From: Clostridia bacterium
GTDB taxonomy: Bacteria > Bacillota > Clostridia > Christensenellales > UBA1242
DNA: 38,782 nt
Direction: 5' to 3'
Assembly: GCA_028709705.1 (NCBI GenBank)
Contig: JAQVWL010000008.1
Coordinates: 1-38,782, forward strand
Shown: positions 1 through 38,782 of the stretch, one piece after another
How the letters are laid out: every line of letters begins with the position of its first letter
Position numbering within the stretch: position 1 is the stretch's first letter
Program-made: the position numbers and the translations under genes
Notes under the pieces: generated by a model
What the model saw: only the letters and a program-made list of their open reading frames with translations
Told to the model about the DNA's origin: nothing
Databases searched by the model: none

Positions 1-413
1 TTAAGTTAGGAACTCTAATGAGACTGCCGTAGATAATACGGAGGAAGGTGGGGATGATGTCAAATCATCATGCCTCTTACGTCTTGGGCAACAAACGTGC
101 TACAATGGTTGGTACAAAGAGATGCAATACAGCAATGTGGAGCCAACCTCAAAAAACCAATCTCAGTTCGGATTGTGGGCTGCAACTCGCCCACATGAAG
201 CCGGAGTTGCTAGTAATCCCGAATCAGCATGTCGGGGTGAATGCGTTCTCGGGTCTTGTACACACCGCCTGTCACACCATGGGAGTTGGGGGGGCCCAAA
301 GCCGGTGCGCAAACTTCGCAAGAAGGTGCAGCCGTCTAAGGCAAAATCAATGACTGGGGTGAAGTCATAACAAGGTAGCGGTATCGGAAGGTGCCGCTGG
401 ATCACCTCCTTTT
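1..413 (+). rRNA. rrs: 16S ribosomal RNA, 3' part (5' end outside window)
   Basis: This is the last quarter of a small-subunit rRNA gene. Visible landmarks are GGAGGAAGGTGGGGATGA near 40-57, the universal TTGTACACACCGCC near 256-269, the GAAGTCATAACAAGGTAGC stretch near 361-379, and the 3' end GGATCACCTCCTTT at about 399-412, which carries the anti-Shine-Dalgarno. The gene is cut by the left edge of the window. No tRNA, 23S or 5S gene follows; a terminator lies about 205 nt downstream. ORFs inside it are spurious. Confidence 0.98.
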
Positions 414-617
414 AAAGAGTAATCTTTAAGTCGACAATAGATTTATCTATTGAGTTATTGCAAAATAACGAAAATGTTGCCAAAAGCAACAACTTAAACC
501 TGTTTGACAGTTAACGGAATATTAATTTTTCTTAAAAAAATTAACGAAAATAACATTTATCACTTTTTATATAAATTTTTAAAAACCCATTTCTATTTGA
601 TTATAAATGACAAAAAG
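414..617 (+). other. 16S trailer without tRNA or 23S gene
   Basis: This AT-rich stretch contains several short hairpins: CAATAGA/TCTATTG at about 435-452, GTTGC/GCAAC near 476-490, and an A/T-rich inverted repeat near 521-545. I see no cloverleaf and no 23S start. It probably serves as the 3' processing region of the 16S precursor. Confidence 0.6.
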
Positions 618-646
618 CAGAACACGAATACGTGTTCTGTTTTTTT
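618..646 (+). terminator. Intrinsic terminator of the 16S transcript
   Basis: A perfect 9-bp stem, CAGAACACG (618-626) with CGTGTTCTG (631-639), has a 4-nt loop and is followed by seven Ts. It ends the rRNA transcript without a linked 23S. Confidence 0.85.
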
Positions 647-717
647 GTGTTGATATCAAAGTTTTTTGTGGAGTAGTAAAGGTAAAGGGGGGACGGTAGT
701 TTTTTTTACATTCCCCC

Positions 718-745
718 TTGACAAATTTCGATTTTGTGATAATAT
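718..745 (+). promoter_or_regulatory. Promoter for the gene at 768
   Basis: The -35 is TTGACA at 718-723, with a TAATAT-like -10 at about 740-745 and 16-17 nt between. The ribosome binding site GAAGGGG lies at 755-761 in front of the ATG at 768. Confidence 0.65.
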
Positions 746-767
746 ATAACTATTGAAGGGGAAATTT

Positions 768-1169
768 ATGGAAAAAAGAAATGAATCAGCCAACGAAACA
801 ATGCTAGAATTGACAATTAAACAAGAAGAGTTAGGAGTAGAAAAAAATATTTTGATAAAAGATATTAAAGTTTTAGAAGATAAAGCAGCCACTCTTGCTT
901 TAAAAAAAGCACTTGAAACTTACAAAACAAGCCTTGAAATTAATTTAATAGACACAAACACCCACATTTTAAACACTTTTTTAGATAACATTAACGAATT
1001 GGAATATCCATACACAGATTGTGACAATTTGCTTGATGTTGCAAAATTGGTTAAATCCACAGTTTTAGACGCCAAGAAAAACCCACACAAATATGCAGAA
1101 AAAAAAGCACTTACACAACTTTTCAACCAAGAGCAAGAAGTTGAACCTGAATTGAATTATTATCAATAA
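768..1169 (+). CDS. Hypothetical coiled-coil protein
   Basis: I do not recognise this 133-aa protein. The ATG at 768 is chosen because GAAGGGG sits 6 nt upstream; an in-frame TTG at 753 is part of that binding site. The N-terminal half is rich in Glu, Lys and Leu with heptad-like spacing and looks like a coiled coil. The C-terminal half is acidic and soluble, and ends in several Glu residues and NYYQ. There is no signal peptide or membrane segment. It is followed after 33 nt by another unknown gene in the same direction, and the two probably share one transcript ending at the terminator near 1650. Confidence 0.7.
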   Translation: MEKRNESANETMLELTIKQEELGVEKNILIKDIKVLEDKAATLALKKALETYKTSLEINLIDTNTHILNTFLDNINELEYPYTDCDNLLDVAKLVKSTVLDAKKNPHKYAEKKALTQLFNQEQEVEPELNYYQ

Positions 1170-1202
1170 TCAATCAAAAATTTTTGTTTAAAGGAAAAGG
1201 GT

Positions 1203-1622
1203 ATGGAAAGAGGCACTACTATAAATTTGAGCAATAAAAGAAAAGTTTATGTTTGCAATGTAATGCACATTGATTTAAAAATAAATAAAAAATTATATAT
1301 ATCTGATTTGGATATTTTTAACGACCCCATTGAATTTGATAAATTTAGAGATTGTTTGGACCAATTAAATTTTCAGTTTGAAATAAAAGGCGTTGCAGAC
1401 AAAGATGATATTATGATAAAAAACATAAATGAAGCAATATGTTATGACGAACCATTGAACGGAATATTTGAAGAATTGGAAGAAATTACAGAAGAAATAG
1501 AAAGTATGTTTTACCAAGAAAGGCAAAATCTGCGATATGAAAAAACTTTAAAACAAAATCCCAAAAAATTTAGCAAAAAATTGATTTTAAACAAAAAAGA
1601 AAACAACCAAGAAAAAATTTGA
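1203..1622 (+). CDS. Hypothetical acidic/basic soluble protein
   Basis: This 139-aa protein has no family I recognise. The start ATG at 1203 follows AAAGGAAAAGGGT. The central part is acidic, with repeated EEL/EEI segments around residues 95-108, and the last 30 residues are strongly basic (many Lys and Asn). There are no membrane segments. It sits 33 nt after the previous hypothetical gene and just before a terminator, so the two form a likely two-gene operon of unknown role. Confidence 0.7.
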   Translation: MERGTTINLSNKRKVYVCNVMHIDLKINKKLYISDLDIFNDPIEFDKFRDCLDQLNFQFEIKGVADKDDIMIKNINEAICYDEPLNGIFEELEEITEEIESMFYQERQNLRYEKTLKQNPKKFSKKLILNKKENNQEKI

Positions 1623-1630
1623 TTTTTTTA

Positions 1631-1657
1631 AAACTGCTACAAAAAAGCAGTTTTTTT
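1631..1657 (+). terminator. Intrinsic terminator
   Basis: The stem AAACTGC (1631-1637) / GCAGTTT (1647-1653) is followed by a run of Ts. It closes the two-gene hypothetical operon. Confidence 0.8.
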
Positions 1658-1716
1658 ATGCCATTAAGTTGATAAATTTGCCAAAATATGTCATAATAAT
1701 CATAGGAGAATTAAAA

Positions 1717-2706
1717 ATGGATTGGAAGGCAATAGGGGATACTTTGTGGAATATTTTGACAAACGGTGGGTGGCTTGTTTTAAAACTTTTTCTTGTTTTT
1801 ATTGTTGGATATATAATAATTAGAATACTCAAAAAAATAGTGAAAAACATTTTAAAAAAATCTATTATTGACACGCTTGCAAAAAAATTTATTGTCAACA
1901 CACTTTCTTTTTTGCTTTATTTTGTGCTGTTGATAGTGCTTTTGCAAACCGCGGGCATAGAAATAACAGGTCTTTTAACTGCTTTTGCAGCGGCGGGATT
2001 GGCGGTGGCACTTGCGTTGCAAGACGCACTAACTTCGCTTGCCAACGGTGTTTTGCTTGTTATCACAAAACCTTTTAAAGAAAATGATGCAATAGTAATT
2101 AATGGTATTTCTGGGCGAGTTAAGTCAATAAATTTTTTCAACACAGTAATTGACACTTGGGATAACAAAAGGATAATTATACCCAACAAAAATATGATTG
2201 GCACGCAAATTGAAAACACAAATTTTCACAGCAAAAGGCGATTTTCTATCAAGTTTTTGATTAATGAAAGCATAAATTTTAAACAAGTAAAAGACATTGT
2301 TATCAAGGCAATTTTGTCAAACGCAAATGTTTTTGTAAACCCATATCCAACAGTTTTGCTCAAAGATATTCAAGAAAACGGAATTTTGGTTGAAGCAAGA
2401 GGTTGGGTGAATTCGGAGGACTGCGATGTTGTTTCGCTTGAAGTGCGAGAAACAATTTTTAACGAACTTAAAAGAAACAATATTGATATGGAAAACAACA
2501 GAGTTATTGTGCATTTGGAAGAAAGAGAAAATAAACCAAGTTTTGATGAAACTCCACTTGCCGAAAGGGATATAAATCAAGAACCAATAATAAAAAAAGG
2601 CGAGCAACAATCTTTTGACGATTATTTGGATAGCATAACCGCCGAAAATTTGAAAAAGTTGAAAAAAATTAAAATAGCCAAACCAAAAAAAGACAAGAAA
2701 AAATAG
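1717..2706 (+). CDS. MscS-family small-conductance mechanosensitive channel
   Basis: This is a 329-aa membrane channel that would release solutes during osmotic downshock. The start is the ATG at 1717, with AGGAG at 1704-1708; an in-frame upstream start at 1669 lacks such a site. Hydrophobic segments cover roughly residues 15-35 and 55-85. They are followed by the Gly/Ala-rich pore helix AAAGLAVALALQDALTSLAN, typical of MscS TM3, and by the beta domain with KPFKENDAIVINGISGRV and IIIPNKNMIGTQI. The C-terminal tail of about 60 residues is highly charged and Lys-rich, longer than in a minimal MscS. The gene stands alone and ends at a bidirectional terminator. Confidence 0.92.
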   Translation: MDWKAIGDTLWNILTNGGWLVLKLFLVFIVGYIIIRILKKIVKNILKKSIIDTLAKKFIVNTLSFLLYFVLLIVLLQTAGIEITGLLTAFAAAGLAVALALQDALTSLANGVLLVITKPFKENDAIVINGISGRVKSINFFNTVIDTWDNKRIIIPNKNMIGTQIENTNFHSKRRFSIKFLINESINFKQVKDIVIKAILSNANVFVNPYPTVLLKDIQENGILVEARGWVNSEDCDVVSLEVRETIFNELKRNNIDMENNRVIVHLEERENKPSFDETPLAERDINQEPIIKKGEQQSFDDYLDSITAENLKKLKKIKIAKPKKDKKK

Positions 2707-2747
2707 CATTTTTTTAAAGTAGTGTTGCAAGCAATGCTATTTTTTTT
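2698..2747. terminator. Bidirectional terminator between convergent genes
   Basis: A_nTAGCAT (2698-2709) pairs with ATGCTATTTTT (2734-2745), with T-runs on both strands. The stop codons of the MscS gene and of the small minus-strand gene both overlap the structure. Confidence 0.8.
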
Positions 2748-2973
2748 AGTATAAAATCATAATCACAAGAGCAAACAAAATCATTACAAGTCCCAAACCT
2801 TTAAGAATGAGATAGACCTTGTCATCATCATTTACTTCTTGATTTTTGCTATATAATTTTGCCATTTTTTTTGAAATCAAAACAAGCCCAAGCCCCAAAG
2901 CACACAAAATAATGCCAATAATCACGTTGGGTTGTGCAAGTCTTGTTAATAAATCAACAAACATTAAAAACAT
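2746..2973 (-). CDS. Small two-TM hypothetical membrane protein
   Basis: This is a 75-aa protein of unknown function. The start at 2973 is chosen because AAGGAG lies 7 nt upstream on the minus strand; an upstream in-frame start at 3006 has no binding site. Two hydrophobic helices, about residues 15-34 (VIIGIILCALGLGLVLI) and 56-75 (ILKGLGLVMILFALVIMIL), flank a charged loop with an EVNDDDKV segment. It converges on the MscS gene and shares its terminator. Confidence 0.7.
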   Translation of the reverse strand: MFLMFVDLLTRLAQPNVIIGIILCALGLGLVLISKKMAKLYSKNQEVNDDDKVYLILKGLGLVMILFALVIMILY

Positions 2974-3052
2974 TTTGCTCTCCTTGTTATTAGAAATATA
3001 GCACATTTAAAGACAATAGTCAATAGGGGGTGGGGCAAAGATTTTAAAAACA

Positions 3053-3081
3053 TTGACAAAACAAAATAAATCTTGTATAAT
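3053..3081 (+). promoter_or_regulatory. Consensus promoter, apparently giving a leaderless mRNA
   Basis: TTGACA (3053-3058), 17 nt, TATAAT (3076-3081): a perfect housekeeping-sigma promoter. Transcription should begin about 7 nt after the -10, at 3088-3089, which coincides with an in-frame GTG at 3089. No Shine-Dalgarno is possible. Confidence 0.8.
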
Positions 3082-3088
3082 ATTTATA

Positions 3089-3427
3089 GTGGATAATAAA
3101 CTTAAAACAATAAAAAATTTTTTGGAACAAAAATATGATTTTACTTGCACTATGGCAAATAGTATGGCATGTGATTTAAAAAATGAATTAGGAATTGAAG
3201 TAATTAATTTTGTTGGCTTAATAAAAAGAGATTATTACGAAAATAGTTCTAATATTTCAGATGATGAAATTGATGTTTGGGGAATAAGTGGAGCAAAAAA
3301 ACATTTTATTCCTTATAGTTATATAGAAATAGACCAAACAGAAGATGGTGGTTATCAAGTGCAATGCAAAGGATTTGTTCCTAAAAAAATTTTAAAAGAA
3401 ATAGATGATTTGTTAAAAAGTGATTAA
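3089..3427 (+). CDS. Hypothetical protein, probable leaderless GTG start
   Basis: This 112-aa protein belongs to no family I recognise. The start is placed at GTG 3089 because a perfect promoter ends 7 nt before it; the earlier TTG at 3053 is itself the -35 box. The protein is soluble and mixed alpha/beta by appearance, with an acidic NISDDEIDVWG segment in the middle and a C-terminal helix EIDDLLKSD. An internal ATG at 3152, in a CTMANSM context, is an alternative start but also lacks a clear binding site. It is monocistronic between the small membrane gene and tRNA-Trp. Confidence 0.6.
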   Translation: MDNKLKTIKNFLEQKYDFTCTMANSMACDLKNELGIEVINFVGLIKRDYYENSSNISDDEIDVWGISGAKKHFIPYSYIEIDQTEDGGYQVQCKGFVPKKILKEIDDLLKSD

Positions 3428-3464
3428 AAAATAAGTTATCACATATTTTTTTGCGGATATTTTA

Positions 3465-3493
3465 TTGACAATCGCTGTGATTTGTGGCATAAT
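3465..3493 (+). promoter_or_regulatory. Promoter of tRNA-Trp / rnhA
   Basis: TTGACA (3465-3470), 17-nt spacer, CATAAT (3488-3493). The predicted start near 3500 lies a few bases before the mature tRNA 5' end. It appears to be the only promoter for tRNA-Trp and the abutting rnhA. Confidence 0.8.
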
Positions 3494-3505
3494 ATTTGGG
3501 CATAT

Positions 3506-3579
3506 AGGGGTGTAATTAAGTGGCATAATGTTGGTCTCCAAAACCAAATTTGAGGGTTCGATTCCTTCCACCCCTGCCA
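3506..3579 (+). tRNA. tRNA-Trp (anticodon CCA)
   Basis: A 74-nt cloverleaf can be read completely: acceptor AGGGGTG/CACCCCT, D stem ATTA/TAAT with a 7-nt GG-containing loop, anticodon stem TTGGT/ACCAA with loop CTCCAAA (anticodon CCA at 3538-3540), 4-nt variable loop, T stem GAGGG/CCTTC with loop TTCGATT, discriminator G and an encoded CCA at 3577-3579. The next base is the A of the rnhA start codon. Confidence 0.97.
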
Positions 3580-4035
3580 ATGAAAAAAGTGATTTTATAC
3601 ACCGATGGTGCCTGCTCTTTTAACCCCGGTCCTGGTGGCTGGGGTGCTGTTTTAATTTTTAACAACATAAAAAAAGAAATGTCTGGTGGCGAACCAAACA
3701 CAACAAATAACAGAATGGAATTGCTTGCAGTTATCAAAGGTTTATCCGCTTTGAAAGAAAAATGCGAAGTGCATATTTTTAGCGACAGCGCTTATATTGT
3801 CAACTCTTTTGAACAAAATTGGATAAAAAATTGGGTGAAAAATGATTGGAAAAACTCTAACAAAAAACCCGTTTTGAACAAAGATTTGTGGGAGCAGTTG
3901 ATTGAACTTACTGCAAAGCACAAGGTTGTTTGGCACAAGGTAAAAGGTCACGCAGACAACGAACTTAACAACCGTTGCGACGAACTTGCAACAACCGAAG
4001 CGAAAAAATATCTTGGAAGCGAAGCCCCAAGATAA
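3580..4035 (+). CDS. rnhA: Ribonuclease HI
   Basis: This 151-aa enzyme cleaves the RNA strand of RNA-DNA hybrids. The family start MKKVILYTDGACSFNPGPGG fixes the ATG at 3580. Catalytic residues are visible at D9 (YTDGA), E47 (RMELLAV), D69 (FSDSAY), H124 (KGHADN) and D134 (RCDELA), and the length is typical of the bacterial enzyme. The start codon follows the tRNA-Trp CCA with no gap, so there is no 5' UTR of its own. The only sequence where a Shine-Dalgarno could lie is the folded tRNA acceptor and T arm, which has none. Expression probably depends on the tRNA promoter and on tRNA 3' processing. Confidence 0.96.
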   Translation: MKKVILYTDGACSFNPGPGGWGAVLIFNNIKKEMSGGEPNTTNNRMELLAVIKGLSALKEKCEVHIFSDSAYIVNSFEQNWIKNWVKNDWKNSNKKPVLNKDLWEQLIELTAKHKVVWHKVKGHADNELNNRCDELATTEAKKYLGSEAPR

Positions 4036-4327
4036 TGCAATAAATCCTTGCGGATTTATGCAATTCACTGCGTGAATGCCATATGCTAACGCATATGCAA
4101 TTTGACTTTCGGCAAATTAAGGTTTTTATTTTAAAAAATTTGTTTGGTCCAAGAGCCTGCGAAGTGCTGTTACACCCAAATTCGTCCGTAAAAAATCAAA
4201 ATAAAAACCATAATGCCCGCGTTAGCGGGCTCATAATGTGTGCCAACGGCACACTCTTCATGAGTGCCAACGGCACTCGCATCATGTGTGCGAAAGCACA
4301 CTCATCATGCGGGCGGAAAGCCCGCTC
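4036..4327. repeat. Array of short perfect hairpins with different arms
   Basis: Between rnhA and the convergent ABC permease lies a string of hairpins. Left block: ATAAATCC/GGATTTAT (4040-4059), ATTCAC/GTGAAT (4063-4077), CATATGC/GCATATG (4080-4097), AATTTG/CAAATT (4099-4118), spaced by GC or GCA. Then a 12-bp inverted repeat GGTTTTTATTTT (4121-4132) / AAAATAAAAACC (4198-4209). Right block: GCCCGC/GCGGGC (4215-4230), GTGTGCC/GGCACAC (4238-4254), GAGTGCC/GGCACTC (4262-4278), GTGTGC/GCACAC (4286-4301), GCGGGC/GCCCGC (4309-4325), with TCATCATG-like spacers. Arms differ in sequence while loop size and spacing are kept. ORFs across it are not credible. Confidence 0.85.
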
Positions 4328-4356
4328 AAAAAAATGTGCAATCTGCACATTTTTTT
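4328..4356. terminator. Bidirectional terminator
   Basis: A7TGTGC (4328-4339) pairs with GCACAT6-7 (4345-4356), loop AATCT. Oligo-A and oligo-T on either side allow termination from both the rnhA side and the minus-strand permease, whose stop codon it overlaps. Confidence 0.85.
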
Positions 4357-6133
4357 ATGCTATATCTCTTCTTCTGAAAACAATTTTGGTGATTGTGTTA
4401 AGGGCGATAATCAAAACCAAAGTGTAGCCCAAACTGAAATAAAAATTTCCATCAGCAATCATATTTAAACCAAACAAAGCACCTGTGCTGTTGCTGTTGC
4501 CAAGATATTTGAACAAGTCTAGGTGTGCAAAAGGTGTTAAGGCGAACCAACTTGCACCTGTGCTTATTGCGTTGAAAAGTATGCCAAAAAAGTAAACAAC
4601 AAAGGTAACAAAAAGTGCAAAAGTGTTGGACCTAAACAAAACCGAAAGCAAAGCAGAAATGCAAATATAAACTGCAATATTTATTCCCAAACTTACCAAA
4701 TAAAGCAAAATTGCAAGATAAGGTGGAATTGCCACAACGGTTGCAGAATTGAAAACCAAAAGCATTGTTCCGTTTGCAAAACCAAACATACTGTAACCAA
4801 CCGCAAAAGATGCAACAGCAGAAATTATGATAAACATAATCATAAAATAAACGCAAGAAAGAATTTTTCCGCTTATTATTCGGTCCCTTGAATATGGTCG
4901 TATTGCAAGCATTTTCATTGTTCCGTTGATATGTTCGCCCGCCAAAATTGTAACGGTAAAAAACAAGCAAAAAATTGTTATTATCACACTTAAAATTTGC
5001 ATTGCATAAAATGTAAAATCATAAGCAGTTTCTGTATAACCTATAGTTGTGCCAAAATTGAAGTTGATAAAATACTCGCCATCAAAAATTTGATTTTCTA
5101 GCAAATAGTTGTTAAAAGTGATATTTTCTTTTATTATATAAGTATTAAAACTTTCAAAACCAACAAAGTTTTTCAGTTGACTGTCGGGCATTCCACCTGC
5201 TTTTTCAAGGTTAAAAGAGTTTTGCAAAAGGGCAGATGCCACCAAAGTAGCATTTTTGTATTTTGTTATCAATTTGTTTAGTTGCAAAATAATTTCAGCA
5301 CTTTCGCCAGAAGAATTTTCGGTTGCAAATGTTTCAATTTCTGCAAAAATAACATTGAGTGTGTTTGTTGTGTTTTCTTCAATAAAAACTATGTTGTTGT
5401 AAAAACTTTCAAAAATGCTATCCAATTTTTCGGTTGAAATTTCAATTTTGTCAAAACTTTGCATAAGTTGAATTGTGCTAGTTAGCGAATATTGATTTCT
5501 TACCCTTTCGCCCAAATTGATAAGTTCTTGACTGCTTAAAAGACTTAAATTATCAGTTCTTGGAATTGCGGAAACAATACTATTAAACAAATTTTTTATT
5601 AAATTTATGTCTGTTGTTGAAGCATAAAAATCAATATTTTCGCTGTCAATACTGTTTGTTAGTTCATAAAGGTTGTAAGCGGTTAATCTGACTTCTGCCA
5701 ATGCGTTCACAAAATTAGACCTTGCTGTGCTGTTGGTTGGGTTTTCAGAAAGTATATGCAATTTGTTAAGAAAACTGCCATCAAAACTTGAAGTTATGCT
5801 TGTGTTAAGTGGTGTGATTGTGTCCAAAATAACGTCATAAATACTGCTTGCAGTTGTAAAATCTTGAATTTGCGTGTATGTGTCATTAAGTTTTTCATCA
5901 AGTTTGGCTTTTGAGTTCAAGTTGGCGGAAACGCTGTTGTTAAAAGTTGAAAAAACATCACTAACATTTTGGGTTGCTGTTCCAAAATTTGTCAGGTTTG
6001 AAGGTCTTGGCGTTGGACTGTAACTAAAAGAGATTATTATCAACGCAAACACAAGAAAAGCAGTCATAAAATATATGGCAGGTCTTAAAAATATTTTTCC
6101 AAGTTCGGCTTTTGCAAGTTTATTTACTTTCAT
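4355..6133 (-). CDS. ABC-2 type exporter permease with large extracytoplasmic domain
   Basis: This 592-aa membrane protein is the likely partner of the ATPase encoded just upstream. One transmembrane helix lies near residues 17-38. A soluble region of over 300 residues follows, rich in Asn, Ser, Thr and Leu (helical, probably outside the membrane). The last 220 residues contain about five hydrophobic helices and the motif ILAGEHINGTMKMLAIRPYS, typical of ABC-2 permeases. AAAGGAAA precedes the ATG at 6133. The operon order is DUF4364 protein, ATPase, permease, with 2-10 nt gaps. The substrate is unknown; antibiotic or peptide export is only a family-level inference. Confidence 0.85.
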   Translation of the reverse strand: MKVNKLAKAELGKIFLRPAIYFMTAFLVFALIIISFSYSPTPRPSNLTNFGTATQNVSDVFSTFNNSVSANLNSKAKLDEKLNDTYTQIQDFTTASSIYDVILDTITPLNTSITSSFDGSFLNKLHILSENPTNSTARSNFVNALAEVRLTAYNLYELTNSIDSENIDFYASTTDINLIKNLFNSIVSAIPRTDNLSLLSSQELINLGERVRNQYSLTSTIQLMQSFDKIEISTEKLDSIFESFYNNIVFIEENTTNTLNVIFAEIETFATENSSGESAEIILQLNKLITKYKNATLVASALLQNSFNLEKAGGMPDSQLKNFVGFESFNTYIIKENITFNNYLLENQIFDGEYFINFNFGTTIGYTETAYDFTFYAMQILSVIITIFCLFFTVTILAGEHINGTMKMLAIRPYSRDRIISGKILSCVYFMIMFIIISAVASFAVGYSMFGFANGTMLLVFNSATVVAIPPYLAILLYLVSLGINIAVYICISALLSVLFRSNTFALFVTFVVYFFGILFNAISTGASWFALTPFAHLDLFKYLGNSNSTGALFGLNMIADGNFYFSLGYTLVLIIALNTITKIVFRRRDIA

Positions 6134-6143
6134 TTATTTTCCT

Positions 6144-7073
6144 TTATTCTATATTACTTTTTTTGCCAACAATGTTCAAAAACATTTCTTCAAGCGAAAA
6201 GTCAATTTCGCCCGCTCCAAAAATTGGAACTTTGTAAGACGATAGTTTGACAATAATATCTGCAAGTTTTTCTTCATCTGTTGTAAGCAAAACTTTGTTT
6301 TTTGTAACGCCAACATTGATGTTAAAAATGCGTTGAATAATTTTGCCGGCAAAGTTTGGTTTGTTTGTTTTTATAAAATGCGTGCCGTGTTTTGAATAAC
6401 TTTTTTTGATTTCGCTAATTGTTTTTGTTTCAACAATTTTGCCTTGGTCAATAATGCAAATTGTGTCACAAAGATTTTCCATAAGCGAAAGAATATGACT
6501 TGAAACCATAATGGCAGTGCCTTTTTGCTTTGCAATTCTTTTCAAAAACAAATTGATTTCTCTAATTCCGTTTGCGTCAAGCCCGTTTGTTGGTTCGTCC
6601 AAAATCAAGAGTTTTGGTTCGTGCAAAAGTGCCTGTGCAATGCCAAGTCTTTGCTTCATTCCAAGCGAATAATTTTTGACTTTGTCGTGTATTCTTGCGG
6701 TCAAACCGAGCAAATTGGCAACTTCAATAATTTTTCTGCGACCAATGTTTTTGTAAAGTTTGGCATAAAATTTTAGGTTTTGATAACCTGTTAAAAACGA
6801 ATAAAAATTTGGTGTTTCAATCATTCCGCCAACATTAACAATTGCTTTTTCAAAACTTGATTTTATGCTTTTTCCACAAATAATTGCATCGCCATTTGTA
6901 ATGTTTGCAAGCCCCATAAGCATTTTCATTGTTGTGCTTTTGCCCGCACCGTTAGAACCCAAAAACCCCAAGATTTCGCCAGATTTGATGGAAAAACTAA
7001 GGTTGTTAACTGCAACCCTATTACCATAATTTTTTGTCAAATTGACAACATCTAAAACTATTTTTTCTTCCAT
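6144..7073 (-). CDS. ABC transporter ATP-binding protein (CcmA/BcrA-type)
   Basis: This is a 309-aa ATPase subunit. Walker A GSNGAGKSTTMKML lies at about residues 39-52, signature NYSLGMKQRLGIAQ near 135-148, and Walker B LLILDEPTNGLD near 155-166, followed by a conserved SSHILS switch histidine. The C-terminal 90 residues form the extra domain common in drug/lantibiotic exporter ATPases. Its ATG is 2 nt beyond the stop of the DUF4364 gene with no separate binding site, so translation is probably coupled. It pairs with the permease 10 nt downstream. Confidence 0.93.
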   Translation of the reverse strand: MEEKIVLDVVNLTKNYGNRVAVNNLSFSIKSGEILGFLGSNGAGKSTTMKMLMGLANITNGDAIICGKSIKSSFEKAIVNVGGMIETPNFYSFLTGYQNLKFYAKLYKNIGRRKIIEVANLLGLTARIHDKVKNYSLGMKQRLGIAQALLHEPKLLILDEPTNGLDANGIREINLFLKRIAKQKGTAIMVSSHILSLMENLCDTICIIDQGKIVETKTISEIKKSYSKHGTHFIKTNKPNFAGKIIQRIFNINVGVTKNKVLLTTDEEKLADIIVKLSSYKVPIFGAGEIDFSLEEMFLNIVGKKSNIE

Positions 7074-7075
7074 AT

Positions 7076-7621
7076 TTAATCCGCGTTAAAATTTATCAAA
7101 TTTTCATATACTTGTTCATAAACCAAGTGTGCATTTTCTCGCCACTTTTTGCAGGCCTCGATTGCAGTTTGCCTTGATGGTGTTGCAATTTTTATTTCAA
7201 ACATTGGGTAGTTCACTGTGTGTGACCGTATTTTTAAAACCAAAAGGTAAGTGCCATCACTGTTTTTAAAATAATCTGCAACATATTCTTGCGATTTTTT
7301 AAAGTGCAAACGGTTGTTTTTTATGTAGTCTATTATTTGTTCTCGTAACTTTGGTTCAATTTTTTGATAAAAATGGTCAAGGCAAGATTGACCTTCATAA
7401 GACACCGTAAATCTTTCTTCGCCCGCTTGCCCATCAAGGCTATAAACAAAATTTGCTTCAACCAATTGATAAAGCACATCTTTGCATTCCATATAATTAA
7501 GCCAGTCGTTTTGACTAGTGCAAATGTCAACTATTGATTGTTCCGTTAAGGGCATTTCCATTTTTTCTAGGATAAACAACAAGATTAATTTGCTGACCAT
7601 TGAGTCTTGAGAAAATTCCAT
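7076..7621 (-). CDS. DUF4364-family winged-helix-like protein, leaderless
   Basis: This 181-aa protein resembles the DUF4364 family of Clostridia, judging by the N-terminal LILLFILEKMEMPLTEQSIVDI and the YLLVLKIRSHTVNYPMFEIKIATPSRQTA region. The first 90 residues look like a winged helix, so a regulatory role on the downstream ABC exporter is plausible but inferred. It is the first gene of the operon. A TTTACT-17-TAAAAT promoter places the transcript start about 3 nt before the ATG at 7621, and no Shine-Dalgarno is present, so the message is probably leaderless. Confidence 0.82.
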   Translation of the reverse strand: MEFSQDSMVSKLILLFILEKMEMPLTEQSIVDICTSQNDWLNYMECKDVLYQLVEANFVYSLDGQAGEERFTVSYEGQSCLDHFYQKIEPKLREQIIDYIKNNRLHFKKSQEYVADYFKNSDGTYLLVLKIRSHTVNYPMFEIKIATPSRQTAIEACKKWRENAHLVYEQVYENLINFNAD

Positions 7622-7630
7622 TGCTATGTT

Positions 7631-7659
7631 ATTTTAGCAAATTTTTATACAAAAGTAAA
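7631..7659 (-). promoter_or_regulatory. Promoter of the DUF4364-ABC exporter operon
   Basis: On the minus strand: TTTACT (7659-7654), 17 nt, TAAAAT (7636-7631). The predicted start is near 7624, only about 3 nt from the start codon at 7621. Confidence 0.65.
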
Positions 7660-7743
7660 GGACTAACACATTTTTTTACAAAATTATAATAAATTTGCTT
7701 TCTTTTTCAAAAAAATGTGGTATATTGTAAAAAGGAGAAAAAA

Positions 7744-8589
7744 ATGATTTCGTTAGAAGAATACGCAAAAGTTTGTAGTTTGATTTCTAGTTGTAACGAT
7801 ATTATTCACGGCAAGTTTATTTTAGCAGATTATAAAATCACAAGCATTTTAAAAAATATTGGCGATAGCAAAGAAATTTACAATTTGATTGCAAATTGTA
7901 TGAACGATTTTAATTTTGAACGAGAATTTTCCCGAGCGCAACTTAAATACGCTTCAAAACCCAACCAATTTATTTTGCCAACCGAGCCAGAAAAAATTTT
8001 GCCGTTTGTGTTTTGCGTTTTGGTTAACATAAAAAACAAAAATATAAATTTTGACGCGTTTTTGAAAGAATTTTACAAAAGCGAAGAAGGCAGGGCAAGG
8101 GAGTTTTCCAATTTTGCCAATCAAATCATCTTACCTTTCAGGAATATAATTGCCAATTTTTTTGAAATTCCTATTAGCGATGCAAACAATATGATTTCAA
8201 AAGACAAAAAACCCAAAACCGAAGATGTGCAACCGCAAATCCAAAAACAAGAAGAAGGTAATACAATGGAAGAAAATTTTGACAATCAAGAAGAAAAACA
8301 AGAAAATTATGCCGAACTTACAACCCAAAAAGTTGAAGAGTTTTTAAACGAAATAAAATCAATCTGCAAAGAAATTTTGTCAGAACTAAATTATCAAAAA
8401 AGAATGCAAGAAGATTTAAGAGAAAATATAATTTACATTACCAACGCAATTATTTTTAATTGCGAAAACAATGATTTAAGAAACGCAGTTGCACTTATTA
8501 CCGCATTTGAATACGTTGCCAAAACAGCAAAATCTATCAAATTTTTGACAAAAGAATTAAAAAATGTTTTAATCAATTTTTATGAATAA
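7744..8589 (+). CDS. Hypothetical protein with acidic linker and helical C-terminus
   Basis: This is a 281-aa protein with no family I recognise. AAAGGAG precedes the ATG at 7744; an earlier in-frame GTG at 7717 lies upstream of that site and is rejected. Residues 1-150 appear alpha-helical and globular. Residues 155-205 form a charged, Gln/Glu/Lys-rich linker, and residues 205-281 look like a helical or coiled-coil domain. There is no signal peptide. It is followed by a terminator at 8589, yet the next unknown gene starts only 57 nt later in the same direction, so the two may belong together functionally. Confidence 0.75.
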   Translation: MISLEEYAKVCSLISSCNDIIHGKFILADYKITSILKNIGDSKEIYNLIANCMNDFNFEREFSRAQLKYASKPNQFILPTEPEKILPFVFCVLVNIKNKNINFDAFLKEFYKSEEGRAREFSNFANQIILPFRNIIANFFEIPISDANNMISKDKKPKTEDVQPQIQKQEEGNTMEENFDNQEEKQENYAELTTQKVEEFLNEIKSICKEILSELNYQKRMQEDLRENIIYITNAIIFNCENNDLRNAVALITAFEYVAKTAKSIKFLTKELKNVLINFYE

Positions 8590-8614
8590 AAGACTACTTT
8601 TAGTCTTTTTTTTT
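8589..8614 (+). terminator. Intrinsic terminator
   Basis: AAAGACTA (8589-8596) / TAGTCTTT (8601-8608), loop CTTT, followed by Ts. Confidence 0.75.
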
Positions 8615-8645
8615 GAAAATATAACAAAAATATTAAGGAGAAATT

Positions 8646-9368
8646 ATGGAAAAATTATTTTATTTATTAGCGTTTAAAGGAAAATTGAAAATTGACATTT
8701 CAAAGTATTGTGCTTACAATCTTGTTCAAAAAGATGGTTATATAAATATAACGATTGACAATCACGATTTTTATGATTTTAAACAAAGAATAATAATAGA
8801 AAACCCAAGAGAGTTCAAACAATTTTTTGACCCATATTTTTATGAAAAGTATGCCAAAAAAATAATTGATGAAATGTGCGACCAGCACAAAGTTTTAATG
8901 CAAAACATTCAAAGGGAAAAAATATTTGCTTTGCAAATGGTTGAAAACAACAAAAATTTTTCTCCTACATACAAAGAATCTATTTCTCAAATTGTAAATT
9001 TGGTATGTGAAAATGATAGATTTTATTTAAAAAACACTCCCAAATTTTCGGCATATTTGACTTTGGCGGACGACACAAACAAAACCTTGTCGCCATATTC
9101 TGACTTGCATATCCAACTTGTCAAAAACACAATCAATGACAAAGGTGAAAGGCAAATTGAATACCCAGATTTGTGCGAAGAAGAGATTATTTCATTGATA
9201 GCAAAATGTATAAAAGCAAACCCAACCGAAATTTATAACAAAATTTTTTCTGGCGAAAGGCAATGCGCCCGCATAAAAGAACAACGCCAAGAAGACTTTG
9301 CAAAACTTAAAACCAGATACATAAGAAAATCAAAACCAAAGCAAGTTGAACAAATTATCGAGGCGTAG
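8646..9368 (+). CDS. Hypothetical soluble protein
   Basis: This 240-aa protein is unrecognised. The start ATG at 8646 follows AAGGAG with good spacing. The sequence is soluble, rich in Lys, Asn and aromatic residues, with a basic C-terminal tail (YIRKSKPKQVEQ). No membrane segment, nucleotide-binding loop or metal motif is evident. It lies between a terminator and the RNase P RNA promoter, and its own promoter was not resolved. Confidence 0.72.
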   Translation: MEKLFYLLAFKGKLKIDISKYCAYNLVQKDGYINITIDNHDFYDFKQRIIIENPREFKQFFDPYFYEKYAKKIIDEMCDQHKVLMQNIQREKIFALQMVENNKNFSPTYKESISQIVNLVCENDRFYLKNTPKFSAYLTLADDTNKTLSPYSDLHIQLVKNTINDKGERQIEYPDLCEEEIISLIAKCIKANPTEIYNKIFSGERQCARIKEQRQEDFAKLKTRYIRKSKPKQVEQIIEA

Positions 9369-9401
9369 GAAAAATGTTGTTTCAAAAATAGCCAATGGTT
9401 A

Positions 9402-9430
9402 TTGACATTTTTCAAAAAACAGCATATAAT
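9402..9430 (+). promoter_or_regulatory. Promoter of RNase P RNA
   Basis: TTGACA (9402-9407), 17 nt, TATAAT (9425-9430), with the expected start at about 9437-9438, exactly at the first base of helix P1. Confidence 0.92.
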
Positions 9431-9437
9431 ATACTTT

Positions 9438-9978
9438 GTTAGTTAGCCAGATGGTCGCGGTCCAATCGTAATGGTTGGAGCGAGGAAAGTCCGAGCATCA
9501 AGAGAACTGGGTGCCGGTTAACTGCCGGTGAAGGCGACTTTAAGGAAAGTGCAACAGAAATAAACCGCTCCTATTATCATAAGTTAAAGTTTTGTTTTAA
9601 GTTGTTGAAAAATGCTTGGAACACTCTTCGGAGAACTGCTTTAACAAAAAGTACGGGCAAAACCGCCAACAAAGTGCGGTTTTCGCTTGGCCCGTAAGGG
9701 AGCAAAAATAGTCCGTCAAGGCGATGCTTTTTTCGAAAGAAAAAACGAGCACAAAGGACTTGTTTTTGCGGGAGCAAGGATGGAAAGGCGGTGTAAGAGA
9801 CCACCGCCACAATGGTAACATTGTGGGCTATGTAAACCCCACCTGATGCAAGGTTAAGTGATAACAATGTGCTTGTTCTCTCACGTTATCCAAAAATACC
9901 GCTTGAGCGGTGTAGAGATGCATCGCCTAGATAGATGACCGTTTAATACAGAACTCGGCTTATAGACTAACTAACACC
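9438..9978 (+). ncRNA. rnpB: RNase P RNA (type A-like) with enlarged P12
   Basis: This is the catalytic RNA of tRNA 5' maturation. Helix P1 is GTTAGTTAG (9438-9446) with CTAACTAAC (9967-9975). Conserved core motifs include GAGGAAAGTCC (9482-9492), AGTGCAACAGAAA (about 9548-9560), P13 GGCGGTG...CACCGCC near 9787-9808, P14 CAATG...CATTG, and ACAGAACTCGGCTTAT near the 3' end. The gene is about 540 nt, against roughly 350-400 nt for most bacterial RNase P RNAs. The excess of about 165 nt lies between GCTCC (9567-9571) and GGAGC (9771-9775), the P11/P12 region. A strong promoter and terminator bracket the gene. Confidence 0.96.
9605..9769 (+). repeat. P12 insertion of RNase P RNA, homologous to dispersed elements
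   Basis: This block folds into TACGGGC/GCCCGTA (9652-9658/9690-9696) extended by AAAACCGC/GCGGTTTT (9659-9666/9676-9683). A second arm follows: GCAAAAA/TTTTTGC (9702-9708/9763-9769) with AGTCC/GGACT (9710-9714/9756-9760), capped by a TTTTTTC-GAAA-GAAAAAA hairpin. A CTC-TTCG-GAG hairpin (9624-9633) precedes it. The same module, with helix-preserving changes, recurs at 18359-18503 and 27438-27562, outside any RNase P context. Confidence 0.88.
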
Positions 9979-9982
9979 AAAA

Positions 9983-10015
9983 CCCCCGCCTGCAAATTTG
10001 CAAGCGGGGGTTTTT
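9983..10015 (+). terminator. Terminator of rnpB
   Basis: CCCCCGC (9983-9989) / GCGGGGG (10004-10010), enclosing the palindrome TGCAAATTTGCA, then TTTTT. Confidence 0.9.
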
Positions 10016-10078
10016 AATTTTGAAAGCGTGCATTTATGCTCTCGTATCCACACCCTAATTCAAAATCTTACAATTTGT

Positions 10079-10107
10079 TTGTCTTTTTTCCGCAAAAATG
10101 TTATAAT
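10079..10107 (+). promoter_or_regulatory. Promoter of tex
   Basis: TTGTCT (10079-10084), 17 nt, TATAAT (10102-10107). AAGGAG lies just ahead of the ATG at 10130. Confidence 0.75.
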
Positions 10108-10129
10108 AAAACGATTTTAAGGAGAAAAA

Positions 10130-12292
10130 ATGAACTTAACAAAACAAATTGCGTATGAGTTTAACATAAGAGAGGACTATGCACAAAATATAATAAATTT
10201 GCTTGATGAAGGTTGCACTGTGCCTTTTATTTCAAGATATAGAAAGGAATCTCACGGAAGTTTGGACGACCAAATTATCAGAGATTTTTCTGACCGTTTG
10301 ACATATTTAAGAAATTTTGACAAACGAAAGCAAGACATTATTGGCTACATAACCGAGCAAGAAAAAATGACCCCCGAAATTTTGAAAGCGATTGAAAAGG
10401 CGAATACCCTAACCGAACTTGAAGATATTTATCGCCCATTTAAACCCAAAAGGCAAACAAGGGCGACCATTGCGGTGGCAAAAGGCTTGCAACCCCTTGC
10501 CGACAAAATTTTGGAGCAGACCGAGGCAAGTTCACTTGAAGAAATTGCAAAAGATTTTGTTAATGCCGAAAAAGGTGTTGAAACACTTGAACAAGCACTT
10601 GCAGGTGCAAGTGATATCATTGCCGAAAGCATTAGCGACAATGCCGAATTAAGAAAAAAATTGCGAGAATTTTTGTTTGAAACAGGCACGATTGAAACCA
10701 ATATAAAAGAAAAAGAGAACGAAAAAACTCAAACTTATCAAACATATAACAACTTTAAAGAAACCGTAAAAACTTTGCCGTCGCACAGAATTTTGGCAAT
10801 AAACAGAGGCGAAAAAGATGACTGCTTAAAGGTGGAAGTTAAGGTTAATTTGGAAAAAAGTCTTTCAATTATTGCCACCGAAACTTTGAAAAAGAACGGA
10901 ACTTTTAAAGAGTTTTTGCAAGCAGTTATTCAAGACAGTTATGACCGCTTGATTTTCCCCGCACTTGAAAGGGAACTTCGCACAAACTTAACTGATATCG
11001 CGAACGAGCAAGCAATCAAAATGTTTGAAGTCAATCTAAAACCACTTTTGATGCAACCGCCACTTAAAGATAAAATCATTTTGGGGCTTGACCCCGCTTA
11101 TAGAACAGGTTGCAAAATTGCGGTTATTGATGGCAACGGAAATGTGCTTGACACAGCGGTTGTTTACCCAACTCCACCGCACAACAAAATTGACGAGGCG
11201 GCGGAAATTTTGAAAAAACTTATCAAAAAGCACAAAGTTGATGCAATATCAATTGGAAATGGCACAGCGAGCAAGGAAAGTGAAATTTTTGTTAGCAATC
11301 TTATCAAAACAATACCCGAAAACAGGGTTTGTTATATGGTTGTAAATGAGGCGGGAGCATCAGTTTACAGCGCTTCAAAACTCGGGGCGGAAGAGTTCCC
11401 GGAATATGATGTTTCACTTCGCAGTGCGGTTAGCATTGCACGCAGATTGCAAGACCCGCTTGCCGAACTTATAAAAATTGATGTCAAGTCGATTGGTGTG
11501 GGGCAATATCAGCACGATATGCCACAAAAAAGATTGACTGATGTGCTTGAAGGCGTGGTGGAAAACTGCGTTAACAGCGTTGGTGTGGACCTTAACACCG
11601 CATCTTTCAAACTTTTGGAATATGTTTCTGGGCTTAATTCTGGCATTGCAAAAAACATTGTGGAATATAGAAAAGAAAACGGAAAATTTGTTGACCGAAA
11701 AGAACTTAAAAAAGTGAAAAAATTGGGCGATAAGGCTTATGAACAATCTGCGGGATTTTTGCGAATTCCTAACGAAAAAAACATTTTGGATAACACTTCC
11801 GTTCACCCAGAAAGTTATCCAGCAGTGAAAAAACTGCTTAAAATGTTTGGGTTAACTGAAAAAGATTTGACAACCGAAAAAGTTTTGCTTCTTCCAAAAT
11901 TGGTTGAAGAAAAGGGCATAAAAAAAATTGCCGAAGAGTGCGAAGTTGGTGCGCCAACGCTTAAAGATATTGTAAGCGAACTTTTGAAACCGGGCAGAGA
12001 TATTCGTGACGAACTTCCAAAACCTGAACTGCGAACTGATGTTATGAGTATGGAAGATTTGAAGGCGGGAATGGTGATGAAAGGTGTTGTTAGGAACGTG
12101 ATTGACTTTGGTGCGTTTGTGGATATTGGCGTGCATCAAGATGGGCTTGTGCATATTTCGCAAATTTGCGACAGGTATATAAAACACCCAAGCGAAGAAC
12201 TTACCGTTGGGCAAAATGTTGAAGTGAAAATTTTGTCAGTCGACCTTGAAAAGAAAAGAATAAGTTTGACAATGAAAAATTTGGATAAGTAA
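10130..12292 (+). CDS. tex: Tex-family S1 RNA-binding protein
   Basis: This 720-aa cytoplasmic nucleic-acid-binding protein belongs to the Tex/Spt6-like family, which is linked to transcription. The N-terminus (VPFISRYRKESHGSLDDQ) matches the helical Tex region. The YqgF/RNase H-like fold is near residues 320-440 (ILGLDPAYRTGCKIAVID). Helix-hairpin-helix motifs follow at about 480-560 (GVDLNTASFKLLEYVSGLN), and the C-terminal S1 domain spans about 645-720 (GAFVDIGVHQDGLVHISQ). Length is normal for Tex. It has its own promoter and a very strong terminator, so it appears monocistronic. Confidence 0.95.
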   Translation: MNLTKQIAYEFNIREDYAQNIINLLDEGCTVPFISRYRKESHGSLDDQIIRDFSDRLTYLRNFDKRKQDIIGYITEQEKMTPEILKAIEKANTLTELEDIYRPFKPKRQTRATIAVAKGLQPLADKILEQTEASSLEEIAKDFVNAEKGVETLEQALAGASDIIAESISDNAELRKKLREFLFETGTIETNIKEKENEKTQTYQTYNNFKETVKTLPSHRILAINRGEKDDCLKVEVKVNLEKSLSIIATETLKKNGTFKEFLQAVIQDSYDRLIFPALERELRTNLTDIANEQAIKMFEVNLKPLLMQPPLKDKIILGLDPAYRTGCKIAVIDGNGNVLDTAVVYPTPPHNKIDEAAEILKKLIKKHKVDAISIGNGTASKESEIFVSNLIKTIPENRVCYMVVNEAGASVYSASKLGAEEFPEYDVSLRSAVSIARRLQDPLAELIKIDVKSIGVGQYQHDMPQKRLTDVLEGVVENCVNSVGVDLNTASFKLLEYVSGLNSGIAKNIVEYRKENGKFVDRKELKKVKKLGDKAYEQSAGFLRIPNEKNILDNTSVHPESYPAVKKLLKMFGLTEKDLTTEKVLLLPKLVEEKGIKKIAEECEVGAPTLKDIVSELLKPGRDIRDELPKPELRTDVMSMEDLKAGMVMKGVVRNVIDFGAFVDIGVHQDGLVHISQICDRYIKHPSEELTVGQNVEVKILSVDLEKKRISLTMKNLDK

Positions 12293-12316
12293 GGTTATAA
12301 AAACATTGTTGGTTGT

Positions 12317-12356
12317 AAAGAATTAGATTGTGATAAAAAATCTAATTCTTTTTTTT
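12317..12356 (+). terminator. Strong intrinsic terminator of tex
   Basis: A 13-bp perfect stem (12317-12329 with 12339-12351), arms AAAGAATTAGATT and AATCTAATTCTTT, is followed by a T-run. The next open frame begins inside its loop. Confidence 0.85.
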
Positions 12357-13670
12357 GTTAAAAAATATAGGTACAAAAAGTTTCACAAAAAGAGCAAATT
12401 TTCTGCGCTTTTTGTTAACAAAATTTTGGAAAAAGTAAGGTATCAAAAACCCAAAATTTATGCCCAAAAAATTGACAAAAAATTGGTAGAAAATTCTGGG
12501 ATAAAACTTGACAAACCTTTGTATGTTGAAAAAGCAAAAAACATCAATTTTGACTATGCAAAAAGTTTGTGGCTTGCACAAAAAATTTGCCCATTTTCTG
12601 TTGTTGTTTTTTTTGAAAATGAACTTTCAATTTTGGCAAAAAAAAAGTTTTTAAGCACAGCAATTTTTTTGAAAAAATCTGATTTAAACATAACCCTAAA
12701 ACAAAATTTGCTTGCCCTAAATATTAACATTTTTGAACCTTTGTTTTTTGAAAATATTGCCCGCAATAGTTTGCAAATTTTGCCAAGCAAAAACATAGAA
12801 ACAACTTTCAAAAATTATAGTCTTCAAAAAACATTTTTAGGAAAAAATTTTTGCCTAAATATTGGTCAAACTTTTTTTAATGGAAAATTTTATTTTTTCA
12901 ATAATTTAATAAAATATAATAAAAAAATTAAAATAATATTAAAAAATATAATAAAAAATAATATTTTTGATTATTTTTTAATAAAAAAAATAAAATTTGG
13001 TTATTTATTTGAAAGTGTGATAAATAAAATAAATTATTATTTTTTGTCAAATAAAACAATAAAAAATATAAAAATATTGCCAATAAAAAATTCAAAAAAT
13101 TTTTGTTTGATTGCAGAAATTTTTGTTGATTTTTCTTTGCCACAAAACCAAAATTTTGTTGTGTATTTTGGCAAAGAAAATTTTGATATTTTTACTGAAA
13201 ATTTGCAGGGCAAAATTGTTGGATTTATAGAAAAAAAATTTGCCTTGCAACTTGAAACCCAAGACAAAAAACTTGAATTTTATTTTAACAAATTTTTGCC
13301 AAAACAAATAATTTTGGATAGCATAAGTTGCAAAAATTTTGACTTTGTTTTGCCACAAAATTTTGAAGAAAAAAATTTGACTTTTAACCAAATTATTGAC
13401 CTTTATAAAAGCAAAAAAATATCATCAATTTTTTGTTATAATTTAATCAAAAACAAGTTGTTTACTGAAAGAGAAAATTTGATAATTTTAAACAAAAATG
13501 AATTGGCAAATTATCGCTTAAAATTGTTTTTTGAAAACTCAATAAAAAAGATAAATGTGAGTGAGTCAAAACAAATAAAATTGATAATAAATGACATAAG
13601 TTATTACAACTGCAAAAGTATTTCGCTTCAAACTTTGAAAGAAAATTCAAACTTTGATTTGTTTATGTAG
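12330..13670 (+). CDS. Extremely AT-rich hypothetical protein (start uncertain)
   Basis: This open frame of up to 446 codons encodes a protein dominated by Lys, Asn, Phe, Ile and Leu, with very long A- and T-rich stretches. I recognise no family. The first possible start, GTG 12330, lies in the loop of the tex terminator and has no binding site. An internal TTG at 12426 is another option, and neither is convincing. Residues about 150-440 show alternating hydrophobic beta-like strands; there is no clear signal peptide. The frame is open over 1.3 kb of sequence where stop codons should be common, so it is probably expressed, but it could be a fast-evolving or decaying gene. Confidence 0.55.
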   Translation: MIKNLILFFVKKYRYKKFHKKSKFSALFVNKILEKVRYQKPKIYAQKIDKKLVENSGIKLDKPLYVEKAKNINFDYAKSLWLAQKICPFSVVVFFENELSILAKKKFLSTAIFLKKSDLNITLKQNLLALNINIFEPLFFENIARNSLQILPSKNIETTFKNYSLQKTFLGKNFCLNIGQTFFNGKFYFFNNLIKYNKKIKIILKNIIKNNIFDYFLIKKIKFGYLFESVINKINYYFLSNKTIKNIKILPIKNSKNFCLIAEIFVDFSLPQNQNFVVYFGKENFDIFTENLQGKIVGFIEKKFALQLETQDKKLEFYFNKFLPKQIILDSISCKNFDFVLPQNFEEKNLTFNQIIDLYKSKKISSIFCYNLIKNKLFTERENLIILNKNELANYRLKLFFENSIKKINVSESKQIKLIINDISYYNCKSISLQTLKENSNFDLFM

Positions 13671-13703
13671 GGGGTGTTTTGTCGCAACTTTTCCTTTCTT
13701 TGT

Positions 13704-13732
13704 TTTACTTTTTTTGTTTTTTGTGTTAACAT
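13704..13732 (+). promoter_or_regulatory. Promoter of rarA giving a leaderless mRNA
   Basis: TTTACT (13704-13709), 17 nt, extended -10 TGTTAACAT with hexamer 13727-13732. The ATG at 13740 lies exactly 7 nt downstream, so transcription probably starts at or next to the start codon. Confidence 0.65.
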
Positions 13733-13739
13733 ACAAAAT

Positions 13740-15002
13740 ATGGAAAATCAAAAAAGAGTGCCACTTGCACAAAGAATGCGTCCCGCAAATTTTGAAAATT
13801 TTGTTGGGCAAAAACATATAATTGGAAAAGGTTGTTTGCTTCGTAGGGCGATTGAAATTGGCGAACTTGGCAGTTGCATTTTTTATGGCCCGCCGGGCAG
13901 TGGAAAAACAACTCTTGCCAACATTGTTGCAAATCTGATGAAAGGCGACTTCAAAGTTTTGAACGCTGTTTCTAGCGGGGTGGCAGATGCAAAGGCAATT
14001 ATTGAACAAGCAACAAAAAATAAGCAACTTTTTGGCACGCAAACTTATCTTTTGCTTGATGAATGTCACAGGTGGAGCAAGGCACAAAGTGACTGCGTTT
14101 TGTCGGCGATTGAAGAAGGCAACATAATTTTTATTGGTTCAACAACCGAAAATCCGTTCGTTTCAATGACAAGGGCTATTGTCAGTCGTTGCCGAGTTTT
14201 TGAGTTTAAGACGCTTGAAACCGCCGACATTGTTTTGGCTTTGGAAAGGGCGGTAAAAGATAAGGAAAACGGACTTGGAAATTTCCCTTTAAAAGTAGAA
14301 AAAGAAGCACTTAACCACTTTGCTTGGGCAAGCGGTGGCGATGTAAGAATGGCACTTAATGCACTTGAACTTGCGGTTTTGACAACTCCTTTTAACAAAG
14401 AAAAACAGATAATAATTTCAAAAGAAGTTGCAGAGCAATCTATTCAAAAAAAAGCGTTCTCTATTGATGAAACGCAATATTTTGATATGTTAAGTGCGTT
14501 TTGCAAGTCAATTAGGGGCAGTGATACCGAAGCAGGACTTTATTATTCGCAAAGAATGATTTGTGCGGGCGTGGACCCCCGAATTATTGCTCGCAGACTT
14601 ATTGCCCACGCAAGTGAAGATATTGGAATGGCAGATAGCAATGCACTTTTGCTTGCCACAAGTGCTTTGATAGCGGTGGAAAAGTTGGGTATGCCGGAGT
14701 GCCTTTTGCCACTTTCGCACGCAATTATTTATGCTTGCGAAGCAGAAAAATCTAATTCGGTTTATCTTGCTTTAAACAGTGCAAGAAGTGATGCCGAAAA
14801 CATAAAAGATGACAATGTTCCGCATTACCTTAAAAATCACAAAGACCAAAATGCGAAAAGCAACGCAAAATATAAATATCCGCACGAGTTCGGCGGATTT
14901 GTTAAACAACAATACTTGCCAAACACCTTAAAAGACCGAATTTATTACACCCCCAGTCAAAACGGGAAGGAAAAAAATCTTGTTCGTAAGAAGTTTAAAT
15001 GA
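13740..15002 (+). CDS. rarA: Replication-associated recombination protein A (AAA+ ATPase)
   Basis: This 420-aa AAA+ protein of the RarA/MgsA/WRNIP1 family acts at stalled replication forks. It starts MENQKRVPLAQRMRP, continues with a short VGQKHIIG box, Walker A GPPGSGKTTLANIVA, Walker B-like LLLDECHRWSKAQSD, and sensor IGSTTENPF with an SRCRVF arginine region. The C-terminal half (ASEDIGMADSNALLLATSA, then HEFGGFVKQQYLP) is the family's tetramerisation domain. The ATG at 13740 is preferred because it matches the family start, although it has no Shine-Dalgarno. An in-frame upstream start at 13674 would add a hydrophobic stretch foreign to the family. Confidence 0.95.
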   Translation: MENQKRVPLAQRMRPANFENFVGQKHIIGKGCLLRRAIEIGELGSCIFYGPPGSGKTTLANIVANLMKGDFKVLNAVSSGVADAKAIIEQATKNKQLFGTQTYLLLDECHRWSKAQSDCVLSAIEEGNIIFIGSTTENPFVSMTRAIVSRCRVFEFKTLETADIVLALERAVKDKENGLGNFPLKVEKEALNHFAWASGGDVRMALNALELAVLTTPFNKEKQIIISKEVAEQSIQKKAFSIDETQYFDMLSAFCKSIRGSDTEAGLYYSQRMICAGVDPRIIARRLIAHASEDIGMADSNALLLATSALIAVEKLGMPECLLPLSHAIIYACEAEKSNSVYLALNSARSDAENIKDDNVPHYLKNHKDQNAKSNAKYKYPHEFGGFVKQQYLPNTLKDRIYYTPSQNGKEKNLVRKKFK

Positions 15003-15005
15003 AAA

Positions 15006-15131
15006 CGCGGGCGTGATGTCGAGAATTTTAAAACGCGGGCGTGATGCCGAGCACGAAGTGCTCGTGCCGAGCGGGCTTTCGCCCGCTTGGCAAGTGTGCC
15101 TTTCGGCACACGCATCACGCCCGCAAACTGC
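15006..15131 (+). repeat. Hairpin array in the rarA 3' UTR
   Basis: A 13-bp direct repeat, CGCGGGCGTGATG, stands at 15006-15018 and 15034-15046. The second copy can pair with CATCACGCCCGC (15113-15124), enclosing GAGCAC/GTGCTC (15050-15064), GCGGGC/GCCCGC (15071-15086) and GTGTGCC/GGCACAC (15095-15111). The array leads directly into a terminator whose loop holds the conserved TGCGTGGGAACGACC box. Confidence 0.85.
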
Positions 15132-15158
15132 GTGGGAACGACCCTAGCAGTTTTTTTT
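15125..15158 (+). terminator. Terminator of rarA with conserved end box
   Basis: AAACTGC (15125-15131) / GCAGTTT (15147-15153), an inner GGG-AACGA-CCC apex, and a run of eight Ts. Confidence 0.8.
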
Positions 15159-15204
15159 CACAAAAAAATCACTCAAATCATAAAAAAAACTAGGAGTTAT
15201 TTAT

Positions 15205-16350
15205 ATGAAAAATATAATAGTTTTTTTTGGTGGAAAAAGTTGCGAGCATGACATTTCAATAATCACAGGTGTTCAAGTTATCAATTCGTTAGATGTGCAA
15301 AAGTATAATGTTTTTCCCGTTTATATTGGCAAAAGTGGAAAGTGGTTTTTTGACAAAAATTTTAGAAAAGTGGAGCAGTTTGTTGACTTTGATGAAAATC
15401 AAAAAAATGTTTTTTTGGTTGCAGGCGACAATAATTTGTATGCGAATAAACTGATAACAAAAAAAATAACACAAGTTGATTGTGCCATTATTTGTTGCCA
15501 CGGAATGAACGGCGAAGACGGCACTTTGCAGGGTATTTTGGAACTTTCTGGCATTGCTTACACATCAAGCAACGTGCTTGGCAGTGCGGTTTGTATGGAC
15601 AAAATTTTTATGAAACAAATTTTTGAAGTCAACAATTTGCCTGTTGTGCCGTATTCGTGGTTTTTGAAAACTGAATATGAAGCCGATGAGAAAAAAGTTT
15701 TGAAAAACATACAAAAAGATTTAGATTTTCCTATGCTTGTAAAACCCGCAAATTTGGGCAGTAGCATTGGCATTACAAAGTGCGAAAACGAACTTGACCT
15801 TATAAAAGGTATTGAAATTGCAAAATGTTATGACACAAGAATTGTGGTTGAAGAAGTTGTGCCACATTTAAGAGAAATAAATTGTGCGGGACTTGGCAAT
15901 GGCGAAAATGTGGAAATATCCAACCTTGAAGAACCAATATCTTGGCAAAAATTTTTGTCGTTTGAGCAAAAATATTTGAATTATACCAACACAAAAATTG
16001 AAATGAAAAAAACTGCCGATATATCAAAATCAATTAAACTGAAAATAAAAAATATGACAAAATTTGCCTTTACAAAACTTTCTTGCAGTGGCGTTGTGCG
16101 TGTTGATTATTTGCTTAATAGCGACACAGATGAGTTGTTTATCAATGAAATAAATTCAATCCCTGGTTCGCTTGCAAACTTTCTTTTTCCAAAACACACT
16201 TTTACCACTTTGTTAGACAAAATGATTGAACTTGCGGAAGAAAAACACCAACAAAAACAAGACTGCTCGTTTACTTATGACAGCAATGTTTTGGCAAAAT
16301 TCGGGGAAACTAATCTTGGAGCAAAGTTAAAAATTCGAACAAATGTTTGA
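15205..16350 (+). CDS. ddl: D-alanine--D-alanine ligase
   Basis: This 381-aa ATP-grasp ligase makes the D-Ala-D-Ala dipeptide of peptidoglycan precursors in the cytoplasm. Visible motifs are FFGGKSCEHDISIITG at the N-terminus, HGMNGEDGTLQGILELSGI (about residues 96-114), CMDKIFMKQ, the ATP-binding LVKPANLGSSIGITK, VEEVVPHLREINCAGLG, and the Mg-binding EINSIPGS near the C-terminus. The start ATG has TAGGAG upstream. The stop codon overlaps the -35 box of the promoter for the next gene. Confidence 0.95.
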   Translation: MKNIIVFFGGKSCEHDISIITGVQVINSLDVQKYNVFPVYIGKSGKWFFDKNFRKVEQFVDFDENQKNVFLVAGDNNLYANKLITKKITQVDCAIICCHGMNGEDGTLQGILELSGIAYTSSNVLGSAVCMDKIFMKQIFEVNNLPVVPYSWFLKTEYEADEKKVLKNIQKDLDFPMLVKPANLGSSIGITKCENELDLIKGIEIAKCYDTRIVVEEVVPHLREINCAGLGNGENVEISNLEEPISWQKFLSFEQKYLNYTNTKIEMKKTADISKSIKLKIKNMTKFAFTKLSCSGVVRVDYLLNSDTDELFINEINSIPGSLANFLFPKHTFTTLLDKMIELAEEKHQQKQDCSFTYDSNVLAKFGETNLGAKLKIRTNV

Positions 16351-16375
16351 CAAACGCAAAAAGGTGTGCTATTAT
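16347..16375 (+). promoter_or_regulatory. Promoter of the HTH gene, overlapping the ddl stop
   Basis: TTGACA (16347-16352), 17 nt, TATTAT (16370-16375). The -35 contains the ddl TGA. The start site near 16382 leaves a 5' UTR of about 140 nt made almost entirely of tandem repeats. Confidence 0.7.
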
Positions 16376-16378
16376 AAC

Positions 16379-16509
16379 ATTGCAATTAAAAAATGAAATA
16401 GAACAGCAATCGAAAAATGAAATAGAACAGCAATCGAAAATAATAAACATTGCAATCGAAAAATGAAATAGAACAGCAATCGAAAATAATAAAAATTGCA
16501 ATCGAAAAA
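16379..16509 (+). repeat. Alternating tandem repeat in the 5' UTR of the HTH gene
   Basis: Two related units alternate. One is 24 bp, built on AATGAAATAGAACAGCAATCG, and occurs three times. The other is 22 bp, built on AATAATAAACATTGCAATCG, and occurs twice, with a divergent first half-unit at 16379. All share a GCAATCGAAAA tail. The last tail merges into the AAAGGAG ribosome binding site at 16507-16513. The units contain stop codons, so they are non-coding. Confidence 0.85.
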
Positions 16510-16521
16510 GGAGTTAAAAAA

Positions 16522-16830
16522 ATGCGACAATATTTGGTGTTTGGTATTTTTATGTATATTTGTCAAAGAAAAAAAACAACTTCTGCCGAAATAGCAGAAT
16601 ATTTTGAAATAAGTAGCAGAACGGTTTACCGCTATATTGATGCTTTGTCTTTTGTTGGCGTTCCCGTTGTTTGCACGCAAGGCAGAAATGGTGGCATTTC
16701 AATTATGGAAGGTTTCAAACTCGACAATTTGTGTTTTACAAAAGAAGAAAAAAACATTATAAAAAATGCTTTGACAAAAGAAAAAGAGCAGGGCAAGGCA
16801 GTGGAAAATATTATAAAATCACTTAACTAA
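16522..16830 (+). CDS. HTH_11-type (YafY/DeoR-like) DNA-binding protein
   Basis: This 102-aa protein contains a winged helix-turn-helix at about residues 17-60 (TTSAEIAEYFEISSRTVYRYIDAL), followed by the wing CTQGRNGGISIMEGF typical of YafY-like regulators. It lacks the WYL ligand-binding domain that usually follows, so it is either a stand-alone HTH protein or a truncated regulator. The ATG at 16522 has AAAGGAG 8 nt upstream; a longer frame from 16450 would read through the tandem repeats. Its 3' end overlaps the convergent DUF3343 gene by 4 nt. Autoregulation through the repeats is possible but unproven. Confidence 0.82.
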   Translation: MRQYLVFGIFMYICQRKKTTSAEIAEYFEISSRTVYRYIDALSFVGVPVVCTQGRNGGISIMEGFKLDNLCFTKEEKNIIKNALTKEKEQGKAVENIIKSLN

Positions 16831-17048
16831 ACAAGGAAAAACCCCGCAAAACTATCAAATTTTCTTCTGTTGATAATATCATCGGCAATTTTTTTGTGTT
16901 GAATTGCAAATTTTACGGAAATACCGCAAGAAACATTGATATTTCTTGGTGTGTTTACAACAGAAATTGGCACTTCGTAAGACTTTAACAAATTTGCAAA
17001 CACCAAAGTTTGTGTTCTTGCCCTAAAAACTGCTAAATAGTTTTGCAT
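16827..17048 (-). CDS. DUF3343 protein, putative Se/S carrier-like
   Basis: This 73-aa protein fits DUF3343: YLAVFRARTQTLVFANLLKS at the N-terminus, then PISVVNTPRNINVSCGISVKF with the conserved Cys. AAGGAG precedes the ATG at 17048. It is divergent from a NifS-like cysteine desulfurase 84 nt away, a neighbourhood in which such proteins are thought to handle sulfur or selenium. That role is a family-level inference. Confidence 0.88.
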   Translation of the reverse strand: MQNYLAVFRARTQTLVFANLLKSYEVPISVVNTPRNINVSCGISVKFAIQHKKIADDIINRRKFDSFAGFFLV

Positions 17049-17131
17049 TTTTCTCCTTGTGTATTTTGTTTCAAAAATTTTGGTTGCTACATATCATTAT
17101 ATAGAAACAACAAATTAAAGGTTAAGAATTT

Positions 17132-18283
17132 ATGATTTATTTAGATAACAGTGCAACTACATATCCCAAGCCCAAAGAAGTTTTGACAGCGGTGGCGGAA
17201 AGTTTTAGAAAATATGGAGCAAACCCCGGCAGAAGCGGGCATTCTTTTAGTGTTAAAACTGCAATGAAAATTGCGGAAACAAGAGCAAATATTTGCGATT
17301 TTGTTGGTGCGGAAACCCCAGAAAATATTGTTTTTACAAGTAATTGCACCGAGGCACTAAACCTTGCAATTTTGGGTACTTGCCAAAAAGGTGGGCATAT
17401 TATTTGCACCGCCAACGACCACAATTCCACCTTGCGACCAATTTTTGAACTTAAAGAAAAGGGACTGGTTGAAGTTTCAGTCGCAAGCCCATCAAAACCA
17501 AATGTTTTGGACCTTGAAGATATTGAAAAACTTGTAAAACCCAACACATATTTGATTTGTTGCAACCATATTTCCAATGTTGATGGAATGGAATGTGACA
17601 TAGATAGTATAGGCAAGTTTTGTTTTGAAAAGTGTATAACTTTTTTGGTGGACGGCGCGCAAAGTGTTGGGCATAAAAAAATTGATATGACAAAGCAACA
17701 TATTGATATGCTTGCAATTGCTCCGCACAAAGGACTTTATTCGCCAATGGGCGTTGGAGTGCTGGCTTTCAATTCCAAAACCAAAATTTTGCCAATAAAA
17801 TTTGGCGGAACGGGAACAGATAGTTTTAGTGTAAATCAACCCCAAAATCCGCCCGAGTGTTATGAAAGCGGAACGCTTCCAACACCCAATATTATTGGCT
17901 TGAATGCAGGTCTTAATTTTGCAAAACAAAATTTTAACATAATAAAAGAAAAATTTGATGACTTGACAACATATCTAAATTTTGAACTTTCAAACATAAA
18001 AAACATAAAAGTTTTTACGCACCCAGACAATGCAAATGGCATTTTGGCGTTTAATATTGCAGATATGCAGTCAAGCGAAGTTGCGGATATTTTGGACCAA
18101 AAATTTGGCATTATGATAAGAAGCGGACTGCATTGCGCGCCCCTAAAACATCGCAGTTTGGGAACAATTGAGCAAGGCACAGTAAGGGTTTCTTTGTCTT
18201 ATTTTACAACCTTTGATGAAATTTTGAAGTTGATAAGAGCGGTAAAGAAAATAGCGAAAGTCAACGGGGACGCTAGTAACTGA
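17132..18283 (+). CDS. NifS-like cysteine desulfurase family protein
   Basis: This 383-aa PLP-dependent class V aminotransferase-fold enzyme is expected to take sulfur (or selenium) from cysteine or selenocysteine. The N-terminus MIYLDNSATTYPKP and VDGAQSVGHKKID (PLP Asp at about D174) are typical. The PLP lysine is K200 in APHKGLYSP, and the likely catalytic Cys is C335 in RSGLHCAPLKH. The family resembles the smaller desulfurases found with DUF3343, which is encoded divergently next door. The last nine residues, AKVNGDASN, and the stop codon are encoded by the end of a dispersed repeat element, so the natural C-terminus was probably replaced or trimmed by an insertion. Confidence 0.93.
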   Translation: MIYLDNSATTYPKPKEVLTAVAESFRKYGANPGRSGHSFSVKTAMKIAETRANICDFVGAETPENIVFTSNCTEALNLAILGTCQKGGHIICTANDHNSTLRPIFELKEKGLVEVSVASPSKPNVLDLEDIEKLVKPNTYLICCNHISNVDGMECDIDSIGKFCFEKCITFLVDGAQSVGHKKIDMTKQHIDMLAIAPHKGLYSPMGVGVLAFNSKTKILPIKFGGTGTDSFSVNQPQNPPECYESGTLPTPNIIGLNAGLNFAKQNFNIIKEKFDDLTTYLNFELSNIKNIKVFTHPDNANGILAFNIADMQSSEVADILDQKFGIMIRSGLHCAPLKHRSLGTIEQGTVRVSLSYFTTFDEILKLIRAVKKIAKVNGDASN

Positions 18284-18604
18284 CACGGGAGCGTAAGCGG
18301 GAGGGTCAGTTGACTACGTCCCCTTGACCTGTTTTTTGTAATACAATTTGATAATAATTCTTGGAACAACTGCTTTCAAAAAAAAGTACGGGCAAAACCG
18401 CCAACTCAGTGCGGTTTTCGTTTGGTCCGTAAAAGCAAAAACTTACCTGATAAAGCGATGCTTTTTTGTGAAACAAAAAACGAGCACAAAGGCAAGTTTT
18501 TGCGTGTGTCAAGGGGACGTAGCACGCTTGACCGTTCGCCTACGGCTCCTGTCAATTGCTACGTCCCCGTTGACCCTTGCTACTACGTCCCCGTTGACCC
18601 TAGC
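18253..18604. mobile_element. Composite inverted-repeat element carrying a P12-like module
   Basis: The left end, AGCGAAAGTCAACGGGGACG (from 18253), continues through CTAGTAACTGACACGGGAGC to ACGTCCCCTTGACC (18329). The centre (18359-18503) is homologous to the RNase P P12 insertion. The right end (18507-18604) is an inverted version with GTCAAGGGGACGTAGC, GACCGTTCGCCTACGGCTCC and TGCTACGTCCCCGTTGACCC, the last part present twice. There is no transposase gene. The shape suggests a non-autonomous MITE- or REP/BIME-like element. Its left end supplies the 3' end of the NifS-like gene. Confidence 0.8.
18359..18503 (+). repeat. P12-like structured module, copy 2
   Basis: This aligns with 9616-9769 of rnpB. 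The shared helices are TACGGGC/GTCCGTA with inner AAAACCGC/GCGGTTTT, GCAAAAACTTACC (18435-18447) / GGCAAGTTTTTGC (18491-18503), and TTTTTTGT-GAA-ACAAAAAA. The CTC-TTCG-GAG hairpin of rnpB is missing. Several differences from rnpB keep the pairing. Confidence 0.85.
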
Positions 18605-18890
18605 TAAAAAATCAAATACCACTTCCTTCAAAATATCGTTGCCTATCGGCACTCAAATCCCCCATTTTTGCAATACCAACCAACTACCCAAATCAAGCAA
18701 ATTACACTTGCAAAAATCAAGCCCCCTTTATAAAGGGTGCGAGGCTTCGCACTCAAATTTCTTTATTACTTTTAACAAAGGGTGCGAGTGCTGTCGCAAA
18801 AATCAAGCATATTCCTTTTTTCTTGTCATATATTTATAATGTAAAAAACGACAAAGAAATATATTTTTAGCAAAAATTCAACCTGAATAA
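18605..18890. other. Intergenic stretch with palindromic repeats, no gene
   Basis: I find no credible gene. The stretch holds the perfect palindrome CCCTTTATAAAGGG (about 18723-18736), the hairpin GTGCGA-GGCT-TCGCAC just after it, and a related TGCGA-GTGCTG-TCGCA hairpin near 18781-18797, each introduced by AAAGGGTGCGAG. This looks like a degraded copy of another dispersed palindromic repeat. Confidence 0.5.
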
Positions 18891-18893
18891 AAT

Positions 18894-18922
18894 TTTACAA
18901 AAATGTTTTTTTTCTTTAAACT
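18894..18922 (+). promoter_or_regulatory. Promoter of the deacetylase gene
   Basis: TTTACA (18894-18899), 17 nt, TAAACT (18917-18922), followed by GTGAGG before the ATG at 18938. Confidence 0.6.
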
Positions 18923-18937
18923 AAAAGTGAGGTTTAA

Positions 18938-19708
18938 ATGCCTATTTGTGTAATTAACTCAAAAACTATTAAACTTGTTGTTGCAATGATTTTGGTGGCG
19001 GTTATCCTTGCAATAAGTTTTAACGGAATGACTTCTGCACAAGTGTTTTTTGGTTATAACACCAAAAAAGTGCCGATTTATGCAGTGGAAACAACCGAAA
19101 AAACTGTTGCGATTAGTTTTGACTCCGCTTGGGGTGCAGAAAAAACCTTGAAAATTGTTGAAACATTACAAGAATATAATTGCAATGCAACATTTTTTTT
19201 GGTAGGATTTTGGGTGGATAAGTATCCCGAAATGGTTAAGGCGATTGACAATGCGGGTATTGAAATTGGCAGTCATTCTAACACGCACCCGGACTTGACA
19301 ACTCTTAATGCAACTCAAATAAGGGAAGAGTTGACTCTTTGTGGCAATATGATTACTGCCATTACAAATAAATCTGTTGAACTTTTTAGATGCCCTTATG
19401 GTGCTTATAACAACACAGTTCTTGATGTTGTTGGCGAACTTAATATGATTCCTATTCAATGGAGCGTGGATAGTTTGGATTGGAAAGGATTGTCTGCCGA
19501 AAGCATAACTTCAAGGGTTCTAAACAAAGTTGAAAATGGTTCAATAATCTTGTGCCATAACAACGCAGACAACATTTTGGACGCCTTGACAATGATACTT
19601 GACCGCCTTACAATGCAAGGATACAAGGTTGTTTCTGTTGGCGAGTTGATAAGTCATAGTGATTACACAATTGACCGAAACGGAATTCAGCACAAAAACA
19701 AAATTTGA
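18938..19708 (+). CDS. PdaB-like polysaccharide deacetylase family protein
   Basis: This 256-aa protein has an N-terminal hydrophobic anchor (about residues 11-28) and a NodB-homology domain from about 55 to 235. Motifs seen are FDSAWG (D62, replacing TFDDGP), HSNTHP (H113, H117), FRCPYGAYN, and IILCHNN near the end. The second Asp of the classical DD pair, a metal ligand in active deacetylases, is Ser here, as in PdaB-type proteins that carry FDxxWG. Deacetylase activity is therefore uncertain; a cell-surface or peptidoglycan-related role is likely. It stands alone behind its own promoter. Confidence 0.88.
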   Translation: MPICVINSKTIKLVVAMILVAVILAISFNGMTSAQVFFGYNTKKVPIYAVETTEKTVAISFDSAWGAEKTLKIVETLQEYNCNATFFLVGFWVDKYPEMVKAIDNAGIEIGSHSNTHPDLTTLNATQIREELTLCGNMITAITNKSVELFRCPYGAYNNTVLDVVGELNMIPIQWSVDSLDWKGLSAESITSRVLNKVENGSIILCHNNADNILDALTMILDRLTMQGYKVVSVGELISHSDYTIDRNGIQHKNKI

Positions 19709-19772
19709 TGAATAAGCAAAAGATATTGGAATAAAAATAAAGTGATTAAAGATAAAAATTTATGGAGGACTT

Positions 19773-20414
19773 ATGAAATACGATTTAATGAATAATAACA
19801 AAGTTTTTTTGAGTGGAATAGTTGTCGAACCGCCCGTTTTTAGCCACGAAACATTTGGCGAAGGTTTTTATGAAGTAAAACTTTCTGTGCCAAGACTTTC
19901 TGACCACATTGATGTGCTTCCAATTGTTGTTTCAGAAAAACTTATCAAAAGTTTTGAAGCGGGAAAAGAAGTTTCAATAAAAGGGCAGTTCAGAAGTTTT
20001 AACAAACCTATTGGCGAAAAAAGTAGGCTTGTTTTAAATGTTTTTGCAAGAGAAATTATTGAAAAAGATAGTTCAATGAACCCAAACATTATTGAAATTG
20101 TTGGTTATGTTTGCAAAGAACCTATTTATAGAACAACTCCTTTCAATCGTGAAATTTGTGATATTTTGGTCGCTGTTAACCGCTCTTATAACAAATCTGA
20201 TTATTTGCCTTGTATTGCTTGGGGTAGAAATGCAAGATATATCAAAGATGCCAAAATTGGTGCAAGAGTGGAAATTGTTGGCAGAATACAAAGCAGAGAT
20301 TATCAAAAAAAATTGGACGGCGGGGATACTGTTAGCAAAACCGCTTATGAGATTTCAATAAATCGCATTACGCTTGACGGCTTGGTGCAGGCCGATGAGG
20401 TCGTGGGAAATTAA
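19773..20414 (+). CDS. Single-stranded DNA-binding protein, tandem OB-fold type
   Basis: This 213-aa protein consists of two OB-fold SSB-like halves. The first, about residues 8-95, has NKVFLSGIVVEPPVF and VSIKGQFRSFN. The second, about 103-205, has NIIEIVGYVCKEPIYRTTPF and DYLPCIAWGRNARY, followed by VEIVGRIQSRDYQK, a classical SSB pattern. There is no acidic C-terminal tip of the DDDIPF kind. Similar double-OB SSB-like proteins occur in Clostridia. TGGAGG precedes the ATG at 19773. The final codons and the stop lie in the outer stem of a cloverleaf-like 3' structure. Confidence 0.85.
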   Translation: MKYDLMNNNKVFLSGIVVEPPVFSHETFGEGFYEVKLSVPRLSDHIDVLPIVVSEKLIKSFEAGKEVSIKGQFRSFNKPIGEKSRLVLNVFAREIIEKDSSMNPNIIEIVGYVCKEPIYRTTPFNREICDILVAVNRSYNKSDYLPCIAWGRNARYIKDAKIGARVEIVGRIQSRDYQKKLDGGDTVSKTAYEISINRITLDGLVQADEVVGN

Positions 20415-20490
20415 AAACCGCGGAGCGGTTTTAAAAAGCGAGCGTTGCTCGCTTTTTTAAAGAGCACTTTGTGCTCTTTAAATTTCCCAC
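20403..20490 (+). repeat. Cloverleaf-like triple hairpin overlapping the SSB stop
   Basis: Outer stem GTGGGAAATT (20403-20412) / AATTTCCCAC (20481-20490). Inside are three perfect hairpins: AAAACCGC/GCGGTTTT (20414-20432), AAAAAGCGAGC/GCTCGCTTTTT (20433-20457) and TTAAAGAGCAC/GTGCTCTTTAA (about 20457-20481). Loops are 3 nt. The SSB stop codon (20412-20414) sits at the junction. It could form an RNA cloverleaf or a DNA cruciform, and the T-run of the middle hairpin could terminate transcription. Confidence 0.88.
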
Positions 20491-20502
20491 TGTTCATTTT
20501 AC

Positions 20503-20531
20503 TTGCTTAAAACAAAAAATATAACTATAAT
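20503..20531 (+). promoter_or_regulatory. Promoter of hpf
   Basis: TTGCTT (20503-20508), 17 nt, TATAAT (20526-20531). GGAGG at 20540-20544 implies a 5' UTR of only about 13 nt. Confidence 0.8.
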
Positions 20532-20550
20532 ATAGTTATGGAGGTTTTTT

Positions 20551-21078
20551 ATGAAGTTTGAATTTGTTGAAAGGAATTATGATATTGGCGACAGACTTAA
20601 AGAAATTATTGAAAAAAAAGTTTCAAAGTTGGAAAGATATTTTGGTGCAGGTGCAACTGCAAAAGTTGTTTGCAAGCAAGAAAACAAAACCTATAAACTT
20701 GAATTGACAATAATAAACAAAGGTCTTTTGTACAGGGCGGAAGTCATTGGCGAAAATATGTTTGAAAACATTGATTTTGCTTTGCCAAAAATTGAAAGGC
20801 AAATTATTAAGCAATATGAAAAGAAAAGGGACCTTTTTAGAAATCCAATAGATTATTCTGACTTGGCGTTTTTGGACGAAAAACCGACTTTTGAAATTGA
20901 TGAAATTATCAAGAAAAAGTCTTTTGACCTTGTTCCTATCACAGTGGAAGATGCAAAATATTTTATGGAAGCAGTCGACCACAAGTTTTATGTTTTCTTG
21001 AATGCCGAAACGGGCAAAATAAATATACTTTATAAAAGAGATGACGCAAAACTGGGGCTTATTGAGTGTAATTATTAA
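20551..21078 (+). CDS. hpf: Ribosome hibernation promoting factor, long form
   Basis: This 175-aa protein binds ribosomes and, in its long form, drives 100S dimer formation. The N-terminal RaiA/YfiA domain (about 1-95) begins MKFEFVERNYDIGDRLKEII and includes KVSKLERYF. The C-terminal domain (about 118-175) shows KSFDLVPITVEDAKYFMEAV and HKFYVFLNAETGKINILYKR, the ribosome-dimerising module of Firmicutes. The linker is shorter than in many relatives. GGAGG precedes the ATG. The gene has its own promoter and probably ends at a hairpin at 21110-21135. Confidence 0.94.
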   Translation: MKFEFVERNYDIGDRLKEIIEKKVSKLERYFGAGATAKVVCKQENKTYKLELTIINKGLLYRAEVIGENMFENIDFALPKIERQIIKQYEKKRDLFRNPIDYSDLAFLDEKPTFEIDEIIKKKSFDLVPITVEDAKYFMEAVDHKFYVFLNAETGKINILYKRDDAKLGLIECNY

Positions 21079-21109
21079 ATTTATTTTATAATATTTTTCA
21101 AAAATTTGC

Positions 21110-21135
21110 AAAAACTCTCTAAAAAGGGGGTTTTT
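21110..21135 (+). terminator. Hairpin that may end hpf and mask the next ribosome binding site
   Basis: AAAAACTCTC (21110-21119) pairs with GGGGGTTTTT (21126-21135) through G-T wobbles, loop TAAAAA. The 3' arm contains the only Shine-Dalgarno (GGGGG) of the lipoprotein gene at 21139. Confidence 0.55.
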
Positions 21136-21138
21136 CTT

Positions 21139-21648
21139 ATGTGGAAAATAATTTTGAATGGAATTATTACTTTTTGGGCAATGTGTCTTATTTTGGGCTG
21201 TGCAAGTCAAACTCCCATAAATGTGACATTTAAAGATGGCACACTTGCGGGTTCGCCAAACTATGTTATAACTGCGGTTTATTTGGAAGATAAGGGCATA
21301 AGAGATAAGTTTACTGACATTTTGATAAAATCAGACATTGATGACCTTAATATTTCTTTGACCAAAGAACTTGGCGAAACTTTTTATGTAAGTTTAAAAA
21401 CCGCAAATAAGTGGTATTCGATAACCGAATTGATAAGTCAAAATGCCACAAAAAATTTTGCAAAATTTAGTCAAGCGGAAGCGACAACATATATAATAAA
21501 CAGCGAAAAAGAAGCAAATTTACAGTTTAAGGCGGTTGGTGGCGACTATGTTTATAACAGGCACATAAACTCTGGCGAACTTGTAGACACATTTGAAGTT
21601 TCCAAAGTTTTTGACCTAAAAATTGAGAAAATAAGTCAAAACACTTGA
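21139..21648 (+). CDS. Small lipoprotein of unknown function
   Basis: This 169-aa protein has a type II signal peptide: a short basic start (MWK), a hydrophobic core and lipobox LILGC with the acylated Cys at about residue 20. The ATG at 21139 follows GGGGG at 21126-21130. The mature part (about 150 residues) shows alternating strands such as ITAVYLED and ETFYVSLKT and no motif I recognise. Its binding site lies in the 3' arm of a hairpin, so expression may be linked to readthrough from hpf or to unfolding of that hairpin. Confidence 0.8.
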   Translation: MWKIILNGIITFWAMCLILGCASQTPINVTFKDGTLAGSPNYVITAVYLEDKGIRDKFTDILIKSDIDDLNISLTKELGETFYVSLKTANKWYSITELISQNATKNFAKFSQAEATTYIINSEKEANLQFKAVGGDYVYNRHINSGELVDTFEVSKVFDLKIEKISQNT

Positions 21649-21691
21649 AAAGTTTGACCTTCTTTGTTAATATAGCACTAATGAGGAATTT

Positions 21692-22351
21692 ATGATTTTA
21701 ATTAGCAACCTTTATTTGAAGTATGTAAGAGAATATTATGCACTTTATGATATAAATTTGAAAATAAAACAAGGCGAAAGCATTGCTTTTATTGGCGAAA
21801 AAGAAAGTGGCAAAACAACTTTGTTAAGAGTGCTTGCCAAACTAGAAAAATTTGGCAAAGGCGAAGTTTACATAAAAGATATTCCCTTAAAAAAAATCAA
21901 CTATGCAACAGACATAAAAGTTGGTTATTTGCCCGCAACACCTGTTTTTTTTGAAAATAAATCAGTTTACAAAAATTTTAAAAAGATTTTAAAACTTCAA
22001 AAAGTTAGAAAGGCGGAAATAGAAAACAAAATCAACGATATTTTGATAGAGTTTAATTTGGAAAACTTGAAAGAAGCAAAAATCAAAGACCTTTCTTTGT
22101 ATGAAAAATATTTGGTTTCGATTGCAAGACTTTGTTTCAGAGATTTGGACATTGTTCTTGTTGATGAATTGCTTGACAATGTGAGCGAAGAAGAAAAAGA
22201 ACATCTTGTTGAATTGTTGCAAAAAAAGTTTTTAAACAAAAAAACAACCTTTATTTTTGCAACGCAAGACCAAGCGCTTGCAAAAAAACTTTGCAAAAGA
22301 AGAGTGTATTTTGAATTTGGTTCAATAGTAGAGGAAAAAAGTCGGAAATGA
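21692..22351 (+). CDS. ABC-type ATP-binding protein with divergent signature motif
   Basis: This 219-aa single ABC ATPase domain has Walker A GEKESGKTTLLRVL (about residues 34-47) and Walker B DIVLVDELLDN near 148-158. The usual LSGGQ signature is degraded to LSLYEKYLVSIARL, and the switch histidine position reads FATQDQAL. No permease gene is adjacent. Instead its stop overlaps (ATGA) a PucR-type HTH gene. The pair may form a regulatory or signalling ATPase rather than a classical transporter; this is inference. TGAGGA precedes the ATG. Confidence 0.85.
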   Translation: MILISNLYLKYVREYYALYDINLKIKQGESIAFIGEKESGKTTLLRVLAKLEKFGKGEVYIKDIPLKKINYATDIKVGYLPATPVFFENKSVYKNFKKILKLQKVRKAEIENKINDILIEFNLENLKEAKIKDLSLYEKYLVSIARLCFRDLDIVLVDELLDNVSEEEKEHLVELLQKKFLNKKTTFIFATQDQALAKKLCKRRVYFEFGSIVEEKSRK

Positions 22352-22716
22352 TAGAAAATAATTTATGCGATATAAATTTTGAAAATTTTGAAAAAAAAAT
22401 AAGGGTACTTTTTTCAACAAAATATTTACTTAACTGCTACAAAAACGGCAACGAATACAAATTTAGAGAAGTTTTTGAAGACAAAAAAATAAAAAAAATA
22501 TTGAACGACCCCGATATGCTTTATTCGATTGACAACTTTTTTAAAAACAATTTAAAACTTATGCAAACTTCTCACAATTCTTATATGCACCGAAACACAT
22601 TGGGTTATAGACTGGAAAAAATAAAAAAAGCAACAGGTCTAAACATAAAGATTTTTGAAGATGCTGTCATTTTGAATAACTTGCTTTTGGTCTTTAAAGA
22701 ACTTTTCAAAAAATAA
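22348..22716 (+). CDS. PucR/CdaR-type C-terminal HTH protein
   Basis: This 122-aa protein ends in the PucR-family HTH (HTH_30 type): SIDNFFKNNLKLMQTS followed by NSYMHRNTLGYRLEKIKKAT (about residues 77-96). The first 55 residues match no sensory domain I recognise and are much shorter than in usual PucR regulators. It overlaps the ABC ATPase gene by 4 nt, so the two are translationally coupled. It is probably a small transcription regulator. Its stop is 1 nt from the end of the convergent Asn-rich gene. Confidence 0.8.
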   Translation: MIENNLCDINFENFEKKIRVLFSTKYLLNCYKNGNEYKFREVFEDKKIKKILNDPDMLYSIDNFFKNNLKLMQTSHNSYMHRNTLGYRLEKIKKATGLNIKIFEDAVILNNLLLVFKELFKK

Positions 22717-22717
22717 T

Positions 22718-23080
22718 TTACTTTTTATAATAATCACTGACTTTTACAAAACTGTCAGTGGTTTTTTTTGCCTTCTTTTTTGTGGCTTGATTGCCAAGAC
22801 CGCCCATTGCTTGAAGTTGTGGTAACATACCCAAAATTCCGCTCATATTTGGGTTGTTTTTGCCAAGCATTGCAACAAGGTCTGCGGGGTTTTGCTTTCC
22901 CCCACCGCCCATAAGCATTGGCAAAATGTTTTGAAGCATATTGTTGTTATTGTTGTTGTTGTTGTTTGTTCCGTTTGCGTTTCCGTTTGTTGTGTTTGTT
23001 CCGTTATTGTTTGTGTTGTTATTTGAAGCGTTATTTGAGTTCGCACCGCCCAAAAGTCCCAAAATATTATTCAAATCCAT
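22718..23080 (-). CDS. Asn-rich low-complexity small protein
   Basis: This 120-aa protein begins MDLNNILGLLGG, followed by about 35 residues made mostly of Asn, Thr and Gly and including a run of nine Asn. Then comes a conserved-looking part (MLQNILPMLMGGGGKQN, NPNMSGILGMLPQLQAMGG) and a Lys-rich end. The ATG at 23080 is used because GGGGG lies 5 nt upstream. It is divergent from a TTG-started gene at 23146. There is no signal peptide. The AAC-repeat tract could vary in length by slippage. Function unknown. Confidence 0.72.
   Translation of the reverse strand: MDLNNILGLLGGANSNNASNNNTNNNGTNTTNGNANGTNNNNNNNNNMLQNILPMLMGGGGKQNPADLVAMLGKNNPNMSGILGMLPQLQAMGGLGNQATKKKAKKTTDSFVKVSDYYKK
22735..22769 (+). 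terminator. Terminator of the PucR-type gene, inside the opposing coding region
   Basis: CACTGAC (22735-22741) / GTCAGTG (22754-22760), followed by T8. It lies within the last codons of the minus-strand Asn-rich gene, which must tolerate it. Confidence 0.8.
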
Positions 23081-23145
23081 AAACACCCCCGCAACATTAT
23101 ATTATATGCAATCATATAATATTTTAGTTATTAAAGGGGGGACAA

Positions 23146-23454
23146 TTGAGCAAAAGTTTTTTTGATTATGGCGATACAAAAGTAAAAGAAGACAGCAATT
23201 CGAAGCATCAAAAACAAGACAATGCACAAAAAAGTAGCGATGATAACAACAAAAATATAGAAGATATGGTTGGCAAATATAAAAATATGTCAAAAAATGA
23301 CCTTATGAGCAGTTTTTTTCAAGAAGCACAAAAACAAAAACAAAACGGAACTCTTGATGTGGCAAAGTTGGAAAAAGCAATAGACAATATGGGCAGTTAT
23401 TTGTCGGCGGAGCAGAAAAAAAATATCAAGGAGTTATTAAATAAAATAAAATGA
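23146..23454 (+). CDS. Small hydrophilic hypothetical protein (TTG start)
   Basis: This 102-aa protein starts at TTG 23146 with AGGGGGG 4 nt before it; no ATG gives a comparable start. Residues 10-45 are a charged, disordered-looking segment. Residues 45-102 are helical, with KYKNMSKNDLMSSFFQEA and a C-terminal LSAEQKKNIKELLNKIK. It overlaps the S8 protease gene (ATGA) and is probably translated with it. It could be a substrate, chaperone or partner of that protease, but this is speculative. Confidence 0.72.
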   Translation: MSKSFFDYGDTKVKEDSNSKHQKQDNAQKSSDDNNKNIEDMVGKYKNMSKNDLMSSFFQEAQKQKQNGTLDVAKLEKAIDNMGSYLSAEQKKNIKELLNKIK

Positions 23455-24584
23455 TAAACAAAATGGATAAAGTTTTGGCAAAAACAATGGCGGTGGAAAA
23501 TAATTTTGATTGCATAGTTTATGTCAAAAATGTAAAAACAGCAGAAAAGATTTTAAAAAGCGAAAGCATAAAAGTTTTGTCAGTGTTTCCTTTTTTGAAT
23601 GCAATTGCAATCAATGTTGAAACAAACAAACTTAACAAACTTTTAAAGCACAATTTGATAAAATTTATTTCAAGTCAAACAAATGTTTTTGCAATGATGA
23701 ATGTTGCCAAACAAATTTTGAAGATTGATGGCACGCAAAAAGGCAAAAACATTACAATCGCATATATAGACACAGGTGTAAAACCGCACCTTGATTTTGT
23801 TTTGGGTGGCAACAGAATAATCAAATTTATTGACCTTATAAACTTCAAACTTTTCCCTTATGATGACAGCGGGCATGGCACTTTTGTTTGTGGCGTTGGT
23901 TCAGGCAATGGTGCAGTTTCAGGCGGTAAATTTGCGGGAGTTGCACCGCAGTCTAACATTATTTCTATCAAAGCACTGGACCAAAATGGCGAAGCCAACG
24001 CGGTGCGAATTTTGGAGGCAATGCAGTGGGTGTTTGACAATTACAAAAAATTTGATATAAAAGTTGTTTGTATGAGTTTTGGCAGTGAATCGCTTGGCAT
24101 AAACGACCCAATTATGAAAGGTGCGGAAGAACTTTGGAACAATGGAATAACTGTTGTGGCGGCGGCGGGGAATAGCGGACCGGAATATGAAACAATAAAA
24201 AGTCCGGGAATAAGTCCCAAAATTTTGACAGTTGGCGGGTTTGATGACAACCGAACAGATGAAAGCACTTTTAACCCATCTTTTTTTGAAATTGCAAACT
24301 TTTCTTCTCGCGGGCCAGCGCTTAACAAATACAAGCCCGATATTGTTGCACCTTCTGTCAATATAACGTCTTGCGGTATAAATGATTTTTATACCAAATT
24401 GAGTGGAACAAGCGTTGCAACGCCAATGATAGCGGGCATTTGTGCTTTGGCGTGCGAGCAAAATCCAAACATAAATCCCAGTCAACTAAAAAAAGTGATA
24501 ATGCAATCAGCAAGCCCAATAACATATAATCTTAACAAAGAAGGTTTTGGAATTCCTAACGCAGAGCAAATAATCAAATATTGA
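23451..24584 (+). CDS. Subtilisin-like S8 serine peptidase, no signal peptide
   Basis: This 377-aa protease has the full catalytic set: D107 (YIDTGV), H142 (SGHGTFVCG), oxyanion N241 (AAAGNSGPE) and S321 (LSGTSVATPM). Residues about 18-80 resemble an inhibitor I9-type propeptide domain (DCIVYVKNVKTAEKILKS). There is no export signal, so it is probably an intracellular AprX-like peptidase. The ATG at 23451 overlaps the previous stop; a second Met at residue 5 is an alternative. Partner genes are the small TTG-started gene upstream and possibly the divergent Asn-rich gene. Confidence 0.92.
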   Translation: MINKMDKVLAKTMAVENNFDCIVYVKNVKTAEKILKSESIKVLSVFPFLNAIAINVETNKLNKLLKHNLIKFISSQTNVFAMMNVAKQILKIDGTQKGKNITIAYIDTGVKPHLDFVLGGNRIIKFIDLINFKLFPYDDSGHGTFVCGVGSGNGAVSGGKFAGVAPQSNIISIKALDQNGEANAVRILEAMQWVFDNYKKFDIKVVCMSFGSESLGINDPIMKGAEELWNNGITVVAAAGNSGPEYETIKSPGISPKILTVGGFDDNRTDESTFNPSFFEIANFSSRGPALNKYKPDIVAPSVNITSCGINDFYTKLSGTSVATPMIAGICALACEQNPNINPSQLKKVIMQSASPITYNLNKEGFGIPNAEQIIKY

Positions 24585-24605
24585 AAGCACAAACACACTA
24601 TTTGT

Positions 24606-24634
24606 TTGATTTTTTTGTTTTGTTTTGATAAACT
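24606..24634 (+). promoter_or_regulatory. Promoter of ppdK
   Basis: TTGATT (24606-24611), 17 nt, TAAACT (24629-24634). GGAGAG precedes the ATG at 24664. Confidence 0.6.
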
Positions 24635-24663
24635 AAATCAGTTATACAACGGAGAGTTAAATT

Positions 24664-27243
24664 ATGAAATATGTTTATTTGTTTAGTGAAGGCGATGCCG
24701 GAATGCGAAATCTTTTGGGTGGCAAGGGTGCAAATCTGTGCGAAATGACAAGGCTTGGTCTTCCTGTGCCAAGCGGGTTTGTTATTTCTACTGATGCGTG
24801 TCTAGATTTTTATGAAAAAAATGGTCTTGATGCAAAAATTGAAAATCAAATTTTTGAAGCAATCAATCAAATTGAAAAACTGTCAAACAAAGTTTTTGGA
24901 AGCACCGAAAATCCGCTTATTGTTTCTGTGCGTTCTGGTGCAAGAGTTTCTATGCCGGGAATGATGGACAGCATTTTAAATCTTGGTCTTAATGACAGCA
25001 TTACAAAATCTTTTGCAAAAAGCACAAAAAATGAGTGGTTCGCTTATGACTGCTATCGCAGATTTATTCAAATGTATTCCAATGTTGTTATGGGCATTGA
25101 CAAGTTTGAGTTTGAAAAGCAAATTGACAAAACAAAAAAACAAAACAATATCAATCTTGACAACCAAATGTCAGTTCAAAACTTGAAAGATTTGATAAAA
25201 AGTTTTAAACAAATATACAAAGAAAAAATAAAAAAACCTTTTCCGCAAGATGTAAAACTTCAACTGCTTGAATGTGTTAAGTCTGTTTTTTTGTCTTGGA
25301 ACAACCCAAGAGCAATCACATATCGCAAACTTAACAACATTCCTGATGATTGGGGTACTGCGGTCAATGTTCAAAGAATGGTTTTTGGCAACTTTAACCA
25401 AAAAAGTGGCACAGGTGTTTGTTTTTCACGCAGTCCATCAAGTGGCGAAAATGTTTTTTTTGGCGAATATCTTATGGAAGCACAAGGCGAAGATGTTGTT
25501 GCCGGCGTTCGCACACCGCAACCTATTTCTCACTTGAAAGAACAAAACGAAAGTCTTTTTGTTGAACTTCATAACAATGCTTTGATTTTGGAACATTTTT
25601 ACAAGGATATGCAAGACATTGAATTTTCCATAGAAGATGACAAACTTTTTATTTTGCAGACTCGAAACGGTAAAAGAACGGCAACTGCAAGCATAAAAAT
25701 TGCAGTTGATTTGGTAAAGGAAAATGAAATTGATGAAATTGAAGCCTTGAACCGAATTGAACCTGAAAAATTGAAAGAATTATTGTTGCCAATTTTGGAT
25801 ATAAAACCTGAAAATCAACCAATTGCAAAGGGGCTACCTGCTTCTGGTGGTGGCACTTGTGGAAGTATAGTTTTTTCTTCCGAAAAAGCGGTCGAACTTG
25901 CAAAACAAAATATAAAAACCATTTTGGTAAGACTTGAAACATCGCCCGAAGACATTGAAGGAATGACAGTTGTTGGCGGTATTTTGACTGCTCATGGGGG
26001 TATGACTTCACACGCTGCTGTTGTGGCAAGGGGTATGGGCATTGTTTGCGTTGTCGGTTGCCAAAACCTTGAATTTTTGAGTGCAAACAAAATCAAACTT
26101 GGCGACCATATATTTAGCGAAGGCGATATTTTGTCTGTTGATGGCAGTACAGGCAATGTTTTTAAGGACCAAATTTCTACCATATCCGCAACTTTTAGCC
26201 CAGAATATAATCAAATTATTGAATGGGCGGAAAAATATAAAAAAATTGGGGTTAGGGCAAACGCCGACACTCCACAAAGTGCAAAAACTGCTTTTGACTT
26301 TTTTGCCGAAGGTATTGGACTTTGCCGAACAGAGCATATGTTTTTTGAAAAAAACCGCATTTTTGAAATGCGAAAATTGATTATTGCCGAAACAAAAACT
26401 GAAAGAGAAAAAGCACTTAAAAAACTTTTGTCTTTTCAAAAAAGTGATTTTGAAGGTATTTTTAAAGAAATGAAAGGCAAACCCGTTACCATAAGACTTT
26501 TGGACCCGCCATTACACGAGTTTTTGCCAAAAACCGAAGCCCAAATAAAAGAACTTGCAACCGCATTTGACAAACCGCTTGAATATGTTAAAGAAATTGT
26601 TAGCAAACTTCAAGAAGTTAACCCAATGATGGGGCATAGGGGACTTCGACTTGCAATCACTTTTCCTGAAATTTATCAAATGCAAACAAGGGCGATTATT
26701 CAATCTGCCTTGCAAGCAAAAAAGAAATATAATTTTGATGTTGTGCCAGAAATTATGATACCGCTTGCAAGTGATATCAATGAGTTTTTGTTTGTAAAAA
26801 ACCTTGTCAAACAAACTGCCGACAGTTTGATTTTGGAAAATCAATTAACCTATAAAATTGGCACAATGATAGAAACTCCAAGAGCAGTTTTGATTGCCGA
26901 AAAACTTGCCGAAAATTGCGACTTTTTCTCGTTTGGAACCAATGATTTAACGCAGTTTGTTTTTGGAATAAGTAGAGATGACAGCAACAAATTTTTGCCA
27001 GAATATTTAGAAAAAGGAATTATAAAGCAAGATATTTTCAAATCTGTTGATGAACAAGGTGTTGGAAAAATGATGGAAGAAGCAATAGCCAAAGCAAAAA
27101 AAGCAAACCCAAACATAACTTTTGGCGTTTGTGGCGAACATGGTGGCGACCCAAAATCAATAGCATTTTTCAAAAAAATTGGCATAAATTATGTTTCTTG
27201 TTCTGTTTACCGCATACCAACTGCCAAACTCGCAGGAGTGTAG
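24664..27243 (+). CDS. ppdK: Pyruvate, phosphate dikinase
   Basis: This 859-aa enzyme interconverts pyruvate, ATP and Pi with PEP, AMP and PPi. It has the N-terminal nucleotide-binding domain (GGKGANLCEMTRLGLPVPSG), the swivelling phosphohistidine domain with catalytic H450 in GGMTSHAAVVARGMG, and the C-terminal TIM-barrel with LCRTEHMFF, DPPLHEFLP, NPMMGHRG, FGTNDLTQF and catalytic C823 in FGVCGEHGGDP. Length is close to the usual 870-880. It is monocistronic with its own promoter and a hairpin terminator at 27247-27268. In fermentative Clostridia it typically works in PPi-linked glycolysis. Confidence 0.97.
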   Translation: MKYVYLFSEGDAGMRNLLGGKGANLCEMTRLGLPVPSGFVISTDACLDFYEKNGLDAKIENQIFEAINQIEKLSNKVFGSTENPLIVSVRSGARVSMPGMMDSILNLGLNDSITKSFAKSTKNEWFAYDCYRRFIQMYSNVVMGIDKFEFEKQIDKTKKQNNINLDNQMSVQNLKDLIKSFKQIYKEKIKKPFPQDVKLQLLECVKSVFLSWNNPRAITYRKLNNIPDDWGTAVNVQRMVFGNFNQKSGTGVCFSRSPSSGENVFFGEYLMEAQGEDVVAGVRTPQPISHLKEQNESLFVELHNNALILEHFYKDMQDIEFSIEDDKLFILQTRNGKRTATASIKIAVDLVKENEIDEIEALNRIEPEKLKELLLPILDIKPENQPIAKGLPASGGGTCGSIVFSSEKAVELAKQNIKTILVRLETSPEDIEGMTVVGGILTAHGGMTSHAAVVARGMGIVCVVGCQNLEFLSANKIKLGDHIFSEGDILSVDGSTGNVFKDQISTISATFSPEYNQIIEWAEKYKKIGVRANADTPQSAKTAFDFFAEGIGLCRTEHMFFEKNRIFEMRKLIIAETKTEREKALKKLLSFQKSDFEGIFKEMKGKPVTIRLLDPPLHEFLPKTEAQIKELATAFDKPLEYVKEIVSKLQEVNPMMGHRGLRLAITFPEIYQMQTRAIIQSALQAKKKYNFDVVPEIMIPLASDINEFLFVKNLVKQTADSLILENQLTYKIGTMIETPRAVLIAEKLAENCDFFSFGTNDLTQFVFGISRDDSNKFLPEYLEKGIIKQDIFKSVDEQGVGKMMEEAIAKAKKANPNITFGVCGEHGGDPKSIAFFKKIGINYVSCSVYRIPTAKLAGV

Positions 27244-27246
27244 GGG

Positions 27247-27268
27247 AAAAATAGCGATGCTATTTTTT
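27247..27268 (+). terminator. Terminator of ppdK
   Basis: AAAAATAGC (27247-27255) / GCTATTTTT (27259-27267), 3-nt loop. Confidence 0.8.
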
Positions 27269-27296
27269 AATGATAAATGATGAATGATGAATGATG
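27269..27296 (+). repeat. Heptanucleotide tandem repeat
   Basis: Four units of AATGATG (the first reads AATGATA) follow the ppdK terminator without interruption. Simple-sequence spacer; no gene covers it. Confidence 0.8.
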
Positions 27297-27334
27297 AATT
27301 GTGGTTTTGATTTTGAAATTTGTTAAGGGGTAAC

Positions 27335-27562
27335 AAGGGTCAACGGGGACGGTAGTAACTGACACGGGAGCGTTAGCGGGAGGGTCAGTTGACTACGTCC
27401 CCTTGACCTGTTTTCTGTAATATAATTTGATAATAATACTTGGAACAACTGCTTTCAAAAAAAAGTACGGACAAAACCGCCAATGAAATGCGGTTTTCGC
27501 TTGGTCCGTAAGGGAGCAAAAACTTGCCTGATAAAGCGATGCTTTTTTGTGAAACAAAAAAC
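27335..27562. mobile_element. Dispersed element, left end plus truncated P12-like module
   Basis: The left part, from GGGTCAACGGGGACG (27338) to ACGTCCCCTTGACC (27408), is nearly identical to 18261-18329. After the same linker comes the P12-like module (27438-27562) with TACGGAC/GTCCGTA, AAAACCGC/GCGGTTTT, GCAAAAACTTGCC (27516-27528) and TTTTTTGT-GAA-ACAAAAAA. The right half that would supply GGCAAGTTTTTGC and the inverted end is missing; the sequence changes to the infC promoter region at about 27563. It is a 3'-truncated copy. Confidence 0.8.
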
Positions 27563-27575
27563 ATTGCCAAAACCC

Positions 27576-27604
27576 TTGACAAACAATAATCATTGTGCTA
27601 TCAT
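27576..27604 (+). promoter_or_regulatory. Promoter of the infC-rpmI-rplT operon
   Basis: TTGACA (27576-27581), 17 nt, TATCAT (27599-27604). The truncated repeat element ends about 13 nt upstream. Confidence 0.8.
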
Positions 27605-27610
27605 CGCTTT

Positions 27611-27725
27611 GTAAAGTAGAAGTTTCCACTTCTCACCAGTCGAGTTTTGTCTTTGATTGCGTTGTCAAAATTAAAATTTTTTAATTGGTGGAAGTTTCAA
27701 ACTTTCACCATTTTTTATAAGGGGG
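27611..27725 (+). promoter_or_regulatory. L20-type autoregulatory leader of infC
   Basis: The leader begins with hairpin AGAAGT-TTCC-ACTTCT (27618-27633) followed by CACC. Near its end stands an intrinsic terminator, TGGTGGAAGT / ACTTTCACCA (27686-27710), with TTTTTT (27711-27716). ACTTCTCACC (27628-27637) can also pair with GGTGGAAGT (27687-27695), which would break both hairpins. This is the layout of Firmicutes infC leaders controlled by ribosomal protein L20 through attenuation. The family assignment rests on position and these motifs. Confidence 0.72.
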
Positions 27726-27731
27726 ATTATT

Positions 27732-28250
27732 ATTATATTTAAAGAACTTTCAATCAATCAACAAATACACGCAAAAGATGTGCGTTTGTTAAGCGAAAAC
27801 GGTGAGCAATTGGGTATTGTTCCGTTTCAAAGTGCTTTGTCACAAGCACAAACAAAGGGGCTTGACCTTGTTCTTCTTAACGGAAGTGCCAATCCCGCAG
27901 TTTGCAAAATTATGGACTACGGCAAGTTTAAATTTGACAGTATCAAAAAAGAAAAAGAAATCAAAAAAAATCAAAAAGTTTCTGTTCTTAAAGAAATTCA
28001 ATTATCAATGAAAATTGAACTCCACGATATGCAAACAAAGGCAAAACACGGCAACAAATTTTTGGAGAACGGCGACAAACTAAAAGTTGTTTTAAGAATG
28101 AAAGGTCGAGAACAAGCCTATGCTTTAAAAGCAGTAGAAATTGTAAAAGAATTTTTTGCCTTGATTGAAGCAAACGGTACTATTGACAAACAACCTGAAA
28201 TAGTTGGAAGAAATGTAATTATGATTGTAACACCAAAAACAAATAAATAG
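27732..28250 (+). CDS. infC: Translation initiation factor IF-3 (ATT start)
   Basis: This protein of about 172 aa binds the 30S subunit and checks the start codon. The family N-terminus is visible only upstream of the first GTG (27780): FKELSINQQIHAKDVRLLS precedes ENGEQLGIVPFQSAL. In this frame the codons behind GGGGG (27721-27725) are ATT, ATT, ATT, ATA. The ATT at 27732 (6 nt spacing) is the best start, with 27729 and ATA 27735 as alternatives. A rare start codon is characteristic of infC and permits autoregulation. The C-terminal domain includes GKFKFDSIKKEKEIKKNQ and VVLRMKGREQAYA. First gene of the infC-rpmI-rplT operon. Confidence 0.93.
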   Translation: MIFKELSINQQIHAKDVRLLSENGEQLGIVPFQSALSQAQTKGLDLVLLNGSANPAVCKIMDYGKFKFDSIKKEKEIKKNQKVSVLKEIQLSMKIELHDMQTKAKHGNKFLENGDKLKVVLRMKGREQAYALKAVEIVKEFFALIEANGTIDKQPEIVGRNVIMIVTPKTNK

Positions 28251-28260
28251 GAGAGGAAAA

Positions 28261-28455
28261 ATGCCAAAATTAAAATCACACAGCGGTGCAAAAAAGCGAT
28301 TTAGAATTAACAAAAATGGAAAAGTTAAATTTGCTTCAACCGACAGAGGTCATTTTATGACTGAAAAAAGCAAAGACAGAAAAAGAAAATTAAGAAAAGG
28401 GGGCTATTTGTCTGGAAAACAAGCAAAAACTATCAAAAAAATGATACAAGGCTAG
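28261..28455 (+). CDS. rpmI: Large ribosomal subunit protein bL35
   Basis: This 64-aa basic protein starts MPKLKSHSGAKKRFRINKNG and ends GKQAKTIKKMIQG, the normal length and pattern of L35. GGAGAGG precedes the ATG. It is the second gene of the IF-3 operon, co-regulated through the leader at 27611-27725. Confidence 0.98.
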   Translation: MPKLKSHSGAKKRFRINKNGKVKFASTDRGHFMTEKSKDRKRKLRKGGYLSGKQAKTIKKMIQG

Positions 28456-28478
28456 TTTTCAGATAAAAGGATATAACT

Positions 28479-28835
28479 ATGAGAATAAAAAGAAGCGTTA
28501 ATGCGTTAAAGAAAAGAAGAGCCATCCTTAAACAAGCAAAAGGATATTGGGGAACAAGAAGCAAATTATATCGTGTTGCAAAAAATGCGGTTATGAAAGC
28601 CGGCAACTATGCCTATATTGGAAGAAAACACAGAAAAAGAAACTTCCGTTCACTTTGGATAGTAAGAATTTCTGCCGCTTGCAAACTTAATGACCTTTCT
28701 TACAGCAAATTTATGTTCGGTTTGAAAAATGCAAACATAACTCTTAACAGAAAAATGCTAGCAGAAATGGCAGTTAAAGATGAAAAAGCGTTTGCAGAAT
28801 TGGCGAAAACAGCAAAAGCAAACTTAACCAAATAA
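28479..28835 (+). CDS. rplT: Large ribosomal subunit protein bL20
   Basis: This 118-aa protein has the family N-terminus (RIKRSVNALKKRRAILKQAK), the GNYAYIGRKHRKRNFRSLW rRNA-binding part and NRKMLAEMAVKDEKAF near the C-terminus. It assembles early into 50S and is the expected repressor acting on the infC leader. AAAAGGAT precedes the ATG; 23 nt separate it from rpmI. Confidence 0.98.
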   Translation: MRIKRSVNALKKRRAILKQAKGYWGTRSKLYRVAKNAVMKAGNYAYIGRKHRKRNFRSLWIVRISAACKLNDLSYSKFMFGLKNANITLNRKMLAEMAVKDEKAFAELAKTAKANLTK

Positions 28836-28850
28836 AAAAAAGAAATTATT

Positions 28851-29612
28851 ATGAAAACAATAACTTCAAAACAAAACGAAAAAATAAAATATTTGAAAAA
28901 GCAAAAAGAACACAACAGATTTTTGCTTTTTTTGGATAACCCAAAACTTGTGGGTGAGGCAATAAACAGCGGTCTAAAACCAATAGACATTTTTGTTGAT
29001 GAAACCAACAAAAATTTGATAGAAACTTACAAAAATTTTGACATAACCTTAACAACAAATTTGATTGTCAACCAACTTTCAGATGTAAAAACTCCGCAAG
29101 GCATTGTTGCAGTTTTTGAACTTGCTCCCAAGTCTTTAAAAAGTCCTAGGGGCAACTTTTTGGTGCTGGATAACATTCAAGATGCGGGCAATGTTGGCAC
29201 AATTTTAAGGTCCGCACTTGGTGCAAATTTTTTAGATGTTTTTTTGCTTGATTGTGCTTCTGTTACAAGTTCCAAAACCATAAGAAGTTCGATGGGTGCA
29301 ATTTTCAAACTTAATGTTTATGAAACAACAAAACAAGAGTTTTTAACTTTTTCAAAAACCTTGAAAACTGCAATATATTTTGCCGATATGCAAGGCGAAA
29401 ATGTGTTTGAAACCAATTTTGAAAACCCTTGCGGGATTGTGCTTGGCAATGAAGGGAACGGCGTTAGCGAAGAACTTAAAAACATTTGTCAAAAAGCAAT
29501 TTCAATACCAATGCAAAACGGGTTGGAAAGTTTGAATGTGGCGATTGCGGGCAGTGTTGCTATTTTTGAAGTAGGGTGGAAACAGTCTACAAATTTAAAA
29601 AAATCAAAATAA
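28851..29612 (+). CDS. SpoU/TrmH-family RNA 2'-O-methyltransferase
   Basis: This 253-aa SPOUT methyltransferase probably modifies rRNA. An N-terminal substrate-binding domain (residues 1-90, with KYLKKQKEHNRFLLFLDNPK) precedes the trefoil-knot domain with the three family motifs: FLVLDNIQDAGNVGTILRSA, IVLGNEGNGVSEELKN and ISIPMQNGLESLNVAIAGSV. It starts 15 nt after rplT with only a weak binding site (AAAGAA), so it is probably co-translated with the ribosomal genes. A homologous gene next to rplT is common in Firmicutes. Confidence 0.93.
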   Translation: MKTITSKQNEKIKYLKKQKEHNRFLLFLDNPKLVGEAINSGLKPIDIFVDETNKNLIETYKNFDITLTTNLIVNQLSDVKTPQGIVAVFELAPKSLKSPRGNFLVLDNIQDAGNVGTILRSALGANFLDVFLLDCASVTSSKTIRSSMGAIFKLNVYETTKQEFLTFSKTLKTAIYFADMQGENVFETNFENPCGIVLGNEGNGVSEELKNICQKAISIPMQNGLESLNVAIAGSVAIFEVGWKQSTNLKKSK

Positions 29613-29632
29613 CAAAAAAGGAAGGAAAAAAA

Positions 29633-30358
29633 ATGAGTGGACATAGCAAATGGCACAATATTCAAGCACGAAAGGGCAAATCTGATGCCCAAAGAGGCAA
29701 AATATTTACAAAAATTGGCAGAGAAATTGCAGTTTCAGTTAAAGAGGGCGGGGCAGATATGGCAACAAATAACCGCTTGCGACTTGCAGTTCAAAAAGCA
29801 AAAGAAAACAATATGCCAAACGATAATATTACAAAAGCAATCAAAAAAGCAAGCGGAGAAATAAATTCGGTTAATTATGAAAGCATAACTTATGAGGGCT
29901 ATGGCAATGGCGGTTCAGCGGTTATTGTGGAATGTTTAACCGACAACAAAAACAGAACAGCGGGCGATGTTAGACATTTGTTTGACAAGTTTGGCGGAAG
30001 CTTGGGTGCAAACGGTTGCGTTTCTTATCTTTTTAAAAGAAAAGGTACAATAATGATAGAAAAAACCGCCCAAACCGACAGCGACACAATTTTTATGTTG
30101 GCACTTGAAGCGGGTGCAGAAGATATTGAAGAAGATGAAGAGTCTTTTGCAATTTATACAACCCCCGAAAAGTTCAACGAAGTTGTCAATAGCCTTGAAA
30201 CAAGCGAACTTTTGCTTGCTTCAAAACAAATTGACCTTGTGCCTGATTTGTATGTTGAATTGGACGAAAAAAAGCAAGAATTATTCCAAAAAATGATTGA
30301 TAATCTTGAAGACCTTGACGATGTGCAAGAAATTTATCACAATGTGAGCAATGTGTGA
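29633..30358 (+). CDS. yebC: YebC/PmpR-family protein
   Basis: This 241-aa protein begins with the invariant MSGHSKWHNIQARKGKSDAQ. It contains NNRLRLAVQKAKENNMPNDN, YEGYGNGGSAVIVECLTDN and the acidic AEDIEEDEESFAIYT segment typical of the family. YebC proteins are annotated as transcription regulators, and some have been linked to translation of proline-rich stretches. The ATG at 29633 is set by the family start and by GGAAGG upstream. It is the last gene of the infC cluster; a hairpin array and terminator follow. Confidence 0.96.
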   Translation: MSGHSKWHNIQARKGKSDAQRGKIFTKIGREIAVSVKEGGADMATNNRLRLAVQKAKENNMPNDNITKAIKKASGEINSVNYESITYEGYGNGGSAVIVECLTDNKNRTAGDVRHLFDKFGGSLGANGCVSYLFKRKGTIMIEKTAQTDSDTIFMLALEAGAEDIEEDEESFAIYTTPEKFNEVVNSLETSELLLASKQIDLVPDLYVELDEKKQELFQKMIDNLEDLDDVQEIYHNVSNV

Positions 30359-30362
30359 AATT

Positions 30363-30484
30363 TGAGCGAGCACGAAGTGCCCGCATGATGAGCACGCTTC
30401 GCGTGCGTGATGCAAGTGCCGTTAGCACTTATGATGAGTGTGCCGATGGCACACATGATGAGCAGGCGGTTCCCGCCCGCATTA
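30363..30484 (+). repeat. Hairpin array in the yebC 3' UTR
   Basis: Successive hairpins: GAGCAC/GTGC (30367-30380), GCACGC/GCGTGC (about 30392-30406), AAGTGC/GCACTT (about 30414-30430), GTGTGCC/GGCACAC (about 30438-30454), and GGCGG/CCGCC within the GCGGGC-type unit (about 30466-30478). Spacers read ATGATGA or GTGATGC, the complement of the TCATCAT spacers in the arrays at 4231-4308 and 34007-34080. It runs into a conserved terminal hairpin. Confidence 0.85.
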
Positions 30485-30513
30485 ATGCGTGGGACCGACC
30501 GCGTATTTTTTTT
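30485..30513 (+). terminator. Terminal hairpin of the array, terminator of yebC
   Basis: ATGCGTGG (30485-30492) / CCGCGTAT (30499-30506) with T8. The sequence TGCGTGGGACCGACC is shared with the arrays at 15130 and, inverted, 33970. Confidence 0.75.
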
Positions 30514-30553
30514 GCGTAATATTAAAATTTTGTAGTTGGTATTTTTGCACCAC

Positions 30554-30606
30554 GGGCGGAGCGATTGCCCCAAATTCTGCGGGGCAAATCACTTCCGCCC
30601 TCATTT
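30554..30606 (+). repeat. Large GC-rich stem-loop
   Basis: GGGCGGA (30554-30560) / TCCGCCC (30594-30600) encloses GATT/AATC and GCCCC/GGGGC (30567-30571 / 30581-30585). It is followed by CATTTTT. It is distinct from the nearby array and could be a second terminator or a small structured RNA. Confidence 0.7.
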
Positions 30607-30641
30607 TTGTAATAAACAGTTTTAGGTCAATTTGTTTTTTT

Positions 30642-30770
30642 AGCGAAGGTCAACGGGGACGCTAGTAACTGACACGGGAGCGGTAGCGTAGGTCAACAAC
30701 GGGGACGTAGCACGCTTGACCGTTCGCCTACGGCTCCTGTCAATTGCTAACGTCCCCGTTGACCCTTGCT
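30642..30770. mobile_element. Short dispersed inverted-repeat element without P12 module
   Basis: The left end is AGCGAAGGTCAACGGGGACG, then CTAGTAACTGACACGGGAGC, an internal second GGTCAACAACGGGGACG, then GACCGTTCGCCTACGGCTCC and the right end ACGTCCCCGTTGACCCTTGCT. Both ends are flanked by T-runs. It corresponds to the outer parts of the 18253-18604 element fused without the centre. Confidence 0.8.
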
Positions 30771-30788
30771 TTTTTATAGCATTTTCAC

Positions 30789-30817
30789 TTGACAACTTAT
30801 CTTAATTTCGTTAAAAT
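30789..30817 (+). promoter_or_regulatory. Promoter of ruvCAB
   Basis: TTGACA (30789-30794), 17 nt, TAAAAT (30812-30817). AAAGGAA precedes the ATG at 30844. Confidence 0.85.
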
Positions 30818-30843
30818 TATACTGTTAAAATTTAAAGGAAGTT

Positions 30844-31335
30844 ATGAGAGTTTTGGGTATTGACCCCGGTTATGGAATTGTTGGTTTTGGAATAATAGAT
30901 ATTGATAATTTCGGCACAAAAGTGGTTGATTATGGTGCAATAACAACGCCAAAAGAAATGCGACTTCCTGAAAGATTGAAAATTATTGCCGATAGTTTTG
31001 AACAAATTTTGCAAGAATACAAACCCGAAGAAATAGCGATTGAAGAACTGTTTTTTTTCAAAAATCTTACAACCGTTATCCCTGTTGCAGAGGCAAGGGG
31101 CGTGATAATTTCAACATGCTATTCCCGTTGCCAAAAGGTGTTTGAATACACGCCACTTCAAATAAAACAAGCATTAACGGGTATTGGAAGGGCAGAAAAA
31201 CACCAAGTGCAGTTTATGGTAAAAAATATTTTGGGGCTTGCCGAAGTTCCCAAACCCGATGACGTTGCAGATGCTCTCGCAGTTGCGATTTGCCACAGTC
31301 AAATCAACTCTGCTTTGAACAGCAATTTAATTTAA
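30844..31335 (+). CDS. ruvC: Holliday junction resolvase RuvC
   Basis: This 163-aa endonuclease resolves Holliday junctions. The catalytic acids are visible: D7 (GIDPGYGIVG), E67/E68 (IAIEELFF), D140 and D143 (KPDDVADALAVAICH). Its length is typical. It is the first gene of ruvC-ruvA-ruvB, behind a strong promoter. The gap to ruvA is 10 nt. Confidence 0.97.
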   Translation: MRVLGIDPGYGIVGFGIIDIDNFGTKVVDYGAITTPKEMRLPERLKIIADSFEQILQEYKPEEIAIEELFFFKNLTTVIPVAEARGVIISTCYSRCQKVFEYTPLQIKQALTGIGRAEKHQVQFMVKNILGLAEVPKPDDVADALAVAICHSQINSALNSNLI

Positions 31336-31345
31336 AAGGAACATT

Positions 31346-31936
31346 ATGATAAGTTTTATAAAAGGCGAGATTGCAGAAAAGTTTGATGGAAAAATTATTG
31401 TCGAAAACAACGGCATTGGTTATGAAATTTTTGTTTCAAACAACACACTTGTTAGCATTGGCACAGAGGGCGAAACTTGCAAAATATTTACATATATGCA
31501 AGTGCGGGAAGACGCCATAACTCTTTACGGTTTTTCAAGTTTGGAAGAAAAAAACCTTTTCAATTTACTAACTTCAATTAGCGGAATTGGTTCCAAAGTT
31601 GCCATTGCTATTTTGTCGGGTCTAAAAATTTCTGAAATTATTGTCGCCATTGCAAGTGAAGACACCGCTTCGCTTTCTCGCATTAAAGGTCTTGGCAAAA
31701 AAACTGCCGAACGCATTGTTTTGGAACTAAAAGACAAGGTCAGCCCTGCCAAAGTTTTTGGAAACGAGATTGATTTTGTTTGCACAAATTCAGAGGCGAT
31801 TGATGAAGCATATCAAGTTTTGCTTTCGCTTGGTTTAACCAAAAATGAGTCTATGCAACTTGCAAGAGCAAACAGTGCAGGCAAAGACACCGCCGAGCAA
31901 ATTGTTGCCCAAGTGTTAAAAAATATGGGAAGGTAA
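31346..31936 (+). CDS. ruvA: Holliday junction helicase subunit RuvA
   Basis: This 196-aa protein forms the tetramer that holds the junction. Domain I starts [20 protein letters not shown]. Domain II has helix-hairpin-helix motifs ([18 protein letters not shown] and [20 protein letters not shown]). Domain III (about 150-196, [19 protein letters not shown]) contacts RuvB. Its stop is 2 nt before the ruvB ATG. Confidence 0.97.
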
Positions 31937-31938
31937 AA

Positions 31939-32976
31939 ATGGAAAATAATAGATTTGTATCAACTTCAAAAACCTTAACCGATGTTGAAATTGAAACATC
32001 TTTAAGACCAACAACAATGGCGGAATATATAGGTCAAGAAAAAATAAAAAACAATCTAAATGTTTATATTCAAGCATCAAAAAAACGAAAAGAATCTTTG
32101 GACCACGTTTTGCTTTATGGTCCGCCCGGGCTTGGCAAAACAACTCTTTCGCACATTATTGCAAACGAACTTGGTTCGCAAATCAAAATCACTTCGGGAC
32201 CTGTTATTGAGCACGCAGCAGATTTGGCGGCAATACTTACAAACCTAAATCAAAATGATGTGCTTTTTATTGATGAAATTCACCGCCTTAACAAAACGGT
32301 TGAAGAAATTTTGTATCCAGCAATGGAAGATTTTGCACTTGACTTTGTGGTTGGCAAAGGACCTTCTGCAAAAAGTATGCGTCTTAAAATTCAACCATTC
32401 ACGCTTATTGGTGCAACCACAAGGGCGGGTATGTTAACAGGTCCGCTTCGAGATAGGTTTGGCGTTATTTGCAGATTGGAACTTTACAAAGAAAATGAAT
32501 TGCAAGAAATTGTTAAGCGTTCTGCCAAAATTTTGAATATAAAAATAGAAAATTCTGCAAGTTTGGAAATTGCAAAACGAAGCAGGGGAACGCCCCGCAT
32601 TGCAAACCGAATTTTGAAAAGAGTAAGAGATTTTGCTGATGTTTTTGGCAAAGGCGAAATTGACCTATCAATCACAAACAAAGCACTTGAAATGCTAGAA
32701 ATTGACAAGCGTGGGCTTGACAACATTGACAGGCGTTTGCTAGAAAATATTATAAAAAAATTTGACGGCGGACCTGTGGGCTTGGAAACTTTGTCTGCTT
32801 TAAGTGGCGAAGATGCAATGACAGTTGAAGATGTTTATGAACCTTATCTGCTTCAAATTGGGTTTATTGCCCGCACAAACAGGGGTAGAATTGCTTTGCA
32901 AGGTGCTTATGAACATTTGAATATTCCGCTTGACAAATCAAAAAAATCTGAACTAGAAATTTTTGAAAACAATTAA
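31939..32976 (+). CDS. ruvB: Holliday junction helicase motor RuvB
   Basis: This 345-aa AAA+ motor drives branch migration with RuvA. It shows [20 protein letters not shown], Walker [16 protein letters not shown], Walker [13 protein letters not shown], sensor/arginine-finger [19 protein letters not shown], and a C-terminal winged helix ([13 protein letters not shown]-like [12 protein letters not shown]). The gene is tightly coupled to ruvA. No strong terminator is evident after it; a new promoter follows at 33047. Confidence 0.97.
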
Positions 32977-33046
32977 AATTTGGTGCAATAACGCCCAAAA
33001 AGTTTTAAAATATTTAAAAAAAATTTAAAAAAAGACATCAATTTAT

Positions 33047-33075
33047 TTGATTAAATTGGCAATATGTGTTAAAAT
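33047..33075 (+). promoter_or_regulatory. Promoter of the micropeptide-yajC unit
   Basis: TTGATT (33047-33052), 17 nt, extended -10 TGTTAAAAT with hexamer 33070-33075. Confidence 0.75.
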
Positions 33076-33093
33076 AAAAAGAGTGAGGTAATT

Positions 33094-33183
33094 ATGATAA
33101 TAATGTTTGCTACAATCTCGCAAATATTACTTCCAATTTGTGTTCTAATATTATTGGTTATATTTGGAACAAAACTTATTTAA
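33094..33183 (+). CDS. 29-aa single-TM micropeptide upstream of yajC
   Basis: A short gene starts at ATG 33094 after GTGAGG with good spacing and ends at TAA 33181-33183. The peptide is about 29 residues, almost entirely hydrophobic (ILLPICVLILLVIFG) with a single Lys near the end, so it is a one-pass membrane peptide. It is followed 11 nt later by yajC, whose AAAGGAG begins within the stop. It may belong to the Sec/YajC membrane complex or act as a leader peptide. Neither is shown. Confidence 0.6.
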   Translation: MIIMFATISQILLPICVLILLVIFGTKLI

Positions 33184-33194
33184 AGGAGAAATAA

Positions 33195-33722
33195 ATGACA
33201 ATAGGAAATATTATTTTATTGGGGTTATTGGTTGTGCTTATCATTGCTTGGCCAATTTTGACTTTTAATAGAAACAAAAAAGAACAAGAAAAACAAAAAC
33301 AACTTATATCAAGTTTGAAAAAAGGCGAATATGTGCTTACATATTCTGGTATTTTTGGCAAAATTTTGGAAATCAAAGAAAAAGAAGTTGGCAAGTTTGT
33401 TGTTATTGAAACAGGCGAAACACACAAAAATTGCGTTACAGTTAGCGAAAACGCAATTTATATGATTGTAAACAACAACCCAAAAGTTTTTGATATGGAA
33501 GGCAATGTTGTCAAAACTGAAACCACCGAAGTTGCAAGTTCAGCAAAAACCGAAGAACCAAAACTTGAAATTGCAGAAGACACACGAGTTGCAACCCTAG
33601 ACAAAAAACCAACCACAAAAACAGCAACAAAGAAGTCTATATCAACCAAAAAATCAACAACAAAAAAGACCACAACAGCAAAAAAACCAGCAACAAAAAA
33701 ATCAACCCCAAAAAAGAAATAA
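33195..33722 (+). CDS. yajC: YajC-family preprotein translocase subunit with Lys/Thr-rich tail
   Basis: This 175-aa protein has one N-terminal membrane helix (about residues 5-22), then the cytoplasmic YajC domain with NRNKKEQEKQKQLISSLKKG, YVLTYSGIFGKILEI and FVVIETGETHKN. Typical YajC ends near residue 90-110. Here an acidic linker (about 105-132) leads to a tail of about 40 residues made of Lys, Thr, Ser, Ala and Pro in KKSTTKK- and KKPATKK-type units. YajC associates with SecDF, and secD-secF follow about 0.9 kb downstream. The tail resembles basic nucleic-acid- or membrane-binding extensions. Confidence 0.9.
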   Translation: MTIGNIILLGLLVVLIIAWPILTFNRNKKEQEKQKQLISSLKKGEYVLTYSGIFGKILEIKEKEVGKFVVIETGETHKNCVTVSENAIYMIVNNNPKVFDMEGNVVKTETTEVASSAKTEEPKLEIAEDTRVATLDKKPTTKTATKKSISTKKSTTKKTTTAKKPATKKSTPKKK

Positions 33723-33755
33723 AGTTGTAAAATTTGTTTTTATAACTAAAAAAAT

Positions 33756-33784
33756 CAATACCTAACTTGGTATTGTTTTTTTTG
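33756..33784 (+). terminator. Terminator of yajC
   Basis: CAATACC (33756-33762) / GGTATTG (33769-33775), followed by a long T-run. Confidence 0.85.
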
Positions 33785-33795
33785 TTAGCAAAATT

Positions 33796-33934
33796 AGCAA
33801 GGGTCAACGGGGACGCTAGTAACTGACCTAAGAAAAACCTACAATTTTCATTCACAGTAAACAAACAAAAATAAAAAATAAACAAACTTACAACAACCTA
33901 TGTCAGTTGCTAGCGTCCCCGTTTGACCTTCGCT
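33796..33934. mobile_element. MITE-like element with 32-bp inverted ends
   Basis: The left arm (33796-33827) starts AGCAAGGGTCAACGGGGACG and the right arm (33902-33934) is its near-perfect inverse, ending CGTCCCCGTTTGACCTTCGCT. The 74-nt core is AT-rich, holds no gene, and differs from the cores of the other three copies. There is no transposase in the window. Confidence 0.82.
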
Positions 33935-33965
33935 ACACAAATAAATCATATTATTAAAAATTTAC

Positions 33966-34101
33966 ACGGGTCAGTCCCACGCATTAATGCCCGCGTAAGC
34001 GGGCTCATCATGTGTGCGAAGCACACTCATCATGCGGGCGGAACGCCCGCTCATCACGAGCACAAAGTGCTCTCATCACGAAGTGCCAAAGGCACTTCTC
34101 A
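33966..34101 (-). repeat. Hairpin array in the 3' UTR of the TIGR04086-type gene
   Basis: In plus-strand coordinates: the end box GGGTCAGTCCCACGCATTAA (33968-33987), GCCCGC/GCGGGC (about 33989-34004), GTGTGC/GCACAC (about 34012-34026), GCGGGC/GCCCGC (about 34034-34050), GAGCAC/GTGCTC (34058-34072), AAGTGCC/GGCACTT (34081-34097), with TCATCAT or TCATCAC spacers. Read on the minus strand it follows the stop of the gene ending at 34104 and finishes with the same TGCGTGGGA hairpin as the arrays after rarA and yebC. Confidence 0.85.
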
Positions 34102-34103
34102 AA

Positions 34104-34499
34104 TCAACTCTCTTTTTTAAAATTGACTGCAATTATTCCGCAAATGCCCCCAATAATTGTGCCAAAAATTATATCGTTTAGTAAGGTTTTGGAAATCTCA
34201 AAAGTGAAATTGTCTAAAACGGAAAAAACTAGGAACGAAAAAACAGTGAATAAAAGCCCAATCATCATTCCTGTTATAAACCCAAGTTCCTTTGTTTTTT
34301 TCATTCCCACAAACACGCCAAACAAAATTGAAAGTCCTTTTATTACTTGCACAACCGCAAGAATTGCACCATCACTGACCGCAACAAATCTCAAAAAAAA
34401 GGCAAAAATCAAAATAAAAATAAGCGAAGCACACAACCCAAACAAAGCACCTTTGATTACAATAAGTCCCAAATTGCTTTTTGCTTTTATATCCTCCAT
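34104..34499 (-). CDS. TIGR04086-type four-TM membrane protein
   Basis: This membrane protein of about 131 aa has four hydrophobic helices. The first contains IKGALFGLCASLIFILIFAFF; the others lie near residues 45-65, 72-92 and 105-125, with short loops. The ATG at 34499 is preferred because GGGGG lies just upstream on the minus strand; a start at 34535 would add 12 residues without such a site. Proteins of this type are encoded between yajC and secD in many Clostridia, as here, though in this genome the gene is on the opposite strand. A function in or near the Sec machinery is unproven. Confidence 0.8.
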   Translation of the reverse strand: MEDIKAKSNLGLIVIKGALFGLCASLIFILIFAFFLRFVAVSDGAILAVVQVIKGLSILFGVFVGMKKTKELGFITGMMIGLLFTVFSFLVFSVLDNFTFEISKTLLNDIIFGTIIGGICGIIAVNFKKES

Positions 34500-34586
34500 T
34501 TTTCCCCCTAAATTATTATATTGATATTCAAGCATTTTTTATTTTATAACAAAAAGAATAATTAGGACCTTTATTTTAAAAAATGT

Positions 34587-34615
34587 TTGACACTTAACCG
34601 CAATTTGTATATAAT
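34587..34615 (+). promoter_or_regulatory. Consensus promoter of secD-secF-rsmA
   Basis: TTGACA (34587-34592), 17 nt, TATAAT (34610-34615): a perfect match. The message would cover secD, secF and rsmA, which overlap. Confidence 0.9.
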
Positions 34616-34656
34616 AAAAAGATTAATAAATATAAATATTGGAGATTATTTTAGGT

Positions 34657-35949
34657 ATGACAAAAAGATTGGCAAAAAGAAATTTAATAAGTTTTTCTAT
34701 TCTTGCAATTTTGTTAATATTCCTTTGTGTGATAAACATTGCAATTCCAACAACAAATTATAGATTTGTTGGTTTTGCCAATGCTATTGTCAAAGATATT
34801 GATATAAATGGCGGATTTTCTGCACAATATCAAATTGTTTTTGATGAAGGCGAAGCAGACAAAGTTGGCACTTTGAACAATGCTGTCAAAGTTTTGAACA
34901 ACAAATTGGCACTTTATGGTTATGGAAGTAGCACAGTTTCAGTTTCTGGGCTTGACAAAATTTATGTAGAAATTCCAAACCTTAAAAGTGCGAAAAATAT
35001 TTTGACAACAATTGGAACAATGGGCGACATAAGTTTGAAAAACAGTGATATTTCAGGCACTGAAATCACTTTTCAAGACATTGATGACATTGTAATTGTT
35101 TTTGCACAAACAAGTTCTTCTGGTTATTCTTGGGGCATCAACATTATGTTTAACGATTCAGGCAAAACTAAAATAAAAACACTTACGGCAAGCGGAAGTG
35201 GAACTATCAGTGTTTATATTGGCGAAGACAAAATTGACATTTCTTTTAGTGAAACGGTAAACTCAAACACTTTTGGTTTTTCAATGCAAAATGCAACGCA
35301 AGACAGCATAAATGCTTATGCGCTTAAATATGTAATGGCAAGTCAAAACCTTGAATTTGAAATGACAAACAATCAAATCACTGAAATTGCACCAATTTTG
35401 AACCAAAATATGCTTACTTTAACACTTATTGCACTTGCAGTTATTGTTGGTTTGTTTTTGGCGGTTATGTTTTCTAAGTTTGGCGATTTTGGATATTTGG
35501 TGCTTCTTTCACTCACATTCCTTGTCACAATTTTGATGTTTTTCTTGCAAGCAATTCCAATTTACACATTGTCATACGCGGGCATAATTGGTGGAATTGT
35601 GGGCTTGTTATTGTTCTTTATTTCCAACTTTGTTATTTTCAACAATATCAAAAACGGTTACGCAGAAGGCAAAAAATTGCCACTTGCTGTCAAAGCAGGG
35701 TTCAAAAAATCTGTTATGCCAATTGTTGACATCAGCGTTCTAACAATTATTGCATCAATTTTTGTTGGCTTGATTGGCGGTGCGTTTGCAATGAGTTTTG
35801 CAATGCTTTTGGCGGTTGTTTCAGGGCTTAATTTGCTTTTGACTTTGATATTTACAAAACTTTTTGCAAAATGGTATTTGGCAATTAACAGCACAAAAGT
35901 TGAAAGACTAAACTTGAAAAGGGAGGCACACATAAATGAACTTGATTAA
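34657..35949 (+). CDS. secD: Protein translocase subunit SecD
   Basis: This 430-aa subunit of the proton-driven SecDF motor pulls exported proteins through SecYEG. The first TM is near residues 12-32. The periplasmic P1 region (about 35-245) is shorter than in Gram-negative SecD but includes FSAQYQIVFDEG and VYVEIPNLKSAKNILTTIG-like sequence. The last five TM helices cover about 250-415. The ATG at 34657 has AGG close upstream, while a stronger GGAG lies 12 nt away beside an alternative TTG start at 34639. Its end overlaps secF by 14 nt. Confidence 0.93.
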   Translation: MTKRLAKRNLISFSILAILLIFLCVINIAIPTTNYRFVGFANAIVKDIDINGGFSAQYQIVFDEGEADKVGTLNNAVKVLNNKLALYGYGSSTVSVSGLDKIYVEIPNLKSAKNILTTIGTMGDISLKNSDISGTEITFQDIDDIVIVFAQTSSSGYSWGINIMFNDSGKTKIKTLTASGSGTISVYIGEDKIDISFSETVNSNTFGFSMQNATQDSINAYALKYVMASQNLEFEMTNNQITEIAPILNQNMLTLTLIALAVIVGLFLAVMFSKFGDFGYLVLLSLTFLVTILMFFLQAIPIYTLSYAGIIGGIVGLLLFFISNFVIFNNIKNGYAEGKKLPLAVKAGFKKSVMPIVDISVLTIIASIFVGLIGGAFAMSFAMLLAVVSGLNLLLTLIFTKLFAKWYLAINSTKVERLNLKREAHINELD

Positions 35950-36889
35950 GTATTTAAAAAATGGTGTTGTGTCAGCAATAATTTTGGCAATAGGCCTTGC
36001 TTTTTTGCTTGGCTTTGGCTTTAACAAAAGTTTTGATTTTACAGGCGGAACTGTTTTTCAAGTAAACACAACTACTTATGAAACTCAAAACGCAAAAAAC
36101 AAAATTTACAATGTTTTAAACCGGCACGATTTGAAAGTTTATTCAATGAGTTTTAATGTTGTTGAAGATAGCAGTGTTGAAGATACATTTATCACTGTAA
36201 AATATCAAATAACAAACAATGTTGATGCCACAAACACAGCGGTGTTGGAAGAACTTTTTACCGCTTTTGGCTACAATTCGAACGATAGCATTGAAGCAAG
36301 TTATATAACAATGACACCAAATCTTGCCGGTGCTTATGGAACAGCAGTTTTTGTAAACGCATTTTTGGCGGTGCTTGTTGCGGTTGTTGCTTGCGGAATT
36401 TACCTTTTTGCAAGGTTTAATTTAACAACCGCTGTTGTGCTTATTGCACAAACAATTTTAGACATAGCGATTATGCTTTCAATAGTTTTGATTGCAAGAA
36501 TAGAAATTGGCGGAATGATTGGCGTTGCAATTTTTGCAACCGCTTTGACTTCAACAATACTCGGTTTTGTTATGCTAAACTCTTTAAACAGACAAGCAAA
36601 TGATGCAAACAACGCAAAAAAATCTAACAACGAACTTGTCAAACTTGCATTTGCGAAACAAAGCAAAAATATTTTTGTGTTCGGTTTGTCAATAGTTGTT
36701 GCAGTTTTGATTTTGTATTTTGTTTGCGGAACAATGGCAAGCAGTGCATTGATTGCTTTTGCTTTTGGTGTTTTGTCGGGCGTTGTTTCGGCAACATATA
36801 TCAGTCCAAGTTTGTGGGCTTTGGCATTCAAACCAAAAATTAAACAACCAAAAATAAAAAACACTGTTGAAGTGGAAGAAACAGAATAA
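35936..36889 (+). CDS. secF: Protein translocase subunit SecF
   Basis: This is a 317-aa partner of SecD. The first helix is followed by the diagnostic SFDFTGGTVFQV. A soluble domain (about 40-125) precedes five TM helices, the second of which carries the AQTILDIAIMLSIVLIARI region. GGGAGG in the end of secD precedes the ATG. The stop overlaps the rsmA start (TAATG). Confidence 0.93.
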   Translation: MNLIKYLKNGVVSAIILAIGLAFLLGFGFNKSFDFTGGTVFQVNTTTYETQNAKNKIYNVLNRHDLKVYSMSFNVVEDSSVEDTFITVKYQITNNVDATNTAVLEELFTAFGYNSNDSIEASYITMTPNLAGAYGTAVFVNAFLAVLVAVVACGIYLFARFNLTTAVVLIAQTILDIAIMLSIVLIARIEIGGMIGVAIFATALTSTILGFVMLNSLNRQANDANNAKKSNNELVKLAFAKQSKNIFVFGLSIVVAVLILYFVCGTMASSALIAFAFGVLSGVVSATYISPSLWALAFKPKIKQPKIKNTVEVEETE

Positions 36890-37701
36890 TGAAAGTTGCA
36901 GAAAATTTTAAATTTAATAAAAATTTTGGTCAAAATTTTATTTCAGACAAAAATTTGCTTGGTGCCATTGTAAAAGACAGTGGCATTTCTTTTGAAAGCG
37001 AAGTGCTTGAAATTGGAACAGGGGCGGGGACTTTGACACAAGCGATTGGCGAAACCGCAAAAAAAGTTGTTAGTTATGAAATTGACAAAAAACTGACCGA
37101 AGTTTTGGCAGAAAAGTTTGAAAATAATAACAAGGTAAAAATCATTATTGGCGATGCCTTAAAACTTGCGATTGAAGATATAGAAAGCAATTTTTCAGGT
37201 GATTATTTTATCATTGCAAACTTGCCATATTACATAACAACTCCGCTTATTTTCAAATTTTTGGAGCAAACAAACAGGGCAAAAGTTATAACAATTATGG
37301 TGCAAAAAGAAGTGGCAGAAAAAATTGTTGCAACCCCAAACACAAAGAATTTTGGCATACTTTCGGTTATGCTTTCGCATTATTGTGACACAAAAATCAC
37401 AAGAATTGTCAAGCGACAAATGTTTTTTCCAAGACCAAATGTTGACTCTGCAATTATAAAACTTACAAGAAAACCAAATGTGTTTTTTGACAAAAACTTT
37501 TTAAACTTTGTTAGCGGTTGCTTTGCAATGAAAAGAAAAACTCTTTTAAACAATTTGCTTAAATTAGGTTATAAAAAAGAAACAATAGAAAATGCTTTTG
37601 CTTGCCAAAATTTGTCTTTGCAAATAAGAGCAGAAAGTTTATCAGTTGATAATTTTCGACAATTATTTGCAAATTTAGAGCAAAATAAAAAAAATAATTA
37701 A
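36889..37701 (+). CDS. rsmA: 16S rRNA dimethyladenosine transferase
   Basis: This 270-aa KsgA-type methyltransferase dimethylates two adenosines in the 3'-terminal hairpin of 16S rRNA. Motifs seen are FGQNFISDKNLLGAIV, SAM-binding VLEIGTGAGTLTQAIGE, VVSYEIDKKLTEVL, the catalytic IIANLPYYITTPLIFKF, and FFPRPNVDSAIIKL. The start shares one base with the secF stop, so it is translationally coupled to secDF. The C-terminal helical domain (about 190-270) is complete. Confidence 0.96.
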   Translation: MKVAENFKFNKNFGQNFISDKNLLGAIVKDSGISFESEVLEIGTGAGTLTQAIGETAKKVVSYEIDKKLTEVLAEKFENNNKVKIIIGDALKLAIEDIESNFSGDYFIIANLPYYITTPLIFKFLEQTNRAKVITIMVQKEVAEKIVATPNTKNFGILSVMLSHYCDTKITRIVKRQMFFPRPNVDSAIIKLTRKPNVFFDKNFLNFVSGCFAMKRKTLLNNLLKLGYKKETIENAFACQNLSLQIRAESLSVDNFRQLFANLEQNKKNN

Positions 37702-37751
37702 ACCATATAACTTGTTTTTTCATATATACTAATAAAGTATACGGAGGAAAT

Positions 37752-38750
37752 ATGGTTTACAAAAAATCAGTAGTTTTAAGTTCAATAGACAATTCTTTGA
37801 AAAAAGCAGTTTTAAACATAGATGGAAAAACAAGCAATATAAAGGGCGAAGTAAAACTTTATAATTTTGTTGAAGAACCGATGGGTGTTTTGTCTTTGGG
37901 GTTGCTTGTTGATGGCAAAGTTCAAAAAGCGGGCTTGACCCGAGTGGGCTATATGACATACTCTTTTGGCACAATTTTATCTTCAATCCCCAACACTTGC
38001 ACTTGTGCTTTGATAAGTTCCAAAAACGGTTCAGCAGAACCGCTACTTTTGGGTTCGATATCTGGCAACAGCGATTCTATGGAAGAAAGATTGATAAAAA
38101 GTTTGAAAGTGCTTGACCAACGCACTGAAACCGACACAACAAGAATTTTGCGAGATAATTTTGTTGAGTTCGATGACCAAGAAGAGATTGAAACGGAAAT
38201 TGACAAATACATAGGCGAAGATTGCGATAACAACTGCAAAAATTGTTCGTATAAGCAAGTTTTTTATAGTCAAAAAATGCCCGAACAACAGATAGTAAGG
38301 GAACAAAGAAAATCATTAAAAACAACCGAAACTGACAAAGGCGAAATTCCCAATGACTTGAAAAAAGACATAACAAAAGGGCGTTTGAGAGTCCCTTCTG
38401 CAAACAGTAGCATAAATTTTATTGATGAAATTGGTTCGCAAATTGATATGCTTTTTGACAAATATCCGGTCGAAGAAGTTTTGGCGGAAATTATACCAAA
38501 TTCCAAATGGGTGAAAATTGATTATGAAAACAACCAAAAATATTATGTTGTTGGTTTGATTTATCAAAATGATGTTGTGCAATATGTTTGTTATGGAATT
38601 CCTGCAACTTGGTCGGAACTTCCGCCAAGCGATTTTAACGAAAAAGCACAGTGGCTTCCGCTTGACCTTGATGACCCTCAAGGCGAGGGGTATTGGATAA
38701 CTTATCAAGATTCAAACGATGGCGAACTTATCAAAGTTGATGTTGTGTAA
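37752..38750 (+). CDS. Conserved-looking hypothetical protein, two domains with Cys cluster
   Basis: This 332-aa protein starts at ATG 37752 behind CGGAGG. Residues 1-110 form a beta-rich domain (KAVLNIDGKTSNIKGEVKLY, LGLLVDGKVQKAGLTRVG). Residues about 110-215 are charged and contain a tight CDNNCKNC cluster (about 158-165) that could bind metal. Residues 225-332 form a second domain with IDMLFDKYPVEEVLAEIIPN, WVKIDYENNQKYYVVGLIYQ and QWLPLDLDDPQGEGYWITYQ. I recall similar domains in clostridial proteins but cannot name a function. Its stop is near the window edge. Confidence 0.78.
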   Translation: MVYKKSVVLSSIDNSLKKAVLNIDGKTSNIKGEVKLYNFVEEPMGVLSLGLLVDGKVQKAGLTRVGYMTYSFGTILSSIPNTCTCALISSKNGSAEPLLLGSISGNSDSMEERLIKSLKVLDQRTETDTTRILRDNFVEFDDQEEIETEIDKYIGEDCDNNCKNCSYKQVFYSQKMPEQQIVREQRKSLKTTETDKGEIPNDLKKDITKGRLRVPSANSSINFIDEIGSQIDMLFDKYPVEEVLAEIIPNSKWVKIDYENNQKYYVVGLIYQNDVVQYVCYGIPATWSELPPSDFNEKAQWLPLDLDDPQGEGYWITYQDSNDGELIKVDVV

Positions 38751-38782
38751 AAGTAAACATAAACAAAAAAAACAACTAAATT

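Follow-up and report, generated by a model that had tools for sequence, protein, structure and literature searches.

Palindromic repeats of the REP and BIME types are moved by RAYT (Y1) transposases, IS200/IS605-type elements transpose as single strands, and the 3′ ends of tRNA and tmRNA genes are classic att sites. The element described here, a copy of which lies within rnpB, the RNase P RNA gene of a Clostridia bacterium that, to judge by its relatives, lives in the gut, shares with REP/BIME and IS200/IS605 the short imperfect hairpins, the apparently non-autonomous character and the absence of a visible target duplication, but is unlike the REP/RAYT system in lacking a Y1 gene in this genome and in most strong carriers, in its larger two-domain structure and in its placement at tRNA borders. 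It resembles MITEs in being short, non-coding, dispersed and presumably moved in trans, and differs from them in having no terminal inverted repeats or target-site duplications in the pairs of copies compared. With the integrative elements found at tRNA 3′ ends it has in common the use of tRNA and tmRNA 3′ ends as sites and the presence of tRNA 3′ fragments beside some copies; in contrast to these, it has no linked integrase or cargo, comes in units of ~0.13–0.3 kb, and also occurs in the sense direction at tRNA 5′ ends and at non-tRNA sites.

The nearest kind in style are the Rickettsia palindromic elements (RPE), palindromic repeats of 100–150 bp found inside existing genes in small genomes (PMC3767692), the likeness being one of kind only, by description and not by sequence. 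RPE are known for their insertion in Rickettsia ORFs, whereas the present family belongs to Clostridia, has copies for which no ORF preference was seen, and brings one of its ends to structured RNA genes. Repeats within rnpB are already known, as is shown by the title of the report on STRR sequences in the RNase P RNA of heterocystous cyanobacteria (Vioque 1997, reference B108 of PMC2858038); by that title they are short tandem repeats, whereas here a single two-hairpin element is found, with relatives at tRNA genes. No description of the element family was found in the open-licence literature, which is weak evidence of its novelty. Among short hairpin mobile repeats the family is unusual in its end-specific placement at structured RNA genes and in having one copy inside an essential ribozyme.

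The RNase P RNA gene and its P12 insert

The window, i.e., the whole stretch of 38,782 nucleotides that was analysed (contig JAQVWL010000008.1), contains rnpB with the following features, and the original prediction of an RNase P RNA of about 540 nt with extra sequence in P12 was borne out by the Rfam match.

9402-9430, plus strand: sigma-70-like promoter upstream of rnpB, TTGACA-17-TATAAT (consensus scan, 12/12)
9439-9978, plus strand: rnpB, RNase P RNA class A, 540 nt (RF00010, 254.8 bits, model 1-367; alignment with 13 relatives)
9567-9571, plus strand: 5′ strand of the P12 base stem, GCTCC, with its partner GGAGC at 9771-9775 (predicted fold, sequence)
9605-9644, plus strand: upstream part of the element, the D0 region, with the CTTGGAACACTCTTCG motif common to other copies (copy comparison)
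9645-9769, plus strand: conserved core of the element, D1 and D2, the 3′ end being the D2 foot (covariance models R1 and R2)
9652-9696, plus strand: hairpin D1, with the 3′ bulge CGCTTGG (fold and covariation analysis)
9702-9769, plus strand: hairpin D2, with inner loops and cap (fold and covariation analysis)

The core of rnpB was aligned with RF00010 from end to end and is intact, with a single long insertion, in P12 (9605-9769, known from one MAG assembly), around which the fold prediction keeps the base stem GCTCC/GGAGC closed. The D2 foot abuts this stem on its 3′ strand, a position that matches the placement pattern of the family described below. When close relatives were aligned, the insert was missing from four species of the same genus, in which rnpB has a short P12 and a length of 353–379 nt as against 540 nt here. 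In a 30-genome sample the remaining full-length rnpB matches that passed the cut-off were no longer than 407 nt, and therefore none of them has this insert.

In a search against Rfam 15 the inserted core had no match, and the gathering score was passed in the window by RNase P, 16S and a tRNA only; at four loci searched with E values up to 5, only tRNAs and sub-threshold, chance-level matches appeared. A sub-threshold match to Gut-1 RNA was seen elsewhere in the same genome (L003, 902-975, minus strand; 40.9 bits against a gathering score of 50, E 2.4e-5).

Copies of the element and their conserved structure

By BLAST the insert has 14 matches at 79–100% identity in the genome, which comprises 924 kb on 29 contigs. 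Recurrence at 18359-18503 and, truncated, near 27438-27562 had been predicted, and both copies were recovered, with 82% identity for the first and 84% for the second (found at 27439-27562, truncated at its 3′ side), along with 11 further places; the covariance model gave up to 18 matches in this genome. Copies of a palindromic unit, GTCAACGGGGACG, lie around or apart from the element:

18260-18574, plus strand: composite repeat, with the GTCAACGGGGACG palindromic unit flanking a core copy on both sides (repeat comparison)
18380-18503, plus strand: core copy of the element (R1, 138.2 bits)
27339-27562, plus strand: composite copy, 3′-truncated, with a GTCAACGGGGACG palindromic unit at 27339-27400 and its core part at 27459-27562 (repeat comparison, BLAST)
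30649-30763, strand unspecified: GTCAACGGGGACG palindromic unit without a core copy (repeat comparison)
33803-33927, strand unspecified: GTCAACGGGGACG palindromic unit without a core copy (repeat comparison)

The GTCAACGGGGACG units accompany the core (~125 nt, 9645-9769 in rnpB) in six or seven of the genome copies. The unit has 31 exact consensus matches in the genome, and some of its copies enclose the element; since others occur without the core, it is a separate repeat, and the proposal that P12 had been mobilised inside a GTCAACGGGGACG element found no support. Another dispersed palindromic repeat, of the CACACTCATCATGCGGGC type, was noted at 4211-4328 and 33985-34053, with inverted relatives at 30379-30500, as was a short repeat, GCAATCGAAAAATGAAATAGAACA, with a 22/24-nt spacing at 16382-16519, perhaps a repetitive coding stretch.

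Comparison of the copies gave the anatomy of the element. Its core of ~125 nt consists of two hairpins and is extended to as much as ~160 nt by an upstream hairpin. D0 is a short hairpin-like stretch that usually lies upstream of D1; D1 carries the signature AGT-NNNGNC-(A/C)AA..TT(G/T) and the 3′ bulge CGYYTGG; the long hairpin D2 has inner loops and a cap that is variable. Where near-identical copies have different flanks, their sequences diverge 0–2 nt from the D2 foot, barring chance likeness of the flanks.

A first covariance model, built from 15 copies, found the element in 27 of the 98 genomes of the taxonomic family (13 of its 42 genera), with no more than 18 copies per genome, and a second found it in 38 of 297 genomes of the order, spread over about nine families; the search of this genome and its relatives thus returned a structured family. 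Its presence is patchy between sister species. Class-wide, matches outside the order were few and weak; one of them (L338) has D2, but its D1 lacks the usual bulge. Named genomes scanned with a pattern gave, among the matches listed, mostly uncultured Clostridia, Firmicutes and Christensenella-like MAGs, together with three records from other phyla (L256, L259 and L287), which are probably chance matches. IMG/VR gave no viral match to one exact pattern of the element, and no match was found in plasmid and phage collections with the rnpB sequence as query.

The copy in rnpB is nested among the rest of the copies of this genome. Two equal-scoring copies directly before tRNA-Glu and tRNA-Lys (L117 994-1127 and L118 1029-1162, on G000:C26 and C27) group instead with copies of another genus (g25) and not with the rest of this genome, for which transfer, an old lineage or MAG contamination are alternatives.

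The original prediction was that the copies keep the same helices through compensatory changes. This stands for the stem AGTCC/GGACT of rnpB, which is CTTGCC/GGCAAG in most other copies; the copy at 18441 has CTTACC/GGCAAG, with an A-C mismatch, the perfect covariant form being present in other genomic copies, and CTTGCC at 27523 provides no evidence, the 3′ partner strand having been lost with the truncation. The change of the cap from TTTTTTC/GAAAAAA to TTTTTTGT/ACAAAAAA is real. Across the family the conservation of structure goes far beyond chance: none of 200 shuffles folds as well as the element, and 500 column shuffles all stay below the covariation observed. In an alignment of 73 distinct rows that was fitted to the covariance model, and so favours structure, 94.5% of cells are paired and double changes occur at 35 of the 37 pairs, a level of pairing that neither the shuffles nor slid registers approach.

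What did not hold up as well is the further step to selection on an RNA fold. At the well-paired positions G-U makes up 0.8–1.5% of cells and A-C 0.4–0.5%, as compared with 4.7% G-U in the tRNA acceptor stem and 10.6% in the T stem at the same loci, and 8.8% in rnpB. One Watson-Crick pair is exchanged for another almost without G-U, and the G-U-tolerant compensatory change looked for as a sign of a functional RNA was not found in the element despite its strong covariation. Because G-U is nearly absent, it seems, from these sequence comparisons, that a DNA hairpin, or both strands, are maintained rather than a single RNA fold alone, a caution that strong covariation by itself does not prove RNA function.

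Placement at tRNA and other structured RNA genes

Its association with tRNA genes is the family's most striking property. In 45 of 213 non-redundant copies a tRNA or tmRNA gene begins no more than 10 nt from the 3′ end of the element, whereas not one of the 213 has such a gene that close to its 5′ end. A plain sign test of 3′ versus 5′ end gives 2^-45, the copies not being independent of each other. In 36 of the 45 the element runs antisense and abuts the CCA end of the gene, and in 9 it is in the sense direction, standing directly before the tRNA 5′ end; the targets comprise fourteen tRNA types and tmRNA. Two further copies lie just before 16S (L093, L275). The orthologous tRNA-Asn and tRNA-Thr sites of sister species are empty of the element. 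Copies at tRNAs, or at fragments of tRNAs, are found in three sister species. In about two thirds of all copies neither a tRNA nor a fragment of one is seen at the 3′ end. The sequence downstream of these shows more structure than background (p 0.0009), and that upstream at least as much; no general preference for hairpins on the 3′ side is claimed for them, since the 5′ side is equally structured. Tandem arrays of two to four element copies adjoining tRNA genes were also seen (L169, with a 273-bp period, L063, L051 and L212).

So strong an association with tRNA genes could also be produced by a device useful to the host at tRNA borders, such as a bidirectional intrinsic terminator or a tRNA maturation element, that is kept by selection and has reached rnpB by accident. 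In the window's genus D2 does resemble a hairpin with A-tract, GC stem and T-tract, and sister species have simple terminator-like hairpins in the corresponding position after tRNA genes. However, the T-tract is missing from D2 in the g113 and G111 copies, and the sense copies lie 2–8 nt before tRNA genes, several of them in tRNA clusters, and a terminator placed there would silence the gene; a general role as terminator was rejected on these two grounds. The terminator scan called none at D2 within rnpB, and both the patchy presence between sister species and the near-absence of G-U speak against a device of this kind, which is unlikely.

Some 20 further copies are followed by a 3′ fragment of a tRNA. 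In several of these the fragment is exactly 21 nt long, Ser, Leu, Gln and Lys tRNAs all being broken at one and the same point of the T loop; 21-nt 3′-terminal fragments were recorded beside copies at L146, L148, L169, L178, L179, L180 and L220. In three g113 species the sequence that follows the break is identical for both Ser and Leu tRNAs.

Such fragments could be att cores if the element were the remnant of an att arm of integrative elements that use tRNA 3′ ends, put there by a tyrosine recombinase. The standing of tRNA and tmRNA 3′ ends as att sites fits this, as do the sequence shared after the fragments in the three g113 species and the 273-bp tandem units, which contain the core together with the element. 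Against it, nearly the same type of element is found at many different tRNAs of one genome and also at sense and non-tRNA sites, the fragments accompany some copies only, within about 1.5 kb of the copies there is no linked recombinase gene or other ORF family, and the conserved hairpins would have no role, all of which makes an att origin quite improbable. The fragments have also to be set against tRNA-primed reverse transcription, in which the 3′ end of a tRNA would prime on the TGG after the element and copying as far as the T loop would yield element-TGG-21-nt units that were then inserted. A TGG with antisense tRNA is indeed found 0–8 nt after the 3′ end of the element, much like a primer-binding site, and the common T-loop break in several copies with 21 nt of Ser, Leu, Gln or Lys tRNA would follow from it; yet fragments of 14–48 nt also occur, and neither the sense copies ahead of tRNA 5′ ends nor those at 16S and in rnpB are accounted for, so that priming by tRNA is very improbable.

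Direction and proposed mode of movement

The sequence comparisons indicate that the element invaded rnpB and that P12 did not escape from it, because P12 is short in the sister species, the rnpB copy is nested among the genome copies, and the sisters carry copies at tRNA sites. The invasion of rnpB, one of two directions originally considered, is further supported by the order-wide family. The opposite one, that the P12 domain escaped from rnpB, was mobilised and gave rise to the other copies, has the shared sequence itself in its favour and can hardly be maintained: it was rejected on the sister rnpB genes, which lack the insert while the sisters carry the element at tRNAs, and on the order-wide range of a family that no other full-length rnpB match of the 30-genome sample contains.

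No gene family was found linked to the copies within about 1.5 kb, and a linked autonomous gene was discarded as a candidate, the ORF clusters shared between loci looking like translations of the element, of tRNAs and of neighbouring repeats. The Y1 (HUH) transposase PF01797 is absent from this genome (G000) and from most strong carriers (G017, G031, G052, G054, G064, G066, G068, G072 and G112; present in G038, G093 and G111), by which it was ruled out as partner. Neither terminal inverted repeats nor a target-site duplication were evident at the borders of eight related pairs of copies. The AGT before D1 is conserved and, on informal comparison, differs from the GTAG motif of REP.

Taken as a whole, the insert in P12 is probably best explained as a copy of a short, non-coding and non-autonomous mobile DNA element of two or three hairpins. 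The family belongs to one order of mostly uncultured Clostridia, and its copies have a precise 3′ end at the D2 foot that is set preferentially at the border of a structured RNA gene. The borders used are those after the CCA of tRNA and tmRNA (antisense), before tRNA or 16S (sense) and beside REP-like palindromes, and the loop of P12. The copies may have been moved in trans by an enzyme acting on the hairpins as single-stranded or cruciform DNA, which is the weakest step of the account. The P12 loop would tolerate the insert, P12 being a variable peripheral helix whose predicted base stem is closed around it. More doubtful, and put forward only tentatively, is the idea that the mobile element recognises the folded structure of RNA genes as such (tRNA, tmRNA, the 16S leader and P12 of RNase P), either through recognition of hairpin DNA or through tRNA-primed copying.

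If this tentative idea is true, the class of bacterial mobile element would be new, having colonised the substrates of RNase P as well as the RNase P RNA itself. With a mobile element inside it, an essential ribozyme gene offers a natural test of how much P12 can tolerate, and a family aligned at tRNA borders by one defined end is a lead to machinery that targets structured RNA genes in bacteria.
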